From Actinotignum schaalii (GTDB lineage Bacteria; Actinomycetota; Actinomycetes; Actinomycetales; Actinomycetaceae): a DNA stretch of 64,000 nucleotides. Below, in pieces: positions 1-64,000 of this stretch. Under the pieces are notes generated by a model. That model ran no database searches and had not been told where the DNA came from. It worked only from the letters and a program-made list of their open reading frames with translations. Within the stretch, counting starts at the first letter, position 1; each line of letters begins with the position of its first letter. The translations under genes and the position numbers were made by a program. The stretch is taken from NCBI RefSeq assembly GCF_000724605.1, contig NZ_CP008802.1, positions 930,001 to 994,000 on the forward strand. Reading direction: 5' to 3'.

Positions 1-55
1 ACACCTCGCAGGCGAGGGTGATCTTGGGACGCACGTCAGCAGACTTGCTAGCCAT
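1..55 (-). CDS. rpmG: 50S ribosomal protein L33 (5' end only; gene runs off the left edge)
   Basis: Only the first 18 codons lie in the window. They read MASKSADVRPKITLACEV, the characteristic N-terminus of actinobacterial L33, a small protein of the large ribosomal subunit. The start is an ATG at 53-55 on the minus strand. A GAGGAG-type ribosome binding site sits just upstream, around 64-72. Two tRNA genes lie immediately upstream on the same strand, and a tRNA-rpmG cluster of this kind is common in actinobacteria. The rest of the gene, including the usual cysteine pairs, is outside the window. Confidence 0.9.
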   Translation of the reverse strand, partial: MASKSADVRPKITLACEV

Positions 56-94
56 TCCTTTTTCTCCTCAAGGTTGTGCCCTACTGGTAGTCAG

Positions 95-168
95 TAGCGG
101 GGGCGGGGATTGAACCCGCGACCTCACGATTATGAGTCGTGCGCTCTGACCATCTGAGCTACCCCGCC
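95..168 (-). tRNA. tRNA-Met (CAT)
   Basis: This 74-nt cloverleaf reads on the minus strand. The acceptor arm is GGCGGGG paired with CCCCGCT (one G-U pair), the T-arm contains TTCAATC, and the anticodon loop reads CTCATAA with anticodon CAT. The D-arm matches an elongator-type tRNA, although an initiator role was not excluded by modelling. No CCA is encoded. It lies 27 nt from tRNA-Thr and just upstream of rpmG, probably in one transcript. Confidence 0.95.
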
Positions 169-195
169 TCATGTCACCGCATGAGGCGGCAACGG

Positions 196-268
196 AGCCC
201 CGAAAGAGAATCGAACTCTTGACCTTCTCCTTACCATGGAGACGCTCTGCCGACTGAGCTATCGGGGC
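196..268 (-). tRNA. tRNA-Thr (GGT)
   Basis: A 73-nt cloverleaf on the minus strand. The acceptor stem GCCCCGA pairs with TCGGGGC, the anticodon stem TCTCC/GGAGA frames a loop with anticodon GGT, and the T-loop is TTCGATT. No CCA is encoded. It is the first gene after the promoter at 294-322 and probably heads a tRNA-Thr/tRNA-Met/rpmG transcript. Confidence 0.96.
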
Positions 269-293
269 GATGCCGATTTCGCAACGAGTACCA

Positions 294-322
294 AGCTTAC
301 TCGATTCACGCTGAAAAACCAA
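294..322 (-). promoter_or_regulatory. Sigma-70-type promoter for tRNA-Thr/tRNA-Met/rpmG
   Basis: On the minus strand a -35-like TTGGTT (317-322) and a -10 TAAGCT (294-299) are separated by exactly 17 bp. The predicted transcription start, near 287, lies about 20 nt before the tRNA-Thr 5' end. This is inferred from sequence only. Confidence 0.6.
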
Positions 323-366
323 CAGTGCGAGAAATGTGAAACAGAACAACCCATTTCGACATTTCG

Positions 367-448
367 TGGCGGGTGTAGGATTCGAACCTACGAAGCGTAA
401 CGCATCTGATTTACAGTCAGGTCCCTTTGGCCGCTCGGGAAACCCGCC
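367..448 (-). tRNA. tRNA-Tyr (GTA)
   Basis: An 82-nt class II tRNA on the minus strand with a long variable arm. The acceptor stem GGCGGGT pairs with ACCCGCC, the anticodon loop reads CTGTAAA with anticodon GTA, and the T-loop is TTCGAAT. No CCA is encoded. A separate promoter for tRNA-Thr lies between it and the next tRNA gene. Confidence 0.96.
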
Positions 449-780
449 AATATGACTTCCGAAGAAGTGTTTTTCACCCCGCGGAAGAAAGCCTCAGCGG
501 CCGGCCTTCCGTAAGGCACCAGATGAGATTACCCAGGGAGGAAAGTTACTGTCAACTTTTGAGGCGGGAACGTGGCCACCACCACTCCCTCGGTTGCCCG
601 GAGAGCTCGCTGACCGCTAGCTGCGCCGTCGTACCTGCGCGCGCAATGGTGCGGACGCACCTGCCGGAACGCGTACGCATGCACACCGGTGTACACGTAC
701 GGAATGCACTGGCGCGCATGCATATTCGCTAGCGTGCACGCACGCAATGGAATGGCGGCACACGCGCGCCGCAACCGGAC
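449..780. other. Intergenic region rich in palindromes and alternating purine-pyrimidine tracts
   Basis: I see no convincing gene in these 332 bases; the short reading frames here have no ribosome binding site or recognisable domain. From about 640 to 770 the DNA is dense in six-base palindromes: CGTACG at 672-677 and 696-701, GCATGC at 677-682 and 716-721, GTGCAC at 734-739. An imperfect inverted repeat is centred near 687. It lies downstream of lplA and upstream of tRNA-Tyr, both on the minus strand. Confidence 0.6.
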
Positions 781-1830
781 TTAGGGCAGGCGATGAATCC
801 ACTCGGGCGTGGAGAATTTCGCATCGTAGCGTTCCTGGGCCACGCGCAGGTCCTCCGCGGTGATCTCCCCCTGGCTTGCGCCGTATTTCTGGGTGAATAC
901 GTCCTTGAATACCTCGATAATGGCGTCGCGCTCCATCCCGGTCTGGCTCTTCATGGGGTCCACGCGCTTGTTCGCAGAGCGGTGCCCGCGGTTCTTCTTG
1001 CCCGCGCTGCCCATATTGAGCACGTCCATCATTTTGTCCGCGTCGATGTCATAGGCGAGGGTGACGTGATGAACCATATAGCCGGTCGCGAAATGCTTCT
1101 GGGCCGCGCCGCCGATTTTGCCGCGGTCGGAGGCGATGTCATTGAGGGGAACGTAGTGGGCTTTCACACCCACCCGCGCGAGGGCTTCGATCACCCAGGC
1201 ATCCAGGAATGGGTAGGACTCCAGGAAAGACATCCCGTCCACGAGCGCGGTGGGCACCACCAGCGAATACGTGATGCAATTACCCGGCTCCATGAACATG
1301 GTGCCCCCGCCGGTAATACGCCGGCCCACGGTGATCCCGTGGCGATCCACCCCGTCCTGGTTGATCTCATTGGAATAGGACTGGTAGGAGCCCATGACCA
1401 CGAGCGGGCGGTCCCATTCCCAGATACGCAAGAAAGGCTTGTGTTCCCCGCGGGCCACCGCTTCGGGGAGGGTTTCATCCATGGTCATATTGAGAACCGG
1501 GTGGATAACCGGGGTGTGGAGGACCTCGAAATCGATATCTTCCCAGGCCAGGGCGTGGCCGACGGCGCGGCGCACCGCCACCGCGACCCCGCGCGGGCTC
1601 AGCCCGAAGAGGTTATCGGTGGGGAGCACCGCCGCCTCCACCGCCTGGGCAATATCCTCCGCGGAAGCATCCGCGCTCAGCCCCTCGATGGCATCGGTGA
1701 TGCGCCACAGCGCGCTATCCGGTTCGATGAAGAAATCGCCGGAGAGGCGAACATTCGCGAGTTTGTTATCGACCACATCCAGGTCAACAATCGCCATTTT
1801 CTGGCCGAGTTCCTTGTATTCGCCGTGCAT
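781..1830 (-). CDS. lplA: Lipoate-protein ligase A with N-terminal accessory domain
   Basis: The 349-residue product should adenylate lipoate and transfer it to lysines of the E2 and GcvH proteins. The catalytic biotin/lipoate-ligase core begins near residue 100 and holds the signature RRITGGGTMF (170-179). GKIGG (237-241) contains the lysine that in this family contacts lipoyl-AMP. The first roughly 95 residues resemble the small accessory domain that sits at the C-terminus of E. coli LplA, so the order is permuted here. The protein ends soon after the catalytic core. The start is an ATG preceded by a weak purine-rich AAAGAAGAA. The gene stands alone, 80 bp from fprA. Confidence 0.85.
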   Translation of the reverse strand: MHGEYKELGQKMAIVDLDVVDNKLANVRLSGDFFIEPDSALWRITDAIEGLSADASAEDIAQAVEAAVLPTDNLFGLSPRGVAVAVRRAVGHALAWEDIDFEVLHTPVIHPVLNMTMDETLPEAVARGEHKPFLRIWEWDRPLVVMGSYQSYSNEINQDGVDRHGITVGRRITGGGTMFMEPGNCITYSLVVPTALVDGMSFLESYPFLDAWVIEALARVGVKAHYVPLNDIASDRGKIGGAAQKHFATGYMVHHVTLAYDIDADKMMDVLNMGSAGKKNRGHRSANKRVDPMKSQTGMERDAIIEVFKDVFTQKYGASQGEITAEDLRVAQERYDAKFSTPEWIHRLP

Positions 1831-1910
1831 AAGCGTTCTTCTTTCTGTCGCGGAAGGTGAGGGGTGAGTGGAGGGTGACGGATGGGCGGAGGTGACGGAC
1901 GAGCGGATGG

Positions 1911-3332
1911 CTAGAGAAGTGAGCCGTCGTGCGACTCCCCGCGAGAAATCGCGGTCATCGTGTCACGGTTGACCACTTTGACGCGGGCGCGGCCCTGCTG
2001 GGCGCCGAGGTTTTCTTCGAAGGCTTCCAGGAGCTCCCAACCTTCCCAGGTGGTCCATTTCACGCCGCGTTCGGTGAGGAGGTCGAGGAGCCCGCGCCCG
2101 CCCGAGCCATCCCCGGTGGCGCGTGCGATGCCGGCTTGGGCGTCGGCAACAAGGTGGCGGATAGTTTGGCGCGCATCGGATTTCGTGGAACCGATGAGGC
2201 CCACGGGACCGCGTTTGATCCACCCGGTCACGTAGTAGCCGGGGATGGTCTCCCCCGCGTCGGTGACAATGCGACCTTCCTCATTCGGGATGACCCGGTG
2301 GATGGGATCCCAGGGCAGCCCGTCCAGCGGTTCGGAGGCGTAGCCGATGGCGCTGTAGACGGCTTCCACCGGGTAATCCACGGTTTCGCCGGTGCCGGTC
2401 ACGGTGCCATCCCCCTGGAGCTGGGTGCGTTCCATACGGATTCCGGTCACGTGGTCCGTGCCGAGGATTTCCACCGGCGCCTGCATGAGGTGGATGTGGA
2501 TTCGGCGCGGGGCGGTCATTTCTTCGGGATCGTTGAAGACCCAATCCGTGAGAAGGTCCACTACCTGGCGGGTCATCTTCGAGGAATCCAGGGCTTCCTG
2601 AGAACCGGCATCGTATTGGAAATCTTCGGGGTAGACCTGGATATCCACCCCGGCCACTTCGCTCAATTCGCGCAGCTCAAGCGGGGTGAACTTCACCTGG
2701 GCCGGGCCGCGCCGCCCGAAGATATGCACGTGTTCGACGGGATTGGCGCGCAGCCCGCGCTCCACATTCTCAGGAATATCGGTGTGGGCGCGCAGGTCGT
2801 CCGCGGAACGCACGAGGATGCGGGAAATATCGAGGGCCACATTTCCCACCCCGATAACCGCTACGTTGCGGGCATTCAGGGGCCAGGTGCGCGGCACATC
2901 CGGGTGGCCGTCGTACCAGGAAACGAAATCCGCGGCCCCGTAGACTTCCGGAAGATCGGCGCCCGGGATGGTGAGAGGTACGGATTGATCGGCGCCGGTG
3001 GCTACGACGACGGCATCGTAAAACTCGTGAATTTCGGACATGTGGACGTCTTCCCCAATTTTCACATTCCCGAGGAAGCGAATATCGCCGCGTTTGAGGA
3101 TGGCGTGGAGGGCTTTGATAATCGAGCCAATGCGCGGGTGGTCAGGCGCAACCCCGTAGCGGACCAGGCCGTAGGGGGTGGGCAGCTTATCGAAAAGGTC
3201 GATGCTGACCAGGATATCGGATTTGCTGAGGATATCCGAGGCGTAAATCCCGGCCGGTCCCGCGCCGATAACCGCTACCCGATAGGGGCGTTCCGGGGTG
3301 GCTTGCTCGGGGGCGGGGGATGCATGTGTCAC
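1911..3332 (-). CDS. fprA: FAD-dependent ferredoxin/NADP reductase, FprA type
   Basis: The 473-residue product is an adrenodoxin-reductase-like flavoenzyme that moves electrons between NADPH and ferredoxins. An FAD-binding GAGPAG motif is at residues 23-28. A second nucleotide-binding GVGNVA (161-166) suits NADPH. The C-terminal GWIKRGPVGLIGSTKSDA stretch is typical of mycobacterial FprA. The frame stays open to 3680, but the start is placed at GTG 3330-3332: AGAAGGAGAG at 3339-3348 is well spaced and the conserved family sequence begins there. The upstream extension translates the repeat-bearing intergenic DNA and looks fortuitous. Confidence 0.9.
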   Translation of the reverse strand: MTHASPAPEQATPERPYRVAVIGAGPAGIYASDILSKSDILVSIDLFDKLPTPYGLVRYGVAPDHPRIGSIIKALHAILKRGDIRFLGNVKIGEDVHMSEIHEFYDAVVVATGADQSVPLTIPGADLPEVYGAADFVSWYDGHPDVPRTWPLNARNVAVIGVGNVALDISRILVRSADDLRAHTDIPENVERGLRANPVEHVHIFGRRGPAQVKFTPLELRELSEVAGVDIQVYPEDFQYDAGSQEALDSSKMTRQVVDLLTDWVFNDPEEMTAPRRIHIHLMQAPVEILGTDHVTGIRMERTQLQGDGTVTGTGETVDYPVEAVYSAIGYASEPLDGLPWDPIHRVIPNEEGRIVTDAGETIPGYYVTGWIKRGPVGLIGSTKSDARQTIRHLVADAQAGIARATGDGSGGRGLLDLLTERGVKWTTWEGWELLEAFEENLGAQQGRARVKVVNRDTMTAISRGESHDGSLL

Positions 3333-3390
3333 GGCTAACTCTCCTTCTGCGTTCACCTCCCCTATCTTAGCGAGCCGCGTGCACGGCGGG

Positions 3391-3478
3391 CAGAGTGGTA
3401 CTGGGGAACATCGAGCCGCACAGAGTGGTACTGCACGACAGAAAATCGGGGATTGGCTGTAGCTCCAGTACCACTTTG
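3391..3478. repeat. 13-bp direct repeat plus inverted copy
   Basis: CAGAGTGGTACTG occurs at 3391-3403 and again at 3421-3433, exactly 30 bp apart. CAGTACCACTTTG at 3466-3478 is its reverse complement with one mismatch. The set lies 60-145 bp upstream of the fprA start, where operators or a hairpin leader could sit. Confidence 0.75.
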
Positions 3479-3763
3479 TTATCCGGCCTGATGAATAGGC
3501 GGTCAGTTCTGCCGCGAGAATCTCAGCGGCTTCACAAACCCCAATAGTCACAGGCGTCCCCGCCGGGGCGGTATATGTTTTCCAAGATGTAGTGCAGATG
3601 TCGTACATGCGAAGTACACCCCGGAAAAACACCTCACCTCCAGTCGGGGGGGGTAGCAGCTCGAGCCAACACCCCTGCATTCCGCAGACCGACTTCTCAC
3701 CGGCGCGGGGCAGGTTTTGTTTTCCGGAGGCGGCTGCGCATGGTCAGTTACGATCCGGGAAAT

Positions 3764-3839
3764 AAGGCGAGGGGCCGAGCATAGGGCAAGGAACCGAACA
3801 TAGGGCAAGGAACCGAACATAGGGCGAGGGACCGAGCAT
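3764..3839. repeat. Four tandem 19-bp repeats
   Basis: Units occupy 3764-3782, 3783-3801, 3802-3820 and 3821-3839, with consensus AGGGCRAGGRACCGARCAT. Units 2 and 3 are identical; units 1 and 4 carry a few G-for-A differences. There are no spacers, so this is not a CRISPR array. The fourth unit is followed by its own reverse complement. Confidence 0.9.
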
Positions 3840-3859
3840 GATGCTCGGTCCCTCGCCCT
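3821..3859 (-). terminator. Perfect 19-bp hairpin downstream of hpf
   Basis: AGGGCGAGGGACCGAGCAT (3821-3839), one central base, and its exact reverse complement (3841-3859) form a 39-nt hairpin. It starts about 95 bp beyond the hpf stop codon and could end the comF/hpf transcript. No U-tract follows, so its terminator role is inferred; the palindrome itself is certain. Confidence 0.6.
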
Positions 3860-3954
3860 GGTGTGTATTCGTGGCTTCGGCCCGTTTGATGGTCCGCTGC
3901 TATCCCGCTACTCGGTGCGAGAGGCTCAGCACGGGCCACACCGGGGTGCAGTCT

Positions 3955-4608
3955 TTAGTGCACCGTGGTGTCGAGACGAATAATCCCGTAGGTCCAGCCG
4001 TGGCGCAGGTAGACCGCGCACGGTTGCTTCGTTTCTTCGTCGATGAAGAGGTAGAAGGGGTGGCCCACCATTTCCATTTCGTAGAGAGCTTGGTCCACGG
4101 ACATTGGATTGGCTTCGTAGAGCTTATCGCGCACCACAACCGGGGAATCCCCCAGCTGGGTTTCCACCGCTTCCCCGGTAGTTTCGGGGCGGGTGGGATG
4201 CGCTGCTTCCACCTCGACTTCGGGCGCGGGCTCCACCTGGGATTCTGCCGCGAGCTCCTCCGCGGTAAGCGTGAGCGGTTCGCCCACCTTCTCAACCACG
4301 CGCCGATGGGACTTGCGGCGATCACGCGAGCGGCGCAGCCGCTCAAAAAGCTTTCCGGATGCTAGATCGAGGGCGCTGTACTGATCAGCAGCTGAGGCCT
4401 CAGCCCGGATAACCGGGCCCTTATCAATAACCGTGATTTCGATAACTTTCGAGTTATCCGCTTGGGCGGGGTTCTTTTCCTTCGACACCTCTACCTCAAC
4501 GCGCTGAGCGCGCGGAGCGAACTGTTCCACCTTCGCGATTTTTTCTTCAATGTGATTGCGGAAACGGTCCGAAACTTCAGTGTTCCTACCCTTGACGATA
4601 ATCTCCAC
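3955..4608 (-). CDS. hpf: Ribosome hibernation promoting factor, long form
   Basis: The 217-residue product binds the 30S decoding centre and drives dimerisation into inactive 100S ribosomes in stationary phase. The N-terminal S30AE domain (about 1-100) starts VEIIVKGRNTEVSDRFRNHI. After a charged linker the C-terminal dimerisation domain (about 155-217) contains NPMSVDQALYEMEMVGHPFY. Both domains are present, which marks the long form. The start is GTG 4606-4608, with AAGGAGG six bases upstream. It follows comF, and lpqB-comF-hpf is a conserved actinobacterial order. A short GC stem followed by seven Ts on the minus strand (about 4651-4676) could be a weak terminator between comF and hpf. 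secA, the usual next gene in mycobacteria, is absent. Confidence 0.92.
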   Translation of the reverse strand: MEIIVKGRNTEVSDRFRNHIEEKIAKVEQFAPRAQRVEVEVSKEKNPAQADNSKVIEITVIDKGPVIRAEASAADQYSALDLASGKLFERLRRSRDRRKSHRRVVEKVGEPLTLTAEELAAESQVEPAPEVEVEAAHPTRPETTGEAVETQLGDSPVVVRDKLYEANPMSVDQALYEMEMVGHPFYLFIDEETKQPCAVYLRHGWTYGIIRLDTTVH

Positions 4609-4795
4609 GGTGTCCTCCTTGGGATGTAGTGGCGGGCGCGTGGCCCGCTGAAAAAAATGCCCGCTTCTCACGCGGATAAGAGAGGCACCACCCCCTATCC
4701 TGGGTCACCCGGCACGCATGCGGCTCAACGTTCACCATTGCTCGTTTCGCCCGCTCGCGCAGCCGGCACCGTTATTTCTTGGCATTAAGTGTAGT

Positions 4796-5791
4796 TCAGT
4801 TCACAACATTCTGAAAGGGCTGGAACAGCGATAACGCTGTGCGCGAGTTCGCTGGACGCGGATCCGGAGCGAGGGCTAGGACCAATGCCGCAACCACCTG
4901 CCCACCCGCCTGCGCGATGGATCGGGCACACCCCGCCAGGGTAGATCCAGTGGTGAGAACATCGTCAATAAGGATCACCCGCCCGGGAATGGTAATGCCC
5001 GGGCTCAGCCGGATCCCGCGGCCTTTTGCGGCCCGTTCCTGTTGACCGGCAAGGTGGCGCTGCCCGGCCCGCGCCCGCTTTTCTTCCGCCGCGTGTTTCG
5101 CGCGGGCCAGGAGCTGCGCCGAAAGCGCGCCGAGTGCCCCGCCGCCAGCTCCCTCACCGCGCAGGATGCCGCCGAGCAGCCCACTACCAGCACTTTCCCC
5201 GCTGATGAGCACCGGTGCGGCACGCGCATCGACTCCCCCAGCAACCAGCCCCCGTGCTGCGGCCTGCGCCAGGTGGCCGGCTATGAAGCGTCCGGCCCGG
5301 TGGCGGGCCGCGCCCGAGGGTGCGGGAATAACGCTGAGCGCCGTGCCTTCCCAGAGCGGGGCGAGCTGCCGGCAGCGTTGCGCAAAAAGAGTGGCGAAAC
5401 GCGAGGTGAGTGCGGCGTCGTTCCCGTGTTTCCAGGTGAGGAGTGCTTGCCGGCGTACCCCGACGTATTCCCCCAGGGCGAAAACCGGGAAGAGCGCTTC
5501 TTCGTCGCCGCTCGGGAGAATCTGCATGAGGGCGGGGGCGCGGCCTTCCCCGCCGCGCCAGCTGCCGGCTACCGCGCGGGTGCAGGCCGGGCACAGGGTG
5601 GCATCCCAGGCCCCGCATCCGGCACACCAGCGTGGAAAGATGAGGTCGCCTAGGGCACCGGCCCAGGAGCGCAGCGCACCGGTAGCGCCACCGCGATGGG
5701 CTAACTGGGCGCGGGGCGGCAGCTGCGGCGTTGTACCAATAAACATGGCTCCAGCGTGCCGCATGTGTCCCGAAAACGCAGCCACCCGCAC
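4796..5791 (-). CDS. ComF-family phosphoribosyltransferase-like protein
   Basis: The protein has 331 residues from the GTG at 5791. Two cysteine pairs (C56/C59 and C67/C70) form the zinc-ribbon-like start of ComF proteins. VILIDDVLTTGSTL (272-285) is the PRPP-binding loop of type I phosphoribosyltransferases. Between them is an alanine/glycine-rich stretch (about 185-235) longer than in typical ComF. ComF proteins support DNA uptake in competent bacteria; their role in actinobacteria is unknown. The start is uncertain, since ATGs at 5764 and 5746 are also possible. It lies 45 bp after lpqB, and two DnaA-box-like sequences lie in and just beyond its proposed 5' end. Confidence 0.8.
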   Translation of the reverse strand: MRVAAFSGHMRHAGAMFIGTTPQLPPRAQLAHRGGATGALRSWAGALGDLIFPRWCAGCGAWDATLCPACTRAVAGSWRGGEGRAPALMQILPSGDEEALFPVFALGEYVGVRRQALLTWKHGNDAALTSRFATLFAQRCRQLAPLWEGTALSVIPAPSGAARHRAGRFIAGHLAQAAARGLVAGGVDARAAPVLISGESAGSGLLGGILRGEGAGGGALGALSAQLLARAKHAAEEKRARAGQRHLAGQQERAAKGRGIRLSPGITIPGRVILIDDVLTTGSTLAGCARSIAQAGGQVVAALVLALAPDPRPANSRTALSLFQPFQNVVN

Positions 5792-5797
5792 TTGGGC

Positions 5798-5833
5798 TGT
5801 GGATACGCGTGACGTTCGAGAAACTGTGGATAA
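5798..5833 (-). promoter_or_regulatory. Pair of DnaA-box-like sequences
   Basis: On the minus strand TTATCCACA (5825-5833) matches the DnaA-box consensus exactly, and GTATCCACA (5798-5806) differs at one base. Both have the same orientation and lie 27 bp apart in the 45-bp gap between lpqB and comF. Function is not shown. Confidence 0.4.
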
Positions 5834-5836
5834 CAG

Positions 5837-7558
5837 CTACCCCGGCAGCACGATATCCGTGACGCCGGTGGCGACCGGGCGCCATGCCCCGCCGTCGCGA
5901 GTGGCAACCACCTGTTGGTCGGTGAGGACCACGATGGATTGCTCCCCGCGCCCGGCGGTCAGCCGCACCGAACCGGGATAGGGCGTGACGTTGAGGCGTT
6001 CCATGGGCCCGCCCACCCGAACCGCGAAAATCAGCGGGTCGGTGCCGGCGGTGGCGCGCCCGAGCACCGCGATATCCGTACTGGAAATCCAGGCCACTGA
6101 ACTCACATCCGCCAGGCGTTGCCCCACTTCCAGGGGGTCGCCGAGCGCCGTCGGCTCGTGGCGGGCATCGCGCTGGATGGGAGCAATGAGCATCTGCACG
6201 GTATCCCCCACCTGCGCCACGATAAGCAAGCGCGCGCCCTCGCGCGAAGCCCGCACCTCGCGGATCCGCGCCCCCTTGAGGAACGGCGCGGTCAGTTCGC
6301 GCACCCGGCCGTCATCGGCCGCGGCCAGCACCACGCCCTTATTATCGGTTTCGGAGGTCCACACCCAGCCCCAGTAATCATACGAGGGCTCCACCAGGCG
6401 TTCCCCACGCACCATCGTGAAAGGCTGGAAGCCATCGCTTCCCACCCGCACCAGGGCATCGCGCTGCGCGGTGAGCAGAGCGTAGGAGGCCACTGAATCG
6501 GAATAGTTCCCGGCCATGCGCGCCACGTGGATATCGTCGAACACCCCGCTGGTGAAGACCGGGCGGGTCTTGCCTTCTTCCACCTTGTAGGGCCGGTTAT
6601 TCTCCAGCACCGTAAGGTCATAAGCCCCGTACGGATACGTGGGCAGGTCAGCGATGGCGATGGTATCGAGCGGCTCGCCGGACACCGTAATATTCACCGA
6701 ATGCACCGGCACCACGCTCTGGCCGGTGAAGGAGCGCTGGATTTGCTGCACAGCGCGCGCCTGGGATTCCCGGCTCAGGGTGGAGATTTCCGCGGTGACA
6801 TCCAGGGTCAGCACCCCGCTCTCCAGTTTCGGGCTGGAGGCCATGCGCAAACTGGTAGGAATTTCCGAGTGAACCGCATCGGCAAGCCAGGGCGAAGGCC
6901 CGGCCAGCAGCCCGGCAATCGTGGAGGAAATAAAAGTCATCCGCGGGTAGAACCGCAGGTCGGGCACCATGGTATCCGAACCGGGGCCGATGAAATACAG
7001 CGGGGTGCGCACGTACATAGAGGCGAAGAGGCTATCGGTCATCATGATGCCGTCTTCCAGTTCCGCGATACGCCATTCGCCGCTGGCGTTGCGCTCCAGT
7101 TTGAAGGTGGTGGAGTGGATGGCGTCCGTGGAAGCCTCGGTGTAGCGCCCGCCGGTGTCCACGGTTCCCTGCGCGGTCACCGAAATAACGTAGGTGCCGT
7201 CCTCGCGTTGGGTGGGGGAAATATTTTGAGAATTCGGGTAGACCCGCACCTGGGAGCGCGGGTTCCAGGTGCGGCCGGCTTCTTTGGTGAGGAATTGGCG
7301 GGCGGTGGCGTAATCGTCGCCCGCCCCGCTGCTTCCGGCCAGCAGGAAACCGCGGATGACTTCTTCGGGCGAGGCGCCGGTGGCCGGCCAGGCCGGGGTG
7401 AGACCGAAAACCGCTTCTTCGGTGGGAGGCACGCTCGCCTCATTGACCGGCCCGGAGCGCGGCAGCCGCCCGCAGCCGGCCAGCGCCAAGATCACCACGC
7501 TGAGCAGCACCGCGAGGGCACGCCCCCGCCCCGCTTTCTTCAGCACGTGCGCGTTCAT
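5837..7558 (-). CDS. lpqB: Lipoprotein LpqB, partner of the MtrAB two-component system
   Basis: The 573-residue product begins with a lipoprotein signal; LAGC ends at C29, the predicted lipidation site. The mature part follows the LpqB layout: a GerMN-like segment in the first half and a beta-propeller-like C-terminal half. In mycobacteria LpqB interacts with the MtrB sensor domain and modulates MtrA phosphorylation. The ATG start overlaps the mtrB stop by four bases (ATGA), which implies translational coupling in an mtrA-mtrB-lpqB operon. Confidence 0.92.
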   Translation of the reverse strand: MNAHVLKKAGRGRALAVLLSVVILALAGCGRLPRSGPVNEASVPPTEEAVFGLTPAWPATGASPEEVIRGFLLAGSSGAGDDYATARQFLTKEAGRTWNPRSQVRVYPNSQNISPTQREDGTYVISVTAQGTVDTGGRYTEASTDAIHSTTFKLERNASGEWRIAELEDGIMMTDSLFASMYVRTPLYFIGPGSDTMVPDLRFYPRMTFISSTIAGLLAGPSPWLADAVHSEIPTSLRMASSPKLESGVLTLDVTAEISTLSRESQARAVQQIQRSFTGQSVVPVHSVNITVSGEPLDTIAIADLPTYPYGAYDLTVLENNRPYKVEEGKTRPVFTSGVFDDIHVARMAGNYSDSVASYALLTAQRDALVRVGSDGFQPFTMVRGERLVEPSYDYWGWVWTSETDNKGVVLAAADDGRVRELTAPFLKGARIREVRASREGARLLIVAQVGDTVQMLIAPIQRDARHEPTALGDPLEVGQRLADVSSVAWISSTDIAVLGRATAGTDPLIFAVRVGGPMERLNVTPYPGSVRLTAGRGEQSIVVLTDQQVVATRDGGAWRPVATGVTDIVLPG

Positions 7559-9312
7559 GCGTCCTCCTTCCCCGCCGAACCGGTGGGCGCTACCGCAGTT
7601 GCGCGAATAGCTGGAATCGTGCCGGTGGTACCCACCGCGGGCAGGGACCCGGTGGTATCCGCCCGCGCGATTTCAATAGGAATATCCCCGCTGTCCTGCC
7701 AGTCTTCCGCGGCCGCCACTCGCAGGGGCAGCGGCGGGGTGAAGGCCGCTTTTTGGGTGCGGGGCACGGTGAGGAGGAAGGTGGATCCCACCCCCAATTC
7801 GCCGGTGGCCTGCAGGCGCCCTTCGTGGAGCAGGGCGTCCTCGCGGGCAATGGTCAGGCCCAGGCCGGTTCCCCCGGATTTGCGGACCCGCGAGGTATCC
7901 GCGCGCCAGAAACGGTCGAATACATGGGCGGCCTGCTCGGGGCTCAGGCCGATACCGCGGTCGGAGACTTCCACCGCCACCGCGGTATCCGAGCCGACCA
8001 CCCGCACTTTGACGGGCCCGCCTTCGGCATGCTCCACCGCGTTCACCACGAGGTTGCGCACGATGCGTTCGATACGGCGCGAGTCCACGCTCGCCACGGT
8101 TTCTCCGCGCGCGGACAGCGCGACGGGCACCCCGTTCGCTTCGATAAGGGGCGCCTGGGAGATGATCACGCGCCGCACAATTTCTACGACGTCGATTTTG
8201 CTGGTTTCCAACACCATCGAACCCGCATCGAAGCGGGAAATCTCCAGCAGATCGGAGAGCATGGTGTCCAGGGAAATGAGTTGGGAATGCTGGAGTTCGG
8301 CCGAACGGCGCAGGCTGGAGGGCAGTTCGGAGCGCTTATCGTAAATAAGCTGGCCGGCCATCCGGATGGTGGTGACCGGGGTACGCAATTCGTGCGAGAC
8401 CGCGGATACGAAATTCTGCTGCACCTGGGAGAGCCGCTCGAGGCGGGTGAATTGGTCCTGAAGCGATTCGGCCATCTGGTTGAAAGCGGAACCGAGCTGG
8501 GCTAGCTCATCTTCCCCGCGGTCGTCCATGCGTACATCAAAAGCGCCCCCGGCCAGCTGGCGGGCATTTTCCGCCGCCGCCCGCACCGGCTTCAAGACCA
8601 CGTTCACGAGCACCCCGGTGGCCACCGCCACGATAGTGAGCAGGGCGATGGTGGCGAGCATCAGCACCCGGGAAACCTGCGCCACCGTCACTTCTTCGTT
8701 TTCCAAGGAATAGAGCGTGTAGAACTCATACATGCCGGCATTGGGCAGGCGCACGGTCGCGCCGATAAGAATCCCGGGGAGGGTGTATTCCTCCCCCTTG
8801 GCAATCGCCACCGCCTGCCATTGCGGGCTGGAGGATTCCTGCACGGCTTCGCGCAATTCGGGGGTGAGCACATCCATAACGGTTGCCGGGGTGGGTGCCC
8901 CCACATCGGCCACCAGATAGTTGCCGGTATTTTGCCCCGGGGAGCGAATGAGGGCCGTGCCCACCACCCCGCGTATCGGCTCGAATTGGGAACGCACCTG
9001 CGCGTTGGCGATTTCCTGAACCGCCCCGGAGGTCTGGGCGTTCGCGGAGTCAAAAACGTATTGGGCTTGGGAGCGGGCACCGTAGAACTGTTCGGTGGCA
9101 GCGCTCACCGCGCGCTCATAGAGTTGCGAACGCGTTTGGTTAGCAACAATCACCGCGGTGACGATACTGGTGAGCACCCCGATCGCCACAATTGCGGAAA
9201 CCACCCGCGCGTTGAGGGAGGTGCGCCACGATTGTGAAAATGAGGTGAGGGCGCCACGCCCCATGCTCCCGAGGCTGCGATGGATATAGCCGCGCCGCGA
9301 AAATTGACTCAC
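7555..9312 (-). CDS. mtrB: Sensor histidine kinase MtrB
   Basis: The 585-residue membrane kinase has a first membrane segment (about 38-58), an extracytoplasmic sensor (about 60-215), a second membrane segment (about 216-240) and a HAMP linker. The phospho-accepting histidine is H307 in VSHELRTP, followed by a HATPase domain. A roughly 60-residue tail follows the ATP-binding domain. MtrB phosphorylates MtrA and controls wall hydrolases and division in actinobacteria. Start and stop overlap mtrA and lpqB by four bases each, so the three genes are translationally coupled. Confidence 0.95.
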   Translation of the reverse strand: MSQFSRRGYIHRSLGSMGRGALTSFSQSWRTSLNARVVSAIVAIGVLTSIVTAVIVANQTRSQLYERAVSAATEQFYGARSQAQYVFDSANAQTSGAVQEIANAQVRSQFEPIRGVVGTALIRSPGQNTGNYLVADVGAPTPATVMDVLTPELREAVQESSSPQWQAVAIAKGEEYTLPGILIGATVRLPNAGMYEFYTLYSLENEEVTVAQVSRVLMLATIALLTIVAVATGVLVNVVLKPVRAAAENARQLAGGAFDVRMDDRGEDELAQLGSAFNQMAESLQDQFTRLERLSQVQQNFVSAVSHELRTPVTTIRMAGQLIYDKRSELPSSLRRSAELQHSQLISLDTMLSDLLEISRFDAGSMVLETSKIDVVEIVRRVIISQAPLIEANGVPVALSARGETVASVDSRRIERIVRNLVVNAVEHAEGGPVKVRVVGSDTAVAVEVSDRGIGLSPEQAAHVFDRFWRADTSRVRKSGGTGLGLTIAREDALLHEGRLQATGELGVGSTFLLTVPRTQKAAFTPPLPLRVAAAEDWQDSGDIPIEIARADTTGSLPAVGTTGTIPAIRATAVAPTGSAGKEDA

Positions 9313-9992
9313 TCCTGGGTTGCCCCCGCCCGGTAGCCCACCCCGCGCACCGTAATAACCACCTCGGGATTATCCGGGTCCTTTTCCACCTTGGAGCGCA
9401 GGCGCTGGATATGCACATTGACGAGGCGAGTATCGGTGGAATCGTGGCGGTAGCCCCACACCTGTTCCAGGAGCTCTTCGCGGGAAAACACCTGGTAGGG
9501 TTTGCGCGCCAGGGTGGTGAGCAGCTCGAATTCGAGGGGGGTCAGGTGCAGATCTTCCCCGTTGCGGGTGACCTGGTGGGCGCGCGGGTCGATCACAAGA
9601 TCGGCAACCCGCAGGGTTTCCGCTTCCGGTTCGGTACGCCGCAGCCGCGCCTTAATGCGGGCCAGCAGCACCGAGTTCTCAAAAGGCTTGGTGACGTAAT
9701 CATCCGCCCCGGCTTCCAGGCCGGCCACCACATCCACCGAATCGGTGAGCGCGCTCATCATAATGATGGGCACATCGCTTTCTTCGCGCAGCTGGCGGGC
9801 CACTTCCACCCCGCTCATTCCGGGCAGCATGACGTCCAGCAGCACAATATCCGGTGTTTCTGCCCTGAAAATAGGCAGGGCATTAGTGCCGGTAGCACAC
9901 ACCGTCACGGCGTATCCTTCCGATTCCAGCAGGATCGCCACCATTTCAGAGATACCGGGATCGTCATCGACCACAAGAACGCGCATAGTCAT
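9309..9992 (-). CDS. mtrA: DNA-binding response regulator MtrA
   Basis: The 227-residue OmpR-family regulator has a receiver domain (about 3-115) with acidic residues at 9-11, phospho-acceptor D53 in LLDVMLP and the conserved lysine in DDYVTKPF. The C-terminal winged helix (about 130-225) contains the recognition region DTRLVNVHIQRLRSK. Two in-frame ATGs (MTM) lie six bases apart. A TTGACA-like box is on the minus strand at 10014-10019, with no clear -10 partner. The gene heads the mtrA-mtrB-lpqB operon. Confidence 0.96.
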   Translation of the reverse strand: MTMRVLVVDDDPGISEMVAILLESEGYAVTVCATGTNALPIFRAETPDIVLLDVMLPGMSGVEVARQLREESDVPIIMMSALTDSVDVVAGLEAGADDYVTKPFENSVLLARIKARLRRTEPEAETLRVADLVIDPRAHQVTRNGEDLHLTPLEFELLTTLARKPYQVFSREELLEQVWGYRHDSTDTRLVNVHIQRLRSKVEKDPDNPEVVITVRGVGYRAGATQE

Positions 9993-10162
9993 AGCGCCAT
10001 TTTCTCACGTTCGTGTCAATCGTGCAGAAAAACGCACGAATGGCGTGCAAGGTTGCGCGCGGCGGCTGCGGGGCGCGAGGCGTGCGACGGGGCTTGCGGT
10101 GGCGAAACGCGGGGCGCGGGGCCGAAGATGCGTCGTCGTACCCCTAGTTATCTTCCGGCGCC

Positions 10163-10552
10163 CTACTTCTCCTCCGGCGTTTCCGGCTCCTCGCTCCGCA
10201 CCACGCTCAGCCGCGGGCGCACCGCCACATCGGAGGGGCGGCTCACGCGCCGGGTAGCGCGGGTGGGTTCGGGTGGCTGGCGGGTCGCGGTTTCGCGGAT
10301 GGCGTCCGCGAGCGCCATGAGGTCAGTATCCGAGGGCGGGGCCGGTTCAAATTCGGTGCGCAGGCGGATCATCTGCCAGCCGCGCGGCACGGTCACCGAT
10401 TCGGCGTGGGCTTCGCACAGGTCGAAGGTGCCCGGGGAGGCCACCGGTGAGAGCGGCCCGATCACGGCGGTTGCTTCCGCGTACTGGTACGTCAGGGTGG
10501 CAACGGCCGGCTGCTGGCACGTGGTGCGGGAACACTTTCTCAACGGACTCAC
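10163..10552 (-). CDS. DUF3499 family protein
   Basis: The 129-residue protein opens MSPLRKCSRTTCQQPAVATL with a cysteine pair. A second pattern, FDLCEAHAE, follows, so a small metal-binding knuckle is plausible. The C-terminal third is basic and proline-rich. This fits DUF3499 (Mycobacterium tuberculosis Rv3258c type), of unknown function. The GTG start has no ribosome binding site but a TAACGT box seven bases upstream, consistent with leaderless transcription. It is divergent from a metallopeptidase-family gene, as in mycobacteria. Confidence 0.8.
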   Translation of the reverse strand: MSPLRKCSRTTCQQPAVATLTYQYAEATAVIGPLSPVASPGTFDLCEAHAESVTVPRGWQMIRLRTEFEPAPPSDTDLMALADAIRETATRQPPEPTRATRRVSRPSDVAVRPRLSVVRSEEPETPEEK

Positions 10553-10588
10553 GCCTTAGACGTTAGCACGCCCGTGTAACCTTGGGGT
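10553..10588. promoter_or_regulatory. Interlocked divergent promoters, both apparently leaderless
   Basis: The 36-bp gap holds TAACGT (10560-10565, read on the minus strand) seven bases before the DUF3499 GTG. It also holds TAACCT (10577-10582, plus strand) six bases before the metallopeptidase-family ATG. Both fit the actinobacterial -10 pattern TANNNT. Each predicted -35 site overlaps the other promoter's start region. Confidence 0.55.
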
Positions 10589-11026
10589 ATGGACACTTTT
10601 CCTTCCCAGCCTCGCCCCCGCCGCCGTGATCGGCACGGACGGGGCATTCGAGGACCGGTGATCCCCTACACCCTGCCGGCCTGGCGCACCCGCGCCGATA
10701 AATTCGACGATATTATCGCCGCCGAACTGGCCACCTACCGCACCCATTTCGGTGAGGATATGCGCGATCTTGATTTCGCGGTGATGGACGTTCCGGCCTC
10801 GGATCCCTCGCCGTGGGAGGACGGTGTGCCGCTCGCGCGCCTGCTGCCTTTCGAACGCGGCGGCGCGGTGCGAGCACGGCTGCTGTTTTACCGGATGCCG
10901 ATGATGCGCACCGCGATGGCCAGCCCTTTCCCGCGTATCGTCATCCACGATATCGTCACCGAGCAGCTCGCCGCGGCGATTTCCCGCCATCCTGAAGATA
11001 TCGATTTTTTGCGGCGCGGTTTTTAG
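10589..11026 (+). CDS. Metallopeptidase-family (DUF1025-like) protein
   Basis: The 145-residue protein has a basic N-terminus and a core containing FDDIIAAELATY and PRIVIHDIVTEQLA. It corresponds to the Rv3259-type family annotated as metallopeptidase (minimal MMP-like domain). The zinc motif HExxH of active relatives is not present; only IHDIVTEQLA is seen where it would lie. Enzymatic activity is therefore doubtful. It is divergently paired with DUF3499 and close to whiB, the order known from mycobacteria. A 14-bp palindrome (GCCGCAGCTGCGGC) lies just after the stop. Confidence 0.7.
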   Translation: MDTFPSQPRPRRRDRHGRGIRGPVIPYTLPAWRTRADKFDDIIAAELATYRTHFGEDMRDLDFAVMDVPASDPSPWEDGVPLARLLPFERGGAVRARLLFYRMPMMRTAMASPFPRIVIHDIVTEQLAAAISRHPEDIDFLRRGF

Positions 11027-11143
11027 TTTTTTCGGGTACGACGCCGCAGCTGCGGCCCGCGTGCCTGCGTTCCTGCACGCCGCGGTAGCGCGGTGGCGCG
11101 GTGTTATTTATCGCGCGCACCTAGCTGGCTCGCCCCGCGGTTT

Positions 11144-12523
11144 CTAGTTCTGGCGCACCGCGACGCGGGCGGAGAGTGCTTCGCGCTGGTCGGCCACCGC
11201 GCTCACCCAATCAATTCCGCTGGCCCCGCCGGCTTCCCCGTTCGGGGCGAGGATAAGCGCCGCGGCACTCACCGGGTTTTCCGCTTCGATGCGGTAGCCG
11301 CGAGCCGCATCAGGTAGCTCCACCGTGGCGTATCCGCGCACCTGAGCATCCACGGGGTCGAGGTCCACGCCGTCGGCTCCCACCGGGGTGATGTCTACGT
11401 GGCCGCGCCCGGCAAGTGCCAGGCGGGCCGGGCCGGGCCCGAAGCTTCCCGCGGTGCGGGCGGCCGGGGCAACCGGGCTGGCCCAGGCAGCGTCTCCCCC
11501 GCCACCCAGTAGCACGCCCGCGGCGAGGGGCTGCGCCCCGCGCACCTGCACCGCGTAGGTGCCCGGGTCGATACCGGCCAGGGTAAGGTCCATCACGGAA
11601 TTCGCGGCGATCTCCACGTCTTCCCCACCGGGCAGGGGGCGGGTGGCGCCATCTTCTGCGGTGAGCTGCACCGTGAAGGTGGTGGCCTCCCCGGGGTTGG
11701 CGATGCGCAGGGTGGAGCCCTCCGGGATTCCCGGAATGGTCAGCTCCGTGGCGGCCGGGGCACCGGTCGCGAAATCCACCCCGGCGCCGCTGGTCCCGGA
11801 AATATGCTGGTTTTGCAGGGTGGCTCCGAAGGTGCCGGCCTGGGTGCTCAGGTGGAGGGCGAGGCGCGAATCTTCGGCGAGCAGGCCGTCCAGGGTGTGG
11901 CGCACGGTGGAGCGCCCGGGTACCGCCACTCGCACCGTGCCGAGCGGCCCGGCCCCGCCCAGGCCGTCCACCCGCACGGTGATGGGTGCGGCGCCCGGAT
12001 TGGTGAGGAGAAGCTGGTTGGAGTACCCCACGCTGGTGGCCGAGGCGGTGATCCACAGGTCTCCCGCCCCGCTCACGCAGATATTCGTGGCCAGACCGCG
12101 CCCGTTACCACCCTGGGCGCTATAGGCCACCGCACCGGAAAGAACTTCGCCGGGATCGGCGCTGAGGATGGTGCCGGTGGGAAGCGCTACGCGCGCCTCC
12201 TTATCCGCGGTCCCGAAAAGCAGCACCTGGGTGGCAATATTTTCCGCGGTCCCCCCGGGGGTGCCCTCCACGGTCATACCCGCGGAAATGGTTTGTTCGA
12301 ATCCGCCCCCGCACAGCAGCTGGGTGGGGGCTTCTCCCGCGCTCGCCACGTCGGCTTCTACCGCGCGCGGTGCCCCGGTGGGAAGAACGACGCCGGCCGC
12401 CGCTACCGCGGCGGCGATTCCCAGCACCGCGAGCGCACTACCGGCCCGCACCGTGAGGTGACGCCAGCGCGCCCCGCGCCCGCTGGCACGCCCCACGTCG
12501 GCTTCATCGCGAATCTGCTCCAT
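11144..12523 (-). CDS. DUF5719 family membrane-anchored protein
   Basis: The 459-residue protein has a short cytoplasmic N-terminus, one membrane segment (about 27-50) and a long extracytoplasmic part rich in beta-type sequence (alternating V/T/G, LRIANPGEATTFTVQL). This matches DUF5719, a family of unknown function. The ATG shares one base with the stop of the upstream glycosyltransferase (TAATG), so the two are translationally coupled and probably work together. The pair lies downstream of whiB. Confidence 0.75.
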   Translation of the reverse strand: MEQIRDEADVGRASGRGARWRHLTVRAGSALAVLGIAAAVAAAGVVLPTGAPRAVEADVASAGEAPTQLLCGGGFEQTISAGMTVEGTPGGTAENIATQVLLFGTADKEARVALPTGTILSADPGEVLSGAVAYSAQGGNGRGLATNICVSGAGDLWITASATSVGYSNQLLLTNPGAAPITVRVDGLGGAGPLGTVRVAVPGRSTVRHTLDGLLAEDSRLALHLSTQAGTFGATLQNQHISGTSGAGVDFATGAPAATELTIPGIPEGSTLRIANPGEATTFTVQLTAEDGATRPLPGGEDVEIAANSVMDLTLAGIDPGTYAVQVRGAQPLAAGVLLGGGGDAAWASPVAPAARTAGSFGPGPARLALAGRGHVDITPVGADGVDLDPVDAQVRGYATVELPDAARGYRIEAENPVSAAALILAPNGEAGGASGIDWVSAVADQREALSARVAVRQN

Positions 12524-15500
12524 TACTCCACCACCTTCCGACGCACCGGAATAGCTACTACGAGCGCCGCGGCCACGGCTAAGATCCGCGCGGCGGCCAC
12601 CAGGGCGTCCCCGGTGCGGTTATACGCAATCGTGAGGCGCCCGGAGCTCCCGGCCGGTATCTCAAAAGCTTGGGCCCACCCGGCGTTATAGGTGGGAAGG
12701 CGCTCGCCGTCCAGGCGGGCTTCCCACAGCGGGTCCTGGCGTTCGGCCAGGCGCACAATCCCGCCGCTGCGGCCCGCGCTCGCGGGTAGTTCAGTATCCA
12801 CACCGTAGCGCCCGGCGGGTAGCGCGCTGCCGTCCAGGGTGAGGCGCGCAGCATCCACGGCACTCGCCTCGCTGCGGGTGAGCCGCCAGGAAAGCTGCCG
12901 GTCGGTGGCGCTGATCATATCGAAACGCCCGGTGGAGCCCAGGGCGCGGGCGAGCTCCCCGGCCCGGGGTGCCTGGGCGGGAATTACCACGTAAGAAATG
13001 GCGTGTTCGGCCAGGATATCCGCGGCGCGCGGGTTCCCGGCGTTCATATCGGCGACGGCGCTGGCCACCTCCGCCGCGGCCGCATCCCCGGAGTACGTTC
13101 CTTCCAAGGCCGCGAGCGCGCCAGCCATGGTGCTATCGGTGAGCTGGCGGCCCGGCCCGCGCCAGATTTCGGCGCGAATACCGTTCTCGGCCGGATAGAG
13201 GGCGAGGACCCGCACCCGGTCCGGGGAGGAAGCTTCCAGGGTCGCGGCGGCCGGCACCGGCCTCCCGCTTTCCTGCTTGAGCTCGGTGGTGCCGGTCAGG
13301 GTCCGGCTCAGGTAGAGGCCCGATCCGGCCAGGGCGCTAAGGATCAGGACCGCAACCGAGCCCAGGCCGAAGAGCTGGTAGAGCCCGAAGGAGCGCCCGC
13401 TCATATCGGTACGCAGCCCGTCCCCGGCGCTCACCAGCGCGATCCACAGCCCGCCGAGCGCCACGCTCAAGCCGATACCGCTCCAGGCTGGCGCGCTGAG
13501 TGCAGTGGCGCCGTCGTACACCTGGGCCACGGATACGCGAGTGGAGGCAATCGCCCAGGCGAAACCGGCCGCGGCGATCAGCCAGCCGGCGCGGATGCGC
13601 TGCCAATTGCGGGCCCGGCCCAGGGCCAGGACCGCGATCACCACGAGGCAGGCCGCGCACACGAGGGCGACCTCCCCGAGCCACGGGAGGGCTTCAGGTT
13701 GGGCGAGCGGGAAGAAGGAGAGGAGGTCGAGGGTGCCCCGGCGGGCAGCGAAAGGCTCTCCCGGGGTGGCGAACAGCAGCCGCCAGGAAGCTTCGAGCCC
13801 AGGAATAACCACCACGGCCGCGGGGATCGCCACCCACAGCCAGCGCAGGCGCCGCCAGCGCAGCGCCCCCACCAGGGCAATAAGAAGAAGCACGACGAGC
13901 ATAACCGGGGCGGCCGCGGCCAGGTAGATACCGGCCAGCGCCGCGGTGCCCAGGCCCGCGGTGGATTCGATACGGTCGCGGGTGCGGGGCAGGCGCCATA
14001 CGGAAAGCACCGAGGCGGCCAGCACCGGCAGGAGAATATGGATGAGCACCCCGGCCACGTGGCCCGCGCTCAGCGCTCCCACCAGGGGCCCGGCCCCGGC
14101 CCAGACCAGGCCGGCCACCGCGCGCACATGCGGGGAGAAAGTGAGGGTGCGGGCCGCCCAGAAAGCCGTCATGCCGGCCAGCACGGGGGCGCACAGGAGC
14201 AGGAGTACCGCGGCATCGCCCAGGGTGCCTCCGAATGGCTGGAGTGCCAGGGCGAGCGGGGAGAGCAGGGGCCATAGCGCGTCGATGCGCCCGGGGCTAC
14301 CATCCCCCACCGCGAGCCAGCCGGGCAGGCTGGCGCGCAGCACTTCGGTGCCGGTGAGGGCATCGGGGCGCAGTGCCCCGCCGCTCAGGTACCCGCCGCG
14401 CAGCAGCGGGAAGGCCGCCACTCCCGCCACGAGGGCGGTCAGGAGGAGGACGGTGCGCCGGGCACGTGCGGTGGACCGGTGCCAGCGCCGTCGTTCTGCT
14501 TCTTCGAGCGGATTCGGGCGCGCCACCAAACGGATTTTCTCCCGTTCGCTGCGTGTCATTTCGCGCCGTGCCGCGCGCACGTCACGCCCGCGCGCTTCGA
14601 GGGCCGCGAGTCCGGCACGGCTTTTTTCGGTGCGCCGGCGCCGCCGCCGAGCCCGCATCAGTGCCGGAAGGCTCCCGAGCAGGCGCGCGGCCCCGCGTAT
14701 TTCGCCGTCCGCGAGCCGTGCCTCTTTGCCGAGCAGCCGCACCAGTGCCCGCGCGGGGCCGAGCAGCATGTATCCGAGGAACAGGAAGGGCGCGAGCAGC
14801 GCGGGGGCGGCGAGCACCGCGTTGTAGAGTTGCGCGCCGCGGCGGGCCGCGAAGGAATCGCGGCCGTCGTTACCGAGGGAGACGCGCGCGTGGCGTACGG
14901 TGGCGGAAGGTTCAACGACGACGCGCCAGCCCGCTCCGCGCAGCCGCCGCGAGAGTTCGAGCCCGTCCCCGAAGGGCCCCAGCCAGGTATCGAAACCGCC
15001 CACCTCGCGCAGGGCGCTGGCGCGCACGAGCATGCCGGCGCTTCCCACCGCGAGCACGTCGGAACGCCCATCCAGCTGCCCACCGTCGCGGTCATCGAGG
15101 GCGACTTCCGGGACTCGCCGCGCGCTGCGGGTGGCGCGGATGCCGACTTCCAAGAGGGCGCCCGGATCCGCCCAATCCACCTGTTTGCAGCCCACCGCGC
15201 CGATATTGGCGGCGTTTTCCAGGGTGCGGGCGAGGTTCGCGAGGGCGTCCGGGGCGGGGGCGCTATCGTCGTGCAGGATCCAGTAGGCATCACAGGTGTC
15301 AGTGGTGGATTCCGCGGAAGTCGATTCAGCCGCGGCGGACTCGCCGGTGCCGCGTGGTTCATTGCTTGAATCGCGGGCATCCGCGGCAACCGCCTCATTG
15401 ACAGCCGCCCCGAGTTTTCCGGTGAGGACGCTAATGGCATCGGGTTTCCGGGTGGAGGCTTCCAGCGCGGCGAGGGTGTCCTCCAGGTAGGCGGAGCCCG

Positions 15501-15537
15501 GCCGGGTAATAACGAGAGCGCGAATTCTGAACTGCAT
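12523..15537 (-). CDS. Large membrane glycosyltransferase, GT2 domain plus polytopic C-terminal half
   Basis: In this 1004-residue protein residues 1-270 form a GT2-like domain with WILHDDSAPAP as metal-binding motif. It is interrupted by a Ser/Thr/Glu-rich insertion (about 50-85). The usual acidic ED before the second motif reads GD (FGDGLELSRRLRGAGW). From about residue 360 there are a dozen or more hydrophobic segments, then an extracytoplasmic C-terminal part and a last membrane helix. Family members beside DUF5719 and whiB are probably envelope glycosyltransferases with unknown substrates. The start has no clear ribosome binding site; TAGCAT lies eight bases upstream. Confidence 0.7.
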   Translation of the reverse strand: MQFRIRALVITRPGSAYLEDTLAALEASTRKPDAISVLTGKLGAAVNEAVAADARDSSNEPRGTGESAAAESTSAESTTDTCDAYWILHDDSAPAPDALANLARTLENAANIGAVGCKQVDWADPGALLEVGIRATRSARRVPEVALDDRDGGQLDGRSDVLAVGSAGMLVRASALREVGGFDTWLGPFGDGLELSRRLRGAGWRVVVEPSATVRHARVSLGNDGRDSFAARRGAQLYNAVLAAPALLAPFLFLGYMLLGPARALVRLLGKEARLADGEIRGAARLLGSLPALMRARRRRRRTEKSRAGLAALEARGRDVRAARREMTRSEREKIRLVARPNPLEEAERRRWHRSTARARRTVLLLTALVAGVAAFPLLRGGYLSGGALRPDALTGTEVLRASLPGWLAVGDGSPGRIDALWPLLSPLALALQPFGGTLGDAAVLLLLCAPVLAGMTAFWAARTLTFSPHVRAVAGLVWAGAGPLVGALSAGHVAGVLIHILLPVLAASVLSVWRLPRTRDRIESTAGLGTAALAGIYLAAAAPVMLVVLLLIALVGALRWRRLRWLWVAIPAAVVVIPGLEASWRLLFATPGEPFAARRGTLDLLSFFPLAQPEALPWLGEVALVCAACLVVIAVLALGRARNWQRIRAGWLIAAAGFAWAIASTRVSVAQVYDGATALSAPAWSGIGLSVALGGLWIALVSAGDGLRTDMSGRSFGLYQLFGLGSVAVLILSALAGSGLYLSRTLTGTTELKQESGRPVPAAATLEASSPDRVRVLALYPAENGIRAEIWRGPGRQLTDSTMAGALAALEGTYSGDAAAAEVASAVADMNAGNPRAADILAEHAISYVVIPAQAPRAGELARALGSTGRFDMISATDRQLSWRLTRSEASAVDAARLTLDGSALPAGRYGVDTELPASAGRSGGIVRLAERQDPLWEARLDGERLPTYNAGWAQAFEIPAGSSGRLTIAYNRTGDALVAAARILAVAAALVVAIPVRRKVVE

Positions 15538-15573
15538 TGCTGTTGATGCTACGCCAGCGCGGGTGCTGGGCGG

Positions 15574-15924
15574 TTATGCCTCGCCGACGCGGCGGCGTTG
15601 CCGGCTCAGGCGCCGGCGGTCATTATCCGACATGCCACCCCAAATACCGTGACGAATATCATGCTGGAGGGCGTATTCCAGGCATTCCTCCCGCACCGGG
15701 CATTCGTGGCAGATCGAGGTGGCAGGAGCGGTGGAGCCGCCTTTTTCAGGGAAGAAAATATCGGGATCGGTTTGGGCACACAGCGCGGATTCACGCCAGT
15801 GCAGCGATGCCGAATCAGCTTTATCGTAACCAAGGTCGAAGATATCGAGCATGGCGTCCTGGGCGTCCTGCGGCGTCAATCCGCCGCTCCCCGCGACGCG
15901 CAAGCCGGGGTTAATCCTCCGCAC
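15574..15924 (-). CDS. whiB: WhiB-family iron-sulfur transcriptional regulator (WhiB2-like)
   Basis: The 116-residue product carries the four cysteines that bind a 4Fe-4S cluster (C49, C72, C75, C81) and the family turn GIWGG (93-97). A basic C-terminal tail follows. WhiB2/WhmD-type members control septation with sigma factors. GTG 15922-15924 is chosen because GAGGAGG lies four bases upstream. An ATG two bases earlier opens a 16-codon leader in another frame, and an in-frame ATG at 15852 would give 92 residues. It precedes the large glycosyltransferase by 36 bp on the same strand, with DUF3499 and metallopeptidase-family genes nearby, supporting the WhiB2 assignment. Confidence 0.88.
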   Translation of the reverse strand: MRRINPGLRVAGSGGLTPQDAQDAMLDIFDLGYDKADSASLHWRESALCAQTDPDIFFPEKGGSTAPATSICHECPVREECLEYALQHDIRHGIWGGMSDNDRRRLSRQRRRVGEA

Positions 15925-15942
15925 ATGTCCTCCTCTAACCAA

Positions 15943-16247
15943 GGTCTCTTTGTAAATTACAAGCGTGTCATACCCAAAAAGTCAAGCGAAAGCGGTATAT
16001 TGCCCACCCGAACTTTCGTTCGAGTCCGGCGTGTTGCCGCGGCCAGGTGCGCTTTAGGCCACGTGAGCGATTTGCTCACAATCACGAGGAGCGTAACCGG
16101 CCGGCAGTATTCAAGTCCGGCCCAGCAGCCCTCGAACGCGACCGGCAGCCCCCGAAACCGGCCTGGAGACACTCGAAAGCGGCCCGGCAGCCCTCGAAAC
16201 CAGCCCGGCCGGTGGCGCCCGGCCTGCAAATAGGCAAAAATGACCCT
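15943..16247. other. Divergent intergenic region between whiB and rmlA
   Basis: About 305 bases without a supportable gene. The left part (15943-16020) is AT-richer than its surroundings and should hold the whiB promoter on the minus strand. The right part (16101-16203) is an array of imperfect 20-21-bp repeats upstream of rmlA. No good ribosome binding site precedes the rmlA ATG. Confidence 0.55.
16101..16203. repeat. Five imperfect tandem 20-21-bp repeats upstream of rmlA
   Basis: Units at 16101-16120, 16121-16141, 16142-16161, 16162-16182 and 16183-16203 share the pattern CCCGGCAGCCCTCGAAACCRG. The CTCGAA core is the best kept part, and the first unit is the most diverged. The array ends 44 bp before the rmlA start codon. 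There are no spacers. Confidence 0.7.
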
Positions 16248-17138
16248 ATGCGTGGAATCATTCTGGCCGGAGGCTCCGGCACTCGACTTCATCCCGTTAC
16301 GCTGGGCACCTCCAAGCAGCTGGTACCCGTGTATGACAAACCGATGATCTACTATCCCCTGAGCACGCTGATGCTCGCCGGGATTCGCGATGTCATGGTT
16401 ATTACAACACCCGAAGATGCCCCGGCGTTCCACCGGCTCCTCGGGGACGGCAGCCAATTCGGCATCAGCATTTCCTTCGCGGTGCAGGAAGTTCCTAACG
16501 GCCTGGCCACCGCCTTCACCATCGCCGCCGATTTCATCGGTAACGAACCGGCTGGCCTGGTGCTGGGCGATAACATTTTCTACGGCCCCACGATGGGGCG
16601 CCGCTTGGAACGCAATACTAATCCGGATGGTGGCGCTATTTTTGCGTACCATGTTTCGGATGCGCGAGCCTACGGCGTCGTCGAATTTGACGAGAATTTC
16701 AAGGCGATCTCCATTGAAGAAAAGCCCGCCCACCCGAAGTCTAATTTCGCGGTGCCGGGCCTGTACTTCTACGATAATGACGTTATCGACATCGCCCGGA
16801 ACCTCGAACCCTCCGCACGCGGGGAATACGAAATCACAGACGTCAATCGCAAGTACCTGGAGGCGGGCAAGCTCAAGGTTGAGGTGCTCGACCGCGGTAC
16901 CGCGTGGCTGGATACCGGCACTTTCGATTCCCTCGCGGATGCCACCAGCTTTGTGCGCACTATCCAGGCCCGCCAGGGTCTCTCGGTGGGTTGCCCGGAG
17001 GAAGTGGCGTGGCGGCGCGGGTTCCTCAGCGATGAGGAATTGCGGGTGCGCGGTGAGAAGCTGCGTAAATCCGGGTACGGGGATTACCTGCTCGGGCTGC
17101 TGGAAGCCCAGCACGATATTCCTTCCGCGAGCTACTAG
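16248..17138 (+). CDS. rmlA: Glucose-1-phosphate thymidylyltransferase
   Basis: The 296-residue enzyme makes dTDP-glucose from dTTP and glucose-1-phosphate, the first step to dTDP-L-rhamnose. The nucleotide-binding signature [20 protein letters not shown] starts at residue 8. VLGDNIFYG holds the metal-binding aspartate, and [10 protein letters not shown] lies near the C-terminal third. Length is normal for RmlA. The ATG at 16248 marks the conserved N-terminus MRGIILAGG. The frame continues upstream through the repeat array without homology and is not counted. It is convergent with rmlD. Confidence 0.96.
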
Positions 17139-17209
17139 AGCGCTCGCTCAAGCGCTACTCAAGCGAGCGTGTCGGGCGCGTGACTCGGGCCCATTCAAAC
17201 CACATAATC

Positions 17210-17238
17210 GGGGCGGCTGACATGGTGTCGGCCGCCCC
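17210..17238. terminator. Hairpin between convergent rmlA and rmlD
   Basis: GGGGCGGC (17210-17217) pairs with GCCGCCCC (17231-17238). TGACA/TGTCG extends this to a 13-bp stem with one G-U pair and a TGG loop. A T-rich stretch follows on the plus strand, so it can end rmlA and may serve both convergent genes. Confidence 0.75.
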
Positions 17239-17265
17239 GTTCGTTTCTCGTGCTAACTCACATAA

Positions 17266-18123
17266 TTAGCCGAGGTACTCCGCGAGCACGCTCGGGGCCG
17301 CGGCCTCCCAGCGTTCCTTCCAATCCCCGATGGGCTCGATACCGGCCCGGCGCAGGGCACCGTGGGACAGCACCGAGAAATGCGGGCGCGGGGCGGGCCG
17401 GTTGAAAGCAGCCGCCGTCGTCTCCCCTACCATCGCGGGGTCTTTACCCAGCATCGCAACGATCTCGCGGGTGAAATTCCACCAGTTCGTCTTTCCCGAA
17501 GAGGTGCCGTGGTAGGTCCCGGAGGGAATATTCGCCTCGACCATGCGGTAAATGAGATCGGCCAGGTCCACGGTCCAGGTGGGCTGCCCCACCTCATCGG
17601 TCACCACGGAGAGCGCATCGCGTTCGGAGGCCAGGCGCGCCATGGTTTTCGGGAAGCAATTACCCTGAGCGCCGTACAGCCACGCGGTCCGCACGATGTA
17701 GTAGTCCTCCGTTTCGGCGCGCACCGCCCACTCCCCGGCCGCTTTGGTGCGCCCGTAGGCACCCTTGGGGTTCATAACATCATTTTCTTCGTACGGGTCC
17801 ACGGCGTCGCCGGAAAATACGTAATCGGTGGAGACCTGGACCAGTTTCGCGCCGATCTGCGCGGTGCGCCGCGCCAGGATTTGCGGGCCGGTTGCGTTAA
17901 TGGTGAAGGCTGCCGCCTCCTCACTTTCGGCTTTATCCACGGCCGTATGCGCAGCAACATTAACGACGACGTCGACCTTATCGACCAGGTGCGCCACCGC
18001 GGCCGGATCGGTAATATCCAGCTCGCTCTTATCCACGGCGAGCACGTTCTGCCCCCGCTGTGCCAGCAGAGCAACGAGATCCTGGCCGAGCATTCCCCGG
18101 CTTCCGGTAACCATCCAGCGCAT
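17266..18123 (-). CDS. rmlD: dTDP-4-dehydrorhamnose reductase
   Basis: The 285-residue short-chain dehydrogenase uses NAD(P)H for the last step of dTDP-L-rhamnose synthesis. The N-terminus is MRWMVTGSRGMLGQDLVALL, with a GxxGxxG cofactor loop. STDYVFSG holds the catalytic Ser/Thr, and YGRTKAAGEWAV gives the YxxxK pair. Length is typical. ATG 18121-18123 has AAGGAAAGG upstream. Its only close neighbour on the same strand is the membrane protein at 18161. Confidence 0.95.
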   Translation of the reverse strand: MRWMVTGSRGMLGQDLVALLAQRGQNVLAVDKSELDITDPAAVAHLVDKVDVVVNVAAHTAVDKAESEEAAAFTINATGPQILARRTAQIGAKLVQVSTDYVFSGDAVDPYEENDVMNPKGAYGRTKAAGEWAVRAETEDYYIVRTAWLYGAQGNCFPKTMARLASERDALSVVTDEVGQPTWTVDLADLIYRMVEANIPSGTYHGTSSGKTNWWNFTREIVAMLGKDPAMVGETTAAAFNRPAPRPHFSVLSHGALRRAGIEPIGDWKERWEAAAPSVLAEYLG

Positions 18124-18160
18124 GGGTGTCCTTTCCTTGTCTATACCCGCGTTATTGTAC

Positions 18161-19855
18161 TCATTGGACCGCAGCCGCGGCAGGGTGGGAGGAGCCGGCG
18201 GGGCGGGGTGCCTGCTCGGCTGGGCGAAACTGGGGTAGTAGTTCCGCTCGGGTGAGCCGGTAGCACACCAGTCCGGCACCCAGGAGCGCTGCGTATCCGA
18301 GCGCCAGTGCCGCGGCGAGCACAGGTACCGGCAGCCCCGCCGCGAGCTCCCAGCGCTCCAGATTTATCCCGAAAAACGCGCCCGGGTAGCACGAACGCAA
18401 CCACAGCAGCATCGCGTACGCGGAGAGCAGCATGCTTGCGGCCACCGCGGCGGGCAGGAGGAAACTGCGCCATCCGGCTTCTTCACGGTAGCGTGGCCGG
18501 CCGGTGGGCGCGGTGAGCGGCGGATCCCAGTGATGCCCGGCTGCGCCCATCGCAATAACCACGAGCAAGCCCAGGGCTCCGGCGAAGAGATAGCGGCCCT
18601 GCACCCCACCGATAATTCCCAATCCGCGGTACTGGTTGTAGGCCTGCACGATGAGCATGCCCAGGACCAGCACAATATTCGCGGTGAAGAGGAGGAGGCG
18701 CCAGCGTTTATCCGGGTGGGCGCCAAGGGCGCGCGCGATGAAAAGAACGGTGAGGAGGGAGAGGAGAATGAGGAGGAGCGGTGCGAAGGTAATATCCAGC
18801 CACCCGAAATCCGACCAGAAAGAGTCCACGAAGGAGGTGGTCACCCGCTCGGCGAAGAAGCCAATATCGGTGCCCGGCTCCGTGGCTTGGGCCTGGAAAC
18901 CATCGGGTTGGATTACCCCGTAGCGCACAATATTACGTAGCCACCAATAGCCGCCGGTGAGAACACCGATGAGTCCCGCGCTCAGTCCCTGGGCCAGGCG
19001 CCACCCCCGCCCACCTATACGCGGATTAGTGAGGAAGGCGAGGAAAACCACGAGTCCCATGGGGATGAAGGTTCCTTTGCTCCACAGGCCCAGCCCTAAG
19101 GCGAGCCCGGCTGCGAGCACGGTGCGCCAGCGCCCGGCACCGAACATGGCCGCGCTCACCGCCGCTATGGTGAGCGCCCCGGCACCGATGAAAAGGGCGT
19201 CGTTGGTGACCGAAGCGGAGATAAAGCTGAGCATGGGGATGGCGTATATCGTGCCGGAGGCCAGGAGCGCACCGCGCCGGCTCAGCCCGGTGCGCCGCGC
19301 CGCGAAAATAAGGCAGGGCACCAGAGGTGAGGTCAACATAATGGAGTAGAACCGCAGGATAAGAATCTGGCGGTCCCAGGGGGCATCCGTCATGCCGGTG
19401 GCGCGCAATACCAGGGCCCCGCCGGCGTAATAGAGCGGGGGATGCTGGGTCATCTGATCTAAAATAGGAACTGTGCCTTCAGCACGCGGGGAGCGGCGTT
19501 GCTCGTGCGGGAGGAGTTTCTGGCTGCGGTAGGAGTCCGGATCCGCACCGATCCAGGCGTCTCGCCCCAGTCGGGTGCGGTAGTGCAAGGAGTAGCTGGG
19601 AGCTCCGTCCACAAGCAGGCCGCTAGCCCGGGAGGCCTCAAAAATATCGCGGTAGAGCCAGCTTGTTCCCGGATCGGGCCACTGCCCGGTCTGTTCGAGT
19701 CGAAGAACGGAATTGAGGTGGTGAGGTTCATCCGGGGTGCGCAGCGGCGGGCTGGCTAGCGCCCAGAGCATCTGCCAGATGAGGAAAAGAACCGTGAGGA
19801 GTCCCGCGCACGTATAGAAACGGCGTGAGCTCATGGTGGTATCACTGGTTCTCAT
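18161..19855 (-). CDS. DUF2142-like polytopic membrane protein, probable GT-C-type glycosyltransferase
   Basis: The 564-residue protein has about ten or more hydrophobic segments. Near the N-terminus PDEPHHLN gives an acidic pair in the first extracytoplasmic loop. QHPPLYYAGG follows, and GRYLFAG lies late in the protein. These are hallmarks of DUF2142 proteins, which resemble GT-C glycosyltransferases using polyprenyl-phosphate sugars. The ATG at 19855 has AAGGA upstream; a GTG seven codons earlier is the alternative. The gene ends 37 bp before rmlD, which suggests co-transcription and a role in the rhamnose-containing glycan. Substrate unknown. Confidence 0.7.
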   Translation of the reverse strand: MRTSDTTMSSRRFYTCAGLLTVLFLIWQMLWALASPPLRTPDEPHHLNSVLRLEQTGQWPDPGTSWLYRDIFEASRASGLLVDGAPSYSLHYRTRLGRDAWIGADPDSYRSQKLLPHEQRRSPRAEGTVPILDQMTQHPPLYYAGGALVLRATGMTDAPWDRQILILRFYSIMLTSPLVPCLIFAARRTGLSRRGALLASGTIYAIPMLSFISASVTNDALFIGAGALTIAAVSAAMFGAGRWRTVLAAGLALGLGLWSKGTFIPMGLVVFLAFLTNPRIGGRGWRLAQGLSAGLIGVLTGGYWWLRNIVRYGVIQPDGFQAQATEPGTDIGFFAERVTTSFVDSFWSDFGWLDITFAPLLLILLSLLTVLFIARALGAHPDKRWRLLLFTANIVLVLGMLIVQAYNQYRGLGIIGGVQGRYLFAGALGLLVVIAMGAAGHHWDPPLTAPTGRPRYREEAGWRSFLLPAAVAASMLLSAYAMLLWLRSCYPGAFFGINLERWELAAGLPVPVLAAALALGYAALLGAGLVCYRLTRAELLPQFRPAEQAPRPAGSSHPAAAAVQ

Positions 19856-20021
19856 ACGGTCCTTCGGGGAATTCACGGGGCGCCCGGCGATCCCCTCCTC
19901 ACCGGATGGTACCGATAGGGCCGCGGGAAGCGCGCTGGTTATCCCAGTCTAGCTTCCGCATCACCGGCGCGGAGAAGGTATCGTAGTTCCCGTACATCGA
20001 GTAGCCGAGTGAGGGAACATT

Positions 20022-20639
20022 ATGGAGATTCGGGAATTAGCGATTGCGGGCGCATGGGAAATCACCACCAAACATTTCCCCGATGAACGCGGTATTTTCT
20101 TAGAAGCCTACAAATCCTCTGTTTTTGAAGAAACAATCGGCCACCGCTTGGATGTGCGCCAGGTCAATACCTCGGTATCCAAGGCCGGCACCGTCCGCGG
20201 TATCCATTTCGCCGATGTGCCGCCCAGCCAGGCAAAGTACGTGATGTGCCCGCGCGGGGCGGTCCTGGATTTCGTTATTGATATTCGGGTGGGCTCCCCC
20301 ACCTTCGGGAAGTGGGATTCCGTTCTTCTCGATGATGACACCCGGAAGGCTATTTATATTTCGGAGGGCCTAGGTCACTGCTTCGTGGCGCTGGAAGATG
20401 ATTCCACCGTGGTTTACCTGTGCTCGGCGCAATATGCTCCCGGGCGGGAACACGGGGTGAATCCGCTGTGCTCGCAGGTGGGCCTGGTATTCCCGGAAAC
20501 TGATCGCCAGGGTAAGAAGCTTGAGCTGCTGCTCTCCCCGAAGGATACCGATGCTCCCGGCCTGGATGAGGCCGAACGCAGCGGGCTCCTCCCCCGCTAT
20601 GAGGATGTCCAGGCTTTCCTCGCTACCCTGCGGAGCTAG
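20022..20639 (+). CDS. rmlC: dTDP-4-dehydrorhamnose 3,5-epimerase
   Basis: The 205-residue cupin epimerises C3 and C5 of the dTDP-4-keto sugar. FPDERGIFLEAYKS near residue 19, VRGIHFADVPPSQAKYV with the catalytic histidine, and ISEGLGHCFVALED match RmlC. Length is slightly above the usual 180-200. The gene opens a plus-strand operon; the next start codon follows the stop by two bases, giving rmlC-GT2-DUF2142-DUF2142. Confidence 0.93.
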   Translation: MEIRELAIAGAWEITTKHFPDERGIFLEAYKSSVFEETIGHRLDVRQVNTSVSKAGTVRGIHFADVPPSQAKYVMCPRGAVLDFVIDIRVGSPTFGKWDSVLLDDDTRKAIYISEGLGHCFVALEDDSTVVYLCSAQYAPGREHGVNPLCSQVGLVFPETDRQGKKLELLLSPKDTDAPGLDEAERSGLLPRYEDVQAFLATLRS

Positions 20640-20641
20640 AT

Positions 20642-21574
20642 ATGACGCGGGCTGAACTGTCCGCCCTCGCCAACCAGGTCACCGCGGTTGTCATTACCTA
20701 TAACCCGGACGGGAACTGCGAAACCCGTCTCACCGCGTTGGCCTTGCAGGTGGGGCACGTGGTGGTTATTGATAACGGTTCGGAAGAATCGTGCCGGGAA
20801 GCCGTAGCGGAAAGCGCTCGCGCGGTGGGTGCCCAGTTCCTTCCGCTCGCCCAGAATCTCGGTATTGCGGCGGCCACGAATATCGGTATCGAGCAGGCCC
20901 GGGCTCGCGGTGCTCGTTTCGTGCTGCTCATGGATCAGGATTCCCTGGTGGGTTCCGATATGGTGGCCCGCCTGCTTGAGGTACTGGCCGGCGATCCGCA
21001 GATCGGCGCGGCCGGCCCCCTCCCCAGCGAAGAACGCGAGGGGGAGGACCAACTGGTTTACGTTGCCCGCGAGTGGGCCCCCAAACGCGCCACCACGGCC
21101 GAGCTAGAACGCCCGGTGCTTGACGTGGCCTTCCTTATTGCCTCCGGATGCCTCATCCGAATGGACACACTTGATGACGTGGGTGGGATGGGCACCGCCC
21201 TCTTTATTGACCACGTGGATCTGGAGTGGGGCGTGCGAGCCCGGAGCCAAGGGTGGCGCCTGGTGTGCGTAACGGCTGCCCGGCTCTACCATTCCCTAGG
21301 TGACGCCGTCGTTCTTCTTCCCGGACGCACGCAACCGGTGCACGTCCACGCACCGATCCGTAATTACTACCTGGTGCGCAATACCGCCCGCGTTATTGGC
21401 AGTTCGCTATTCCCGGGGAAGTGGCGGGTGCGCTATGCCTGGTGGCTGGCGAAATATCTGGCCTTTAACGGCTTCCTCCTGGACCGCGGGGCCGAGCGGC
21501 GCCAGCTCATGCACCAGGGTTTACGTGATGCGCGGCGGCGGCGCGGCGGGCGCATAGGTGACGCGGCAGTATGA
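20642..21574 (+). CDS. GT2 glycosyltransferase, rhamnosyltransferase-like
   Basis: The 310-residue enzyme has a GT2 fold: VTAVVITYNPDG at the start, the metal motif LLMDQDS, and IDHVDLEWGVRARSQGW in place of the usual ED-containing acceptor motif. It resembles rhamnosyltransferases of the RfbF/WsaF group. Its place directly after rmlC supports dTDP-rhamnose as donor (inference). The stop overlaps the next start by four bases (ATGA), indicating translational coupling to the DUF2142 gene. Confidence 0.85.
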   Translation: MTRAELSALANQVTAVVITYNPDGNCETRLTALALQVGHVVVIDNGSEESCREAVAESARAVGAQFLPLAQNLGIAAATNIGIEQARARGARFVLLMDQDSLVGSDMVARLLEVLAGDPQIGAAGPLPSEEREGEDQLVYVAREWAPKRATTAELERPVLDVAFLIASGCLIRMDTLDDVGGMGTALFIDHVDLEWGVRARSQGWRLVCVTAARLYHSLGDAVVLLPGRTQPVHVHAPIRNYYLVRNTARVIGSSLFPGKWRVRYAWWLAKYLAFNGFLLDRGAERRQLMHQGLRDARRRRGGRIGDAAV

Positions 21575-23136
21575 CACCGTGCTCGCACCGCCAAGCTCGC
21601 CCAGCTCGCCCAGCTGACCCAGCTGCCTCAGGTAACTCAGCTCACCCAGCTGACCCGCCAGCGCCGCCCGCATCACCCTCGCGCGGGCTGTGGTCCCCCC
21701 GGGTTTTCCTCTTTTCTTTCCTCGCTTTTCTTTGCTACACCACCGGCCTGAGCCTGCTCACCCCGCTGCACGGTTCCCCGGATGAACCCGTGCATGAAAT
21801 TTACGGCTACCAGGTGGTCACGGGAAATATTCCCCTCGAATCGGAACGGGTGCTCGCCCCGCGCTACCTGCGTTCGGGTGCTCCCGATTGCTGGCGTACC
21901 ACCCGCTCCCAGACCGCGTGGTGCTCGCCCCCGCTCAGCTCGGATGCCACCCTGCGGGAAATGGGAACAAGCGCCGTCAACTACCCGCCTCTCTACTACG
22001 CCCTCACCCACCAGCCCCTGCGCTTCCTCAGCGGAGCGGCAGCGCTCTGGGCAGTACGGGCGTGTTCGGCTCTCCTCTTTTCCCTGCTGGCAGCTTTCGG
22101 AATATCGGCTTTCGCGGCCGGCCTGCCCCACCGCCTCGAATCCTTTATTGCCCTCACTGTGCTCACCCCGGCGTTCTTCACCTTCGCGGGTTTTTCCAAT
22201 CCCCAAAGTCTGGAAATCGGGGCGGCCCTCGCCATGGCCGGATGCCTCATCCCGCTCCTCCGGCCCCTCCCCCCTCGGGAAACGGCGCGGCGGTGGATCG
22301 CGGGGGGCTGCGCGGCGCTGCTGCTCATCATGGCGCGCCCGGTGGGCCCGTACTGGGCTATTGCCATGTGCCTGCTCCTGGCCGGGGTATTCGGGCGCGA
22401 GCGGATCCGCACCTATATTCGCACCCGCGCCTTCGCGCTGTTCATGGCCCTGTGCGCTGCCGGCTGCCTGGCCTGGCTGGCCTGGACCCGCATCTCCACC
22501 ATCTACGGCCCCACCCCCACCGAAGTCACCAATGACGGCTGGAGCGCTCTCACCCTGCGCCTGCTCGGGAATTTCCGCTACTACATGCACGAGACGATCG
22601 GCACGGGCGGCTGGCGCTCCGTGACCACCTCGGTGCCGGTCACGGTGCTCTACTGGGTGGTCCTCTTCGCCGTGGTGGCAGCCGCGTGGCGCTGGGGGCA
22701 GCGGCGGCACCGCCTCTCCATCGCCCTGGCTTTTATTTCCCTGCCGCTCAGCGCTGTCCTCATGAACACCCTGGTGCTCAGCCGCACCACCTTCCCTATC
22801 TGGCAGGGCCGCTACGGCTTCCCCTTCCTCTTCCCGCTCTTCTGGGTGTGCGTGGCGGTCATAGCAACCTCCGGGCGCCGTCGTACCACCGTAAGCGGGG
22901 CCCTGGCGCGGGCAACCTCCGCCCTCTTTTTCCTGGCGACCGTTGATATTACGGTGCGAATGGCCTGGCGTTTTTACGCGGGTATCACCACGGCACCGCT
23001 GTGGCGAGTCCTCACCGACACCCCGCCGCACGCCCTTATCGGCGCCGCCCTCGCCATCGCGGTGGCGGGCACGTACCTGGTGCGCACGTGGCGTTACACC
23101 CGCAGATGTGCCGATTCGCCCGCGCCCGTCATATAA
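21571..23136 (+). CDS. DUF2142 family membrane protein, copy 1 of a tandem pair
   Basis: The 521-residue protein has a Pro/Ala-rich cytoplasmic N-terminus followed by about ten membrane segments. The acidic loop motif GSPDEPVHEIYGY, then AVNYPPLYYALTH, GFSNPQSLEIGAAL and WQGRYGFPFLFPLF are DUF2142 hallmarks that recall GT-C glycosyltransferases. The following gene is a close paralogue with the same motifs in the same order. It is translationally coupled to the upstream GT2. It probably adds a lipid-linked sugar outside the membrane; specificity unknown. Confidence 0.75.
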   Translation: MTPCSHRQARPARPADPAASGNSAHPADPPAPPASPSRGLWSPRVFLFSFLAFLCYTTGLSLLTPLHGSPDEPVHEIYGYQVVTGNIPLESERVLAPRYLRSGAPDCWRTTRSQTAWCSPPLSSDATLREMGTSAVNYPPLYYALTHQPLRFLSGAAALWAVRACSALLFSLLAAFGISAFAAGLPHRLESFIALTVLTPAFFTFAGFSNPQSLEIGAALAMAGCLIPLLRPLPPRETARRWIAGGCAALLLIMARPVGPYWAIAMCLLLAGVFGRERIRTYIRTRAFALFMALCAAGCLAWLAWTRISTIYGPTPTEVTNDGWSALTLRLLGNFRYYMHETIGTGGWRSVTTSVPVTVLYWVVLFAVVAAAWRWGQRRHRLSIALAFISLPLSAVLMNTLVLSRTTFPIWQGRYGFPFLFPLFWVCVAVIATSGRRRTTVSGALARATSALFFLATVDITVRMAWRFYAGITTAPLWRVLTDTPPHALIGAALAIAVAGTYLVRTWRYTRRCADSPAPVI

Positions 23137-23193
23137 TTCCAGGGGCTTATTTGTTATGAGATGTACGTCAATCAATAACTCATCGAGGTGATC

Positions 23194-24828
23194 ATGGGCG
23201 GCAATGCTGCTGAGGCGCGTTCCATCGATTTTTCGCAGGACCGCCGGCGGGTAGTGCACGGGAAAATGTTCCTCCTCGCATTCCTCGGGTTCTTTATCTA
23301 TGCGATGGGGCTCAGTTTGCTCACCCCGCTCAACGGCGGCCCCGATGAAACCCAGCACGAAATCTACGGCTACGCGGTGGTCACCGGGCAAATCCCCCAA
23401 AAAAGTATTCGCGTGGAAGCCCCGGCGTTTCTGCGGCGCGGCGCCCCGGATTGCTGGCGCCACGACCCGGCCGCCACCGCCTTCTGCTCGCGCATTTTCA
23501 CCACGAATGACGAACTTATCTCCCAGGGCACTTCGGCGGTTAATTACCCGCCGCTCTACTACTACCTCACCCACTGGCCGCTGCTGCTGGCCTCCGGGAA
23601 ATACGTGCTGTGGGGTATCCGGGTGCTTTCCGCCGGGCTGTTTGCCGGGCTGGCGGCACTCGGCTTTTCTTCTCTGTACGCCGGGCTGCGCAGCGCGGCG
23701 CTGCCCTATCTCACCATCGGCCTGCTCGCCCCGGGTTTCTATTCCCTCTCCGGTTTTTCTAATCCGCAGTCGATGGAAATCGGGGCGGCCCTGGCCCTCA
23801 CCGGTTTCCTCCTCCCCCTCCTCAACCGGGTTCCCGCCCGCGAAGAACTGTGGCGGTGGATCGGCGGGGGACTGGCCGCCATCCCCCTCATTTGCGCGCG
23901 CCCAGTAGGCCCCTACTGGGCGATCCTGCTCTGTTTACTTTTCGCTATTATTTTTGGGCGCGTGGCGGTGCGGCATTACCTGCGCACCCCCGGATTCTGG
24001 ATTTTCCTCGGGCTGTGCGCCCTGAGCTGCCTGGCCTGGTTCGGGTGGAATTACCTGGCCTCCACCTACGGAAAAGCCCCCGATCCGGTGGCCAATAAGG
24101 GCGCTTTCCGCATGGGGCTGCAAATCCTGGGGACCATGCCCTATTACATCCACGAAACAATCGGCACCGCGGGCTGGCGCAACGTGGAGCCGAGCAGCCC
24201 GGTTTCCCTGTGCTACGTGATTTTCTTCGCCTGCCTGCTCATTGCGGTCTACCGAGCCGGGGCGCGCCACCACCGCCGCGCGGTTATTTTCGGGGTGGTG
24301 GTGCTGCCCTTCAGCGCCCTGCTCCTCAATACCGCGGTGGCGGACCGCATCCCGCTCGTCATGTGGCAGGGCCGCTACTGGTTCCCCTTCTTCTTCCCCT
24401 TCTTGGTGACCTGCGCGGCGGCTCTTCTCCAGCACCACGAGCTGCGTGAACGTACCGATTCTGCCCGCGACTCGCGCCTGATCCCGGTGCTTTCGTTGGC
24501 CGGGGCGCTGCTTTTCGCCGTGACGACCATTGATTTCACGGTGCGGATGGCCTGGCGTTTTTATGTGGGCTTACGTACCCCTGTTTTCGCGGTTCTATGG
24601 ACGACGCCGCCCCGCGCCATGCTGGGTCTCCTGTTGTGCGCGGGACTTTCCTGCGCGGTTGCGTATCTTGTGGTGCGCCGCTACCGCCCGCACCTGAGCG
24701 CGCTACGCCGCGCGTGGCGTGAGTATCTGCATCCGCAGACCTTAGCGGCGGGCCGCGCGGCGCGCGGCGATTCCGGCGAGGAGTCCGAGGCTCACGTCCG
24801 CGAGGGTCGTGAAAACACGCGAAAGTAG
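23194..24828 (+). CDS. DUF2142 family membrane protein, copy 2 of a tandem pair
   Basis: The 544-residue polytopic protein is paralogous to its upstream neighbour. It shares GPDETQHEIYGYAVVTGQIP, SAVNYPPLYYYLTHWP, GFSNPQSMEIGAALAL, RPVGPYWAI and MWQGRYWFPFFFPF. ATG 23194 is preferred over GTG 23188 because the GAGG ribosome binding site directly touches the GTG. The last 29 codons overlap the 3' end of the convergent flippase-like gene, and the tail there is highly charged. Probably a GT-C-like enzyme of the same pathway. Confidence 0.75.
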   Translation: MGGNAAEARSIDFSQDRRRVVHGKMFLLAFLGFFIYAMGLSLLTPLNGGPDETQHEIYGYAVVTGQIPQKSIRVEAPAFLRRGAPDCWRHDPAATAFCSRIFTTNDELISQGTSAVNYPPLYYYLTHWPLLLASGKYVLWGIRVLSAGLFAGLAALGFSSLYAGLRSAALPYLTIGLLAPGFYSLSGFSNPQSMEIGAALALTGFLLPLLNRVPAREELWRWIGGGLAAIPLICARPVGPYWAILLCLLFAIIFGRVAVRHYLRTPGFWIFLGLCALSCLAWFGWNYLASTYGKAPDPVANKGAFRMGLQILGTMPYYIHETIGTAGWRNVEPSSPVSLCYVIFFACLLIAVYRAGARHHRRAVIFGVVVLPFSALLLNTAVADRIPLVMWQGRYWFPFFFPFLVTCAAALLQHHELRERTDSARDSRLIPVLSLAGALLFAVTTIDFTVRMAWRFYVGLRTPVFAVLWTTPPRAMLGLLLCAGLSCAVAYLVVRRYRPHLSALRRAWREYLHPQTLAAGRAARGDSGEESEAHVREGRENTRK

Positions 24829-25665
24829 TACGACGACGACAACCGGCCCGCTTCCAACCGCGGTAGAAAGTACTGCGGCAAGAGCCAATTCCCGTACTCC
24901 CACCCCGGCCGGGACGAAGAACACCAGGAAGCCAACGGTCCAGCCCAGCGCGTAACCGCCGGTGGCGAGCAGGAAGGTGGGCAGCGAAGCGGCCATGCCC
25001 TGGTAGATGAGCATGAGCCACAGCTGGGCGCCCATGAGGAGCCAGCCGGCCGCGGCCCACAATGCTGCCAAGCCGGTACCCCGCCAACTCAGCTGGGCTT
25101 CCAACGCCCCGCGCCCCAGAATTTTCAAGCCCAGGCTAATGATCCTATTGAGGACAGGCGGGATAAGAACTATCACGCCTACGGGAATGGCCAGGGCGAG
25201 CCAGCCGTAATCTTCCATGAGGCCGGCCGGGCCCAGGAGCAGCGCGAGGACCGCCAGCACCAGGCCGGTCACGATAGAGACCACCATGGAGACGAGCAGC
25301 GCCACGAAGGAGCGCCGCCGGGCGATGGAATGCGCCGCGCCCATTTCCGCGGCCGCCACAAAATTCCACACTCCGCCGGGCAGGTATTTAGCCACCTGGG
25401 AGGTATAAAAAATACGCCGGGCCACCCGCGCGGGGACGGGCTGGCCCACGTCATTGAGAAGATAGCGCCAGGAAACCATCGTGCAGGCCACGTAGAGCAG
25501 GGAGAGCGCGATTCCGGCCAGGCTCACCCACCAGGGCAGCGCCGCGAGCGCCTCCCCCACCGCTTCCCGGTTCGCCACGATTGCCCAGATCGCGGCAATC
25601 ACCGCGAGGAGCATAAAGCCGGCCCGCACGGCTGGTGCTTGCAGGACGCTGAGGATTTTCTTCAC
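24742..25665 (-). CDS. Lysylphosphatidylglycerol synthase-type transmembrane protein (UPF0104)
   Basis: The 307-residue protein is almost entirely hydrophobic, with about eight membrane segments. It contains SQVAKYLPGGVWNFVAAAEM and GFLVFFVPAGVGVRELALA, the two signature loops of the UPF0104/MprF-membrane family. Stand-alone members lack the aminoacyl-transferase domain and are often linked to glycan or lipid translocation. The ATG overlaps the stop of the GT4 gene by four bases, making it the last gene of a coupled trio. Its 3' end overlaps the convergent DUF2142 gene by 87 bp. Confidence 0.8.
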   Translation of the reverse strand: MKKILSVLQAPAVRAGFMLLAVIAAIWAIVANREAVGEALAALPWWVSLAGIALSLLYVACTMVSWRYLLNDVGQPVPARVARRIFYTSQVAKYLPGGVWNFVAAAEMGAAHSIARRRSFVALLVSMVVSIVTGLVLAVLALLLGPAGLMEDYGWLALAIPVGVIVLIPPVLNRIISLGLKILGRGALEAQLSWRGTGLAALWAAAGWLLMGAQLWLMLIYQGMAASLPTFLLATGGYALGWTVGFLVFFVPAGVGVRELALAAVLSTAVGSGPVVVVVLLSRVFTTLADVSLGLLAGIAARRAARR

Positions 25666-26888
25666 CGGGGGCTCTTTTCCTTGGCGTGGTGGGTGGCCGC
25701 GCTGGAATTGAGCGCCGCGCCGGGGGCCGCACCGGGAAGCGTGACCGCACCGGGTACCGCGCCCGTACCCCGCCTGCCTGGTACCCGGTCAAGAGCCGCG
25801 AGGAGAGGGCGGACCACCTGGGCAGGGTGGAAAGCGTGATCCGCGCGCTCGCTGGCGCGGGTACGGGCAGCGTTGATGGCTTCCGGATCCGCGGCGAAAC
25901 TCTCCAGCATATCGGCAAGGGCACTCGCATCCCCCGCGGGAACATAGCGGGCGGCATCCCCGAGCATATCGCGCTGCGGGGCGGTATCGGAGGTGATGAG
26001 CGCCAGGCCGGCGGCCATACCCTGGTAAGCCTTATTGGGAACCACGCGCTGGGCCTTATCCGAAGTTCCGAAGATGCCCAAGCAGAGGTCATGGCCGGCG
26101 ATTTCGCGCGGTAGCGCGACGGCGTCGACCCAATCCCGCCACGTTACCCGCACGTGTGTGCCTCCGCCTTCCAGAATCGCGCGCGCTTCGGCGTAATCTT
26201 GACCGGTGCCGATGAGGGTGACCTCGAGGTCTACGCCGCGTTCCTCGAGGAGGCGCAGGGCGCGCGCAATCGTGACGGCGCCCTGCAGCGGGGTGAAAAG
26301 GCCGTAGAACACCACGCGGGGCGGGGTGTGAACCGGATGCGGGCTGCGGGCCGCGAAGAAGCTTTCGGGCGAGCCCACGGGCACGACGATGCCGCGAGCG
26401 CGCAGGCTTTCGGGCATCTGCGCAAGATGCGCGGGGGTATCCAGGACCGTGATGGTGGAGGCGCGAATGGCGGCGCTATCCAGGGTGCGCAGCAGGCGGT
26501 CTTTGATCCCGGTGTTGAGGCCGCGGTCGGTGGCGGTAGTGGAGGCGAAAATGAGGTGGTCGAGCACAATGGGGGTGCGCGGGAAGAGGAGGCGGGCCAG
26601 GAGCACATCGAAGTGGCCGAGGTAGCCCACCACGATAACGTCCGGGGCATGCGGGCCGCGGAAGCGCCGAGACTCGCGCACTAGCCGCCACCAGTGCCGG
26701 GCAATATCCGCTCCGAAGGAAAGCGCCCCGCGCGCGCTGGCGAGTGCCGCTACCCGGCCGGCGGTGCCGGTATCGAGGGGAATATTGAGTTCGCGGACCG
26801 TGTGGCCGTGCTCGGCCAGCCCGCGCAGCAGCACTCCGACCCGGGGGTGGTTCGCGGTGTTGTAGGTGCCAAAGCCGAGGATTCTCAC
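25662..26888 (-). CDS. GT4 family glycosyltransferase
   Basis: The 408-residue GT-B-fold protein begins MRILGFGTYNTANHPRVGVL. It has a donor-domain start VVFYGLFTPLQGAVTIARAL and a VVPNKAYQGMAAGLALI region in which the usual ExG acceptor motif is only partly kept. A Pro/Ala/Gly-rich tail of about 40 residues follows. It is coupled by four-base overlaps to the PPM-like GT2 upstream and to the UPF0104 gene downstream. The trio probably assembles or moves one glycolipid step. Substrate unknown. Confidence 0.8.
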   Translation of the reverse strand: MRILGFGTYNTANHPRVGVLLRGLAEHGHTVRELNIPLDTGTAGRVAALASARGALSFGADIARHWWRLVRESRRFRGPHAPDVIVVGYLGHFDVLLARLLFPRTPIVLDHLIFASTTATDRGLNTGIKDRLLRTLDSAAIRASTITVLDTPAHLAQMPESLRARGIVVPVGSPESFFAARSPHPVHTPPRVVFYGLFTPLQGAVTIARALRLLEERGVDLEVTLIGTGQDYAEARAILEGGGTHVRVTWRDWVDAVALPREIAGHDLCLGIFGTSDKAQRVVPNKAYQGMAAGLALITSDTAPQRDMLGDAARYVPAGDASALADMLESFAADPEAINAARTRASERADHAFHPAQVVRPLLAALDRVPGRRGTGAVPGAVTLPGAAPGAALNSSAATHHAKEKSPR

Positions 26889-27940
26889 CGGGCGGCTCCC
26901 CCGTTCGCGGCGCTATCCGGTGACTCAGAATGCTCCGCTTCAGGAACGTCAAGGGCATTGGGGGCTTGGTCGGTGCTCGCGGCGGCAGCGAGCGGGCGCG
27001 GCGGGCCGAAACGCAGAGCTTTGATGCCTTCTAGTTGCTGTTCGAGGAGGACGCGGTTGGTTTTGAGGAGGTCGGCGATGATGAGGATGGTGATGGAGAT
27101 AATCGAGGCCACGATCATGGCCGAGCCGAAAATAAGGGATTGGATATGGCCGGCGCCCTGCCCCATGAAGTAGAAAATGAGGAAGCGAATAAAGGGGATG
27201 GCGCCCAGGATCCCGGTGATTGCGGCTGTCCAGCCCAGGGGTACATGGGGTTTGAACATGAGGTAGGAACGCACAATCGCAGTCCCGGATTTGAACATGT
27301 GCTGGAAAATATTGGAGAACAGACGCGATTCGCGGGTTTTCGGGTTGGTGGTGATGGGTACGGAGTCGATGCGCAGCCGCTTATTTCCGGCTTGGATAAT
27401 GGTCTCCATGCAATAGGAGAATTGGGTGACCACATTGAGCCGGTAGAGTGCGCCCTTGGAGTAGGCCCGGAAACCGGAAGCGGCGTCCGGGAGCTTGGTG
27501 CCGGCCGCCCGGTTAACCACCCGGGACCCCACATTCTGCATGAGTTTCTTGAAGCGGGAGAAATGCGCGATTTTTGAGGTTTGGCGATCAGCAATCACGA
27601 TATCGGCACGCCCGGCCACGATAGGAGCTACCAATTCCGGGATAGCTTCCTGGGGGTACTGGTTATCGCCGTCGGTATTCACCACAATATCCGCGCCGTT
27701 CGCGAGCGCGTATTCCACCCCGTCGCGGAAGGAGCGGGCCAGGCCCTGGTTGCGGGCGTGGCGCACAAAGTGTTTCACCCCGTAGGATTTCGCGACCTCA
27801 ACGGTGGCATCCGTAGAACCGTCATCAATAATGAGGATCTCGATGCTATCGATGCCCGGAATTTCCTTCGGGATGGATTCCAGCACCAGGGGCAAGGTCT
27901 TTTCCTCGTTCAAACACGGAACCTGCACAAATAGTTTCAT
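26885..27940 (-). CDS. GT2 glycosyltransferase with two C-terminal membrane helices (polyprenyl-phosphate sugar synthase-like)
   Basis: Residues 1-220 of this 351-residue protein form a GT2 domain: VQVPCLNEEKTLPLVL, the DDGSTD motif, NTDGDNQYP as DxD and ASGFRAYSKGA. Two membrane segments (about 235-255 and 270-295) follow, as in DPM1/GtrB-type enzymes that load a sugar on polyprenyl phosphate. It could supply the GT-C-like proteins nearby. ATG 27940 has GGAGAGGG upstream. It heads the coupled trio with GT4 and UPF0104. Confidence 0.85.
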   Translation of the reverse strand: MKLFVQVPCLNEEKTLPLVLESIPKEIPGIDSIEILIIDDGSTDATVEVAKSYGVKHFVRHARNQGLARSFRDGVEYALANGADIVVNTDGDNQYPQEAIPELVAPIVAGRADIVIADRQTSKIAHFSRFKKLMQNVGSRVVNRAAGTKLPDAASGFRAYSKGALYRLNVVTQFSYCMETIIQAGNKRLRIDSVPITTNPKTRESRLFSNIFQHMFKSGTAIVRSYLMFKPHVPLGWTAAITGILGAIPFIRFLIFYFMGQGAGHIQSLIFGSAMIVASIISITILIIADLLKTNRVLLEQQLEGIKALRFGPPRPLAAAASTDQAPNALDVPEAEHSESPDSAANGGAAR

Positions 27941-28042
27941 ATCCCTCTCCGCCGCAGTCGCGATGATCCAGCACCTAGCCTAACAAGCTCCGCGGGCTCT
28001 CACGCGGAGCTACGCTGCTGCATGCCGCGAGTGCGGCGGGCG

Positions 28043-28082
28043 CCGCACCGACGTTCCCCACGTGCCACCGCACCGACGTTCC
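28043..28082. repeat. 15-bp direct repeat
   Basis: CCGCACCGACGTTCC occurs at 28043-28057 and 28068-28082, 25 bp apart start to start. It lies in the divergent gap 100-200 bp upstream of the bifunctional glycosyltransferase. Confidence 0.6.
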
Positions 28083-28192
28083 TCGCGCGCCGTGGCCGTT
28101 CTTCACCCGCCGCGGCATCGCTATACCTGTGCTTCCCCCCCTCCGCGGCACCGCCACGTCCTCGCCTCCCGCGTGCCGCGGGGCCGCTACAG

Positions 28193-28198
28193 TACAAT
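28193..28198 (+). promoter_or_regulatory. Candidate -10 element (TACAAT)
   Basis: TACAAT lies about 50 bp before the chosen GTG of the downstream glycosyltransferase. No good -35 was found, so this is a candidate only. Confidence 0.35.
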
Positions 28199-28246
28199 TC
28201 AAAGAGCAGAAAGCCGATGCCGCCTCTTCAACCAAAGGATTCCGCC

Positions 28247-30298
28247 GTGACCACTATTTCTTCTTCCTCGGCCAAGGCCGCCCTCCGCTCCGCGCTCCGC
28301 CACGTTCCGGGTGCGGAAGCTGCCGGTCGCAAAGTGCTCCAGAAGGTTCACTACCGGGTGCCCTGCTCGGAGCGGCCTCTGGTATCCATCATTATTCCGG
28401 TGTACGGGCACTGGAAAGAAACATTTGCTTGCATCAAGGCACTGGCGGCAACCGCGGGGAATATTCCTTATGAAATCATCGCGGTGGATGATTGTTCGCC
28501 GGATTCCACCGGTAAGAAACTGGATCGCATTATCGGCTTGCGGGTTATTCATATGCCGAAAAATGGCGGCTTTATTCGGGCCTGCAATACCGGACTCCAG
28601 CATGCTCGCGGTGAGATCGTTATCTACCTTAATAATGACACCGAGGTCAGCCCCACCTGGCTTATTCCCATCGTGGAGCGCATGGAAGATCCCTCCATCG
28701 GGCTGGTAGGTGCTCGTTTGGTATATGCGGATGGCACGCTTCAAGAAGCCGGTGGCGTCGTTTTTGCCGACGGCGTTACGGAAAACTATGGCAACGGTAA
28801 TAATCCGGAAAATCACTCCTATACCTATTTCCGGGATGTGGATTATTGCTCCGGAGCCTGCTTGGCGGTGCGCAAGTCGATTCTTGATGAGCTAGGCGGC
28901 TTCGATGAGCGCTATATTCCCGCCTATTACGAGGATACCGATCTGGCGTTTGAAGTACGGCGCCTGGGCTACCGTACCGTTTACGAACCGCGCTCCCTTG
29001 TCATTCACCACGAAGGCGTCTCGAATGGAACAGATACCTCGCAGGGCACGAAGCGCTACCAGGTCATTAATAAGGCGAAATTCGCTCAGAAATGGGCAAA
29101 AGAATTAGCGTCACAGCCGCTGAGCCGCTATCAGGACCCGGACTTCGAAATGGAGCGTGCTGTTCATACCAAAAATGTTGTTATTGTGTGCGACGGCGCT
29201 GTTATTACCCCGGATCTGGATTCCGGCTCGGTGCGGATGGAACAGATTTTGCTGGAGCTGCTCCGGCTCGGATATCAACCGATCTTCATTCCACAAAATA
29301 AGGAACGTCCCGAACCTTATGTTGGAAATCTGACGAAACGTGGAATTCAGGTAGTCTACGACTCGTTCAATGAACACGGCCAAACTAATATCAGCGCCTA
29401 CGCTCTCACTATTTTGCTTCGTGGAAATGTACGCGGAGTGATCCTGTCCCGGGTCGGGGTGGCCGCAGCTGCCATCTTCCCGGTGACCCACGCACTTCCG
29501 GGCGTCCCCGTTATTTTTGACACGGTGGACCTGCACGGCACCCGCGAATTACGCGAAGCGAAACTCGCCGGTGATGATGCCCTTATCACCGCAGCGCATC
29601 AAACCAAGGAATTGGAGCTCGGTGTTATGCGGGCCAGCACCGCTACCCTGGTTGTTTCTTCCGAGGAAGCGAAGATGCTGCATACGGATCACCCCGAACT
29701 TCCGGTTTTTGTGGTGGGGAATGTGCACGTCCCGGTGGAGCACCCCGCGGGATTGAAAGGGCGGCGCAGCATTAGTTTTATTGGTTCTTTCGCCCATCCC
29801 CCGAACGCGGATGGCCTGCACTGGTATTTCACTGAGGTGCACCCGCTGGTCCGCGAGGAACTGGGCGATGTTGAGGTCAATGTGTACGGGAAGAACCCGC
29901 CGGAATCGCTGCGCGTTTTCGAGGGGAACGGTGTGAAGCTATGCGGCTACGCCGCTGATTTAGCCGATGTGTATAACCCGGCCCGGCTCTCTATCGCGCC
30001 GCTGCGCTACGGTGCCGGGGTGAAGGGGAAGGTTGGGGAATCTCTTTCCTGGGGCGTGCCTATTGTGACCACCGATATCGGTGCGGAAGGTATGGGCCTG
30101 GATAATCGCCAGACCGCGCTGATCGCCAATAGTCCGGAGGATTTCGCGCGGGCCATTGTGGACGGTATGCGTGATGATGAGCTGTGGGAGCGTCTCTCTA
30201 CGGCGGGTGAACGCCATATTCAGGAGATTATGGGGGTGCCCCGCCTCCACCAGGATCTCGCGACCGCCTTTGACTTTGCGGGGATCACGCGCGCCTGA
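28247..30298 (+). CDS. Bifunctional glycosyltransferase (GT2 N-terminal, GT4-like C-terminal)
   Basis: In this 683-residue protein a GT2 domain (about 45-290) shows VSIIIPVYGHW, VDDCSPDSTG, YLNNDTEVSPTW as metal site and PAYYEDTDLAFEVRRLGYR with the catalytic ED. A second domain (from about 330) is GT4-like: ISFIGSFAHPPNADGLHW, a GVKGKVGESLSWGVPIV loop and EGMGLDN. Such double enzymes usually build repeat units of rhamnan-type polymers. GTG 28247 is favoured because AAAGGA lies seven bases upstream; ATG 28217 is possible. A perfect hairpin after the stop separates it from the convergent membrane protein gene. Confidence 0.82.
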   Translation: MTTISSSSAKAALRSALRHVPGAEAAGRKVLQKVHYRVPCSERPLVSIIIPVYGHWKETFACIKALAATAGNIPYEIIAVDDCSPDSTGKKLDRIIGLRVIHMPKNGGFIRACNTGLQHARGEIVIYLNNDTEVSPTWLIPIVERMEDPSIGLVGARLVYADGTLQEAGGVVFADGVTENYGNGNNPENHSYTYFRDVDYCSGACLAVRKSILDELGGFDERYIPAYYEDTDLAFEVRRLGYRTVYEPRSLVIHHEGVSNGTDTSQGTKRYQVINKAKFAQKWAKELASQPLSRYQDPDFEMERAVHTKNVVIVCDGAVITPDLDSGSVRMEQILLELLRLGYQPIFIPQNKERPEPYVGNLTKRGIQVVYDSFNEHGQTNISAYALTILLRGNVRGVILSRVGVAAAAIFPVTHALPGVPVIFDTVDLHGTRELREAKLAGDDALITAAHQTKELELGVMRASTATLVVSSEEAKMLHTDHPELPVFVVGNVHVPVEHPAGLKGRRSISFIGSFAHPPNADGLHWYFTEVHPLVREELGDVEVNVYGKNPPESLRVFEGNGVKLCGYAADLADVYNPARLSIAPLRYGAGVKGKVGESLSWGVPIVTTDIGAEGMGLDNRQTALIANSPEDFARAIVDGMRDDELWERLSTAGERHIQEIMGVPRLHQDLATAFDFAGITRA

Positions 30299-30309
30299 TC
30301 GCGCCGCTT

Positions 30310-30350
30310 GCGCACTGGCGCACTGGCCTGCTGCTAGTGCGCCAGTGCGC
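30310..30350. terminator. Bidirectional terminator hairpin
   Basis: GCGCACTGGCGCACT (30310-30324) pairs perfectly with AGTGCGCCAGTGCGC (30336-30350) around an 11-nt loop. It fills the gap between two convergent stop codons and its last base is part of the minus-strand stop. There is no U-tract. Confidence 0.8.
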
Positions 30351-32188
30351 TATTCCGCGAGCGTGACGATGGTGAAGTCCGCGTGCGGCTCTATCCGCAG
30401 GCGCGGGTCGGAAGCAATCTGCTCGCGTAGGGTCTGCGCTTCCGCGGCGAAAGCATCCGTGGATCCCTGTTCGATTCCCCAGCGGAAATCAAAATTCGGG
30501 ATGACCACTGCTTGCACCTGCCCGGTGTAGAGAACCTGCCACACCGAATGCCCGAAGTTCGCGTGTGAGCCGATCACGTCCTGCATTTCCGGAGTCCAGT
30601 TTTCCCGCGCCCGGGCCACATCTTTATCGCCGAAAGTGTTGTAGAGGACTAGGTCCGATTCGCTGGCAATCACCCCGGCCAGGAAATCATTACCGTCCGA
30701 GACCGGAGAACTGAAAGCCACCACGGCATCGTCCGGCAAGGCCGCATCAAGTTTTTCGGGAATCTCGCCGATAAGAGCCTCAAGATGGGTGGCCCGGTAG
30801 CTGGCGCCTACCGCCAAGCCCGCGAGGTTCGGGGCGGAAGCCAACACCGCCAGCGCCGCCAAGATTCCGCAGGCCACCCGCCGCCAGCTGCCTCGCGCTT
30901 CCCTGCGCACCAGCGCGCTCATACCGCTCGCGAGTGCCGCGAGCAGGGCCAGACGAACCACCAGCATCCAGCGGTAGATAGCCCGCATGAGATCAAGGCC
31001 GGGAAGTTCCTCGTAGAGCGGTGCCCACGGGAAAGTCCATAGGGCTTCCGAGCGGGGCATAAGATAGTCAGTCACCTGAATCGGTGGCGTCAAGGGACCG
31101 CGGATTTCCCACCATTTCAGGGAGGGGCCCAGGGCAATAACAAAGGCCACCAGGGCCACGCCCACCCACAGCAGCACGTAGCGGCGTGCCCCGCGTGCCC
31201 ACACCACCACACAAACAAGCAGCACTAGGGCAGTGATGCCGATGTAATTCCAGCGGACGTTGGTGCCGTCTCCCCACAGCAGATCCGCATCCAGCCCGAT
31301 TCCGAAAAGATCGGCCCACCACACGCTCGAGGTGGGGATAACCGTGGTGGCAATATCCACGCCCATGGAACGGAAGAAATCTTCGCTGGTACCCATACCG
31401 GCCAGGGCCCCACCGGCATTGCGGTAATAGACCACGAGCGCCACGGCGCTGGCCACCGCCATATAAACAAAGCCCAGACCGGCATCGGGCAGGCCGCTGC
31501 GCCCCCGCAGTAGCGGCAGCACAATAACCACCACTCCGGCGGTGAAGCCGAGCATGACGAAAGAATAACCGTCCAGGAAAACAGCCCAGGTGAGAACCCC
31601 GCACCAACCAGCCACAGCGAGAAGCCGGCGCCACCAGGGCGGCCGCAGCCAGAACCGCAGCAGCACCACGCCTACGTAGACGGTGGCGGGTAGGAGTAGC
31701 GCACCCCAGAAGGTGGTACCGAAATTCCCCATGCCGATAACGGAAGGGTTGATCATCCATACCGCGGCCGCTATCCCGGCGATCAGGCGGTGCGAGGTGA
31801 GCCAGAAGAACAGCCCGTACGCACCCACCAGTACCAGGAGGATCCAGATGAGGTACCACGCAGAGAGCGCGGCGGCGGCGTCGCCAGGAAAAATAAGCGC
31901 AAAGAAGGTGGCCGCGCGGCTAAAAATACCACCGTTGACCGTGGCGGTACCTTCCGGGAAACCGATGATCGGGCAGCGGCCTTCTTGCAGGTACAGGCGC
32001 GGGAACTCGGTTCCGCATTGGAGGCGCCCGAGGTCGGCCACCCAGGCGTGTACCGGGCCGATGGCCCACGCGTTCACGCCGTAGATAAAGGAGAGGGCGA
32101 TGGAGTAGAGGAGGGCGCCCAGGCCCGCGAAGCCGCGGGTGCGCCACCGCAGCGGCGCTCTGCGTGGGTGGGCTTCGATAACTGGCAC
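30350..32188 (-). CDS. Polytopic membrane protein of unknown function, GT-C-like architecture
   Basis: The 612-residue protein has about twelve hydrophobic segments in the first 450 residues. A soluble C-terminal part of about 150 residues follows (ATHLEALIGEIPEKLDAALPDDAVVAFSS and on). The many-helices-plus-exported-tail layout recalls YfhO/GT-C-type glycosyltransferases, but I do not recognise a specific family motif. The GTG start has GAGGGGAA upstream. It is the third gene after wzm and wzt on the same strand, so it is probably tied to the exported polysaccharide. Confidence 0.6.
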   Translation of the reverse strand: MPVIEAHPRRAPLRWRTRGFAGLGALLYSIALSFIYGVNAWAIGPVHAWVADLGRLQCGTEFPRLYLQEGRCPIIGFPEGTATVNGGIFSRAATFFALIFPGDAAAALSAWYLIWILLVLVGAYGLFFWLTSHRLIAGIAAAVWMINPSVIGMGNFGTTFWGALLLPATVYVGVVLLRFWLRPPWWRRLLAVAGWCGVLTWAVFLDGYSFVMLGFTAGVVVIVLPLLRGRSGLPDAGLGFVYMAVASAVALVVYYRNAGGALAGMGTSEDFFRSMGVDIATTVIPTSSVWWADLFGIGLDADLLWGDGTNVRWNYIGITALVLLVCVVVWARGARRYVLLWVGVALVAFVIALGPSLKWWEIRGPLTPPIQVTDYLMPRSEALWTFPWAPLYEELPGLDLMRAIYRWMLVVRLALLAALASGMSALVRREARGSWRRVACGILAALAVLASAPNLAGLAVGASYRATHLEALIGEIPEKLDAALPDDAVVAFSSPVSDGNDFLAGVIASESDLVLYNTFGDKDVARARENWTPEMQDVIGSHANFGHSVWQVLYTGQVQAVVIPNFDFRWGIEQGSTDAFAAEAQTLREQIASDPRLRIEPHADFTIVTLAE

Positions 32189-32242
32189 GTGGTTCCCCTC
32201 TATCCCCTCTATCCGCGGGAGCGATGGTGACCGCGAACGGTA

Positions 32243-33493
32243 TTACTGCTCGGTTCGGCTCCCCGCCTCGATCTTAACATTGTGAACATAGACTTCGGGG
32301 AAGGTTTTGACGAATCCCGTGGTCATGCCATCGGATTTGGTGGTGAAGAGTGCAACGCTATTGCGCCGTTCGATTTCGATATCGGCACTGTCGAGAATCG
32401 CGAGATTGACGATGTAATCGCCTTCCCCGATATGCAGATCGGGGAGCACCACCATGATGGTGGCGTAGTCTTTTTCCACCGCGGGGAGGGGGAGCTGGAG
32501 GCGGCGGCTGGACATCCCGAAAACCGGGGTGTCCTCGTTCATGGTGGCGATTTCCACCACCACGCCGTAATCGTGCATGGGCTCGTGGGCCACCAGGTCG
32601 AAGGCAATGCGCATGGTATCACCGGAAATATGCACGAAAAGCCCGTCGTCGGAGGTACGCACGCCGTCCACAATCGCGGCGTTGTCAATACTGCACGGGT
32701 GGGTATCCACCGCGGTGAGCACTCCGCCGTTCTTTTCCGCGAGTTCGGCGAGCATTTGTTCCTGGTAGCCCTGGTGGAGGCGGGACATCGCATCGCGCAC
32801 ATCCCCCACCATAACCATGGCGCCTTTATCCAGAACGACGGCGCGATCGCACACCTCAATCACTTGCGCCGCGGAATGTGACACCAGAATAATGGAGCGC
32901 CCTTCGCGCTGGAATTGGCGAATTTTCTCCATGCATTTCTTCTGGAAAGGCTCATCACCCACCGCGAGCACTTCGTCCACGAGCAGAATATCCGGGTCGG
33001 AATGCACCGCCACCGCGAAAGCGAGGCGCACGTACATCCCGGAGGAATAGAACTTCACCTGGGTGTGGATGAAGTCCCGAATCCCGGAAAACTCGATGAT
33101 GGAATCAAGCTGGGCGTCGATCTCCGCTTCGGACAGGCCCAGAATGGAAGCATTGAGGTAAATATTTTCCATGCCGGTGAGATCCGGGTGGAACCCGGCA
33201 CCCAATTCGAGGAGCGCGGCCATGCGCCCGCGGGTGCGCACCTGCCCGGCATCGGGGGTGAGGATCCCACCGATCACTTTGAGGAGGGTGGATTTACCCG
33301 AACCGTTCGCCCCCACCAGGCCCACCGATTCCCCGGCGGCCACGTTGAAGGACACGTTTTTGAGCGCCCAGTATTCTTCCGCGTGGGTGCGCGAACGTGC
33401 AGCATTGACCAGGCGTTCCTTGAGGGATTTATCTTTGTGGACGATGAATTTCTTCGAAACTCCATCAACTTGAATGACGTCGGGACGTGACAT
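32243..33493 (-). CDS. wzt: Polysaccharide ABC exporter, ATP-binding subunit with Wzt C-terminal domain
   Basis: The 416-residue protein has an ATPase domain (about 1-250) with Walker A GANGSGKST (61-69), signature YSSGMYVRL (149-157) and Walker B ILLVDEVLAVGD (169-180). The C-terminal 160 residues form a beta-rich domain like Wzt-C, which in O-antigen exporters recognises the modified end of the polymer. Homologues export teichoic acid or O-antigen-type polymers. It lies 24 bp after the permease gene in one operon. Confidence 0.9.
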   Translation of the reverse strand: MSRPDVIQVDGVSKKFIVHKDKSLKERLVNAARSRTHAEEYWALKNVSFNVAAGESVGLVGANGSGKSTLLKVIGGILTPDAGQVRTRGRMAALLELGAGFHPDLTGMENIYLNASILGLSEAEIDAQLDSIIEFSGIRDFIHTQVKFYSSGMYVRLAFAVAVHSDPDILLVDEVLAVGDEPFQKKCMEKIRQFQREGRSIILVSHSAAQVIEVCDRAVVLDKGAMVMVGDVRDAMSRLHQGYQEQMLAELAEKNGGVLTAVDTHPCSIDNAAIVDGVRTSDDGLFVHISGDTMRIAFDLVAHEPMHDYGVVVEIATMNEDTPVFGMSSRRLQLPLPAVEKDYATIMVVLPDLHIGEGDYIVNLAILDSADIEIERRNSVALFTTKSDGMTTGFVKTFPEVYVHNVKIEAGSRTEQ

Positions 33494-33517
33494 GAGAATC
33501 CTTGCCTCGCCTTTCTT

Positions 33518-34444
33518 TTAGAGTTCCTGCGCGAAATTGCGTTGCATGCGAGCGAAGTAGCGCTGCGCGAGCCAGAGAAGCACCAGCCCGATAATGAGGA
33601 AGATTCCCAGGCGGGTGAGGAGATGGGAGGGCAGCAAGGCATCCTGCCCGGCCGCCCAGAAGGAATGCTGGAAGCCCATAACCGCCACCGAGGTGGGGTT
33701 GAGGAGGTAGAGGTTAATCATCCAGCTGGGGGCCGCCCCGGCGATCATCGCGAAAGAGTAAACGGAGGGGGTGAGCCAGAATCCGATGAGGAGAATGACC
33801 TCCACAAGGTATTGCACATCCCGCAGATAAACATTCGCGGCGGAAAGGAACAGCCCGAAGGCCACCGCCCATACCACCACCACGGCCAGGGAGATGGGGA
33901 AGTAGATGAGGGCGCTCCCCCACGGCACCCCCCGAATAATGAGGGCCCCGCAGACCAAAATGGCCAGCTGGGAGAGGAAGTCCACAAAAGCCGCACCGGC
34001 CGCGGACAGCGGGAAGATTTCACGCGGGAGATAGACCTTCTTGACGATCCCGGAATTACTCACGATCGCCCCGGTGGATGCCGCCACGATCTGGGAGAAA
34101 AGCCCCCAGGCGGTCAGCCCCGCAAAAACATAGATAGCGAAATCGGGGATGGCGCGTTCGGCGCCCAGCACTTTACCGATGGCGAAGTAGTAGATGAGCA
34201 GGTTGATGAGGGGCCGCACCAGGGTCCAGACATACCCAAGCACCGAATCCTTGTAGCGTGCCTTGAGCTCGCGCCGGGTGAGCAGGCCCAGAAGGTGGCG
34301 ATGGTCGAAAATATCGCGGACGGAAGCCCGCCAGCCGCTCAAGAACCCGGTGTCAATAGCCACGCGCGTGAGATCCTGGCTGGCGAGTTTCTCGAATCGT
34401 GCTTCTGCTTCGGGGCTCACCTCGCGTTCGCGCTCTGCTGCCAT
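33518..34444 (-). CDS. wzm: Polysaccharide ABC exporter, permease subunit
   Basis: The 308-residue ABC-2-type permease has a roughly 60-residue charged N-terminus and six membrane segments. RRELKARYKDSVLGYVWTLV before the first helix is the classic Wzm/TagG motif. The chosen ATG (34442-34444) has AGGAAAGG upstream; the frame is open to 34636 but that part lacks family similarity. It pairs with Wzt to export a lipid-linked polysaccharide made in the cytoplasm. Confidence 0.9.
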   Translation of the reverse strand: MAAEREREVSPEAEARFEKLASQDLTRVAIDTGFLSGWRASVRDIFDHRHLLGLLTRRELKARYKDSVLGYVWTLVRPLINLLIYYFAIGKVLGAERAIPDFAIYVFAGLTAWGLFSQIVAASTGAIVSNSGIVKKVYLPREIFPLSAAGAAFVDFLSQLAILVCGALIIRGVPWGSALIYFPISLAVVVVWAVAFGLFLSAANVYLRDVQYLVEVILLIGFWLTPSVYSFAMIAGAAPSWMINLYLLNPTSVAVMGFQHSFWAAGQDALLPSHLLTRLGIFLIIGLVLLWLAQRYFARMQRNFAQEL

Positions 34445-34735
34445 ACCCGACCTTTCCTGCCGGCATCCGCGCCTTTCGCTACCCATCCGGGTGAGCCGCG
34501 CGTATGCACCTATCTGTCTCATATTACCCAGGTAGGAGCCCTCCACGGCGAAACCCACACCTGCGCCGAGCAGCGCGCCGGGCCGTACGCTCCCGTACAT
34601 GAAGCCGCGCGCACAGCCGCGCACCGTCAGCGCCACCTTGCATCGCCTTGTACGATAGAGAAAGTAAGTTTCACCCGGGAGCCGCCGCGGCTACGCGAGC
34701 CGCGCTTGCCGCCCCGCGGAGGATGATAGGCAGTC

Positions 34736-36316
34736 ATGAGTGTTTGTGTTCTTGTTCCCGCCGGAGCCGGACCCGCTTTAGCGCGGGCTCTCCCCTACCG
34801 TGTTGCGGAGCTCATTCCGGGCCAGCCCGCCCCGCGCGCGGATCTCGCGGCGGGAGAAACGATCACCGCGGTGGTGACCGCTCCCGGTGCTGTCACGAAA
34901 ACTGCCCTCGCGCAGCTCCTGGCCAGCCCGGAGCGCAATACCGCGTGGTGCGCGGCCGCGGATTCTTCACCGCAACCACACGCGGATACCACCGTGAACG
35001 CCAGCGCGCATGGTGCCGCGAGCGCGCCGGAAACCCCCGCGTCCCGAAATGTCCTCGCGGTTCCCGCCCCGGTCTACACTTTCGATTCGCGGGCGCTCCA
35101 CCTGTGCGGCGGCCTCGATACCGCCTTCTCGCTTCCGGCCCTGGCCGTGGATGCCCAGTGGCGCCTCACCGCCGCCGGAGTACCAGGTGAGCAGCGCACC
35201 ACCGCGCTCCTCGAAGCCGGCACCCCCGATCTGGATACCGCCGATTACCTGCGTATCCTCACGAAGAACCTTTCCCCGGCCTACCAGCTGGAATTCCTCG
35301 CCCCGCTGTTCACCGCGCTGATCGATCACCCGATCCGCAGCTCCGGGGTGGATACCGCGGCCCTGGATCTTGCCCGCCGCCCCGGGAACGACGACGTCCC
35401 CTCCCTCCTGGTCCCCTCCACCACCTTCAGCGGTGCCCAGGTGATACGCGACTGGAGCGCTTCCCTGGCCGGCCTGGAAGACCGGCACGCCGCGGCCACC
35501 GCCGCCGCCCGCATCCCGGACCGCCACCTGCCCCACCTGGCCGATTTCCTAGACCGAGTCTGGACCAGCGCCGGTATTCCCGCCGCCGAACGGGATTTCC
35601 TGGAAACCGCTTTCGCTGATGTGCGCCGCGATGATGAGCCGAGTATCGCTTTCGCGGTGGCGGCTTCCGATACCGCGGCCCGCGCCCGGTTCAACCAGAT
35701 CGCTGCCGCGCTTTCCGAGTCGCTCTACCTGTGGGATCCGGAAAGCAAAGAGCTGAGCGAGCGCAGCGCCGATCCCACCGCACCGTTCCGAGCGGCGCGC
35801 CGCGATATGGCCAGCGCCGTCGAAACAATTGCCGTGACCTATATTCTCAATCTCCCGGCCCGTGCCGTTCCGTGGAGCGCAACCCACGGGGTGGTCATTG
35901 CCGATGTCACCACCGCGAATCTCACCGCGATGGTCCGCACCGATTGGGTGGGGGTGACCGGCACGGAAAGTGTGGGCGCGAACGCCAGCGTACTCAACGA
36001 AACGCTTAGCGTTGCGGATCGCGTGATTACCGCGGATACTGCCCAGCGTGATTTTGTGCTCGGGGCCCTGTCCGGGAACTATCGTTTGGATCAGAATACG
36101 TACGACGACGATCACTCTCTCACCAGCCTCGTCGCCCAGGAAAACGGCGGTATTGCAGCGGCCCTCGCCGCGCTACACTCCCCCATCCACGCCTATGAGC
36201 GGGTGGAAACCACCCAGCTTTACGAGGAGCCCGGCAAGCCCGGTGCCCGCAAGCATCCCCACCTGCGCCGTGCGCTGCGCGGCCTGGCCAGCACTCTCAA
36301 GGGAGAACGCAAGTGA
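34736..36316 (+). CDS. Degenerate glycosyltransferase-like protein, coupled to the next gene
   Basis: The 526-residue product has no intact catalytic motif but aligns by eye with the downstream enzyme. CGGLDTAFSLPALAVDAQWR sits where GGFDDRYFMFYEDADFGWR lies in the partner, with the catalytic ED lost. LTKNLSPAYQLEFLAPLF matches LYKNLGDDLLRTVFAPAL. VLNETLSVADRVITADTAQR matches VLNRQLARADKFLCASDKQR. It ends soon after that point, so the donor-binding domain (about 270 residues) is missing. The N-terminal DxD region is also replaced. The stop overlaps the next GTG (GTGA), implying coupled, near equal expression. A pseudo-enzyme or scaffold role is inference. Confidence 0.65.
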   Translation: MSVCVLVPAGAGPALARALPYRVAELIPGQPAPRADLAAGETITAVVTAPGAVTKTALAQLLASPERNTAWCAAADSSPQPHADTTVNASAHGAASAPETPASRNVLAVPAPVYTFDSRALHLCGGLDTAFSLPALAVDAQWRLTAAGVPGEQRTTALLEAGTPDLDTADYLRILTKNLSPAYQLEFLAPLFTALIDHPIRSSGVDTAALDLARRPGNDDVPSLLVPSTTFSGAQVIRDWSASLAGLEDRHAAATAAARIPDRHLPHLADFLDRVWTSAGIPAAERDFLETAFADVRRDDEPSIAFAVAASDTAARARFNQIAAALSESLYLWDPESKELSERSADPTAPFRAARRDMASAVETIAVTYILNLPARAVPWSATHGVVIADVTTANLTAMVRTDWVGVTGTESVGANASVLNETLSVADRVITADTAQRDFVLGALSGNYRLDQNTYDDDHSLTSLVAQENGGIAAALAALHSPIHAYERVETTQLYEEPGKPGARKHPHLRRALRGLASTLKGERK

Positions 36317-38760
36317 CCTCTGTTTCCGTTATTCTTGTCAATTTCCGCGGGGCGGAAGATACGATTGCCGCCGCGCACTACCTGCGTGAATGTGATTGGC
36401 CCGCGCAGGATCTGGAGATCGTCGTCGTCGATAATAATTCCGGGGATGGTTCGTTCGAGCGCCTGCGCGCCGAACTACCCGACTGTCAGGTACTGCAATC
36501 GGGCGCCAACCTGGGCTTCACCGGGGGCTGCAACTTCGGAGTGGAGCATTCGCGCGGAGATATTGTGGCGTTCCTCAATAATGATGCCCGGCCCGGAAAG
36601 CAGTGGATTCGCGCCGCGGTGGAAGCGATTGAGGCAGACCCGAAGGTGGGCTGCGTGGCTTCCAAGGTGCTCACCTGGGAAGGCGACAGAATCGATTTCG
36701 TCGATTCCTCGATGACGTGGTTCGGGATGGGCTACAAGCGCGAGGCAGAACGGGAAGATACCGGCGCCTGGGATACCCCGAAGAATGTGCTCTTCCCCAC
36801 CGGGGCCGCCATGTTCGTGCCGCGCCGTGTTTTCGAGGAACTGGGCGGGTTCGATGACCGCTACTTCATGTTCTACGAGGATGCCGATTTCGGCTGGCGT
36901 GCTAACCTTGCCGGATACGATGTGCGCTACGTGCCTGAATCGGTGGCCTACCACCGCCACCACGTCACCATGAAGAAGTTCGGGAATTTCCGGGAAACGT
37001 ATTTCCTGGAACGCAATGCGCTGGCCTGCCTGTACAAGAATCTCGGCGATGACCTGCTCCGCACGGTTTTCGCTCCAGCCCTCGCTTTCGCCGTGGAGCG
37101 CAGCGCGGAACGCAGCGAAGTGGAGGAGCGCCGCGGCCCGGATTCCTACCGTGCCGCGCAAGGCACCATCACGAAAATGGCGGCCACCGCCCCTTACGCG
37201 GTGTCGTATTTCCGCGATATTTTGCCCTCCCTCGTGGAATCACGCCGGGAGATCCAGGCCGGGCGCAAGAAATCCGATGCGGAGATTATTACCCTCATGC
37301 GTAATGCCATGGAGCCGGCCTATCCGCTGCCGCGCTACCTGGACCTCCACGAGGCACTGGCGCGGTTCTTCGGCATCGCGAAGCGTTTTTCCGGGCAGGC
37401 GAAGGTGTTGGTGGTGACCGGTGAACCCATCGGGGAAAAAATGGCCGGACCGGCTATCCGGGCCTGGGAGATGTGCACCCGCCTGGCGCTCGAACACCCG
37501 GTGCGGCTGTGTTCCACGGCCGGTGTTGGCAAGGTAGCCCCTCAAGCTTTTGAGATCCACAATGGCGATACCGATACCCTGCGCGCCTGCACCGATTGGG
37601 CGGACGTCATTATTTTCCAGGGCTTCCTGCTGGAAAGCGCCCCGTGGCTCATGAGCTCGGAAAAGATCATCGTGGCCGATATTTACGATCCCATGCACCT
37701 CGAGCAGCTCGAGCAGGCCCGCGATCAGGGCCCGGAGGGCCGCGAACGCTCCATTACCGGGGTGACCGGGGTGCTCAACCGGCAGCTGGCCCGCGCCGAT
37801 AAATTCCTGTGTGCCTCGGATAAGCAGCGCAATTTCTGGCTCGGGCAGCTGGCGAGCATGGGCCGGATCAACCGCAATGTCCTCCCCGATGGTGCGGATG
37901 TGCGCAGCCTCATCGATATTGCGCCCTTCGGCCTGGGCGAAGAAGCGCCCCGCCAAACCGAGCACGCCATCCGCGGGAAGGTTCCCGGCATCGGCATGGA
38001 TGACAAGGTGATCCTGTGGGGCGGCGGGGTCTATAACTGGTTCGACCCGCTCTCCCTCATCCGCGCGGTCGCCCAGCTTTCCCGCACCCACCCGGATGTG
38101 CGCCTCTACTTCCTGGGGATGAAACACCCGAATCCGGGGGTGCCGGCCATGCGGGTCGCCTCCGAGGCGGTGGCCCTGGCCGACGAGCTGGAGCTCACCA
38201 ACCGCTTTGTATTCTTCAACCACGACTGGGTTCCCTACCACGAACGCCAGAACTACCTGCTGGACGCAAACGTGGGGGTCTCCACCCATTTCGAGCACGT
38301 GGAAACCCAGTTCTCCTTCCGCACCCGCATCCTCGACTACCTGTGGGCGGGCCTGCCGATCGTGGCGACCAGCGGGGATTCCTTCGGGAACGCCCTCGAT
38401 AGCGAAGGCATCGGCATCTCGGTACCTCCGCGCGATGTGGAGGCCCTGGCCGCCGCGCTCGAAACACTGTTATACGACGACGCCGCAGCGGCCCGCGCGC
38501 GTGCGAATATTGCCGGTTTCGCCCAGCAGTTCCACTGGGATCGGGCGCTGGCCCCGCTGCTGGAGTTCTGCCGGCACCCGCGCCGGGCCGCGGATCTGGC
38601 TTTCCGCGCCGGCGACGATGTGCCGGGAACCATGCTCGGCTTTATCGATCCCGGTTTCAACCCGGTGCGCGATCTCAAACTCGTGGTGGATTACCTGCGC
38701 ACCGGCGGCCCGAAGGTGCTGGCCTCCAAGGTGAAGTCCCGGCTGCGCAAGTACATCTAG
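36313..38760 (+). CDS. Bifunctional glycosyltransferase (GT2 plus GT4-like)
   Basis: The 815-residue protein has an N-terminal GT2 domain (about 1-270): VSVILVNFRGAEDTI, VVVDNNSGDGS, FLNNDARPGKQW as metal site and MFYEDADFGWRANLAGY with the catalytic ED. After a helical linker (about 270-350) a GT4-like half begins, VLVVTGEPIGEKMAGPAIRA, with donor domain KVILWGGGVYNWFDPLSLIR and FSFRTRILDYLWAGLPIVA. This fits rhamnosyl/galactofuranosyl-type polymerising enzymes of surface glycans. The GTG start overlaps the stop of the degenerate paralogue upstream. Confidence 0.85.
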   Translation: MTSVSVILVNFRGAEDTIAAAHYLRECDWPAQDLEIVVVDNNSGDGSFERLRAELPDCQVLQSGANLGFTGGCNFGVEHSRGDIVAFLNNDARPGKQWIRAAVEAIEADPKVGCVASKVLTWEGDRIDFVDSSMTWFGMGYKREAEREDTGAWDTPKNVLFPTGAAMFVPRRVFEELGGFDDRYFMFYEDADFGWRANLAGYDVRYVPESVAYHRHHVTMKKFGNFRETYFLERNALACLYKNLGDDLLRTVFAPALAFAVERSAERSEVEERRGPDSYRAAQGTITKMAATAPYAVSYFRDILPSLVESRREIQAGRKKSDAEIITLMRNAMEPAYPLPRYLDLHEALARFFGIAKRFSGQAKVLVVTGEPIGEKMAGPAIRAWEMCTRLALEHPVRLCSTAGVGKVAPQAFEIHNGDTDTLRACTDWADVIIFQGFLLESAPWLMSSEKIIVADIYDPMHLEQLEQARDQGPEGRERSITGVTGVLNRQLARADKFLCASDKQRNFWLGQLASMGRINRNVLPDGADVRSLIDIAPFGLGEEAPRQTEHAIRGKVPGIGMDDKVILWGGGVYNWFDPLSLIRAVAQLSRTHPDVRLYFLGMKHPNPGVPAMRVASEAVALADELELTNRFVFFNHDWVPYHERQNYLLDANVGVSTHFEHVETQFSFRTRILDYLWAGLPIVATSGDSFGNALDSEGIGISVPPRDVEALAAALETLLYDDAAAARARANIAGFAQQFHWDRALAPLLEFCRHPRRAADLAFRAGDDVPGTMLGFIDPGFNPVRDLKLVVDYLRTGGPKVLASKVKSRLRKYI

Positions 38761-38782
38761 GACGCCTCGTGCGGCTGCCGCC

Positions 38783-40201
38783 CTACGTTGCCGAGGGAAT
38801 AATGAGGGCGTAGCCGTACATGCAGGCGGTCACAATTGCCAGGCCCCAGGTTACGGAATGACGCAGCTTAATCCAGGCAGCAGCCGCGCAGAAGAGCGGG
38901 ATAAGAACCATCCCGTAGCGATGCTGCATAAAGGTGAGCGAGCCGGCGAGGATATTGAAACCGAGCACCACCCCCGGCGCGATACCGAGGAAGGACACCG
39001 CGGCAGCCTGACAGAAACGCTGCTCCACAGTAGAGCGGCGTTCCAGGATCCAGGCCACGCTCACAATGGCGGTAATTCCCAGCCAGAGCGCCACGCTCGC
39101 GAAAGGAGACTTCGGGTATTGCTCGGCTGTCCCACCAATCCCGGCGAAAACAATTTGAAGTGCATCATCGGTCATATAGGGCAACTGGCGCAGATCGAGC
39201 ACCCCGGTTGGATCCACCACAATATCCGGGCGTGCCACCGTAATGAAGGGGCGAATCACCAACCAGGCCCCACCCGCTACCGCGGACACCAGCCCGAGAG
39301 TGCCAATTTCCCACCAGCGCGGCAACGTGGCGGGCTCAGCGGCAGCTTTCTTACCCCAGCCGTTGCCGGGCCGCATCCGGTACCACACCAGGAAAATAAG
39401 GGCCGCCACCACCGCGAAAATATTTTGCATTTTCACCACACAGGCCACCGTGGCAATAAGGAGGAGCCAGCCGAGTGACCATTGCCGGCGCGCGTAGAAA
39501 ATACTCCCGAAAAGAATGAGGGTTCCCACCAGGAGATTGAGCGCATCCGGGGTGATATAGCAGTTCGTGGTGCGGAAGGTGGGCATGGAGGTGATGAGGA
39601 GCGGCACCGTGAGCGCCATCGCCCAGGTGGCACCAACGCGGCGCATTCCCCAGGCAAGGACCGTCATCCCCAGCACCAACCAGAGCACGCTGGTGAGGCG
39701 AGCACTGCCCAGCAAGCCCATCCCGAGCATCATAAACGGCTTAGCCAGCCAGGCGGTGAGGAAGTAGTAGACCGGGGAATGCACCCCGGCGGTGGTGTAG
39801 CCAGCGAAGGGGAGCTTCTCATCCGGGAAATCACCCCCGCACACTCCAATGGTTGCCGAGCTAACCGGATTGGAACCGAAACCGAGGCAGGCCAACACCT
39901 CACGGGCGTAGGAATCCGTGGTCATGCCGTCACGCACCACGATCCCGCGACCGGCCTTATCAACCGCATCGAGGTACACGTATTCATCGAAGGGAGACAG
40001 GTGTGGATTGGTGGTGATGAAATGCAGATTGAGTGCCCCGCCCAGAATCCCGAAGAACACCAGCACGGCTAACCACACCACCCAGGGGCGCCCGGCACTG
40101 ATTCTGCGCAACCGCGATACCAGAGCCGCCCGATGTGTCGAGCGTTGAGAAGACGAAGCGGCCTGGGGCGCCCGGACATCTGCGTGTGTGGCTGCAACCA
40201 T
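38783..40201 (-). CDS. Polytopic membrane protein, GT-C/DUF2142-like
   Basis: The 472-residue protein has a charged N-terminus, then about eleven membrane segments. The first external loop carries SPFDEYVYLDAVDKAGRG with acidic residues, then VHSPVYYFLTAWLAKP, both in the positions of the DUF2142 motifs (PDEP and PPLYY). QHRYGMVLIPLF lies near the end. It is probably a GT-C-type enzyme using a lipid-linked sugar. ATG 40199-40201 has CAAGGAAA upstream; a TTG seven codons earlier is less likely. It converges on the bifunctional GT with only 22 bp between stops. Confidence 0.65.
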   Translation of the reverse strand: MVAATHADVRAPQAASSSQRSTHRAALVSRLRRISAGRPWVVWLAVLVFFGILGGALNLHFITTNPHLSPFDEYVYLDAVDKAGRGIVVRDGMTTDSYAREVLACLGFGSNPVSSATIGVCGGDFPDEKLPFAGYTTAGVHSPVYYFLTAWLAKPFMMLGMGLLGSARLTSVLWLVLGMTVLAWGMRRVGATWAMALTVPLLITSMPTFRTTNCYITPDALNLLVGTLILFGSIFYARRQWSLGWLLLIATVACVVKMQNIFAVVAALIFLVWYRMRPGNGWGKKAAAEPATLPRWWEIGTLGLVSAVAGGAWLVIRPFITVARPDIVVDPTGVLDLRQLPYMTDDALQIVFAGIGGTAEQYPKSPFASVALWLGITAIVSVAWILERRSTVEQRFCQAAAVSFLGIAPGVVLGFNILAGSLTFMQHRYGMVLIPLFCAAAAWIKLRHSVTWGLAIVTACMYGYALIIPSAT

Positions 40202-40315
40202 GGATTTCCTTGAGATGGACAACGTTTCACTTGCCGCGTTATCTTATCGCGAAGTACCACCCCTCATATAGGGCACACAGCACGGGCGTTCGTTCAAGCC
40301 CGGGCCTCAATGGCC

Positions 40316-40321
40316 TAAAAT
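40316..40321 (+). promoter_or_regulatory. -10 element (TAAAAT) placed for a leaderless transcript
   Basis: TAAAAT ends six bases before the ATG at 40328, and no ribosome binding site is visible. Transcription would then start at or next to the start codon. Confidence 0.5.
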
Positions 40322-40327
40322 CAAAGA

Positions 40328-41083
40328 ATGACTTCTGAGCAAGACAGGCACACCCGTCTCGTCGTTCTCATTCCGGCCTGGAATGAAGAAGAGGCGCTGC
40401 CGGCGGTTCTCACCGAATTACGCCAGGCAGTACCGCACGCATCCCTCGTGGTCATTAACGATTGCTCCCGGGATGCCACCGCCCAGGTGGCCGCGGCCGG
40501 CGGGGCAACAGTCCTCAACCTGCCCATTAACCTCGGGGTGGGCGGGGCGATGCGCACCGGATACCTGTACGCCTGGCGCCACGGTTTTGACCGCGCCGTG
40601 CAGGTGGATGCCGATGGCCAGCACCGCCCCGAAGATATTGCCCGCCTCCTCGAAAAGATGGATGCCACCGGTGCCGATATTGTGATTGGGGCGCGTTTCG
40701 CCGAACGGGGCTCCTATCGGGTGCGCGGCCCGCGCGCCTGGGCCATGCGCTTCCTCTCCCGCGTACTTTCCCGCGTACATCACACCCGGCTCACGGATAC
40801 CACCTCGGGTTTCAAGCTGACGAACCGGAAGGCCATCGGGGTGCTCGCCGATGAACTCCCGGCCGAATACTTAGGCGATACCATCGAGGCTCTTATTATC
40901 GCCAGCAAAGCCGGGCTGCGCGTTACCCAGGTGGGGGTGGAGATGCGCGAACGGCAGGGCGGCACCCCCTCCCATAACCCGCTGAAAGCCGCGCGCCTGC
41001 TGCTGCGCGGTATTATCGCCATGGCGGTAGCCTCTACCCGCCCCGGCCAAAAAGATCTTGACGGAACCGAAGGAAGGCAATAA
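40328..41083 (+). CDS. GT2 polyprenyl-phosphate glycosyltransferase-like protein
   Basis: The 251-residue enzyme has VVLIPAWNEEEALPAVL, VVINDCSRDAT, VQVDADGQHRPED (DxD) and DTTSGFKLTNRKAIGVL, the DPM1-like set. It lacks membrane helices of its own. The next gene encodes a small DUF2304 membrane protein and probably supplies the anchor, as is common for this pair. Its likely product is a polyprenyl-phosphate sugar for the GT-C-like proteins in this region. The promoter suggests a leaderless mRNA. Confidence 0.85.
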   Translation: MTSEQDRHTRLVVLIPAWNEEEALPAVLTELRQAVPHASLVVINDCSRDATAQVAAAGGATVLNLPINLGVGGAMRTGYLYAWRHGFDRAVQVDADGQHRPEDIARLLEKMDATGADIVIGARFAERGSYRVRGPRAWAMRFLSRVLSRVHHTRLTDTTSGFKLTNRKAIGVLADELPAEYLGDTIEALIIASKAGLRVTQVGVEMRERQGGTPSHNPLKAARLLLRGIIAMAVASTRPGQKDLDGTEGRQ

Positions 41084-41084
41084 C

Positions 41085-41432
41085 GTGCTCTACCGCCTCT
41101 TGCCGATCGCCGCGAGCATCCTCTTCCTCGTGTACCTGTTTATCCTGCTGCGCTCGCGGCGGATGAAACAAACCTACGTGTATATCTGGTTCCTTATCGG
41201 CATCGGCCTGCTCGTTATTTCGATCTGGCCCCAGGTTGTTTTCCTCGTCTCCCAAGCCCTCGGTTTCAAACGCGCCTCCAATATGATTCTGGTGATCGCG
41301 TGCGTGGTGCTGCTCATGGTGACGATCCAGCTGTCCACCGCCGTCTCCCGCTTGGAAGAAGACCGGCGGCGTTTGGCTGAAGAAATAGCTTTACTGCGCG
41401 CGGAGCGCGCTGCGCCCCCAGCCGAGGCGTAA
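41085..41432 (+). CDS. DUF2304 family small membrane protein
   Basis: The 115-residue protein has three hydrophobic segments (about 3-20, 36-55 and 64-82) and a charged coiled-coil-like tail (STAVSRLEEDRRRLAEEIALL). DUF2304 proteins usually sit beside DPM1-like GT2 genes, as here, one base after the upstream stop. The start is GTG 41085-41087 with AAGGAAGG upstream; the frame extends further left but lies inside the previous gene. Confidence 0.8.
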   Translation: MLYRLLPIAASILFLVYLFILLRSRRMKQTYVYIWFLIGIGLLVISIWPQVVFLVSQALGFKRASNMILVIACVVLLMVTIQLSTAVSRLEEDRRRLAEEIALLRAERAAPPAEA

Positions 41433-41464
41433 ACTTCATGTGCATCAATACAGGAAGGACTTCC

Positions 41465-42532
41465 ATGCGCATTCTTGTTACCGGTGGTGCCGGTTTCATC
41501 GGAGCGGCGATGTCAGCGTACCTCGCCGACCATCACGAGCAGGTTATCGCTTTCGATAACCTGCATCCGCAGATCCACCCGGATCACCAGCCCACGGCCG
41601 GCTTCGATAAGCGCGTGGAGCTCTACGAAGCAGATGTGACCGACCCGGCCGCCTGGGATACCTTGCTGGAGCGCTTCACCCCGGATGTTGTGGTCCATTT
41701 GGCGGCGGAAACCGGAACCGGGCAGTCCCTGACCGAATCCACCCGGCATGCCTCCGTGAACGTGGTGGGCACCACCACGATGCTCGATGCCTTCGCGCGC
41801 CACCAGGTTATCCCGCAGCGCATTGTTCTTGCCTCCTCGCGCGCGGTCTACGGCGAGGGTGCCTGGCGGCATACCTCCGGGGAGCACGCCGGTGAGCTGT
41901 TCTACCCCGGTTCGCGTACCGTGGCCATGTTCGAAAAAGAAGAGTGGGATTTCCCGGAGGCCGAGCCGGTGGCCATGAACGCCGCCCTGGTGGAGCCGCA
42001 CCCGTCCTCGGTCTACGCGGTTACCAAAATCGCCCAGGAACAGCTCCTGCGCATGTGGGGCGATGCTTTCGGCTGTGAAATCGGGATTGTGCGCCTGCAA
42101 AACGTGTACGGCCCGGGCCAAACCCCCTCCAATCCCTACACCGGGATCATGTCCCTCTTCTGCCGGGTTGCCTACAATAAGCAGCAGATTTCCGTCTACG
42201 AAGACGGCCTTATCCGCCGCGATTTCATCATTATTGATGATGTGGCTCGCGCCCTCATTAAGATGATCGAAATTGAAAAGTGCCCGGGCGTCTCCGTGGA
42301 TATCGGGGCGGGCCATTACACCACTATCCTCGAAGCGGCCCAGATTATCGCGAAGATTTACGGGGCTCCCGAACCGAAGATCACCGGCCAGTGGCGCCAC
42401 GGCGACGTACGCCACGCCTGGGCGGATCCGGCGCCGGCCCGCGAGCTCCTCGGATTCGAGGCCGAAGTGGACGTGGAAGAAGGCTTCACGCGCCTTGCTT
42501 CCTGGATTAACACCCAGACCCAGTATCTCTAA
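41465..42532 (+). CDS. NAD-dependent nucleotide-sugar epimerase/dehydratase
   Basis: The 355-residue extended short-chain dehydrogenase has the cofactor loop [10 protein letters not shown] (residues 7-16), HLAAETGTGQSL, ASSRAVYGEG, and SSVYAVTKIAQEQL holding YxxxK. The C-terminus resembles GDP/dTDP-sugar epimerases, including dTDP-L-rhamnose 4-epimerase types, but the substrate cannot be read from sequence. ATG 41465 has AGGAAGG upstream. It follows the DUF2304 gene by 32 bp and probably shares its transcript. Confidence 0.8.
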   Translation: MRILVTGGAGFIGAAMSAYLADHHEQVIAFDNLHPQIHPDHQPTAGFDKRVELYEADVTDPAAWDTLLERFTPDVVVHLAAETGTGQSLTESTRHASVNVVGTTTMLDAFARHQVIPQRIVLASSRAVYGEGAWRHTSGEHAGELFYPGSRTVAMFEKEEWDFPEAEPVAMNAALVEPHPSSVYAVTKIAQEQLLRMWGDAFGCEIGIVRLQNVYGPGQTPSNPYTGIMSLFCRVAYNKQQISVYEDGLIRRDFIIIDDVARALIKMIEIEKCPGVSVDIGAGHYTTILEAAQIIAKIYGAPEPKITGQWRHGDVRHAWADPAPARELLGFEAEVDVEEGFTRLASWINTQTQYL

Positions 42533-42619
42533 ACCCGATAACCGCAGCGCGGCGTGCGGCGACGACCCGGGAACCGCGGCGTCGTCGCCCCACCGCGATG
42601 GGACCACGCGAAGGAACGT

Positions 42620-43699
42620 ATGCGCACATGGCTTGACCCCCGCAATAATTCGCTGAATCTGATTCGGCTTGTTTTTGCGCTGATGGTACTTTTCCACCAC
42701 GTGGGGCCGGTAACCCAGCTCGTCGGGGAATTCGAGATCACGCCCGGCGAATCTGTGGGCGCCTGGGCTGTTTTCGGTTTCTTTATGATTTCCGGGTACC
42801 TCATCACCGCGGCTCGGCTGCGTTCAGACGTGGGGCGCTACCTCAAGAACCGCGTGGTCCGGATTTTCCCGGCCTTCCTGTTTATCAATGTGGTGACGGC
42901 GTTCCTCCTCGCGCCCTTCGTCTACATCCTTGACCACGGCACCCTGGATGGCTACCTCACCACCGGCCCCACGCCGATCAGCTATATCCTGGGCAATTTC
43001 TTCCTCTACATGAACCAGTGGGGCATCGCGGATACCCTCCACAATGTTCCCTACCCCATTGCCTGGAACGGCTCGCTGTGGTCCCTCTACTACGAGTTCG
43101 TGTGCTACCTCATTGTGGGCGCACTGCTCACCATTCCCTTCTTCAAGCGGCATATCTGGCCCACGGCCGTGATTTTCCTGGGCACCTGCGCGCTGCGGGT
43201 CTTCCTCCCCACCGCCACGGTCTACCTGGGTACCATGAACGGCACCCTCGACCAGCTCTCGCGGCTGCTGCCTTTCTTCTTCGGTGGCTCGCTACTTTTC
43301 CTGGCAAAAGACCGCCTCAGCCTCACCGCTTGGGGTGCGCTGGGGGCAACGGTTGCGGCCGTGGCGATTATGGTGGTGGCTCCGCATTCCGGGCCGCAGA
43401 TTTCCGCGCCGCTCCTCACCTACGTGCTGCTGTGGATCGGGCAGACGCTCCCCTCCCCGCGCCTCTTCCAAGTCCACGATTTCAGCTACGGCATCTACAT
43501 TTGGGGATTCCCGCTCACCCAGCTGCTCACCCGCCTCGGGTTGGCCGACGCGGCGCCCTACCTGGTTTTCTGCGCGGTTCTTTTCGTGCTCACCGCCCTG
43601 GGTGCGGCATTCTCCTGGTTCCTGGTGGAACGGCCCGCCATGCGGGCTTCGCGCGGCAAAAAGAATCCCTTCGGGGAGTTGCGCGCGCCGGCGCGCTGA
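42620..43699 (+). CDS. Acyltransferase 3 family membrane protein
   Basis: The 359-residue protein has about ten membrane helices. NSLNLIRLVFALMVLFHHVG carries the conserved arginine and catalytic histidine of acyltransferase-3 enzymes. FFMISGYLI, KNRVVRIFPAFLF and NGSLWSLYYEFVCYL follow in the expected order. Such enzymes add acetyl or similar groups to surface glycans. ATG 42620 has AAGGAA upstream. It probably decorates the polysaccharide made by the neighbours. Confidence 0.87.
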   Translation: MRTWLDPRNNSLNLIRLVFALMVLFHHVGPVTQLVGEFEITPGESVGAWAVFGFFMISGYLITAARLRSDVGRYLKNRVVRIFPAFLFINVVTAFLLAPFVYILDHGTLDGYLTTGPTPISYILGNFFLYMNQWGIADTLHNVPYPIAWNGSLWSLYYEFVCYLIVGALLTIPFFKRHIWPTAVIFLGTCALRVFLPTATVYLGTMNGTLDQLSRLLPFFFGGSLLFLAKDRLSLTAWGALGATVAAVAIMVVAPHSGPQISAPLLTYVLLWIGQTLPSPRLFQVHDFSYGIYIWGFPLTQLLTRLGLADAAPYLVFCAVLFVLTALGAAFSWFLVERPAMRASRGKKNPFGELRAPAR

Positions 43700-43728
43700 T
43701 GCGTGCGAAGAAGCGCGCTGCGGGGCGT

Positions 43729-43755
43729 GCGTCGTCGTACCAAGAACGACGACGC
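43729..43755. terminator. Hairpin between convergent acyltransferase and GT2 genes
   Basis: GCGTCGTCGT (43729-43738) and ACGACGACGC (43746-43755) form a perfect 10-bp stem with a 7-nt loop in the 61-bp gap between two convergent stops. The location supports a bidirectional terminator; there is no U-tract. Confidence 0.7.
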
Positions 43756-43760
43756 CGGGC

Positions 43761-44648
43761 CTAGCTGCCGAGCAGGTGACGCAGCAGGGTACGTACCCCG
43801 GTGGAGCTGCGCTCTTTGAGGGCCCGCGGCAGCAAGGTGGCGGCGTAGAGGCGCGAGGTGGCGTGCAACCGGGCCGCCCGCTGGGCCTTGGTCCAGCCGC
43901 GGCGCTTCATCTCTTCCGCTGCCAGCGCGAAATAGCGCCGTTCCCCGGCGAAGCGGGTGCCGTCCAGCAGCTTGGAGGCGGAGGCGGAAGAATCGTGGCG
44001 GCGGTAACGGAAGCACACGGTCGGCTCCACGAGCATAGAGGCGCCCGCGGCTAGCATATCGACAACGATGGCGAGGTCCTGGATGAGGGGGAAGCCGGGG
44101 CGGAAGGGGGTGGCGCGAATGGTCTCGGTGCGGAAGACGAGCGAGGGCCAGTAAAGCCAATCCCCGGTGAGGAGTACCGCGGCGGCACCTTCACCGGAAA
44201 TAACATTGCCCATACGGGTCGAGCGCTTGCGCAGGGAGGTTTTGATACGGTCCCCGAGCGGAGAGATCACGGTGCCCTGCGCGTCAATGGGGCGCACCCC
44301 GGGCTGAATAATATCGATGGTGGGGTGGGCGGCAATAGCGGCCTGGATGGTGGAAACAAAATTCGGTTCCATCACGTCATCACAGCCCATGAACATCATG
44401 TACTCGGCGGTGGCCAGCTTCAGGCAGGTTTCGTAGTTTTCGGTAATGCCGCGGTTCGTTTCGTTGCGGATATAGGTGATGCGCTCATCATGCAGCTGGG
44501 CGAAGTAGTCGGGAACGCTCTCATCGGGATAGCAATCATCCACCACGGTGAGCTTCCACTCATCGCTATCCTGGGCCAGGACCGATTCCACGGTTTGGAA
44601 GAGGTAGTCCGGGTTCCCCCAGAAGGGCAGCATGATATCGAGGCGCAT
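43761..44648 (-). CDS. GT2 family glycosyltransferase
   Basis: The 295-residue GT2 has MLPFWGNPDYLFQTVESVLA, VVDDCYPDES, MMFMGCDDVMEPNF as metal-site region and LIQDLAIVVDMLAAGA in place of the ED motif. A helical C-terminus of about 60 residues follows. ATG 44648 is chosen at the conserved MRLDIMLPF; the frame reaches 44696. A weak AAAGGA lies upstream. It is divergent from the flippase-like gene. Confidence 0.82.
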   Translation of the reverse strand: MRLDIMLPFWGNPDYLFQTVESVLAQDSDEWKLTVVDDCYPDESVPDYFAQLHDERITYIRNETNRGITENYETCLKLATAEYMMFMGCDDVMEPNFVSTIQAAIAAHPTIDIIQPGVRPIDAQGTVISPLGDRIKTSLRKRSTRMGNVISGEGAAAVLLTGDWLYWPSLVFRTETIRATPFRPGFPLIQDLAIVVDMLAAGASMLVEPTVCFRYRRHDSSASASKLLDGTRFAGERRYFALAAEEMKRRGWTKAQRAARLHATSRLYAATLLPRALKERSSTGVRTLLRHLLGS

Positions 44649-44798
44649 CGGGCGTGATCCTTTCCGTGGCGAAGCGGCTTTCCGTTTCGCCGCCATCCGT
44701 ACTAGCGCCTATTATGGCACGGGCGCGCTCAGGGCGCCGGCCCGGGCGGGCTGGGCGTAGCGCGCCGTTAGCCCGGCCGCCCGAAGCGCCGCGCACCC

Positions 44799-44804
44799 TA
44801 TACT
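44799..44804 (+). promoter_or_regulatory. Candidate -10 element (TATACT)
   Basis: TATACT lies about 30 bp upstream of the flippase-like start codon, in the divergent gap. No clear -35 is visible. Confidence 0.4.
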
Positions 44805-44837
44805 TAAGAAATCCTGCGAAGAGAAAGGCCATCCGTG

Positions 44838-46121
44838 ATGTCCACCGCCGCTGGCCAGAGCTCAGAAACTGCCGGGGCTGCGCTGCCCGTTGCCTTAGGG
44901 GGTGCCTCCGGGGCGCTGTCCGGTTTCTTTATTACGGTGGTGAGTGCGCGCTCGCTCTCCCCTGCCGATAACACCCTATTTTTGACCTTCTGGGCCGCCC
45001 TTTTCGCCATTATTGCCATCGTGGCGGGCCTTCAAAATGAGGTGACGCGGGCGGTGCGCCGGGACCGGGTTGAGAGCCGCGCGGGCGTAGAAAGCCGCGC
45101 CGGCGTGGATTCCGGGGCCGCTGGCCCGCGTTACCGCACTTCGCCGGTTCTTATCTGCGCGGGGGTGGGCGTATGCGCCGCGGTCCTGGTGCTGGCTGCC
45201 ACGCCGCTGTGGCTGCGAGTCTTTCACGGGTTTTCCGGGCGCGGGCTCCTCATTGCTTTTATTGCCCTGGGGGTACTTCTCAATAGCGTGCATTTAGGGC
45301 TCCTCGGAGTTTTCGCGGGGCGCGGGAAGTGGAAGGTTTTCGGTACTCTCACGTCGCTGGAACCGGCCCTGCGTTTCCTCTTCATTGCGGTGGCCGGATA
45401 CCTCAGCCTTGCGCTCCACCTCTACGCACTCGCCTGCGTACTGGCCTGCGGCACCTGGCTGCTGCTCAGCGCCGCGCCGGGAGTGCGGGCTTTGGCACGC
45501 ACCCGCATTAATATTGCGCCGCGGGGCTTGGTGCGCCGCCTCCTGCTGGCCATGGCCGCGACCGGGGCCAGCGCGCTTCTTATTAACGGTTTTCCGCTCC
45601 TCATGAGCCTGACCACCGAGCCGGTGGTGTTCTCTGAGGCAGCCCCGCTTATCCAAGCGGTGTCCGTGACTCGGGCTCCCCTCATGCTTCCCCTGGTGGC
45701 TTTCCAGTCCATGGTGATCACGGTTTTTGTCCAGCACCCCGAACGCACCCGCGGCTATTTGCTGCGCCTGGCCGTTATTGTGGGCGGAATTGGCGGGATT
45801 GGCGCCCTGGCTGCTGCCGCGTGCGGCCCGTGGCTCATGGCGGTTATTTTCGGGCCGGCTTATGCGAATACGCCCCTGATCCTGGGATTCTTGGTGCTTG
45901 CCGCGGCCTGCCTGGCTCTTCTTACCTTGACCGGGGCGGTGGCGCTGGCTGCCGATCACCACCGGCTCAATATTCTGGGGTGGTGCGTGGCCCTGGCGGT
46001 CTCCGTCGCCATTATGCTTCTGCCCGTTTGCCTGGAAACGCGCACGGTTACCTCCCTGGTGGTGGGCCCGCTGCTGGGGAGCATCTGCCATATCCTCGGC
46101 CTGGTGCGCCGCACTCGATAG
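44838..46121 (+). CDS. Polysaccharide flippase-like membrane protein (MOP/Wzx type)
   Basis: The 427-residue protein has about 12 hydrophobic segments and the layout of Wzx/MATE-type exporters (LGGASGALSGFFITVVSARS at the start). It probably flips lipid-linked sugar units across the membrane. A cytoplasmic loop near residue 80 carries three in-frame 6-residue repeats (VESRAG, VESRAG, VDSGAA). ATG 44838 or GTG 44835 can start it, with GAGAAAGG upstream. Family assignment rests on topology more than motifs. Confidence 0.65.
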   Translation: MSTAAGQSSETAGAALPVALGGASGALSGFFITVVSARSLSPADNTLFLTFWAALFAIIAIVAGLQNEVTRAVRRDRVESRAGVESRAGVDSGAAGPRYRTSPVLICAGVGVCAAVLVLAATPLWLRVFHGFSGRGLLIAFIALGVLLNSVHLGLLGVFAGRGKWKVFGTLTSLEPALRFLFIAVAGYLSLALHLYALACVLACGTWLLLSAAPGVRALARTRINIAPRGLVRRLLLAMAATGASALLINGFPLLMSLTTEPVVFSEAAPLIQAVSVTRAPLMLPLVAFQSMVITVFVQHPERTRGYLLRLAVIVGGIGGIGALAAAACGPWLMAVIFGPAYANTPLILGFLVLAAACLALLTLTGAVALAADHHRLNILGWCVALAVSVAIMLLPVCLETRTVTSLVVGPLLGSICHILGLVRRTR

Positions 46122-46184
46122 CGCGCTAGCGCCGGAGCGGCGCGCGGGTACCATGGAGACTACTGAGCTGACCTAGGAGGAATC

Positions 46185-47174
46185 ATGGCACGGGTATCCG
46201 TTATCACTCCCGCCTACCGCGGTGAGGACACTATTCGGCGCGCGGTTGTATCGGTCCTGGGCCAAACCATGCCCGATGTGGAGCTCATCGTTGTGGATGA
46301 TCACTCCCCGGATAACACCGCCGGCGTGCTGCGCGACCTGGAAAAAGAACTTGCCGATAACCGCCTCACCGTGATCTACCACGAGAACAATACCGGGGTA
46401 TCCGGGGCCCGCAACTCCGCCCTTGCGCGCGCCTCCGGGGACTATATTGCTTTCCTTGACGGGGATGATTACTGGGAAGCCACCTATCTGGAACGCATGC
46501 TACGTGAGGTAGAAAACGTGCCCGATACCGATGTGGTGTGCTGCGGGCGCACCATTCACCTCTCCAACGGCCAGACGCGCACCGAACATTCCCGTTTCCT
46601 CGGCACCCTGGCGGGCCCGGAGGCGGTACGTGCCTTCCTTACCGATAACCTCACCCCGTTCCTCTGGGATAAGCTTTTCGCCGCTGCCACTTTCCAGGAC
46701 CTACGTTTCCCCGAGCATATTCACCGCGGGGAAGACCAGGTTGTTGCTGCAATAGCACTCTCCCGGGCGCGGCGCGTCACCTCAATTCCCGATGCCCTGG
46801 CCAATTACGTGGTGGGCACCCAGTCCCTCACCTGGGGTCGCGTTCCCGATCCGCAAGAATACGAGGATGCCGCACGTTTCCTAGCCGAGCAACTCGGGCC
46901 GGAATGGATGGCAGAACCGGAGAACCTTTCCGCTTTTTTGGTGTACCGCACCCTCGCCATGATGATCTTGGCGCAATCAGCCATGCGTTCGGAGAAAGAC
47001 ACCGCCGATATTGTGCGCGCGGCGCGGCGCGCTATTAGCTTGCCCATGCTGCGCGCTACCGCGCAGGCCCGCCCGCAGCTGGCAGCCGGAGCCGCCCTGC
47101 TGCGTACCTGCCCGGCGCTCTACCGCAAGATCTACCTGCGCTACGTGCGCAGCACCTACGCCATCGCAGATTAA
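46185..47174 (+). CDS. GT2 family glycosyltransferase
   Basis: The 329-residue enzyme has VSVITPAYRGEDTIRRAV, VVDDHSPDNTAG, GVSGARNSALARASGDYI, FLDGDDYWEATYLERML (metal site) and HIHRGEDQVVAAIAL. This is the pattern of CpsJ/EpsJ-like GT2 proteins. A strong TAGGAGGAATC precedes the ATG. It lies 63 bp after the flippase-like gene and may be co-transcribed. Confidence 0.88.
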   Translation: MARVSVITPAYRGEDTIRRAVVSVLGQTMPDVELIVVDDHSPDNTAGVLRDLEKELADNRLTVIYHENNTGVSGARNSALARASGDYIAFLDGDDYWEATYLERMLREVENVPDTDVVCCGRTIHLSNGQTRTEHSRFLGTLAGPEAVRAFLTDNLTPFLWDKLFAAATFQDLRFPEHIHRGEDQVVAAIALSRARRVTSIPDALANYVVGTQSLTWGRVPDPQEYEDAARFLAEQLGPEWMAEPENLSAFLVYRTLAMMILAQSAMRSEKDTADIVRAARRAISLPMLRATAQARPQLAAGAALLRTCPALYRKIYLRYVRSTYAIAD

Positions 47175-47249
47175 TAGCGGATTGCGAGCAGAGTAGGAAC
47201 GGCTTAAGCGCGAATTGGGAGCGGCCTAGGAGCGAACTAGGGGTGGTGC

Positions 47250-48026
47250 TTAGAAAGCCCAGCGCCATCCCGATCCCGGCACGCCCCAGGGATTGTAGAC
47301 CAGGTATCCGTGCTCCAGGGAGGTTTCCAGGACCACCTTGCCAGCCGCGCTTTCCCCCGGGTTGATAAAGGGGGTGACCCGCTCCGCGGTGGAATAACAT
47401 CCGTAGGATGCCACCGTGTGGCTATCTTCCTGGATATTTCCTTCCCGGTCCGTGAGATGGAAAGCATCCCGATCCAGGGTGAGGAAGGGAGCATCCGGGT
47501 CGTAGGAAGCATAATCAGCTGCCATCTGCGCGCTGAGATCAACCACGAGGAAGGTGCCGTTCTCAGGAGTGAAAACAGCCGGCTCCGCGATGCGCGAGGG
47601 GCACTCCTGTGCTCGGATAATATCCGTGACTGTCAAAGTGAATGCCGCCCGGGTGGCGCCGTCGACCGAAAGCCCTACCGGCACCCCAAGCTGAGCTTCC
47701 ACGTCTCCGCTGGGCGCAACCGCAACCGGGCGACCACCTTCAGAACCGTCAGAACCGTCGGTTACGGCGGCGCGGTCTTGCATAGTACTGTTCTCGGTAC
47801 CGGACGCCCCGGAGACTCCCGGAACGCTCGGCGCGGCGGTAGCCACCGGAATCGGGGTCACCGGATCAGGATCCCCCACCGCAACGCTGGAACATCCGCC
47901 TAAGCCAAGAACCGCTACCGCGCCGATAATGGCGAGCGAGCTTCCTAGTGCCCGGCGGCGCAGGCCAGGGATGGAAGAAGGAGTGGTGTGAGAATTCTGC
48001 ATCGTCTCATCGTCTTTCTTTTTCAT
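47250..48026 (-). CDS. Lipoprotein, DUF4352-like fold suspected
   Basis: The 258-residue protein has a basic N-terminus and a lipobox GLGGC with C45 as lipidation site, then a Pro/Ser/Gly-rich tether (about 48-105). The C-terminal 150 residues contain ENGTFLVVDLSAQMAADY, followed by PFLTLDRDAFHLTDREGN. That order resembles DUF4352 immunoglobulin-like domains, which bind proteins at the cell surface; the assignment is by pattern only. It starts 12 bp after the stop of the repeat protein gene, so the two probably form one operon. Confidence 0.65.
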   Translation of the reverse strand: MKKKDDETMQNSHTTPSSIPGLRRRALGSSLAIIGAVAVLGLGGCSSVAVGDPDPVTPIPVATAAPSVPGVSGASGTENSTMQDRAAVTDGSDGSEGGRPVAVAPSGDVEAQLGVPVGLSVDGATRAAFTLTVTDIIRAQECPSRIAEPAVFTPENGTFLVVDLSAQMAADYASYDPDAPFLTLDRDAFHLTDREGNIQEDSHTVASYGCYSTAERVTPFINPGESAAGKVVLETSLEHGYLVYNPWGVPGSGWRWAF

Positions 48027-48038
48027 GACGTCATCCCC

Positions 48039-50517
<2,479 letters not shown>

Positions 50518-50528
50518 AGCGCCCCGGC

Positions 50529-50572
50529 CCGGCTCATCGGCACTGCCAGCATGAGCTGCTTGCATGAGCCGG
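50529..50572 (+). terminator. Possible terminator after rmlB
   Basis: CCGGCTCAT (50529-50537) pairs with ATGAGCCGG (50564-50572) around a 26-nt loop that itself contains ATGAGC. CTTTCC follows. It starts 12 bp after the rmlB stop. Confidence 0.4.
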
Positions 50573-50737
50573 CTTTCCGCTGCCCCGTTCGCACTTCTCC
50601 GATGCGCACCCTGAGTGCCGCGAGGAGCGCGAGCGGGGCTGCGCTATGCATGGGAGCCTACGCGAGGGCACCTATCCGTGGCACCCTCGCCGCGGCCCCC
50701 TTCCGTGTCCCACCGGGCCGCCGCGCGGCAGTACGGC

Positions 50738-50743
50738 TATACT
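50738..50743 (+). promoter_or_regulatory. Candidate -10 element (TATACT) of the UDP-glucose dehydrogenase gene
   Basis: TATACT lies 27 bp before the ATG at 50771, with TAGGAG as ribosome binding site between them. No clear -35 is visible. Confidence 0.45.
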
Positions 50744-50770
50744 GAACGCAACCCAAGAGCTAGGAGCATC

Positions 50771-51937
50771 ATGCAGATTGCTGTGATCGGGCTGGGCTAC
50801 GTGGGCTTGGCCAACGCCGTCCTTCTTGCCCAACACCACGATGTTGTCGGATCGGATCTCAATCCCGCGAAAGTGGATGCGATTAACGCCCGCACGTCCC
50901 CGATCCAGGATGCCAAAATCGAAGAGTTCCTCGCCACGAAACCTCTTTCGTTGCGGGCTACCACCTCGAATATTGAGGCGCTTGCGGGTGCTGATTACGC
51001 CGTAATCGCCACCCCCACCGATTACGATACGGAGACCAATGCCTTCGATACGGCCTCTGTTGAAAGTGCGATTGCGCAGGTAGCTGAGGCGAATCCCGGC
51101 GCCGTCGTCGTTATTAAATCCACTATCCCCATCGGTTTTACCGCGCGGATGCAAGAAACGTTCCCGCAGTTGCGCATCGTCTTTTCCCCGGAGTTTTTAC
51201 GCGAAGGCAAGGCGCTGCACGATAATCTCAACCCGTCGCGCATTGTTGTTTCGGGCGACGACGCCGCAGCTGCCCACTTCGCCCAGCTGCTGAGCGAGGG
51301 AGCTGAAGCGCGCGACGTCCCGATTATCCAGGTGGGAACCCGGGAAGCCGAAGCGATTAAGCTCTTCTCCAATACGTATTTGGCCATGCGGGTGGCTTAT
51401 TTCAACGAGCTGGATTCTTTCGCGATGGCGCGCTCCCTCAACGCCGCGGAGATTATTCGCGGGGTGGGTCTCGATCCGCGTATCGGGGATCATTACAATA
51501 ATCCCTCCTTCGGCTACGGCGGCTACTGCCTGCCCAAGGACACCAAGGAATTACGCGCTGATTTCGAAGGCGTACCCGAAAATCTCATGTCCGCGATCGT
51601 GGAATCGAACGACACCCGGATTGACTTCCTGGCTACCCGCCTGGCCGGGGCCGGCTACGCCACGGTGGGCATCTACAAGGTCGCGATGAAATCGGGCTCG
51701 GATAATCACCGGGCTTCGGCGGCCCTCAGCCTCGCGGCGCACTTGCGGGCGCGGGATGTGGAGGTGCTCGTTTACGATCCGGCACTACAACCGGGCGGCC
51801 TCGGGGATATTCCGGTGCTGGATTCCTGGGAAGAATTCCAGGATCGCGCGGATGTGATCATCACGAATCGCCTGGATGGCACCATGCCGGAAACCTCCAC
51901 CCCGGTGCTCACCCGCGATATTTTCGGGCGGGACTAA
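50771..51937 (+). CDS. ugd: UDP-glucose/nucleotide-sugar 6-dehydrogenase
   Basis: The 388-residue enzyme oxidises UDP-glucose (or a similar nucleotide sugar) to the uronate. IAVIGLGYVGLANAVLLA opens the NAD domain, IKSTIPIGFT and SPEFLREGKALHDNLNPSR follow, and the catalytic cysteine is in FGYGGYCLPKDTKEL. Length is typical. ATG 50771 has TAGGAG upstream. It indicates that the surface glycan may contain an acidic sugar. A strong hairpin follows the stop. Confidence 0.88.
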   Translation: MQIAVIGLGYVGLANAVLLAQHHDVVGSDLNPAKVDAINARTSPIQDAKIEEFLATKPLSLRATTSNIEALAGADYAVIATPTDYDTETNAFDTASVESAIAQVAEANPGAVVVIKSTIPIGFTARMQETFPQLRIVFSPEFLREGKALHDNLNPSRIVVSGDDAAAAHFAQLLSEGAEARDVPIIQVGTREAEAIKLFSNTYLAMRVAYFNELDSFAMARSLNAAEIIRGVGLDPRIGDHYNNPSFGYGGYCLPKDTKELRADFEGVPENLMSAIVESNDTRIDFLATRLAGAGYATVGIYKVAMKSGSDNHRASAALSLAAHLRARDVEVLVYDPALQPGGLGDIPVLDSWEEFQDRADVIITNRLDGTMPETSTPVLTRDIFGRD

Positions 51938-51977
51938 AACCGCTACTCAAGCACAGCGGCGCGCTTAGGCCTAGAGG

Positions 51978-52023
51978 TACGGGCCGGGGATCCCGCTTCA
52001 CAGCGAAGCATCCCCGGCCCGTA
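51978..52023. terminator. Bidirectional terminator between ugd and the amidase gene
   Basis: TACGGGCCGGGGAT (51978-51991) and ATCCCCGGCCCGTA (52010-52023) form a perfect 14-bp stem. The enclosed GCTTC/GAAGC forms a second short stem. It lies between two convergent stops (51937 and 52055). Confidence 0.85.
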
Positions 52024-52054
52024 TGTCATAACCGAAACTAGCGCCTATCGGCGC

Positions 52055-54397
52055 TTAGCGCGAGCGCACCACCCCGAGGGTTTGGCCGCCCTGGCCATCC
52101 CAATCACCGAAGATGACCATATCGCTGTGACGCCCGTAGGTAACATCTTCTACTACTTCCGGGCCGTTGAGCGGGCCGCGCACCACGTACACATTCCCGC
52201 GGCGAACCACGAGGGTGGAGCGCTGGGGCTCAATCTTCGCGGCGAGCACCTCATCGCCCGGGTTCCCGTAGGCCATTTCCCCGGAGACCGCACTGGTGGC
52301 CAGGTTATCGGTGAAAATAAAGACGTTGCCGCGCCGCACCGCCAGGGTGTCCACACCGTCACCGTTCCAATCACCCACCAGCCAGGTGTCCCCCGGGTTG
52401 CCGAAGCAGTAGACCTTATCGGCCGGGCCAGAGGTGAGGGAATTGCGCACGAGCAGCAGGTTGCCGCGCCGCACCGCGAAGGTATCCACGCCGTCGCCAT
52501 CCCAGTCGCCTACGAACACTTCGTCATCGGCACGCCCGAAGCTGAAGACCCGGGTAGCAACCCCGGAGGTGAGGGTATCGCGCACGTGGAAAATATTGGA
52601 GCGCCGAATCGCCAGGGTATCGCGCCCATCAGCATTCCAGTCGCCGGTGAGGATTTCATCGCCGCGCAGGCCGTAGTCCATCACAATATCGGCGGTGCGC
52701 CCCCAGCCATTAGCGAGGAAGAAGCGCGGTGGGAAAGGTGCCACATTGGAGGACGGGCGCGGATTGCTCGGCGCGGGAGCCGGCGGGGCAGGGGCCGGGG
52801 CCGGTGGCTGAGTGGGGCGCGGCGCGGGCTGCGTCGTCGTACCACTACCGGAACGCAACTGCGTATAGATACGGTAGGCGTTCTCACGAATGGAGCCGAT
52901 GGAATCGTAAATCGTGCCCGGGCAGGAAGTATTGCCCACATCGCGGTGCCCCACGATACGCGGCATCGCTTCGCCGGAACGGTAGCGCGCCGAATTATTG
53001 CGCTGCGGAATGGTCAACGAGGTAGTGCCGCGCGGATCCAGGCCCGCGAGCGCGAATTTCCAGCCGGCCACATCCGCGAGGGTGTTAAGAATGGTTTGCG
53101 AGGGGCGGTGGTCCGCGGTGAACGTGCCGAGGACGGACACGCCCATGGTTCCGGTATTGCGCCCGGCGGCGTGCGCACCAATGGCCATGGTGCCGTCCTG
53201 GGATTGCAGGGTGCCGTAGCGCCCTTCCCACTTGCCGCCGTATTTATCGACGATCACGTTATAGCCAATATCTCCCCAATCGCGGGTGACGGCATGGAAC
53301 GCGTAAATCCCGCGGATAACACGCGGTACTCCGGCCTGGGTGTAGTTATTCGAGCCGGCGGTGTGGTGGATAACCATGCCCTGGAAGGTGGCGTATTCGA
53401 CCGGCCAGGTCATGAGGGAGCCATCCGCGCCCCAATCGGCGCGGGTGTGGATCCCGCGAGTGCCGATGCGGTTGGTCCAATCGCGGGCGGTGGGCAGCAG
53501 GCCGTTCGCAACCACGCTGCCCTGCTCCAGGGTGCCCCCGCCACGCGCGGCGGAAAGCGAAGCCCCCAGCGCCGGAATCTCTTCCTCCCCTTCTTCGGGA
53601 TTGACCACCGGATCGGTTTCCGTCCCCCGTTCGGGCAGAATCGGCGCGGTTTCGGCCTCCTCCACCTCCACGGTGTCACCCTCGGCGGTGTAGGCAATAT
53701 CGATGCGCAGGCCAGCCGGAAGCGGGCCCTCGCCCTGGGTAATACGCACCTGAATACCGGTGGACTCCCCCGAGACGTTGTACTCCGTGCCGGGCCGTTC
53801 GCGCTCGGTTTGGGATTCCTCGCCCACTTCGTACCAATCCGACCACTGCTCCCCATCCAGGGTACGCATCTCAATGGAGGCACCCTCGGGCAGGCTCTCC
53901 CCGCGGTTCCAGGTCAGCCCGGCCACCGCGAAGGGTTCATCCACCCGCACCGGGCTGGTGAAGACGGCGTAGTTATCGGCCAGCTCCGCACCGGCTGCAC
54001 TATCCTCGGCTCCGTTGTCAGAGTCCCCGTTTTCGGTGCCTTCGTTTTCGGTTCCCGCGGCACGCAGTACATTCGTGCGCACCGCATTCGGTACGACGCC
54101 GCCCGCGCGCCCGGCACTCGCTTCTTGGGCGGGTTCGGCTTCCCCGGTGGGGTGCGCTGCCTCGCGAGGCCCGGATTCCTTAGTTTCCTTAGTGGAGCTG
54201 GGCTTGCTCTCCGCTTCTTCATCAATTTGCGCGGTGGCGGTGGTGGTGAGATCCCCCGCTTCGGTTGTTAGCGGAATAACAATACTTCCCTGTGCATCAT
54301 CGTTCTCGGCAAAAGCGTAGCCCACAATCGGGACGGCAAGGCCCGCACTCGCGAGCGCCAGCACGGTTCCTAGAACAAGACCGCGACGTTTGGTCAT
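52055..54397 (-). CDS. Secreted N-acetylmuramoyl-L-alanine amidase (PGRP type) with C-terminal repeats
   Basis: The 780-residue exported protein has a signal peptide (about 1-30), an acidic disordered stretch and a beta-rich domain (about 140-255). An amidase_2/PGRP domain (about 315-505) follows. Zinc ligands are visible as H344 (in VIHHTAG), H484 and C492 (in VGHRDVGNTSCPG). A Pro-rich linker (about 525-550) leads to five repeats of about 47 residues (GDWDGDGVDTFAVRRGN type) that resemble FG-GAP/VCBS blades. It should cleave the lactyl-stem peptide bond of peptidoglycan. ATG 54397 is chosen for GGAGGG upstream. The same repeats occur in the frameshifted protein at 48039. Confidence 0.88.
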   Translation of the reverse strand: MTKRRGLVLGTVLALASAGLAVPIVGYAFAENDDAQGSIVIPLTTEAGDLTTTATAQIDEEAESKPSSTKETKESGPREAAHPTGEAEPAQEASAGRAGGVVPNAVRTNVLRAAGTENEGTENGDSDNGAEDSAAGAELADNYAVFTSPVRVDEPFAVAGLTWNRGESLPEGASIEMRTLDGEQWSDWYEVGEESQTERERPGTEYNVSGESTGIQVRITQGEGPLPAGLRIDIAYTAEGDTVEVEEAETAPILPERGTETDPVVNPEEGEEEIPALGASLSAARGGGTLEQGSVVANGLLPTARDWTNRIGTRGIHTRADWGADGSLMTWPVEYATFQGMVIHHTAGSNNYTQAGVPRVIRGIYAFHAVTRDWGDIGYNVIVDKYGGKWEGRYGTLQSQDGTMAIGAHAAGRNTGTMGVSVLGTFTADHRPSQTILNTLADVAGWKFALAGLDPRGTTSLTIPQRNNSARYRSGEAMPRIVGHRDVGNTSCPGTIYDSIGSIRENAYRIYTQLRSGSGTTTQPAPRPTQPPAPAPAPPAPAPSNPRPSSNVAPFPPRFFLANGWGRTADIVMDYGLRGDEILTGDWNADGRDTLAIRRSNIFHVRDTLTSGVATRVFSFGRADDEVFVGDWDGDGVDTFAVRRGNLLLVRNSLTSGPADKVYCFGNPGDTWLVGDWNGDGVDTLAVRRGNVFIFTDNLATSAVSGEMAYGNPGDEVLAAKIEPQRSTLVVRRGNVYVVRGPLNGPEVVEDVTYGRHSDMVIFGDWDGQGGQTLGVVRSR

Positions 54398-54613
54398 TTT
54401 TCCCTCCGGTTCACGCCGCCCGCCACGATGAGAACTCATACGGGCAGCTTCCAGACTTACCTTACGGCAAAAGTCCCAATTTTCACACCCTTAACTCCGC
54501 TTTACTTTAACCTCATAAAAATACATCGGTGTTATTCGATTGAGGTCGCGGAGTGAGGGGTGGAGCCGCCTCGCGGATACTCGCAGCTCCGGTGTGATTT
54601 TAATACGTTTTAG

Positions 54614-55471
54614 TTAGTGAGAACGACGACGCGCCGCGCGGGCCGCCCGCACGTGCAGCTGCGCCCGCAAGGCGAGCCCGCCCCGGATCGCCCAGCGCAG
54701 GGGCGCCTGCCAGGGGCGCGCGTACACGCTATCGATATAGTGCGCCGCGCTGCGGTGGTGTTCGCGCAGCATGGCGGCCGGTTGGTCTTTCCAGGAGGCA
54801 CCCTGGGAGTGGATTACTTCCGCTTCTGGGAGGAACACCGAGTGCCAGCCCGCCCGGGCCAGGGCCTCCCCCAGGGCCACATCCTCGAAGAACATGAAAT
54901 AGGAATCGTCGAAACCACCCACGGCTTCGAAGGCTTCCCTGCGAAGCAGCAGGCAGGCCCCGGAGAGCCAGTCCACCGGGTGGGCGCGGGTGACATCCGC
55001 ATTGGAGCGGTAGGAGCGGGAGAAGGGATTATTCGGCCAGATATTCCCAAGCAGCGCGTGCCCCACCCCGGAAATGATGCGCGGGAATTGGCGGGCCGAA
55101 GGGTAGATCTCCCCTTCCGGAGTGCGAATGAGCGGGCCGAGCGCTCCGGCCCGTGGGAAGCGTTCCGCCCCGCGCACCAGGGCGTCGAGGGAGCCGGGGG
55201 TGAACACCACATCGGGATTGGCCACCACCAGCCACTCACCGGTAAAGCCCCGGGCTCCGCGGTTGGCGGCCCGGCCGTAACCGATATTTTCGCCGGTGCG
55301 CACCACCTGCGCCCCGTGGGCGCGGGCTACCCGATCCACTTCGCCGTGCTCGGAGCCGTTATCCACGATGATGCATTCGTGAGCTTCCTGCAGGGCTGCC
55401 GGGAGGGAGGCGAGAAAAGCTTCCAGTTCCGGCCCGGGATTGAAAGCCACGGTGATGACACGAATGCGCAT
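54614..55471 (-). CDS. GT2 rhamnosyltransferase, WbbL-like
   Basis: The 285-residue enzyme has RVITVAFNPGPELEAFL, CIIVDNGSEHGEV, ENIGYGRAANRGARG, VVANPDVVFTPGS as metal site and FMFFEDVALGEALARAGW with the catalytic ED. This pattern fits WbbL, which adds L-rhamnose to GlcNAc-PP-decaprenol in linkage-unit synthesis, but other rhamnosyltransferases look alike. The ATG has AGGA directly upstream and a TAGGCT box six bases away. It is divergent from the LCP ligase genes, which suits a wall-linkage role. Confidence 0.82.
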   Translation of the reverse strand: MRIRVITVAFNPGPELEAFLASLPAALQEAHECIIVDNGSEHGEVDRVARAHGAQVVRTGENIGYGRAANRGARGFTGEWLVVANPDVVFTPGSLDALVRGAERFPRAGALGPLIRTPEGEIYPSARQFPRIISGVGHALLGNIWPNNPFSRSYRSNADVTRAHPVDWLSGACLLLRREAFEAVGGFDDSYFMFFEDVALGEALARAGWHSVFLPEAEVIHSQGASWKDQPAAMLREHHRSAAHYIDSVYARPWQAPLRWAIRGGLALRAQLHVRAARAARRRSH

Positions 55472-55584
55472 GGTCCTAGCCTAGCCGAGCGCGCCGCTGC
55501 CCGCCGCCGCACTCGCGTGGAGGCGGGGGCACGGGCCCGCTTCCACACACCGCCGCGCACCCGCTGGCGCCCGCCCGCGCCACC

Positions 55585-57030
55585 GTGCTTAACACCGCAG
55601 TGCGGCGCTTCTTCCAGCGGGCGACGCGCCCGAACCCCTATGATGAGGTGGTGGCAAAAAACTCACGCGCCGCAGCGCATCTGATCGGTGGACGCCGCAC
55701 CTCTTCGTGGTGGCGGGTCGTGGTTCTTGTGCTGCTTGCACTTCTGCTCACCTTCGGCACGGCCCTGTGGTCCGCGTGGGCGCGCTACCAGGGGAATATC
55801 ACCCGGGCGGATATTGATGATCTAGTTCCTTCCGCCGCCGCGGCAGAGCCGGTGGATCCTTCCGCGGGCCGCCCGCTCAATATCCTCATTCTCGGTTCGG
55901 ATGTGCGCAGCGGGGCTTCCGATATTGATAACGCTGGGGAATCCGGCGAAGTCGGGGGGATGCGCGCGGATACCACCATGATCATGCATATCAGCGCTGA
56001 TCGTAGCCGCGTGGATATTGTGTCCGTGCCCCGCGATACCCTCGTGGATATTCCCTCCTGCACGATTCGTACGTCTTCCGGGGGCTCGGAAACGGTCACC
56101 ACCCGCCCCGCCCCCGAAACCATGTTCAATTCCGCCTTCGCTATTGGCGGCCAGTACGGCGATGTTGCCAGCGCGGCCGCCTGCACCATGACCACCCTCC
56201 ACCAGATGACCGGCATTACCTTCAACGGTTATATCGTGGTGGATTTCGCGTCCTTTATTTCCACCGTGGATGCCCTGGGCGGGGTTCCTATGTACTTCGC
56301 GGATGATCTGTACGACGAGCGCGCCGGCCTCGATATCGCTTCCGGCTGCCGCCTCCTCAACGGCACCCAGGCCCTGGCCCTGGCCCGGGCCCGCTACAGC
56401 GTGGGGGACGGCTCGGATATTTCCCGTATTGGCCGCCAGCACGAATTGGTGAGCGCGGTGGCCGCCGAGGCCCTCCGCTCCAATCTCCTCACCGATTTCG
56501 GCCGCCTCATGCGCCTGCTCGACGCCGCCACCCAATCTCTGCAAACCTCCCAGGAGATCGGCTCCATCAGCAATATTGTGGGCCTGGCAAATTCGCTGCG
56601 TTCCATCGACCCGGCCAATATCCGCTTCTGGACCATACCTTTCGCGTGGGCCGGTAACCGCGTGGTCGCCACCGACAGCGCCGACTACGTGTGGGAGGCG
56701 CTGCGCCGCGACGTTCCGGTACGTGCGGAAAAGAATGCCGACGGCGTTTTCGTTGGCCTTCCTCCGGAAGGCAGCCCCGATGCTCTTCCCAGTACCGCCG
56801 CGGGCGCTACGCCAAGCGCAGGTAGCTCCGCTGCGGGCAGCGAAGGAGCGTCCGGAGCCGCGGGAGCCACCGACGGCGATACCGATGCCGCCACCACCGA
56901 CGCGAATTCCGAGAGCACGCCTACGCCGGCCGCTCCCGGCGCGGACGAGACCGCTTCCGCCACTGCTCCCACCACCGCGCAGAGCACCGAGTCCGCGCCC
57001 GTCTGCACCCGAGAGAATGCGATTCCCTGA
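55585..57030 (+). CDS. LCP (LytR-CpsA-Psr) family glycopolymer ligase
   Basis: The 481-residue membrane protein has a basic N-terminus, one membrane segment (about 43-65) and the LCP domain (about 95-370). It shows NILILGSDVRSG, MRADTTMIMHIS, VSVPRDTLVDIP and, near the end, ALARARYSVGDGSDISRIGR with the arginines that bind the pyrophosphate lipid. A Thr/Ser/Pro/Ala-rich tail of about 90 residues follows. LCP enzymes attach glycopolymers to peptidoglycan. The start is uncertain: GTG 55585 has no ribosome binding site and GTG 55651 is an alternative. It is followed two bases later by a second LCP gene. Confidence 0.88.
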   Translation: MLNTAVRRFFQRATRPNPYDEVVAKNSRAAAHLIGGRRTSSWWRVVVLVLLALLLTFGTALWSAWARYQGNITRADIDDLVPSAAAAEPVDPSAGRPLNILILGSDVRSGASDIDNAGESGEVGGMRADTTMIMHISADRSRVDIVSVPRDTLVDIPSCTIRTSSGGSETVTTRPAPETMFNSAFAIGGQYGDVASAAACTMTTLHQMTGITFNGYIVVDFASFISTVDALGGVPMYFADDLYDERAGLDIASGCRLLNGTQALALARARYSVGDGSDISRIGRQHELVSAVAAEALRSNLLTDFGRLMRLLDAATQSLQTSQEIGSISNIVGLANSLRSIDPANIRFWTIPFAWAGNRVVATDSADYVWEALRRDVPVRAEKNADGVFVGLPPEGSPDALPSTAAGATPSAGSSAAGSEGASGAAGATDGDTDAATTDANSESTPTPAAPGADETASATAPTTAQSTESAPVCTRENAIP

Positions 57031-57032
57031 GC

Positions 57033-58442
57033 ATGAACCGTTTCCATGGGGCAACCCCGCCACCGTCCTTCCCGCCTAAGCGCAGGCTTCCGCGACCCTC
57101 CGCGCAGGGCGCGCAGCCGGTCGGCCGCGGCCGCGCGGTGCCCCCGCAGGCACGCGAACAGCATCCTGATGCGCTCGGGGATCCCCGCGCCGCCGGGATT
57201 GCCCCCGCCGCCGGTGCTATCCACGCCGCCGGAGCCACCCGCAATGCCGGGGCGCCGCGTCGGCCCGCTCCCGTGCAGCCCCCGAGCTTTGCGCCGCAGC
57301 GCCAGGTGGCGCCCGCTCGCCCGGCTGAATCTTTCGAACAGGCGCCCTCCTACCCGCCTGCGGCTTCCCAGCCGCCGGCTCGCGCCTACGCTCCGCACAC
57401 TCCAAACGGTGACTTTGCGCAGCACGGCGGCTTCCCGCAGCCCAGCGATTTTGGGCAGCCCGCACCGGAGATGCCCGGAATGGGTGCGCCTGCCCGGCGC
57501 GCGCGGCGCCGCCATCCGTGGCGCTGGGTAGCTGGCGTCGTCGTCGTTCTTCTTATTCTTGCGGTGGCCTGGCCTACCTACCTGTTCTTCTACGGCAATT
57601 CGAAGCTCACCCGGACGGATGCGCTGAGCGGGGCCGCGGCAACAAGCGGGACCACGTACTTGATTGTGGGCTCGGATGTGCGCGAGGCAGACGGCATTGA
57701 TGACCCGACCGAAGGCGAGCGCGCGGACACCATTATGCTGCTGCACGTGCCCGAATCCGGGGCGCCGGCGCTGGTCTCCCTCCCGCGTGATTCTTACGTG
57801 AACGTGCCCGGGGAAGGCGAACAGAAGCTCAATTCCTCCTTCGCGCTGGGCGGGCCGCGGCTGCTGGTGGAAACGGTGGAGGAACTTTCCGGGATGACCG
57901 TGGATCACTATATCCAGATTTCCATGGCCGGGGTGCAGCAGATTGTGGATGCCGCCGGCGGGGTGCGCCTGTGTTACGACGCCGATGTGGACGATGCGGA
58001 CTCGGGCATGGTGTGGGAAGCTGGCTGCCACGATACCAACGGCGCACAGGCTCTCGCTTTCGCGCGGATGCGTAAATCCGATCCGCTGGGTGACCTGGGG
58101 CGCACTAACCGGCAGCGCCAGGTGGTCTCCTCCCTGATTGGCAAGCTGAAGACCCCGGCAACGCTGGTGAATTTCCCGCTGCAGCGGCGCATGGTCGGCA
58201 CCGCCGGCTCCATTCTTACGGTGGATGAAGGGACCTCGCTGTATAACGTGGGACGGGCCGGATTGGCGCTCGGAAGCGTGCTGGGCGAAGGCGGGCTGGC
58301 CGGGGTTCCCCCGATTGCCGATCTGGACTACCGGGCCAACGGGCAGTCCAATGTGCTCCTCGATCCGCAGCGCACCCCGGAATTCTTCCGGAAGATGCGT
58401 GAGGGGACCCTGACTCCCGCCGATATGCTTCCCAGTTTCTAA
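57033..58442 (+). CDS. LCP (LytR-CpsA-Psr) family glycopolymer ligase with long cytoplasmic N-terminus
   Basis: The 469-residue protein has about 160 Pro/Ala-rich, apparently disordered cytoplasmic residues. A membrane helix (about 164-187) and an LCP domain follow. The domain has TTYLIVGSDVREADG, ERADTIMLLHV, LVSLPRDSYVNVP and QALAFARMRKSDPLGDLGR. It starts two bases after the stop of the upstream LCP gene, so the two are in one operon and may act on different polymers or redundantly. Confidence 0.88.
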   Translation: MNRFHGATPPPSFPPKRRLPRPSAQGAQPVGRGRAVPPQAREQHPDALGDPRAAGIAPAAGAIHAAGATRNAGAPRRPAPVQPPSFAPQRQVAPARPAESFEQAPSYPPAASQPPARAYAPHTPNGDFAQHGGFPQPSDFGQPAPEMPGMGAPARRARRRHPWRWVAGVVVVLLILAVAWPTYLFFYGNSKLTRTDALSGAAATSGTTYLIVGSDVREADGIDDPTEGERADTIMLLHVPESGAPALVSLPRDSYVNVPGEGEQKLNSSFALGGPRLLVETVEELSGMTVDHYIQISMAGVQQIVDAAGGVRLCYDADVDDADSGMVWEAGCHDTNGAQALAFARMRKSDPLGDLGRTNRQRQVVSSLIGKLKTPATLVNFPLQRRMVGTAGSILTVDEGTSLYNVGRAGLALGSVLGEGGLAGVPPIADLDYRANGQSNVLLDPQRTPEFFRKMREGTLTPADMLPSF

Positions 58443-58449
58443 AGCGTGA

Positions 58450-58455
58450 TAGTCT
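58450..58455 (+). promoter_or_regulatory. -10 element (TAGTCT) placed for a leaderless transcript
   Basis: TAGTCT lies seven bases before the GtrA ATG at 58463, inside the 20-bp gap after the LCP stop. No ribosome binding site is visible. Confidence 0.4.
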
Positions 58456-58462
58456 CAGCGCG

Positions 58463-58981
58463 ATGACTAGCCCAGCACCAGAGCCAACACCAGAACCGCG
58501 TTCCTCCACCCGCGCCCGGGTGGAAAAACTCGTGCGCCATTTGCTCAAAGGCCAGACCTTCCGGCAGTGGCTCGTGGAATTCATGCAATTCTGCACGGTG
58601 GGCTTGGGTGCCTATATCGTCAATGTGGGTATTTTTAATCTGCTGGCCCACACCGGGCTGGTGCGGCTGCCCGGCGATCAATCCATGACCGCGAAAGTCA
58701 TTTCCGTTACCCTTTCCGTGATTTTTTCCTGGGTGGCGAACCGCCTGTGGACGTTCCGCACCCAGCGTTCGGCGGAAAAAATGCGGGAATTCCTGCAATT
58801 CGTGGCGGTGAACCTCTGCGGGATGGCTATCGAGCTGGGATGCTTGTGGTTCTCCCGCTACGTGCTGGATATGCGCTCCCAGCTGGCCGATAATATTTCT
58901 TCCAATGTGGTGGGGCTGATTCTGGGCACCGCCTGCCGCTACGTGCTCTACCGCTACGTGGTGTTTCGAGTGCGCGAGTAG
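58463..58981 (+). CDS. GtrA family membrane protein
   Basis: The 172-residue protein has an about 40-residue cytoplasmic N-terminus and four membrane helices. FCTVGLGAYIVNVGIFNLL and SVIFSWVANRLWTF are the GtrA signatures, and RYVLYRYVVFR ends the protein. GtrA-type proteins are thought to flip polyprenyl-phosphate-linked sugars. In mycobacteria a homologue works in arabinogalactan synthesis. It follows the LCP pair closely and fits their wall-glycan function. Confidence 0.85.
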   Translation: MTSPAPEPTPEPRSSTRARVEKLVRHLLKGQTFRQWLVEFMQFCTVGLGAYIVNVGIFNLLAHTGLVRLPGDQSMTAKVISVTLSVIFSWVANRLWTFRTQRSAEKMREFLQFVAVNLCGMAIELGCLWFSRYVLDMRSQLADNISSNVVGLILGTACRYVLYRYVVFRVRE

Positions 58982-59069
58982 CGCCGTCGTTCTTACGGGT
59001 ACCAGGACCCTCGCGAAGTTGCACCTACGCGGGCTCGCAAACCTGCACCCACGCGGAGCGCCGCACCGT

Positions 59070-60143
59070 TTAGAAACGCCGGCGGCGTGCCCCCACCGAA
59101 ATTTCGCCGCCCGCGGGGAAAACTTTCGCCGGGTCGAGGGCCGCCGGGAGCGCGGCGAGCACCACCGAAAAAATAGGGGGTTGGGCCTGGGATAATTCCA
59201 GGCGCCCGCCATTGCGTTCGGCTAGCTGGCGGGCGAGCGGCAGGCCGAATCCGGTGGAGCCGCCCAGGGAGAATCCCTGCGTGAAAATAGCTTCCACGAA
59301 TTCGGGGGCTACCCCCTCCCCCTCGTCGCTAATATCGATAATGACGCCCCGGCCGGCTGGGCGCGAGGTAACCGTCGTCGTTCCCGCCCCGTATTTCAGC
59401 GAGTTTTCCACGCACGTGGCAATAATTTGGGAGAGCGCCCCGGGATCGGAGAGCACCGGACCGTGCTCGCCCACCGTGAAAACCACTTTCCGGCCCGCGG
59501 CCGCGAAAGCTCGCTCCCATTCCACGCCCTGCTGGGTGAAAATCGGTTGCAGCGCCACCGCTTCCGTGGCGCTTTCCTGGGCGCGTGAGGCGTGGAGCAG
59601 ATCGGTGACCACCCCGGTGAGGCGCTCGACCTGTTCCAGGCAGCGGGTGGCTTCTTCTTTGACGTCCGGATCGTTACTTAGGTACTGGATTTCTTCCAGG
59701 CGCATGGATAGTGAGGTGAGCGGGGTGCGTAGCTGGTGGGAGGCGTCGGCGGCGAATTGGCGTTCGGCGGAAAGCCGCCCGGCCATGCGATCCGCGGCCC
59801 GCGCGATCTCCTCAAAAACCAGGTCGATTTCTTCGATACCGGAGGGCGCCATTTGCGGGCGGGTGGTTCCCGCGCCCAACTGTTCGGCGGCGGCAGCCAG
59901 GTAAATAAGCGGGGCGGAGATGCGGCGCGAGACCCGCATGGCGATCCCCACCGCCACCAAAATAGCCACAATAATCGCCAGGATTTCCGCGCCTAGGAAA
60001 AGCAGCATATCGCGGCGGGCCCGCGCCTCATCCAAGGCATTGCGCGGGATCGTCACCCCGCCCATGACCAGCGCCGGAATCCCGACCAGCAAAATGGCCG
60101 CCAGCGCGGTGCGGATCGTCATCCGCAAAGAACGTGCGCGCAT
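59070..60143 (-). CDS. Sensor histidine kinase with minimal extracytoplasmic loop
   Basis: The 357-residue kinase has membrane segments at about 10-32 and 48-70, leaving only about 15 residues outside. A HAMP-like linker (about 71-125), phospho-accepting H136 in ASHQLRTPLTSL and a HATPase domain with ENSLKYGAG, SDEGEGV and GFGLPLARQL follow. A short sensor suggests it detects signals in the membrane. It begins nine bases after the response regulator stop and is surely its partner. Target genes unknown. Confidence 0.88.
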   Translation of the reverse strand: MRARSLRMTIRTALAAILLVGIPALVMGGVTIPRNALDEARARRDMLLFLGAEILAIIVAILVAVGIAMRVSRRISAPLIYLAAAAEQLGAGTTRPQMAPSGIEEIDLVFEEIARAADRMAGRLSAERQFAADASHQLRTPLTSLSMRLEEIQYLSNDPDVKEEATRCLEQVERLTGVVTDLLHASRAQESATEAVALQPIFTQQGVEWERAFAAAGRKVVFTVGEHGPVLSDPGALSQIIATCVENSLKYGAGTTTVTSRPAGRGVIIDISDEGEGVAPEFVEAIFTQGFSLGGSTGFGLPLARQLAERNGGRLELSQAQPPIFSVVLAALPAALDPAKVFPAGGEISVGARRRRF

Positions 60144-60152
60144 GGGTTCTTC

Positions 60153-60824
60153 TTAGCGTGTTTCGAAACGGAAGCCCAGTCCCCGCACCGTGGAGATATA
60201 GCGAGGGCTGTCAACGTCGTCGCCCAATTTACGGCGCAACCACGAAATATGCATATCGAGTTTCTTCGAAGCGGAGGCTTTTTCATCCCCCCACACTTCG
60301 CTGAAGAGCGCTTCGCGCGAAACAACATCCCCCGCGCGGCGAATAAGCGCGGTGAGCAATTCGAATTCTTTTGCGGTGAGCGCCAGCTCCACGCCCGCGC
60401 GCGTCGCCCGGCGCGCCCCGGTATCCACCGAAATATCCTGGGCGGTGAAATGATCGGTGCCCTGTTCGGTGCGCCGCAGCAGCGCCCGCACCCGGGCTAG
60501 CAGTTCCGCGAGCCGGAACGGCTTGGTGACGTAATCATCCGCCCCGCTATCCAGGCCCACCACCATATCGACTTCTTCGGCGCGTGCGGTGAGAATAAGG
60601 ATGGGGAAGGTGTGGCCTCGCCCGCGGGCCTGCCGCGCAACGTCCAGGCCGTCCATATCCGGCAGCCCGAGGTCCAAAACCATAATATCTACTCCGTGAG
60701 CGAGCTGTTCCAGAGCATCCAGCCCGGTATCAACACACGTCACGGCATACCCTTCCCGCGCGAGCGCACGGGCCAGCGGTCCGGAAATAGCGGCGTCATC
60801 CTCAACAAGAAGCAAAGTAGTCAC
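60153..60824 (-). CDS. OmpR-family response regulator
   Basis: The 223-residue regulator has a receiver domain with acidic residues E8-D10, phospho-acceptor D51 in VLDLGLPDMDG and the lysine in DDYVTKPF. The C-terminal winged helix contains KLDMHISWLRRKLGD. The GTG start has no ribosome binding site, and a TAGACT box lies six bases upstream on the minus strand (60831-60836). It is operonic with the downstream kinase. Confidence 0.93.
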   Translation of the reverse strand: MTTLLLVEDDAAISGPLARALAREGYAVTCVDTGLDALEQLAHGVDIMVLDLGLPDMDGLDVARQARGRGHTFPILILTARAEEVDMVVGLDSGADDYVTKPFRLAELLARVRALLRRTEQGTDHFTAQDISVDTGARRATRAGVELALTAKEFELLTALIRRAGDVVSREALFSEVWGDEKASASKKLDMHISWLRRKLGDDVDSPRYISTVRGLGFRFETR

Positions 60825-60830
60825 ACTGAA

Positions 60831-60836
60831 AGTCTA
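60831..60836 (-). promoter_or_regulatory. -10 element (TAGACT) placed for a leaderless transcript
   Basis: Read on the minus strand, TAGACT ends six bases before the GTG of the response regulator. AT-rich DNA lies upstream, but there is no clear -35. Confidence 0.5.
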
Positions 60837-60877
60837 AGCTATTTTCTTTTTTCACTCAGGGGTCAGGGCAAACGCTC

Positions 60878-62353
60878 TTAATGCGCCCGGATGCGACGCA
60901 ACTCCAGCACCTCGGTGGCCCCCAGGCCCTGCAAGGTCGGAGTACCCACCGAGATCGTGGTGAAGCGATTCTCCCCTACCGCCTTGAGCGCGGTGGCCAC
61001 CGGCCGCGAGGTGAGCACGGTACCCGGGGAGGCCACATCCGCCAGCCGGGAGGCCATATTCACCGAGGGCCCGAACACATCACCAAAACGCCCGAGCACC
61101 GGCCCCCAGGTGAGGGAGGCCCGCACCGCCGGAATTTCCGGGGTATCGCGCAGGGCCTGGGTCACATCGCACACAATATCCGCACCGGTGACGATATCGT
61201 CCGCGATAAAGAGGAACGCATCGCCCATGGATTTCACCACGCGCCCGCCCCCGCCGGTAATCACGGCCCGGCAGGTGTAATCGAAACGTTCAATAAACTC
61301 CATGAACTGGCGCGATGTCATCCGTTCGGTCCGGTTCGTGAAGGACACAATATCGATAAAGCCGACGGCGCGCGGCAGCTGCGGGATCGCATCATCCTCA
61401 TTAATATGCGCGATTTCCGCTTCGGTGTGGCGCAGCAACGCGGCGGCCTGCCGCGACCAGGTGTAGGCGGCGGTGCGCCGCAAAAATTCTTCAATATCCG
61501 GGAAATGATCGAGCACCCAGCGCCGCGCATCCACCGGCCCGAGCCCGCCGCTAGTTTCGGCCAGCTCCAGGAGAGTCTCCACATGCCATTGCAGCATGCG
61601 ATCCACGTTGTGGGCGCTGGCGCGTAGCAGCGAGGTGAGGGCCGATTCGGTAAGCGGGGATTCCCCGAGCGATTCCGCCATCGCCCGCATCGCTCGAATA
61701 TCCCCGTCCGTGAACACGAGTTCGCTATCTTCATCCACGATGGAGGGGAAACCGAGGGCCAGCCAAAAACGCCGCACTCCTTCCGTATCCATATTGGTCA
61801 GCTCCGCCGCCTGGCGCAGGGTGTAGCGCGGCAGCCCGCCCTCGAGGTGTTCCATGTAGGCGGAGAACGCGGTGCCTTCCGTTTCCGCAGGCTGCGGCTC
61901 ATTGCGCGGTTCTTTGTGCGGCGACGACGCCGGCGCAGCCGGCAGTGCGGACTGAGAAGCGCGCGTGGCACCCCCGGGCCGGCTACCAGTATCCGGGAGC
62001 GAGGTGCGCGAACGCTGCGGGGTGCGGGCCGCTGTTTCCCGGCTGGGCACAAAATTACGATCCACCGGGGCTTCCATCCGGGCGGCAGTCCCGGAGCGCG
62101 GCACTCCCGATTCGGGGCCGAGGGGCAGATCAGCTGCGGTATTACGCCGCAACTGGGCCATATCATCCGCGCTGAGCTGCGCGCTAGCGGCCGGCTGGGC
62201 CCCGCCCCCGAGGAGGTAAGCGATGAGATCCGGGCTCATGGCCGGGCCGATACCGGACCGTTCCCGCGTACTCCGGCCCGCCCCGGCCCCGGTTCCGGGT
62301 GATGTTTCGGATTGGGGTGCGGGGCGCGGCGCGCTAGCGAATTGCTCAGCCAC
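60878..62353 (-). CDS. Class III adenylate cyclase with N-terminal regulatory domain
   Basis: The 491-residue protein has a long disordered N-terminus (1-165) and a helical regulatory domain (about 175-300) that starts YTLRQAAELTNMDTEGVRRF. This domain resembles the pH-sensing domain of Mycobacterium tuberculosis Rv1264. The catalytic domain follows (from 325). Metal-binding D334 and D378, substrate-specifying K374 and D425, and transition-state N432 and R436 are all present, so it should make cAMP. The GTG start has GGGAAGGGG upstream. It stands alone between the response regulator and the DUF885 gene. Confidence 0.87.
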   Translation of the reverse strand: MAEQFASAPRPAPQSETSPGTGAGAGRSTRERSGIGPAMSPDLIAYLLGGGAQPAASAQLSADDMAQLRRNTAADLPLGPESGVPRSGTAARMEAPVDRNFVPSRETAARTPQRSRTSLPDTGSRPGGATRASQSALPAAPASSPHKEPRNEPQPAETEGTAFSAYMEHLEGGLPRYTLRQAAELTNMDTEGVRRFWLALGFPSIVDEDSELVFTDGDIRAMRAMAESLGESPLTESALTSLLRASAHNVDRMLQWHVETLLELAETSGGLGPVDARRWVLDHFPDIEEFLRRTAAYTWSRQAAALLRHTEAEIAHINEDDAIPQLPRAVGFIDIVSFTNRTERMTSRQFMEFIERFDYTCRAVITGGGGRVVKSMGDAFLFIADDIVTGADIVCDVTQALRDTPEIPAVRASLTWGPVLGRFGDVFGPSVNMASRLADVASPGTVLTSRPVATALKAVGENRFTTISVGTPTLQGLGATEVLELRRIRAH

Positions 62354-62538
62354 ACTCGCCCCTTCCCTAGCTGCTTAGCACCGGCGCGGCGCCACCTCAG
62401 GTGAGGAGAACGGGGAGCGCCAACCGCCGGCTATAAATAAAGTGCCTTCCATCACAGTATACTAGTCGTCCTTGACACTAACGTCCATGTTTTCATCCGG
62501 GGATTTTGCTGGGAGTGGAGTGGCGGGTAGCCGCGGGC

Positions 62539-62544
62539 TATTCT
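62539..62544 (+). promoter_or_regulatory. -10 element (TATTCT) placed for a leaderless transcript
   Basis: TATTCT ends six bases before the GTG at 62551. The GGAG just before the start is too close to act as a ribosome binding site. Confidence 0.45.
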
Positions 62545-62550
62545 GGAGCA

Positions 62551-64000
62551 GTGGAGAATAAACGAGAACACACAGATATTGATGCCCTCGCGGACCGCTA
62601 TTACCAGCGCGTCCTCGATACCTCACCCGAAACGGTGACCTTCACCGGCCTGCCCGGTGCCCCCGAAACCAAGCTTGATGATTACTCCCCCGCCGGGATT
62701 GCCGCGCATATCGATAACGTGCGGGAGACCCTGGCGGCCCTCGATCACCTTGAGGAGCGCGATGCCACGGATCGGGTGACCGCAGCCGGCCTGCGTGATC
62801 GCCTCGGCCTGGAAGTTGAGCTGTATGAAGCCGGCGAAGAAGTCGGCAAGCTCAATGTTATTGAATCCCCGCTTCAGGGAATTCGTGATGTTTTTGATGT
62901 GATGCCCCAGGACAGTGCTTCCGATTGGGAGACCATCGCGGAGCGCCTGAGCGATGTGCCGCGGGCCCTGGCCGGCTACCGGGAATCCCTGACCCAGCGG
63001 GCCGCGTCCGGCCCCGTTTTCGCGGCCCGGCAGGTGGAGCGCTGCCTGGAGCAGGCCCTCGCTGCCGCCTCTGATTCGGGTAGTTTCGCCGGCCTGGCCC
63101 AGCGCGGGGCCGCCGTAGCCCCGGAACTTACTGAGGCTTTGGAGCAGAGCGCAGCTCAGGCCCGCGCCGCTTACGGGGAGCTGGCGGAAACCCTGCGGGG
63201 TCTGCTCCCGGGTGCTACCGAAAATGATGCGGTGGGCCGGGATCGTTACGCGCTGCATTCGCGCGAATTCCTGGGCGCCGTCGTCGACCTGGATGAAACA
63301 TACGAGTGGGGTATTCACGAACTGGAGCGTATCGACGCGGAACAGCAGGCCATTGCGCGCGAGCTGTACGGGGAGGGCGTGAGCGTGAACGAGGCCCTCA
63401 CCCGCCTCGATCAGGAGGAACGCTACACCCTGCACGGCGTGGAGGAATTGCGTTCGTGGATGCAGCACACCGCCGATGATGCCATGGCCGCGGCCACGCA
63501 CTACTTCGATATTCCCGAGGCGATGCGCACCATCGAATGCATGATCGCGCCCTCGAATTCGGGCGGGATTTACTACACGGGGCCCTCCGATGATTTTTCA
63601 CGGCCGGGGCGCATGTGGTGGTCGGTGCCGGAAGGCGTGACCGAATTCCACACCTGGCAGGAAAAGACCACCGTCTACCACGAAGGGGTGCCGGGTCATC
63701 ACCTCCAGTTGGGTCTGGCTGTTTATCTCAAGGATCAGCTCAATGCGTGGCGCCGCCAGGCCTATTGGGTTTCCGGGCACGGGGAAGGCTGGGCGCTCTA
63801 CGCCGAAGCCCTCATGGCCGAGCTCGGCTTCCACGAGGATCCGGGTGACCGCATGGGCGTGCTCGATTCCGAGCGGCTGCGCGCGGCCCGCATCGTGGTG
63901 GATATGGGCGTGCACCTGGGTAAGGATGCCGGGAAGGTGGCCGGCGGGCAGTTCGGCACCGGCGCCTGGGATCACGACGCCGCCTGGCGTTTCCTGCGCG
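62551..64000 (+). CDS. DUF885 family peptidase-like protein (cut by the right edge)
   Basis: The frame is open from GTG 62551 to the window end, giving 483 codons without a stop. It begins VENKREHTDIDALADRYYQR. The late motif TVYHEGVPGHHLQLGLA carries the HExxPGHH pattern of DUF885 proteins, thought to be zinc-dependent peptidases or hydrolases. GEGWALYAEALMAELG, with a further glutamate, follows. Typical members have about 550-600 residues, so roughly 70-120 are missing. A GTG at 62515 is an alternative start. No signal peptide is seen. Confidence 0.85.
   Translation, partial: MENKREHTDIDALADRYYQRVLDTSPETVTFTGLPGAPETKLDDYSPAGIAAHIDNVRETLAALDHLEERDATDRVTAAGLRDRLGLEVELYEAGEEVGKLNVIESPLQGIRDVFDVMPQDSASDWETIAERLSDVPRALAGYRESLTQRAASGPVFAARQVERCLEQALAAASDSGSFAGLAQRGAAVAPELTEALEQSAAQARAAYGELAETLRGLLPGATENDAVGRDRYALHSREFLGAVVDLDETYEWGIHELERIDAEQQAIARELYGEGVSVNEALTRLDQEERYTLHGVEELRSWMQHTADDAMAAATHYFDIPEAMRTIECMIAPSNSGGIYYTGPSDDFSRPGRMWWSVPEGVTEFHTWQEKTTVYHEGVPGHHLQLGLAVYLKDQLNAWRRQAYWVSGHGEGWALYAEALMAELGFHEDPGDRMGVLDSERLRAARIVVDMGVHLGKDAGKVAGGQFGTGAWDHDAAWRFLR

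Follow-up and report, generated by a model that had tools for sequence, protein, structure and literature searches.

A conserved degenerate glycosyltransferase paralogue as the probable non-catalytic partner of a GT2-GT4 enzyme in actinobacteria

Some actinobacteria keep a crippled twin directly before a working two-part sugar-transferring enzyme. In the 64,000-nucleotide stretch of Actinotignum schaalii DNA analysed here (the window), this twin, which we call P1, is encoded immediately ahead of an intact GT2-linker-GT4 enzyme, P2, and we consider P1 to be probably the non-catalytic subunit of a two-protein glycosyltransferase that arose by tandem duplication and reciprocal loss. In the undivided single relatives of the two proteins, as aligned here, catalytic residues and a YDxD loop occur together, and of these P2 keeps the catalysis and P1 keeps the loop. 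What the sequences themselves show is the homology, the losses, the selection, the co-occurrence, the synteny and the partition of motifs; a homomeric ancestor, the binding of P1 to P2, the roles of the loops and the identity of the polymer are what we infer. The features are as follows.

32243..33493, minus strand: Wzt-type exporter ATPase (PF00005; Wzt_C at 28.3 bits, below the cut-off of 30.4)
33518..34636, minus strand: Wzm-type ABC-2 exporter permease, divergent from P1 (PF01061 match; synteny)
34736..36316, plus strand: P1, non-catalytic degenerate GT2-linker-GT4N protein, 526 aa (homology, profile search, predicted fold, dN/dS)
34877..34885, plus strand: P1 residues 48-50 (TAP), site of the lost NND (DxD-type) motif of P2 (alignment of 112 sequences)
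34961..35050, plus strand: P1 residues 76-105, disordered A/S/T-rich loop with a 19-aa expansion (congener comparison, pLDDT)
35363..35395, plus strand: P1 residues 210-220 (LDLARRPGNDD), linker loop, common to many single proteins and gone from P2 (alignment)
35633..36190, plus strand: P1 residues 300-485, GT-B (GT4-type) N-terminal acceptor-side Rossmann domain
36101..36112, plus strand: P1 residues 456-459 (YDDD), YDxD loop, kept in P1 and single proteins and lost in P2 (alignment)
36257..36310, plus strand: P1 residues 508-525, C-terminal basic helix, counterpart of the P2 tail (predicted structure and alignment)
36313..36316, plus strand: GTGA overlap of the P2 start and the P1 stop
36313..38760, plus strand: P2, intact GT2-linker-GT4 enzyme, 815 aa (profile search, predicted fold)

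P1 is a degenerate paralogue of P2

Direct comparison of P1 with P2 by BLASTP gave 30% identity over 91 aa (E = 1e-7), and hhalign with family profiles matched P1 103-471 to P2 156-538 over 354 columns (probability 99.5%, E = 3.8e-23), which confirms an earlier proposal that P1 is a degenerate paralogue of the GT2-GT4 enzyme encoded by the next gene. P1 relatives from other genera (G044, G155 and G012) bridge the gap, matching P2 across 251 to 385 alignment columns, and the collinear homology spans the end of GT2, the linker and the GT4 N-domain. P1s such as that of L086 extend the alignment of the N-terminal stretch across the DxD region, where NND is replaced, and the P1 tail aligns with the P2 tail, so the GT4 donor domain was excised from within P1 and not from its end. 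According to the same proposal P1 lost its DxD and ED motifs as well as the donor domain of GT4; all three losses hold, and the C-terminal tail remains after the internal excision.

The predicted fold of P1 resembles GT-A and GT-B, in line with the structural similarity expected of such a paralogue: residues 300-485 are GT-B N-domain-like, and residues 1-295 are GT-A-like, less securely. In the monomer model pLDDT is below 50 at residues 76-100 and, in the single-chain prediction, from residue 513 onwards within the C-terminal helix (508-525), with block means of 57 at residues 211-220 and 44 at residues 451-460. The Pfam GT2 profile gave no match to P1 at E up to 1, and no PDB chain matched it in sequence at E <0.5.

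The gene pair is conserved and P1 is under purifying selection

We searched 213 genomes of the family for P1 (match at E<=0.001, at most six candidates scored per genome) and P2 (E<=1e-40, at most four). The P1 query matched in 22 genomes, 19 of which carry true P1 genes (G000-G004, G012, G018, G044, G059, G061-G064, G094, G098, G153, G155, G166 and G180); in G138 and G189 it hit the genome's own GT4 protein, and in G033 it found a marginal match elsewhere. P2 matched in 50 genomes, in 31 of them as the GT4 half only, and full-length or nearly full-length P2 occurs in exactly the 19 genomes with P1. At the chosen starts the two genes overlap by 4 nt in 12 of the 19, the window included, and are separated by a 1-2 nt gap in six, the junction of G155 being unclear; the GTGA overlap would likely couple the translation of P1 and P2. 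Wzm is divergent from P1 and lies within about 330 bp of it, or overlaps it in the called frames, in 17 of the 19 genomes, again including the window. The exceptions are G180, where Wzm is 2.4 kb away, and G166, where none was found within the stretch examined. A conserved coupled pair, as the sequence-only reading had anticipated, is thereby borne out by the 19/19 co-occurrence with P2, the conservation of the junction and the pairs outside the family that are described below.

Individual loci vary around this pattern. The pair of G166 (L075 7788-11739) is the most diverged, with altered GT2 motifs in P2 (NND to GRS, ED to DD) and intact residues at the GT4 positions checked, as if the GT2 half of this P2 were degenerating too. 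P2 of G180 (L066 10443-12743) has 766 aa and no C-terminal tail, and one TAA was counted inside the matched stretch. In the sixth Actinotignum species (G005) neither P1 nor P2 was matched; its Wzm (C2:286985-287896, L174) is 58% identical to that of the window and by eye adjoins a Wzt-like and a GT2-like gene, so the polymer locus of this species may have been replaced.

The P1 frame is open and free of internal stops in all 19 family genomes that carry it, so the stop codons that would have refuted the sequence-only reading did not appear in the family. In ten pairwise Nei-Gojobori comparisons among five Actinotignum genomes, dN/dS was 0.16-0.27 for P1 (mean 0.21) and 0.016-0.040 for P2 (mean 0.027). 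By segment, P1 ratios were 0.07-0.25 everywhere but residues 76-105, the sole part near neutral at 0.69, and the lowest value, 0.07, fell at residues 401-475, which include the YDxD loop. The low-complexity expansion of 19 aa, which gives a P1 of 526 aa here vs 507 aa in congeners, is absent from all four congeners with P1. Fifteen columns are invariant across the 19 P1 sequences at a mean identity of 35%, the polar ones including D211, R259, R318, D390, D428, R438, D439, Y456, D457 and D459.

P1 is a paralogue under purifying selection that, judged by its sequence, has lost catalysis, and the open frames, the ratios and the 15 invariant residues uphold the earlier view of a gene that is selected rather than decaying. 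A decaying duplicate, or a leader that does nothing beyond coupling the translation of P2, would fit the faster evolution of P1 (about 3.3 times the rate of P2), the 19-aa expansion and the 4-nt overlap; but we hold it to be very improbable, given the segment ratios, the absence of stops, the invariant core and the presence of P1 in two orders (by their labels). The rate of P1 also fits a loosely constrained accessory role.

Undivided relatives occur without P1

To survey relatives more widely we compared the GT2 part of P2 with one genome per species (84,980 species) and kept the best 80 of 386 loci. Among these 80 we found 17 P1-P2 pairs, 62 single full-length GT2-GT4 proteins with no P1-type neighbour (for one of them, L147, the sequence offers just 653 bases upstream, where a P1 could not be seen) and one broken single (L108), which was dropped before the counts, leaving the 62. 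Eleven of the pairs come from the genomes already known, and the other six are L084, L086, L090, L111, L125 and L157, several of them labelled Propionibacteriales or Propionibacteriaceae MAGs. The singles belong to Cellulomonas, Cellulosimicrobium, Sanguibacter, Curtobacterium, Blastococcus, Lentzea, Saccharothrix and others. When 27 whole genomes with singles were searched with the P1 profile, no separate P1 was found in any, and the sole match in each was a frame of at least 831 aa, the single protein itself.

Wzm is divergent and within 1.5 kb before the gene for 11 of the 62 singles, on the same strand within 1.5 kb for seven, farther away (divergent) for 25 and not found in the stretch for 19; in those 11, the Wzm-side junction of the single gene is the place that P1 takes in pairs. 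This arrangement bears on a reading in which P1 is a free-standing adaptor that binds the acceptor, the lipid carrier or the exporter, its GT-B N-domain and basic tail handing the chain to Wzm/Wzt with no stable P2 complex. Such a role would agree with the retention of the acceptor-side domain and tail and with the divergent Wzm near P1 in 17 of the 19 family genomes. We judge it unlikely, since singles stand beside Wzm without P1 (11/62 divergent and 7/62 on the same strand, within 1.5 kb), so export as such needs no P1, and since the motifs that P1 retains belong to the enzyme itself.

Some of the surveyed loci call for comment. L084, labelled a Spirochaetia MAG, carries a pair whose P1 and P2 are 43% and 74-75% identical to those of the window, with Wzm/Wzt adjoining, and is probably a misbinned actinobacterial contig. 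The P1 open frame of L125 (6780-9944) extends back across a run of N into another coding stretch, which looks like an assembly gap and not a fusion. At L108 (9911-12456, Cellulosimicrobium sp. CUA-896) the single GT2-GT4 gene lies in two frames of 529 and 372 aa, split by a frameshift or sequencing error. Class-wide, the P1 profile also matched shorter frames of 520 and 593 aa at L169 (G265) and L166/L171 (G298), with one of 1234 aa in G298 as well; these are possibly independent partial GT2-GT4 proteins.

P1 and P2 retain reciprocal features of the single enzyme

We aligned 25 P1s, 25 P2s and 62 singles (112 sequences; counts below are given as P1/P2/singles). Residues of the YDxD loop are shared by P1s and singles: Y at position 456 of P1 in 25/0/62, D at 457 in 25/1/53 and D at 459 in 25/3/57. 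The catalytic positions, in P2 numbering, show the reverse: N89, D91, E189 and H216 are each conserved in 0/24/62 and D190 in 0/25/62, the lone P2 exception at the 24/25 positions being that of G166 (B_G166), with a second exception at N90 (B_L157). In the P1 of the window TAP replaces NND and LA replaces ED. Some P1s are gapped at these sites (6/25 at D91 and 7/25 at E189-D190, one gapped row being a contig fragment), but the D of D91, the E of E189 and the D of D190 are each missing from all 25, so the search for relatives with an intact active site found none. Neighbouring P2-numbered residues persist in P1 (D192 in 21/25, R196 in 22/25). The donor domain is absent from 25/25 P1s, which are gapped at the positions checked within P2 570-686, and present in 62/62 singles and 24/25 P2s, the remaining one being a contig fragment.

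The linker loop follows the reciprocal pattern of YDxD, less cleanly. In singles and P1s an LDLQRSPGGDD-type loop can be recognised; P2 lacks it, with flanks on either side that can still be aligned. Its strict pattern is found in 17/25 P1s, 0/25 P2s and 36/62 singles, with divergent forms in singles of the Curtobacterium, Lentzea and Saccharothrix types; the corresponding figures for the YDxD pattern are 19/25, 1/25 and 62/62. Within the linker loop, D211 is D in 24/2/50 and E in 12 more singles, and L212 is L in 24/2/50 and I in 12 singles. All of these counts are of related sequences and not of events, and are not independent of one another because each loop's loss in P2 was probably one event at the base of P2. 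Among the 31 genomes with GT4-half matches, 11 of 11 relatives examined keep TYDxD, which makes it probable that the loop is ancient and that P2 lost it secondarily.

Column analysis gave a similar partition. With A_L090 and B_L111 left out, 156 columns of the shared region are at least 85% conserved in singles. At a threshold of at least 80%, both copies keep 14 of these, only P2 keeps 93, only P1 keeps 11, and neither keeps the remaining 38. Requiring at most 20% in the other copy leaves 51 columns for P2 and three for P1, and those three are the Y, D and D of the YDxD loop. That relatives without P1 hold the features of both halves in one protein is a point absent from the sequence-only reading.

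This partition also weighs on two further readings. If P1 had kept an enzymatic role through an altered active site, for example as a donor-independent transferase or one for a different sugar, its 15 invariant residues, several of them polar, might mark that site; most of the polar ones are already common in catalytic singles or P2, however, and P1 lacks equivalents of DxD and ED as well as the GT-B donor domain, so we give such an enzyme hardly any weight. Somewhat less improbable, and still decidedly unlikely, is a subunit that alters the specificity or product length of P2 and is not needed for activity. Pairs and singles are indeed different lineages with different neighbouring genes, but by itself this role leaves the loss of YDxD from P2 unexplained, when all 62 unpartnered enzymes keep the Y.

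Phylogeny of P1, P2 and the singles

A FastTree phylogeny of 108 sequences, from which the contig fragments A_L090, B_L090, A_L111 and B_L111 were left out, placed P1 in one clade (1.0) and P2 in one clade but for the divergent B_G166, which fell beside P1. In a second tree, built under a site-heterogeneous model from 51 of the 112 rows (G166, near-copies and other rows left out), P1 (support 100) and P2 (96) each formed one clade, with P2 among the singles. P1 is not the sister of P2 in either tree, which slightly weakens the explanation that we favour; forcing P1 and P2 into one clade lowers the likelihood by 1.6 and is not rejected (p-AU 0.468), the placement of P1 being unsure because of its long branches. 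Small numbers, besides these branches, limit what the tree can show. A single tandem duplication would be the simplest reading of these sequences. P1 and P2 have largely congruent inner branching, apart from the positions of G180 and G098 in the FastTree phylogeny, and the distances within P1 and P2 correlate (r=0.88, a value reached in 0 of 2000 permutations), as is expected from joint inheritance alone.

Discussion

We propose that the ancestor was a single GT2-linker-GT4 protein of the kind still present in Cellulomonas, Curtobacterium, Lentzea and others, that it was probably a homomer, and that a tandem duplication beside the genes of the Wzm/Wzt exporter would have produced two copies of it. 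P2 would have shed two loops, YDxD and the linker loop of the LDLQRSPGGDD type, and retained both catalytic sites. P1 would have retained these loops together with a GT-A-like shell, the GT-B domain of the acceptor side and the C-terminal tail, but neither catalytic site nor the donor domain of GT-B. P1 would now take the place of one protomer, bound to P2, and supply the functions of the loops and acceptor domain in trans, by holding the chain or lipid carrier or by allosteric activation, leaving P2 to do all sugar transfer for the polymer exported by Wzm/Wzt. The replacement of homomers by heteromers after duplication has been modelled (PMC11066126). In the GT4 rhamnosyltransferase WsaF, as described, binding of the growing chain is attributed to the N-domain and binding of the donor to the C-domain (PMC3898925), and by this precedent P1 would be an acceptor-side module without donor chemistry. 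Although conserved, the two loops that P1 retains have little order in the monomer model, suggesting that a partner orders them. A more specific version, in which P1 inserts the YDxD and LDLQRSPGGDD loops into the GT4 and linker region of P2 in trans, as a composite heteromer derived from a homodimer, is a tentative possibility; if it is true, the extant singles preserve the ancestral state, and a stepwise dissection from homomer to heteromer becomes possible in a bacterial polysaccharide synthase. The suggestion that P1 is a regulatory or scaffolding subunit of a glycosyltransferase complex thus gains from the reciprocal loss of motifs, which makes a subunit role likely, and the complex itself stays at the level of a proposal.

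Several known systems offer partial likenesses. AdoMetDC-prozyme and deoxyhypusine synthase of Trypanosoma are described as using dead paralogues as partners (PMC5201418, PMC3663545). P1 is like these prozymes in being a catalytically dead paralogue beside an active partner; the Trypanosoma systems are eukaryotic and, by those accounts, had complex formation and activation measured, whereas P1 and P2 are known from sequence and differ further by combining two GT modules, by the excision of a domain and by the coupling of their genes in bacteria. The Trypanosoma folds are not known to be related to those of P1 and P2. Gtf1-Gtf2 (GtfA-GtfB) is reported as a two-protein enzyme that starts the glycosylation of Fap1 (PMC5207161). 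It is likewise a bacterial glycosyltransferase formed by two proteins, as we propose for P1-P2, but by that account modifies a protein adhesin, whereas P1/P2 have GT2 and GT4 modules and sit by Wzm/Wzt. Its partner protein is degenerate.

Among the plant xylan glycosyltransferases IRX9 and IRX14, assigned to GT43 (PMC9874913), a putative glycosyltransferase is described as needed for polymer synthesis although the transferase activity of IRX9 itself is not required (PMC4132061). This matches our reading of P1, in that a putative glycosyltransferase is involved whose own transferase activity, in the case of IRX9, is dispensable, but in plant enzymes. To our knowledge no domain excision is known for IRX9/IRX14. 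Alg13-Alg14 is described as a split GT-B enzyme with the acceptor-side and donor-side halves on separate polypeptides (PMC10937113); there each half is single, whereas in the present pair P1 adds a spare acceptor half to a P2 that already has both. WsaF is reported to dimerize with the N-domain of one chain against the C-terminus of the other (PMC3898925), with one type of active subunit and, as described, no dead partner, unlike P1/P2.

Dead paralogues are common and the reason for keeping them is usually guesswork. Here living undivided relatives indicate which features each copy kept and point to specific residues to test, and P1 would be a subunit, overlooked so far, of the machinery by which actinobacteria build a glycan. 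A caution follows for biochemistry, as P2-type enzymes expressed alone may look inactive.

Other genes of the cluster

The presence of Wzm and Wzt genes in the cluster places it with ABC-transporter-dependent polysaccharide pathways. Between the exporter genes and another glycosyltransferase lies a 612-aa membrane-like protein (window 30350-32188), to which no Pfam family matched at E up to 1. The same cluster encodes a second GT2-GT4 protein of 758 aa (window 28022-30298), whose GT4 half differs, being like NCBIfam TIGR03087 at a score below the cut-off.
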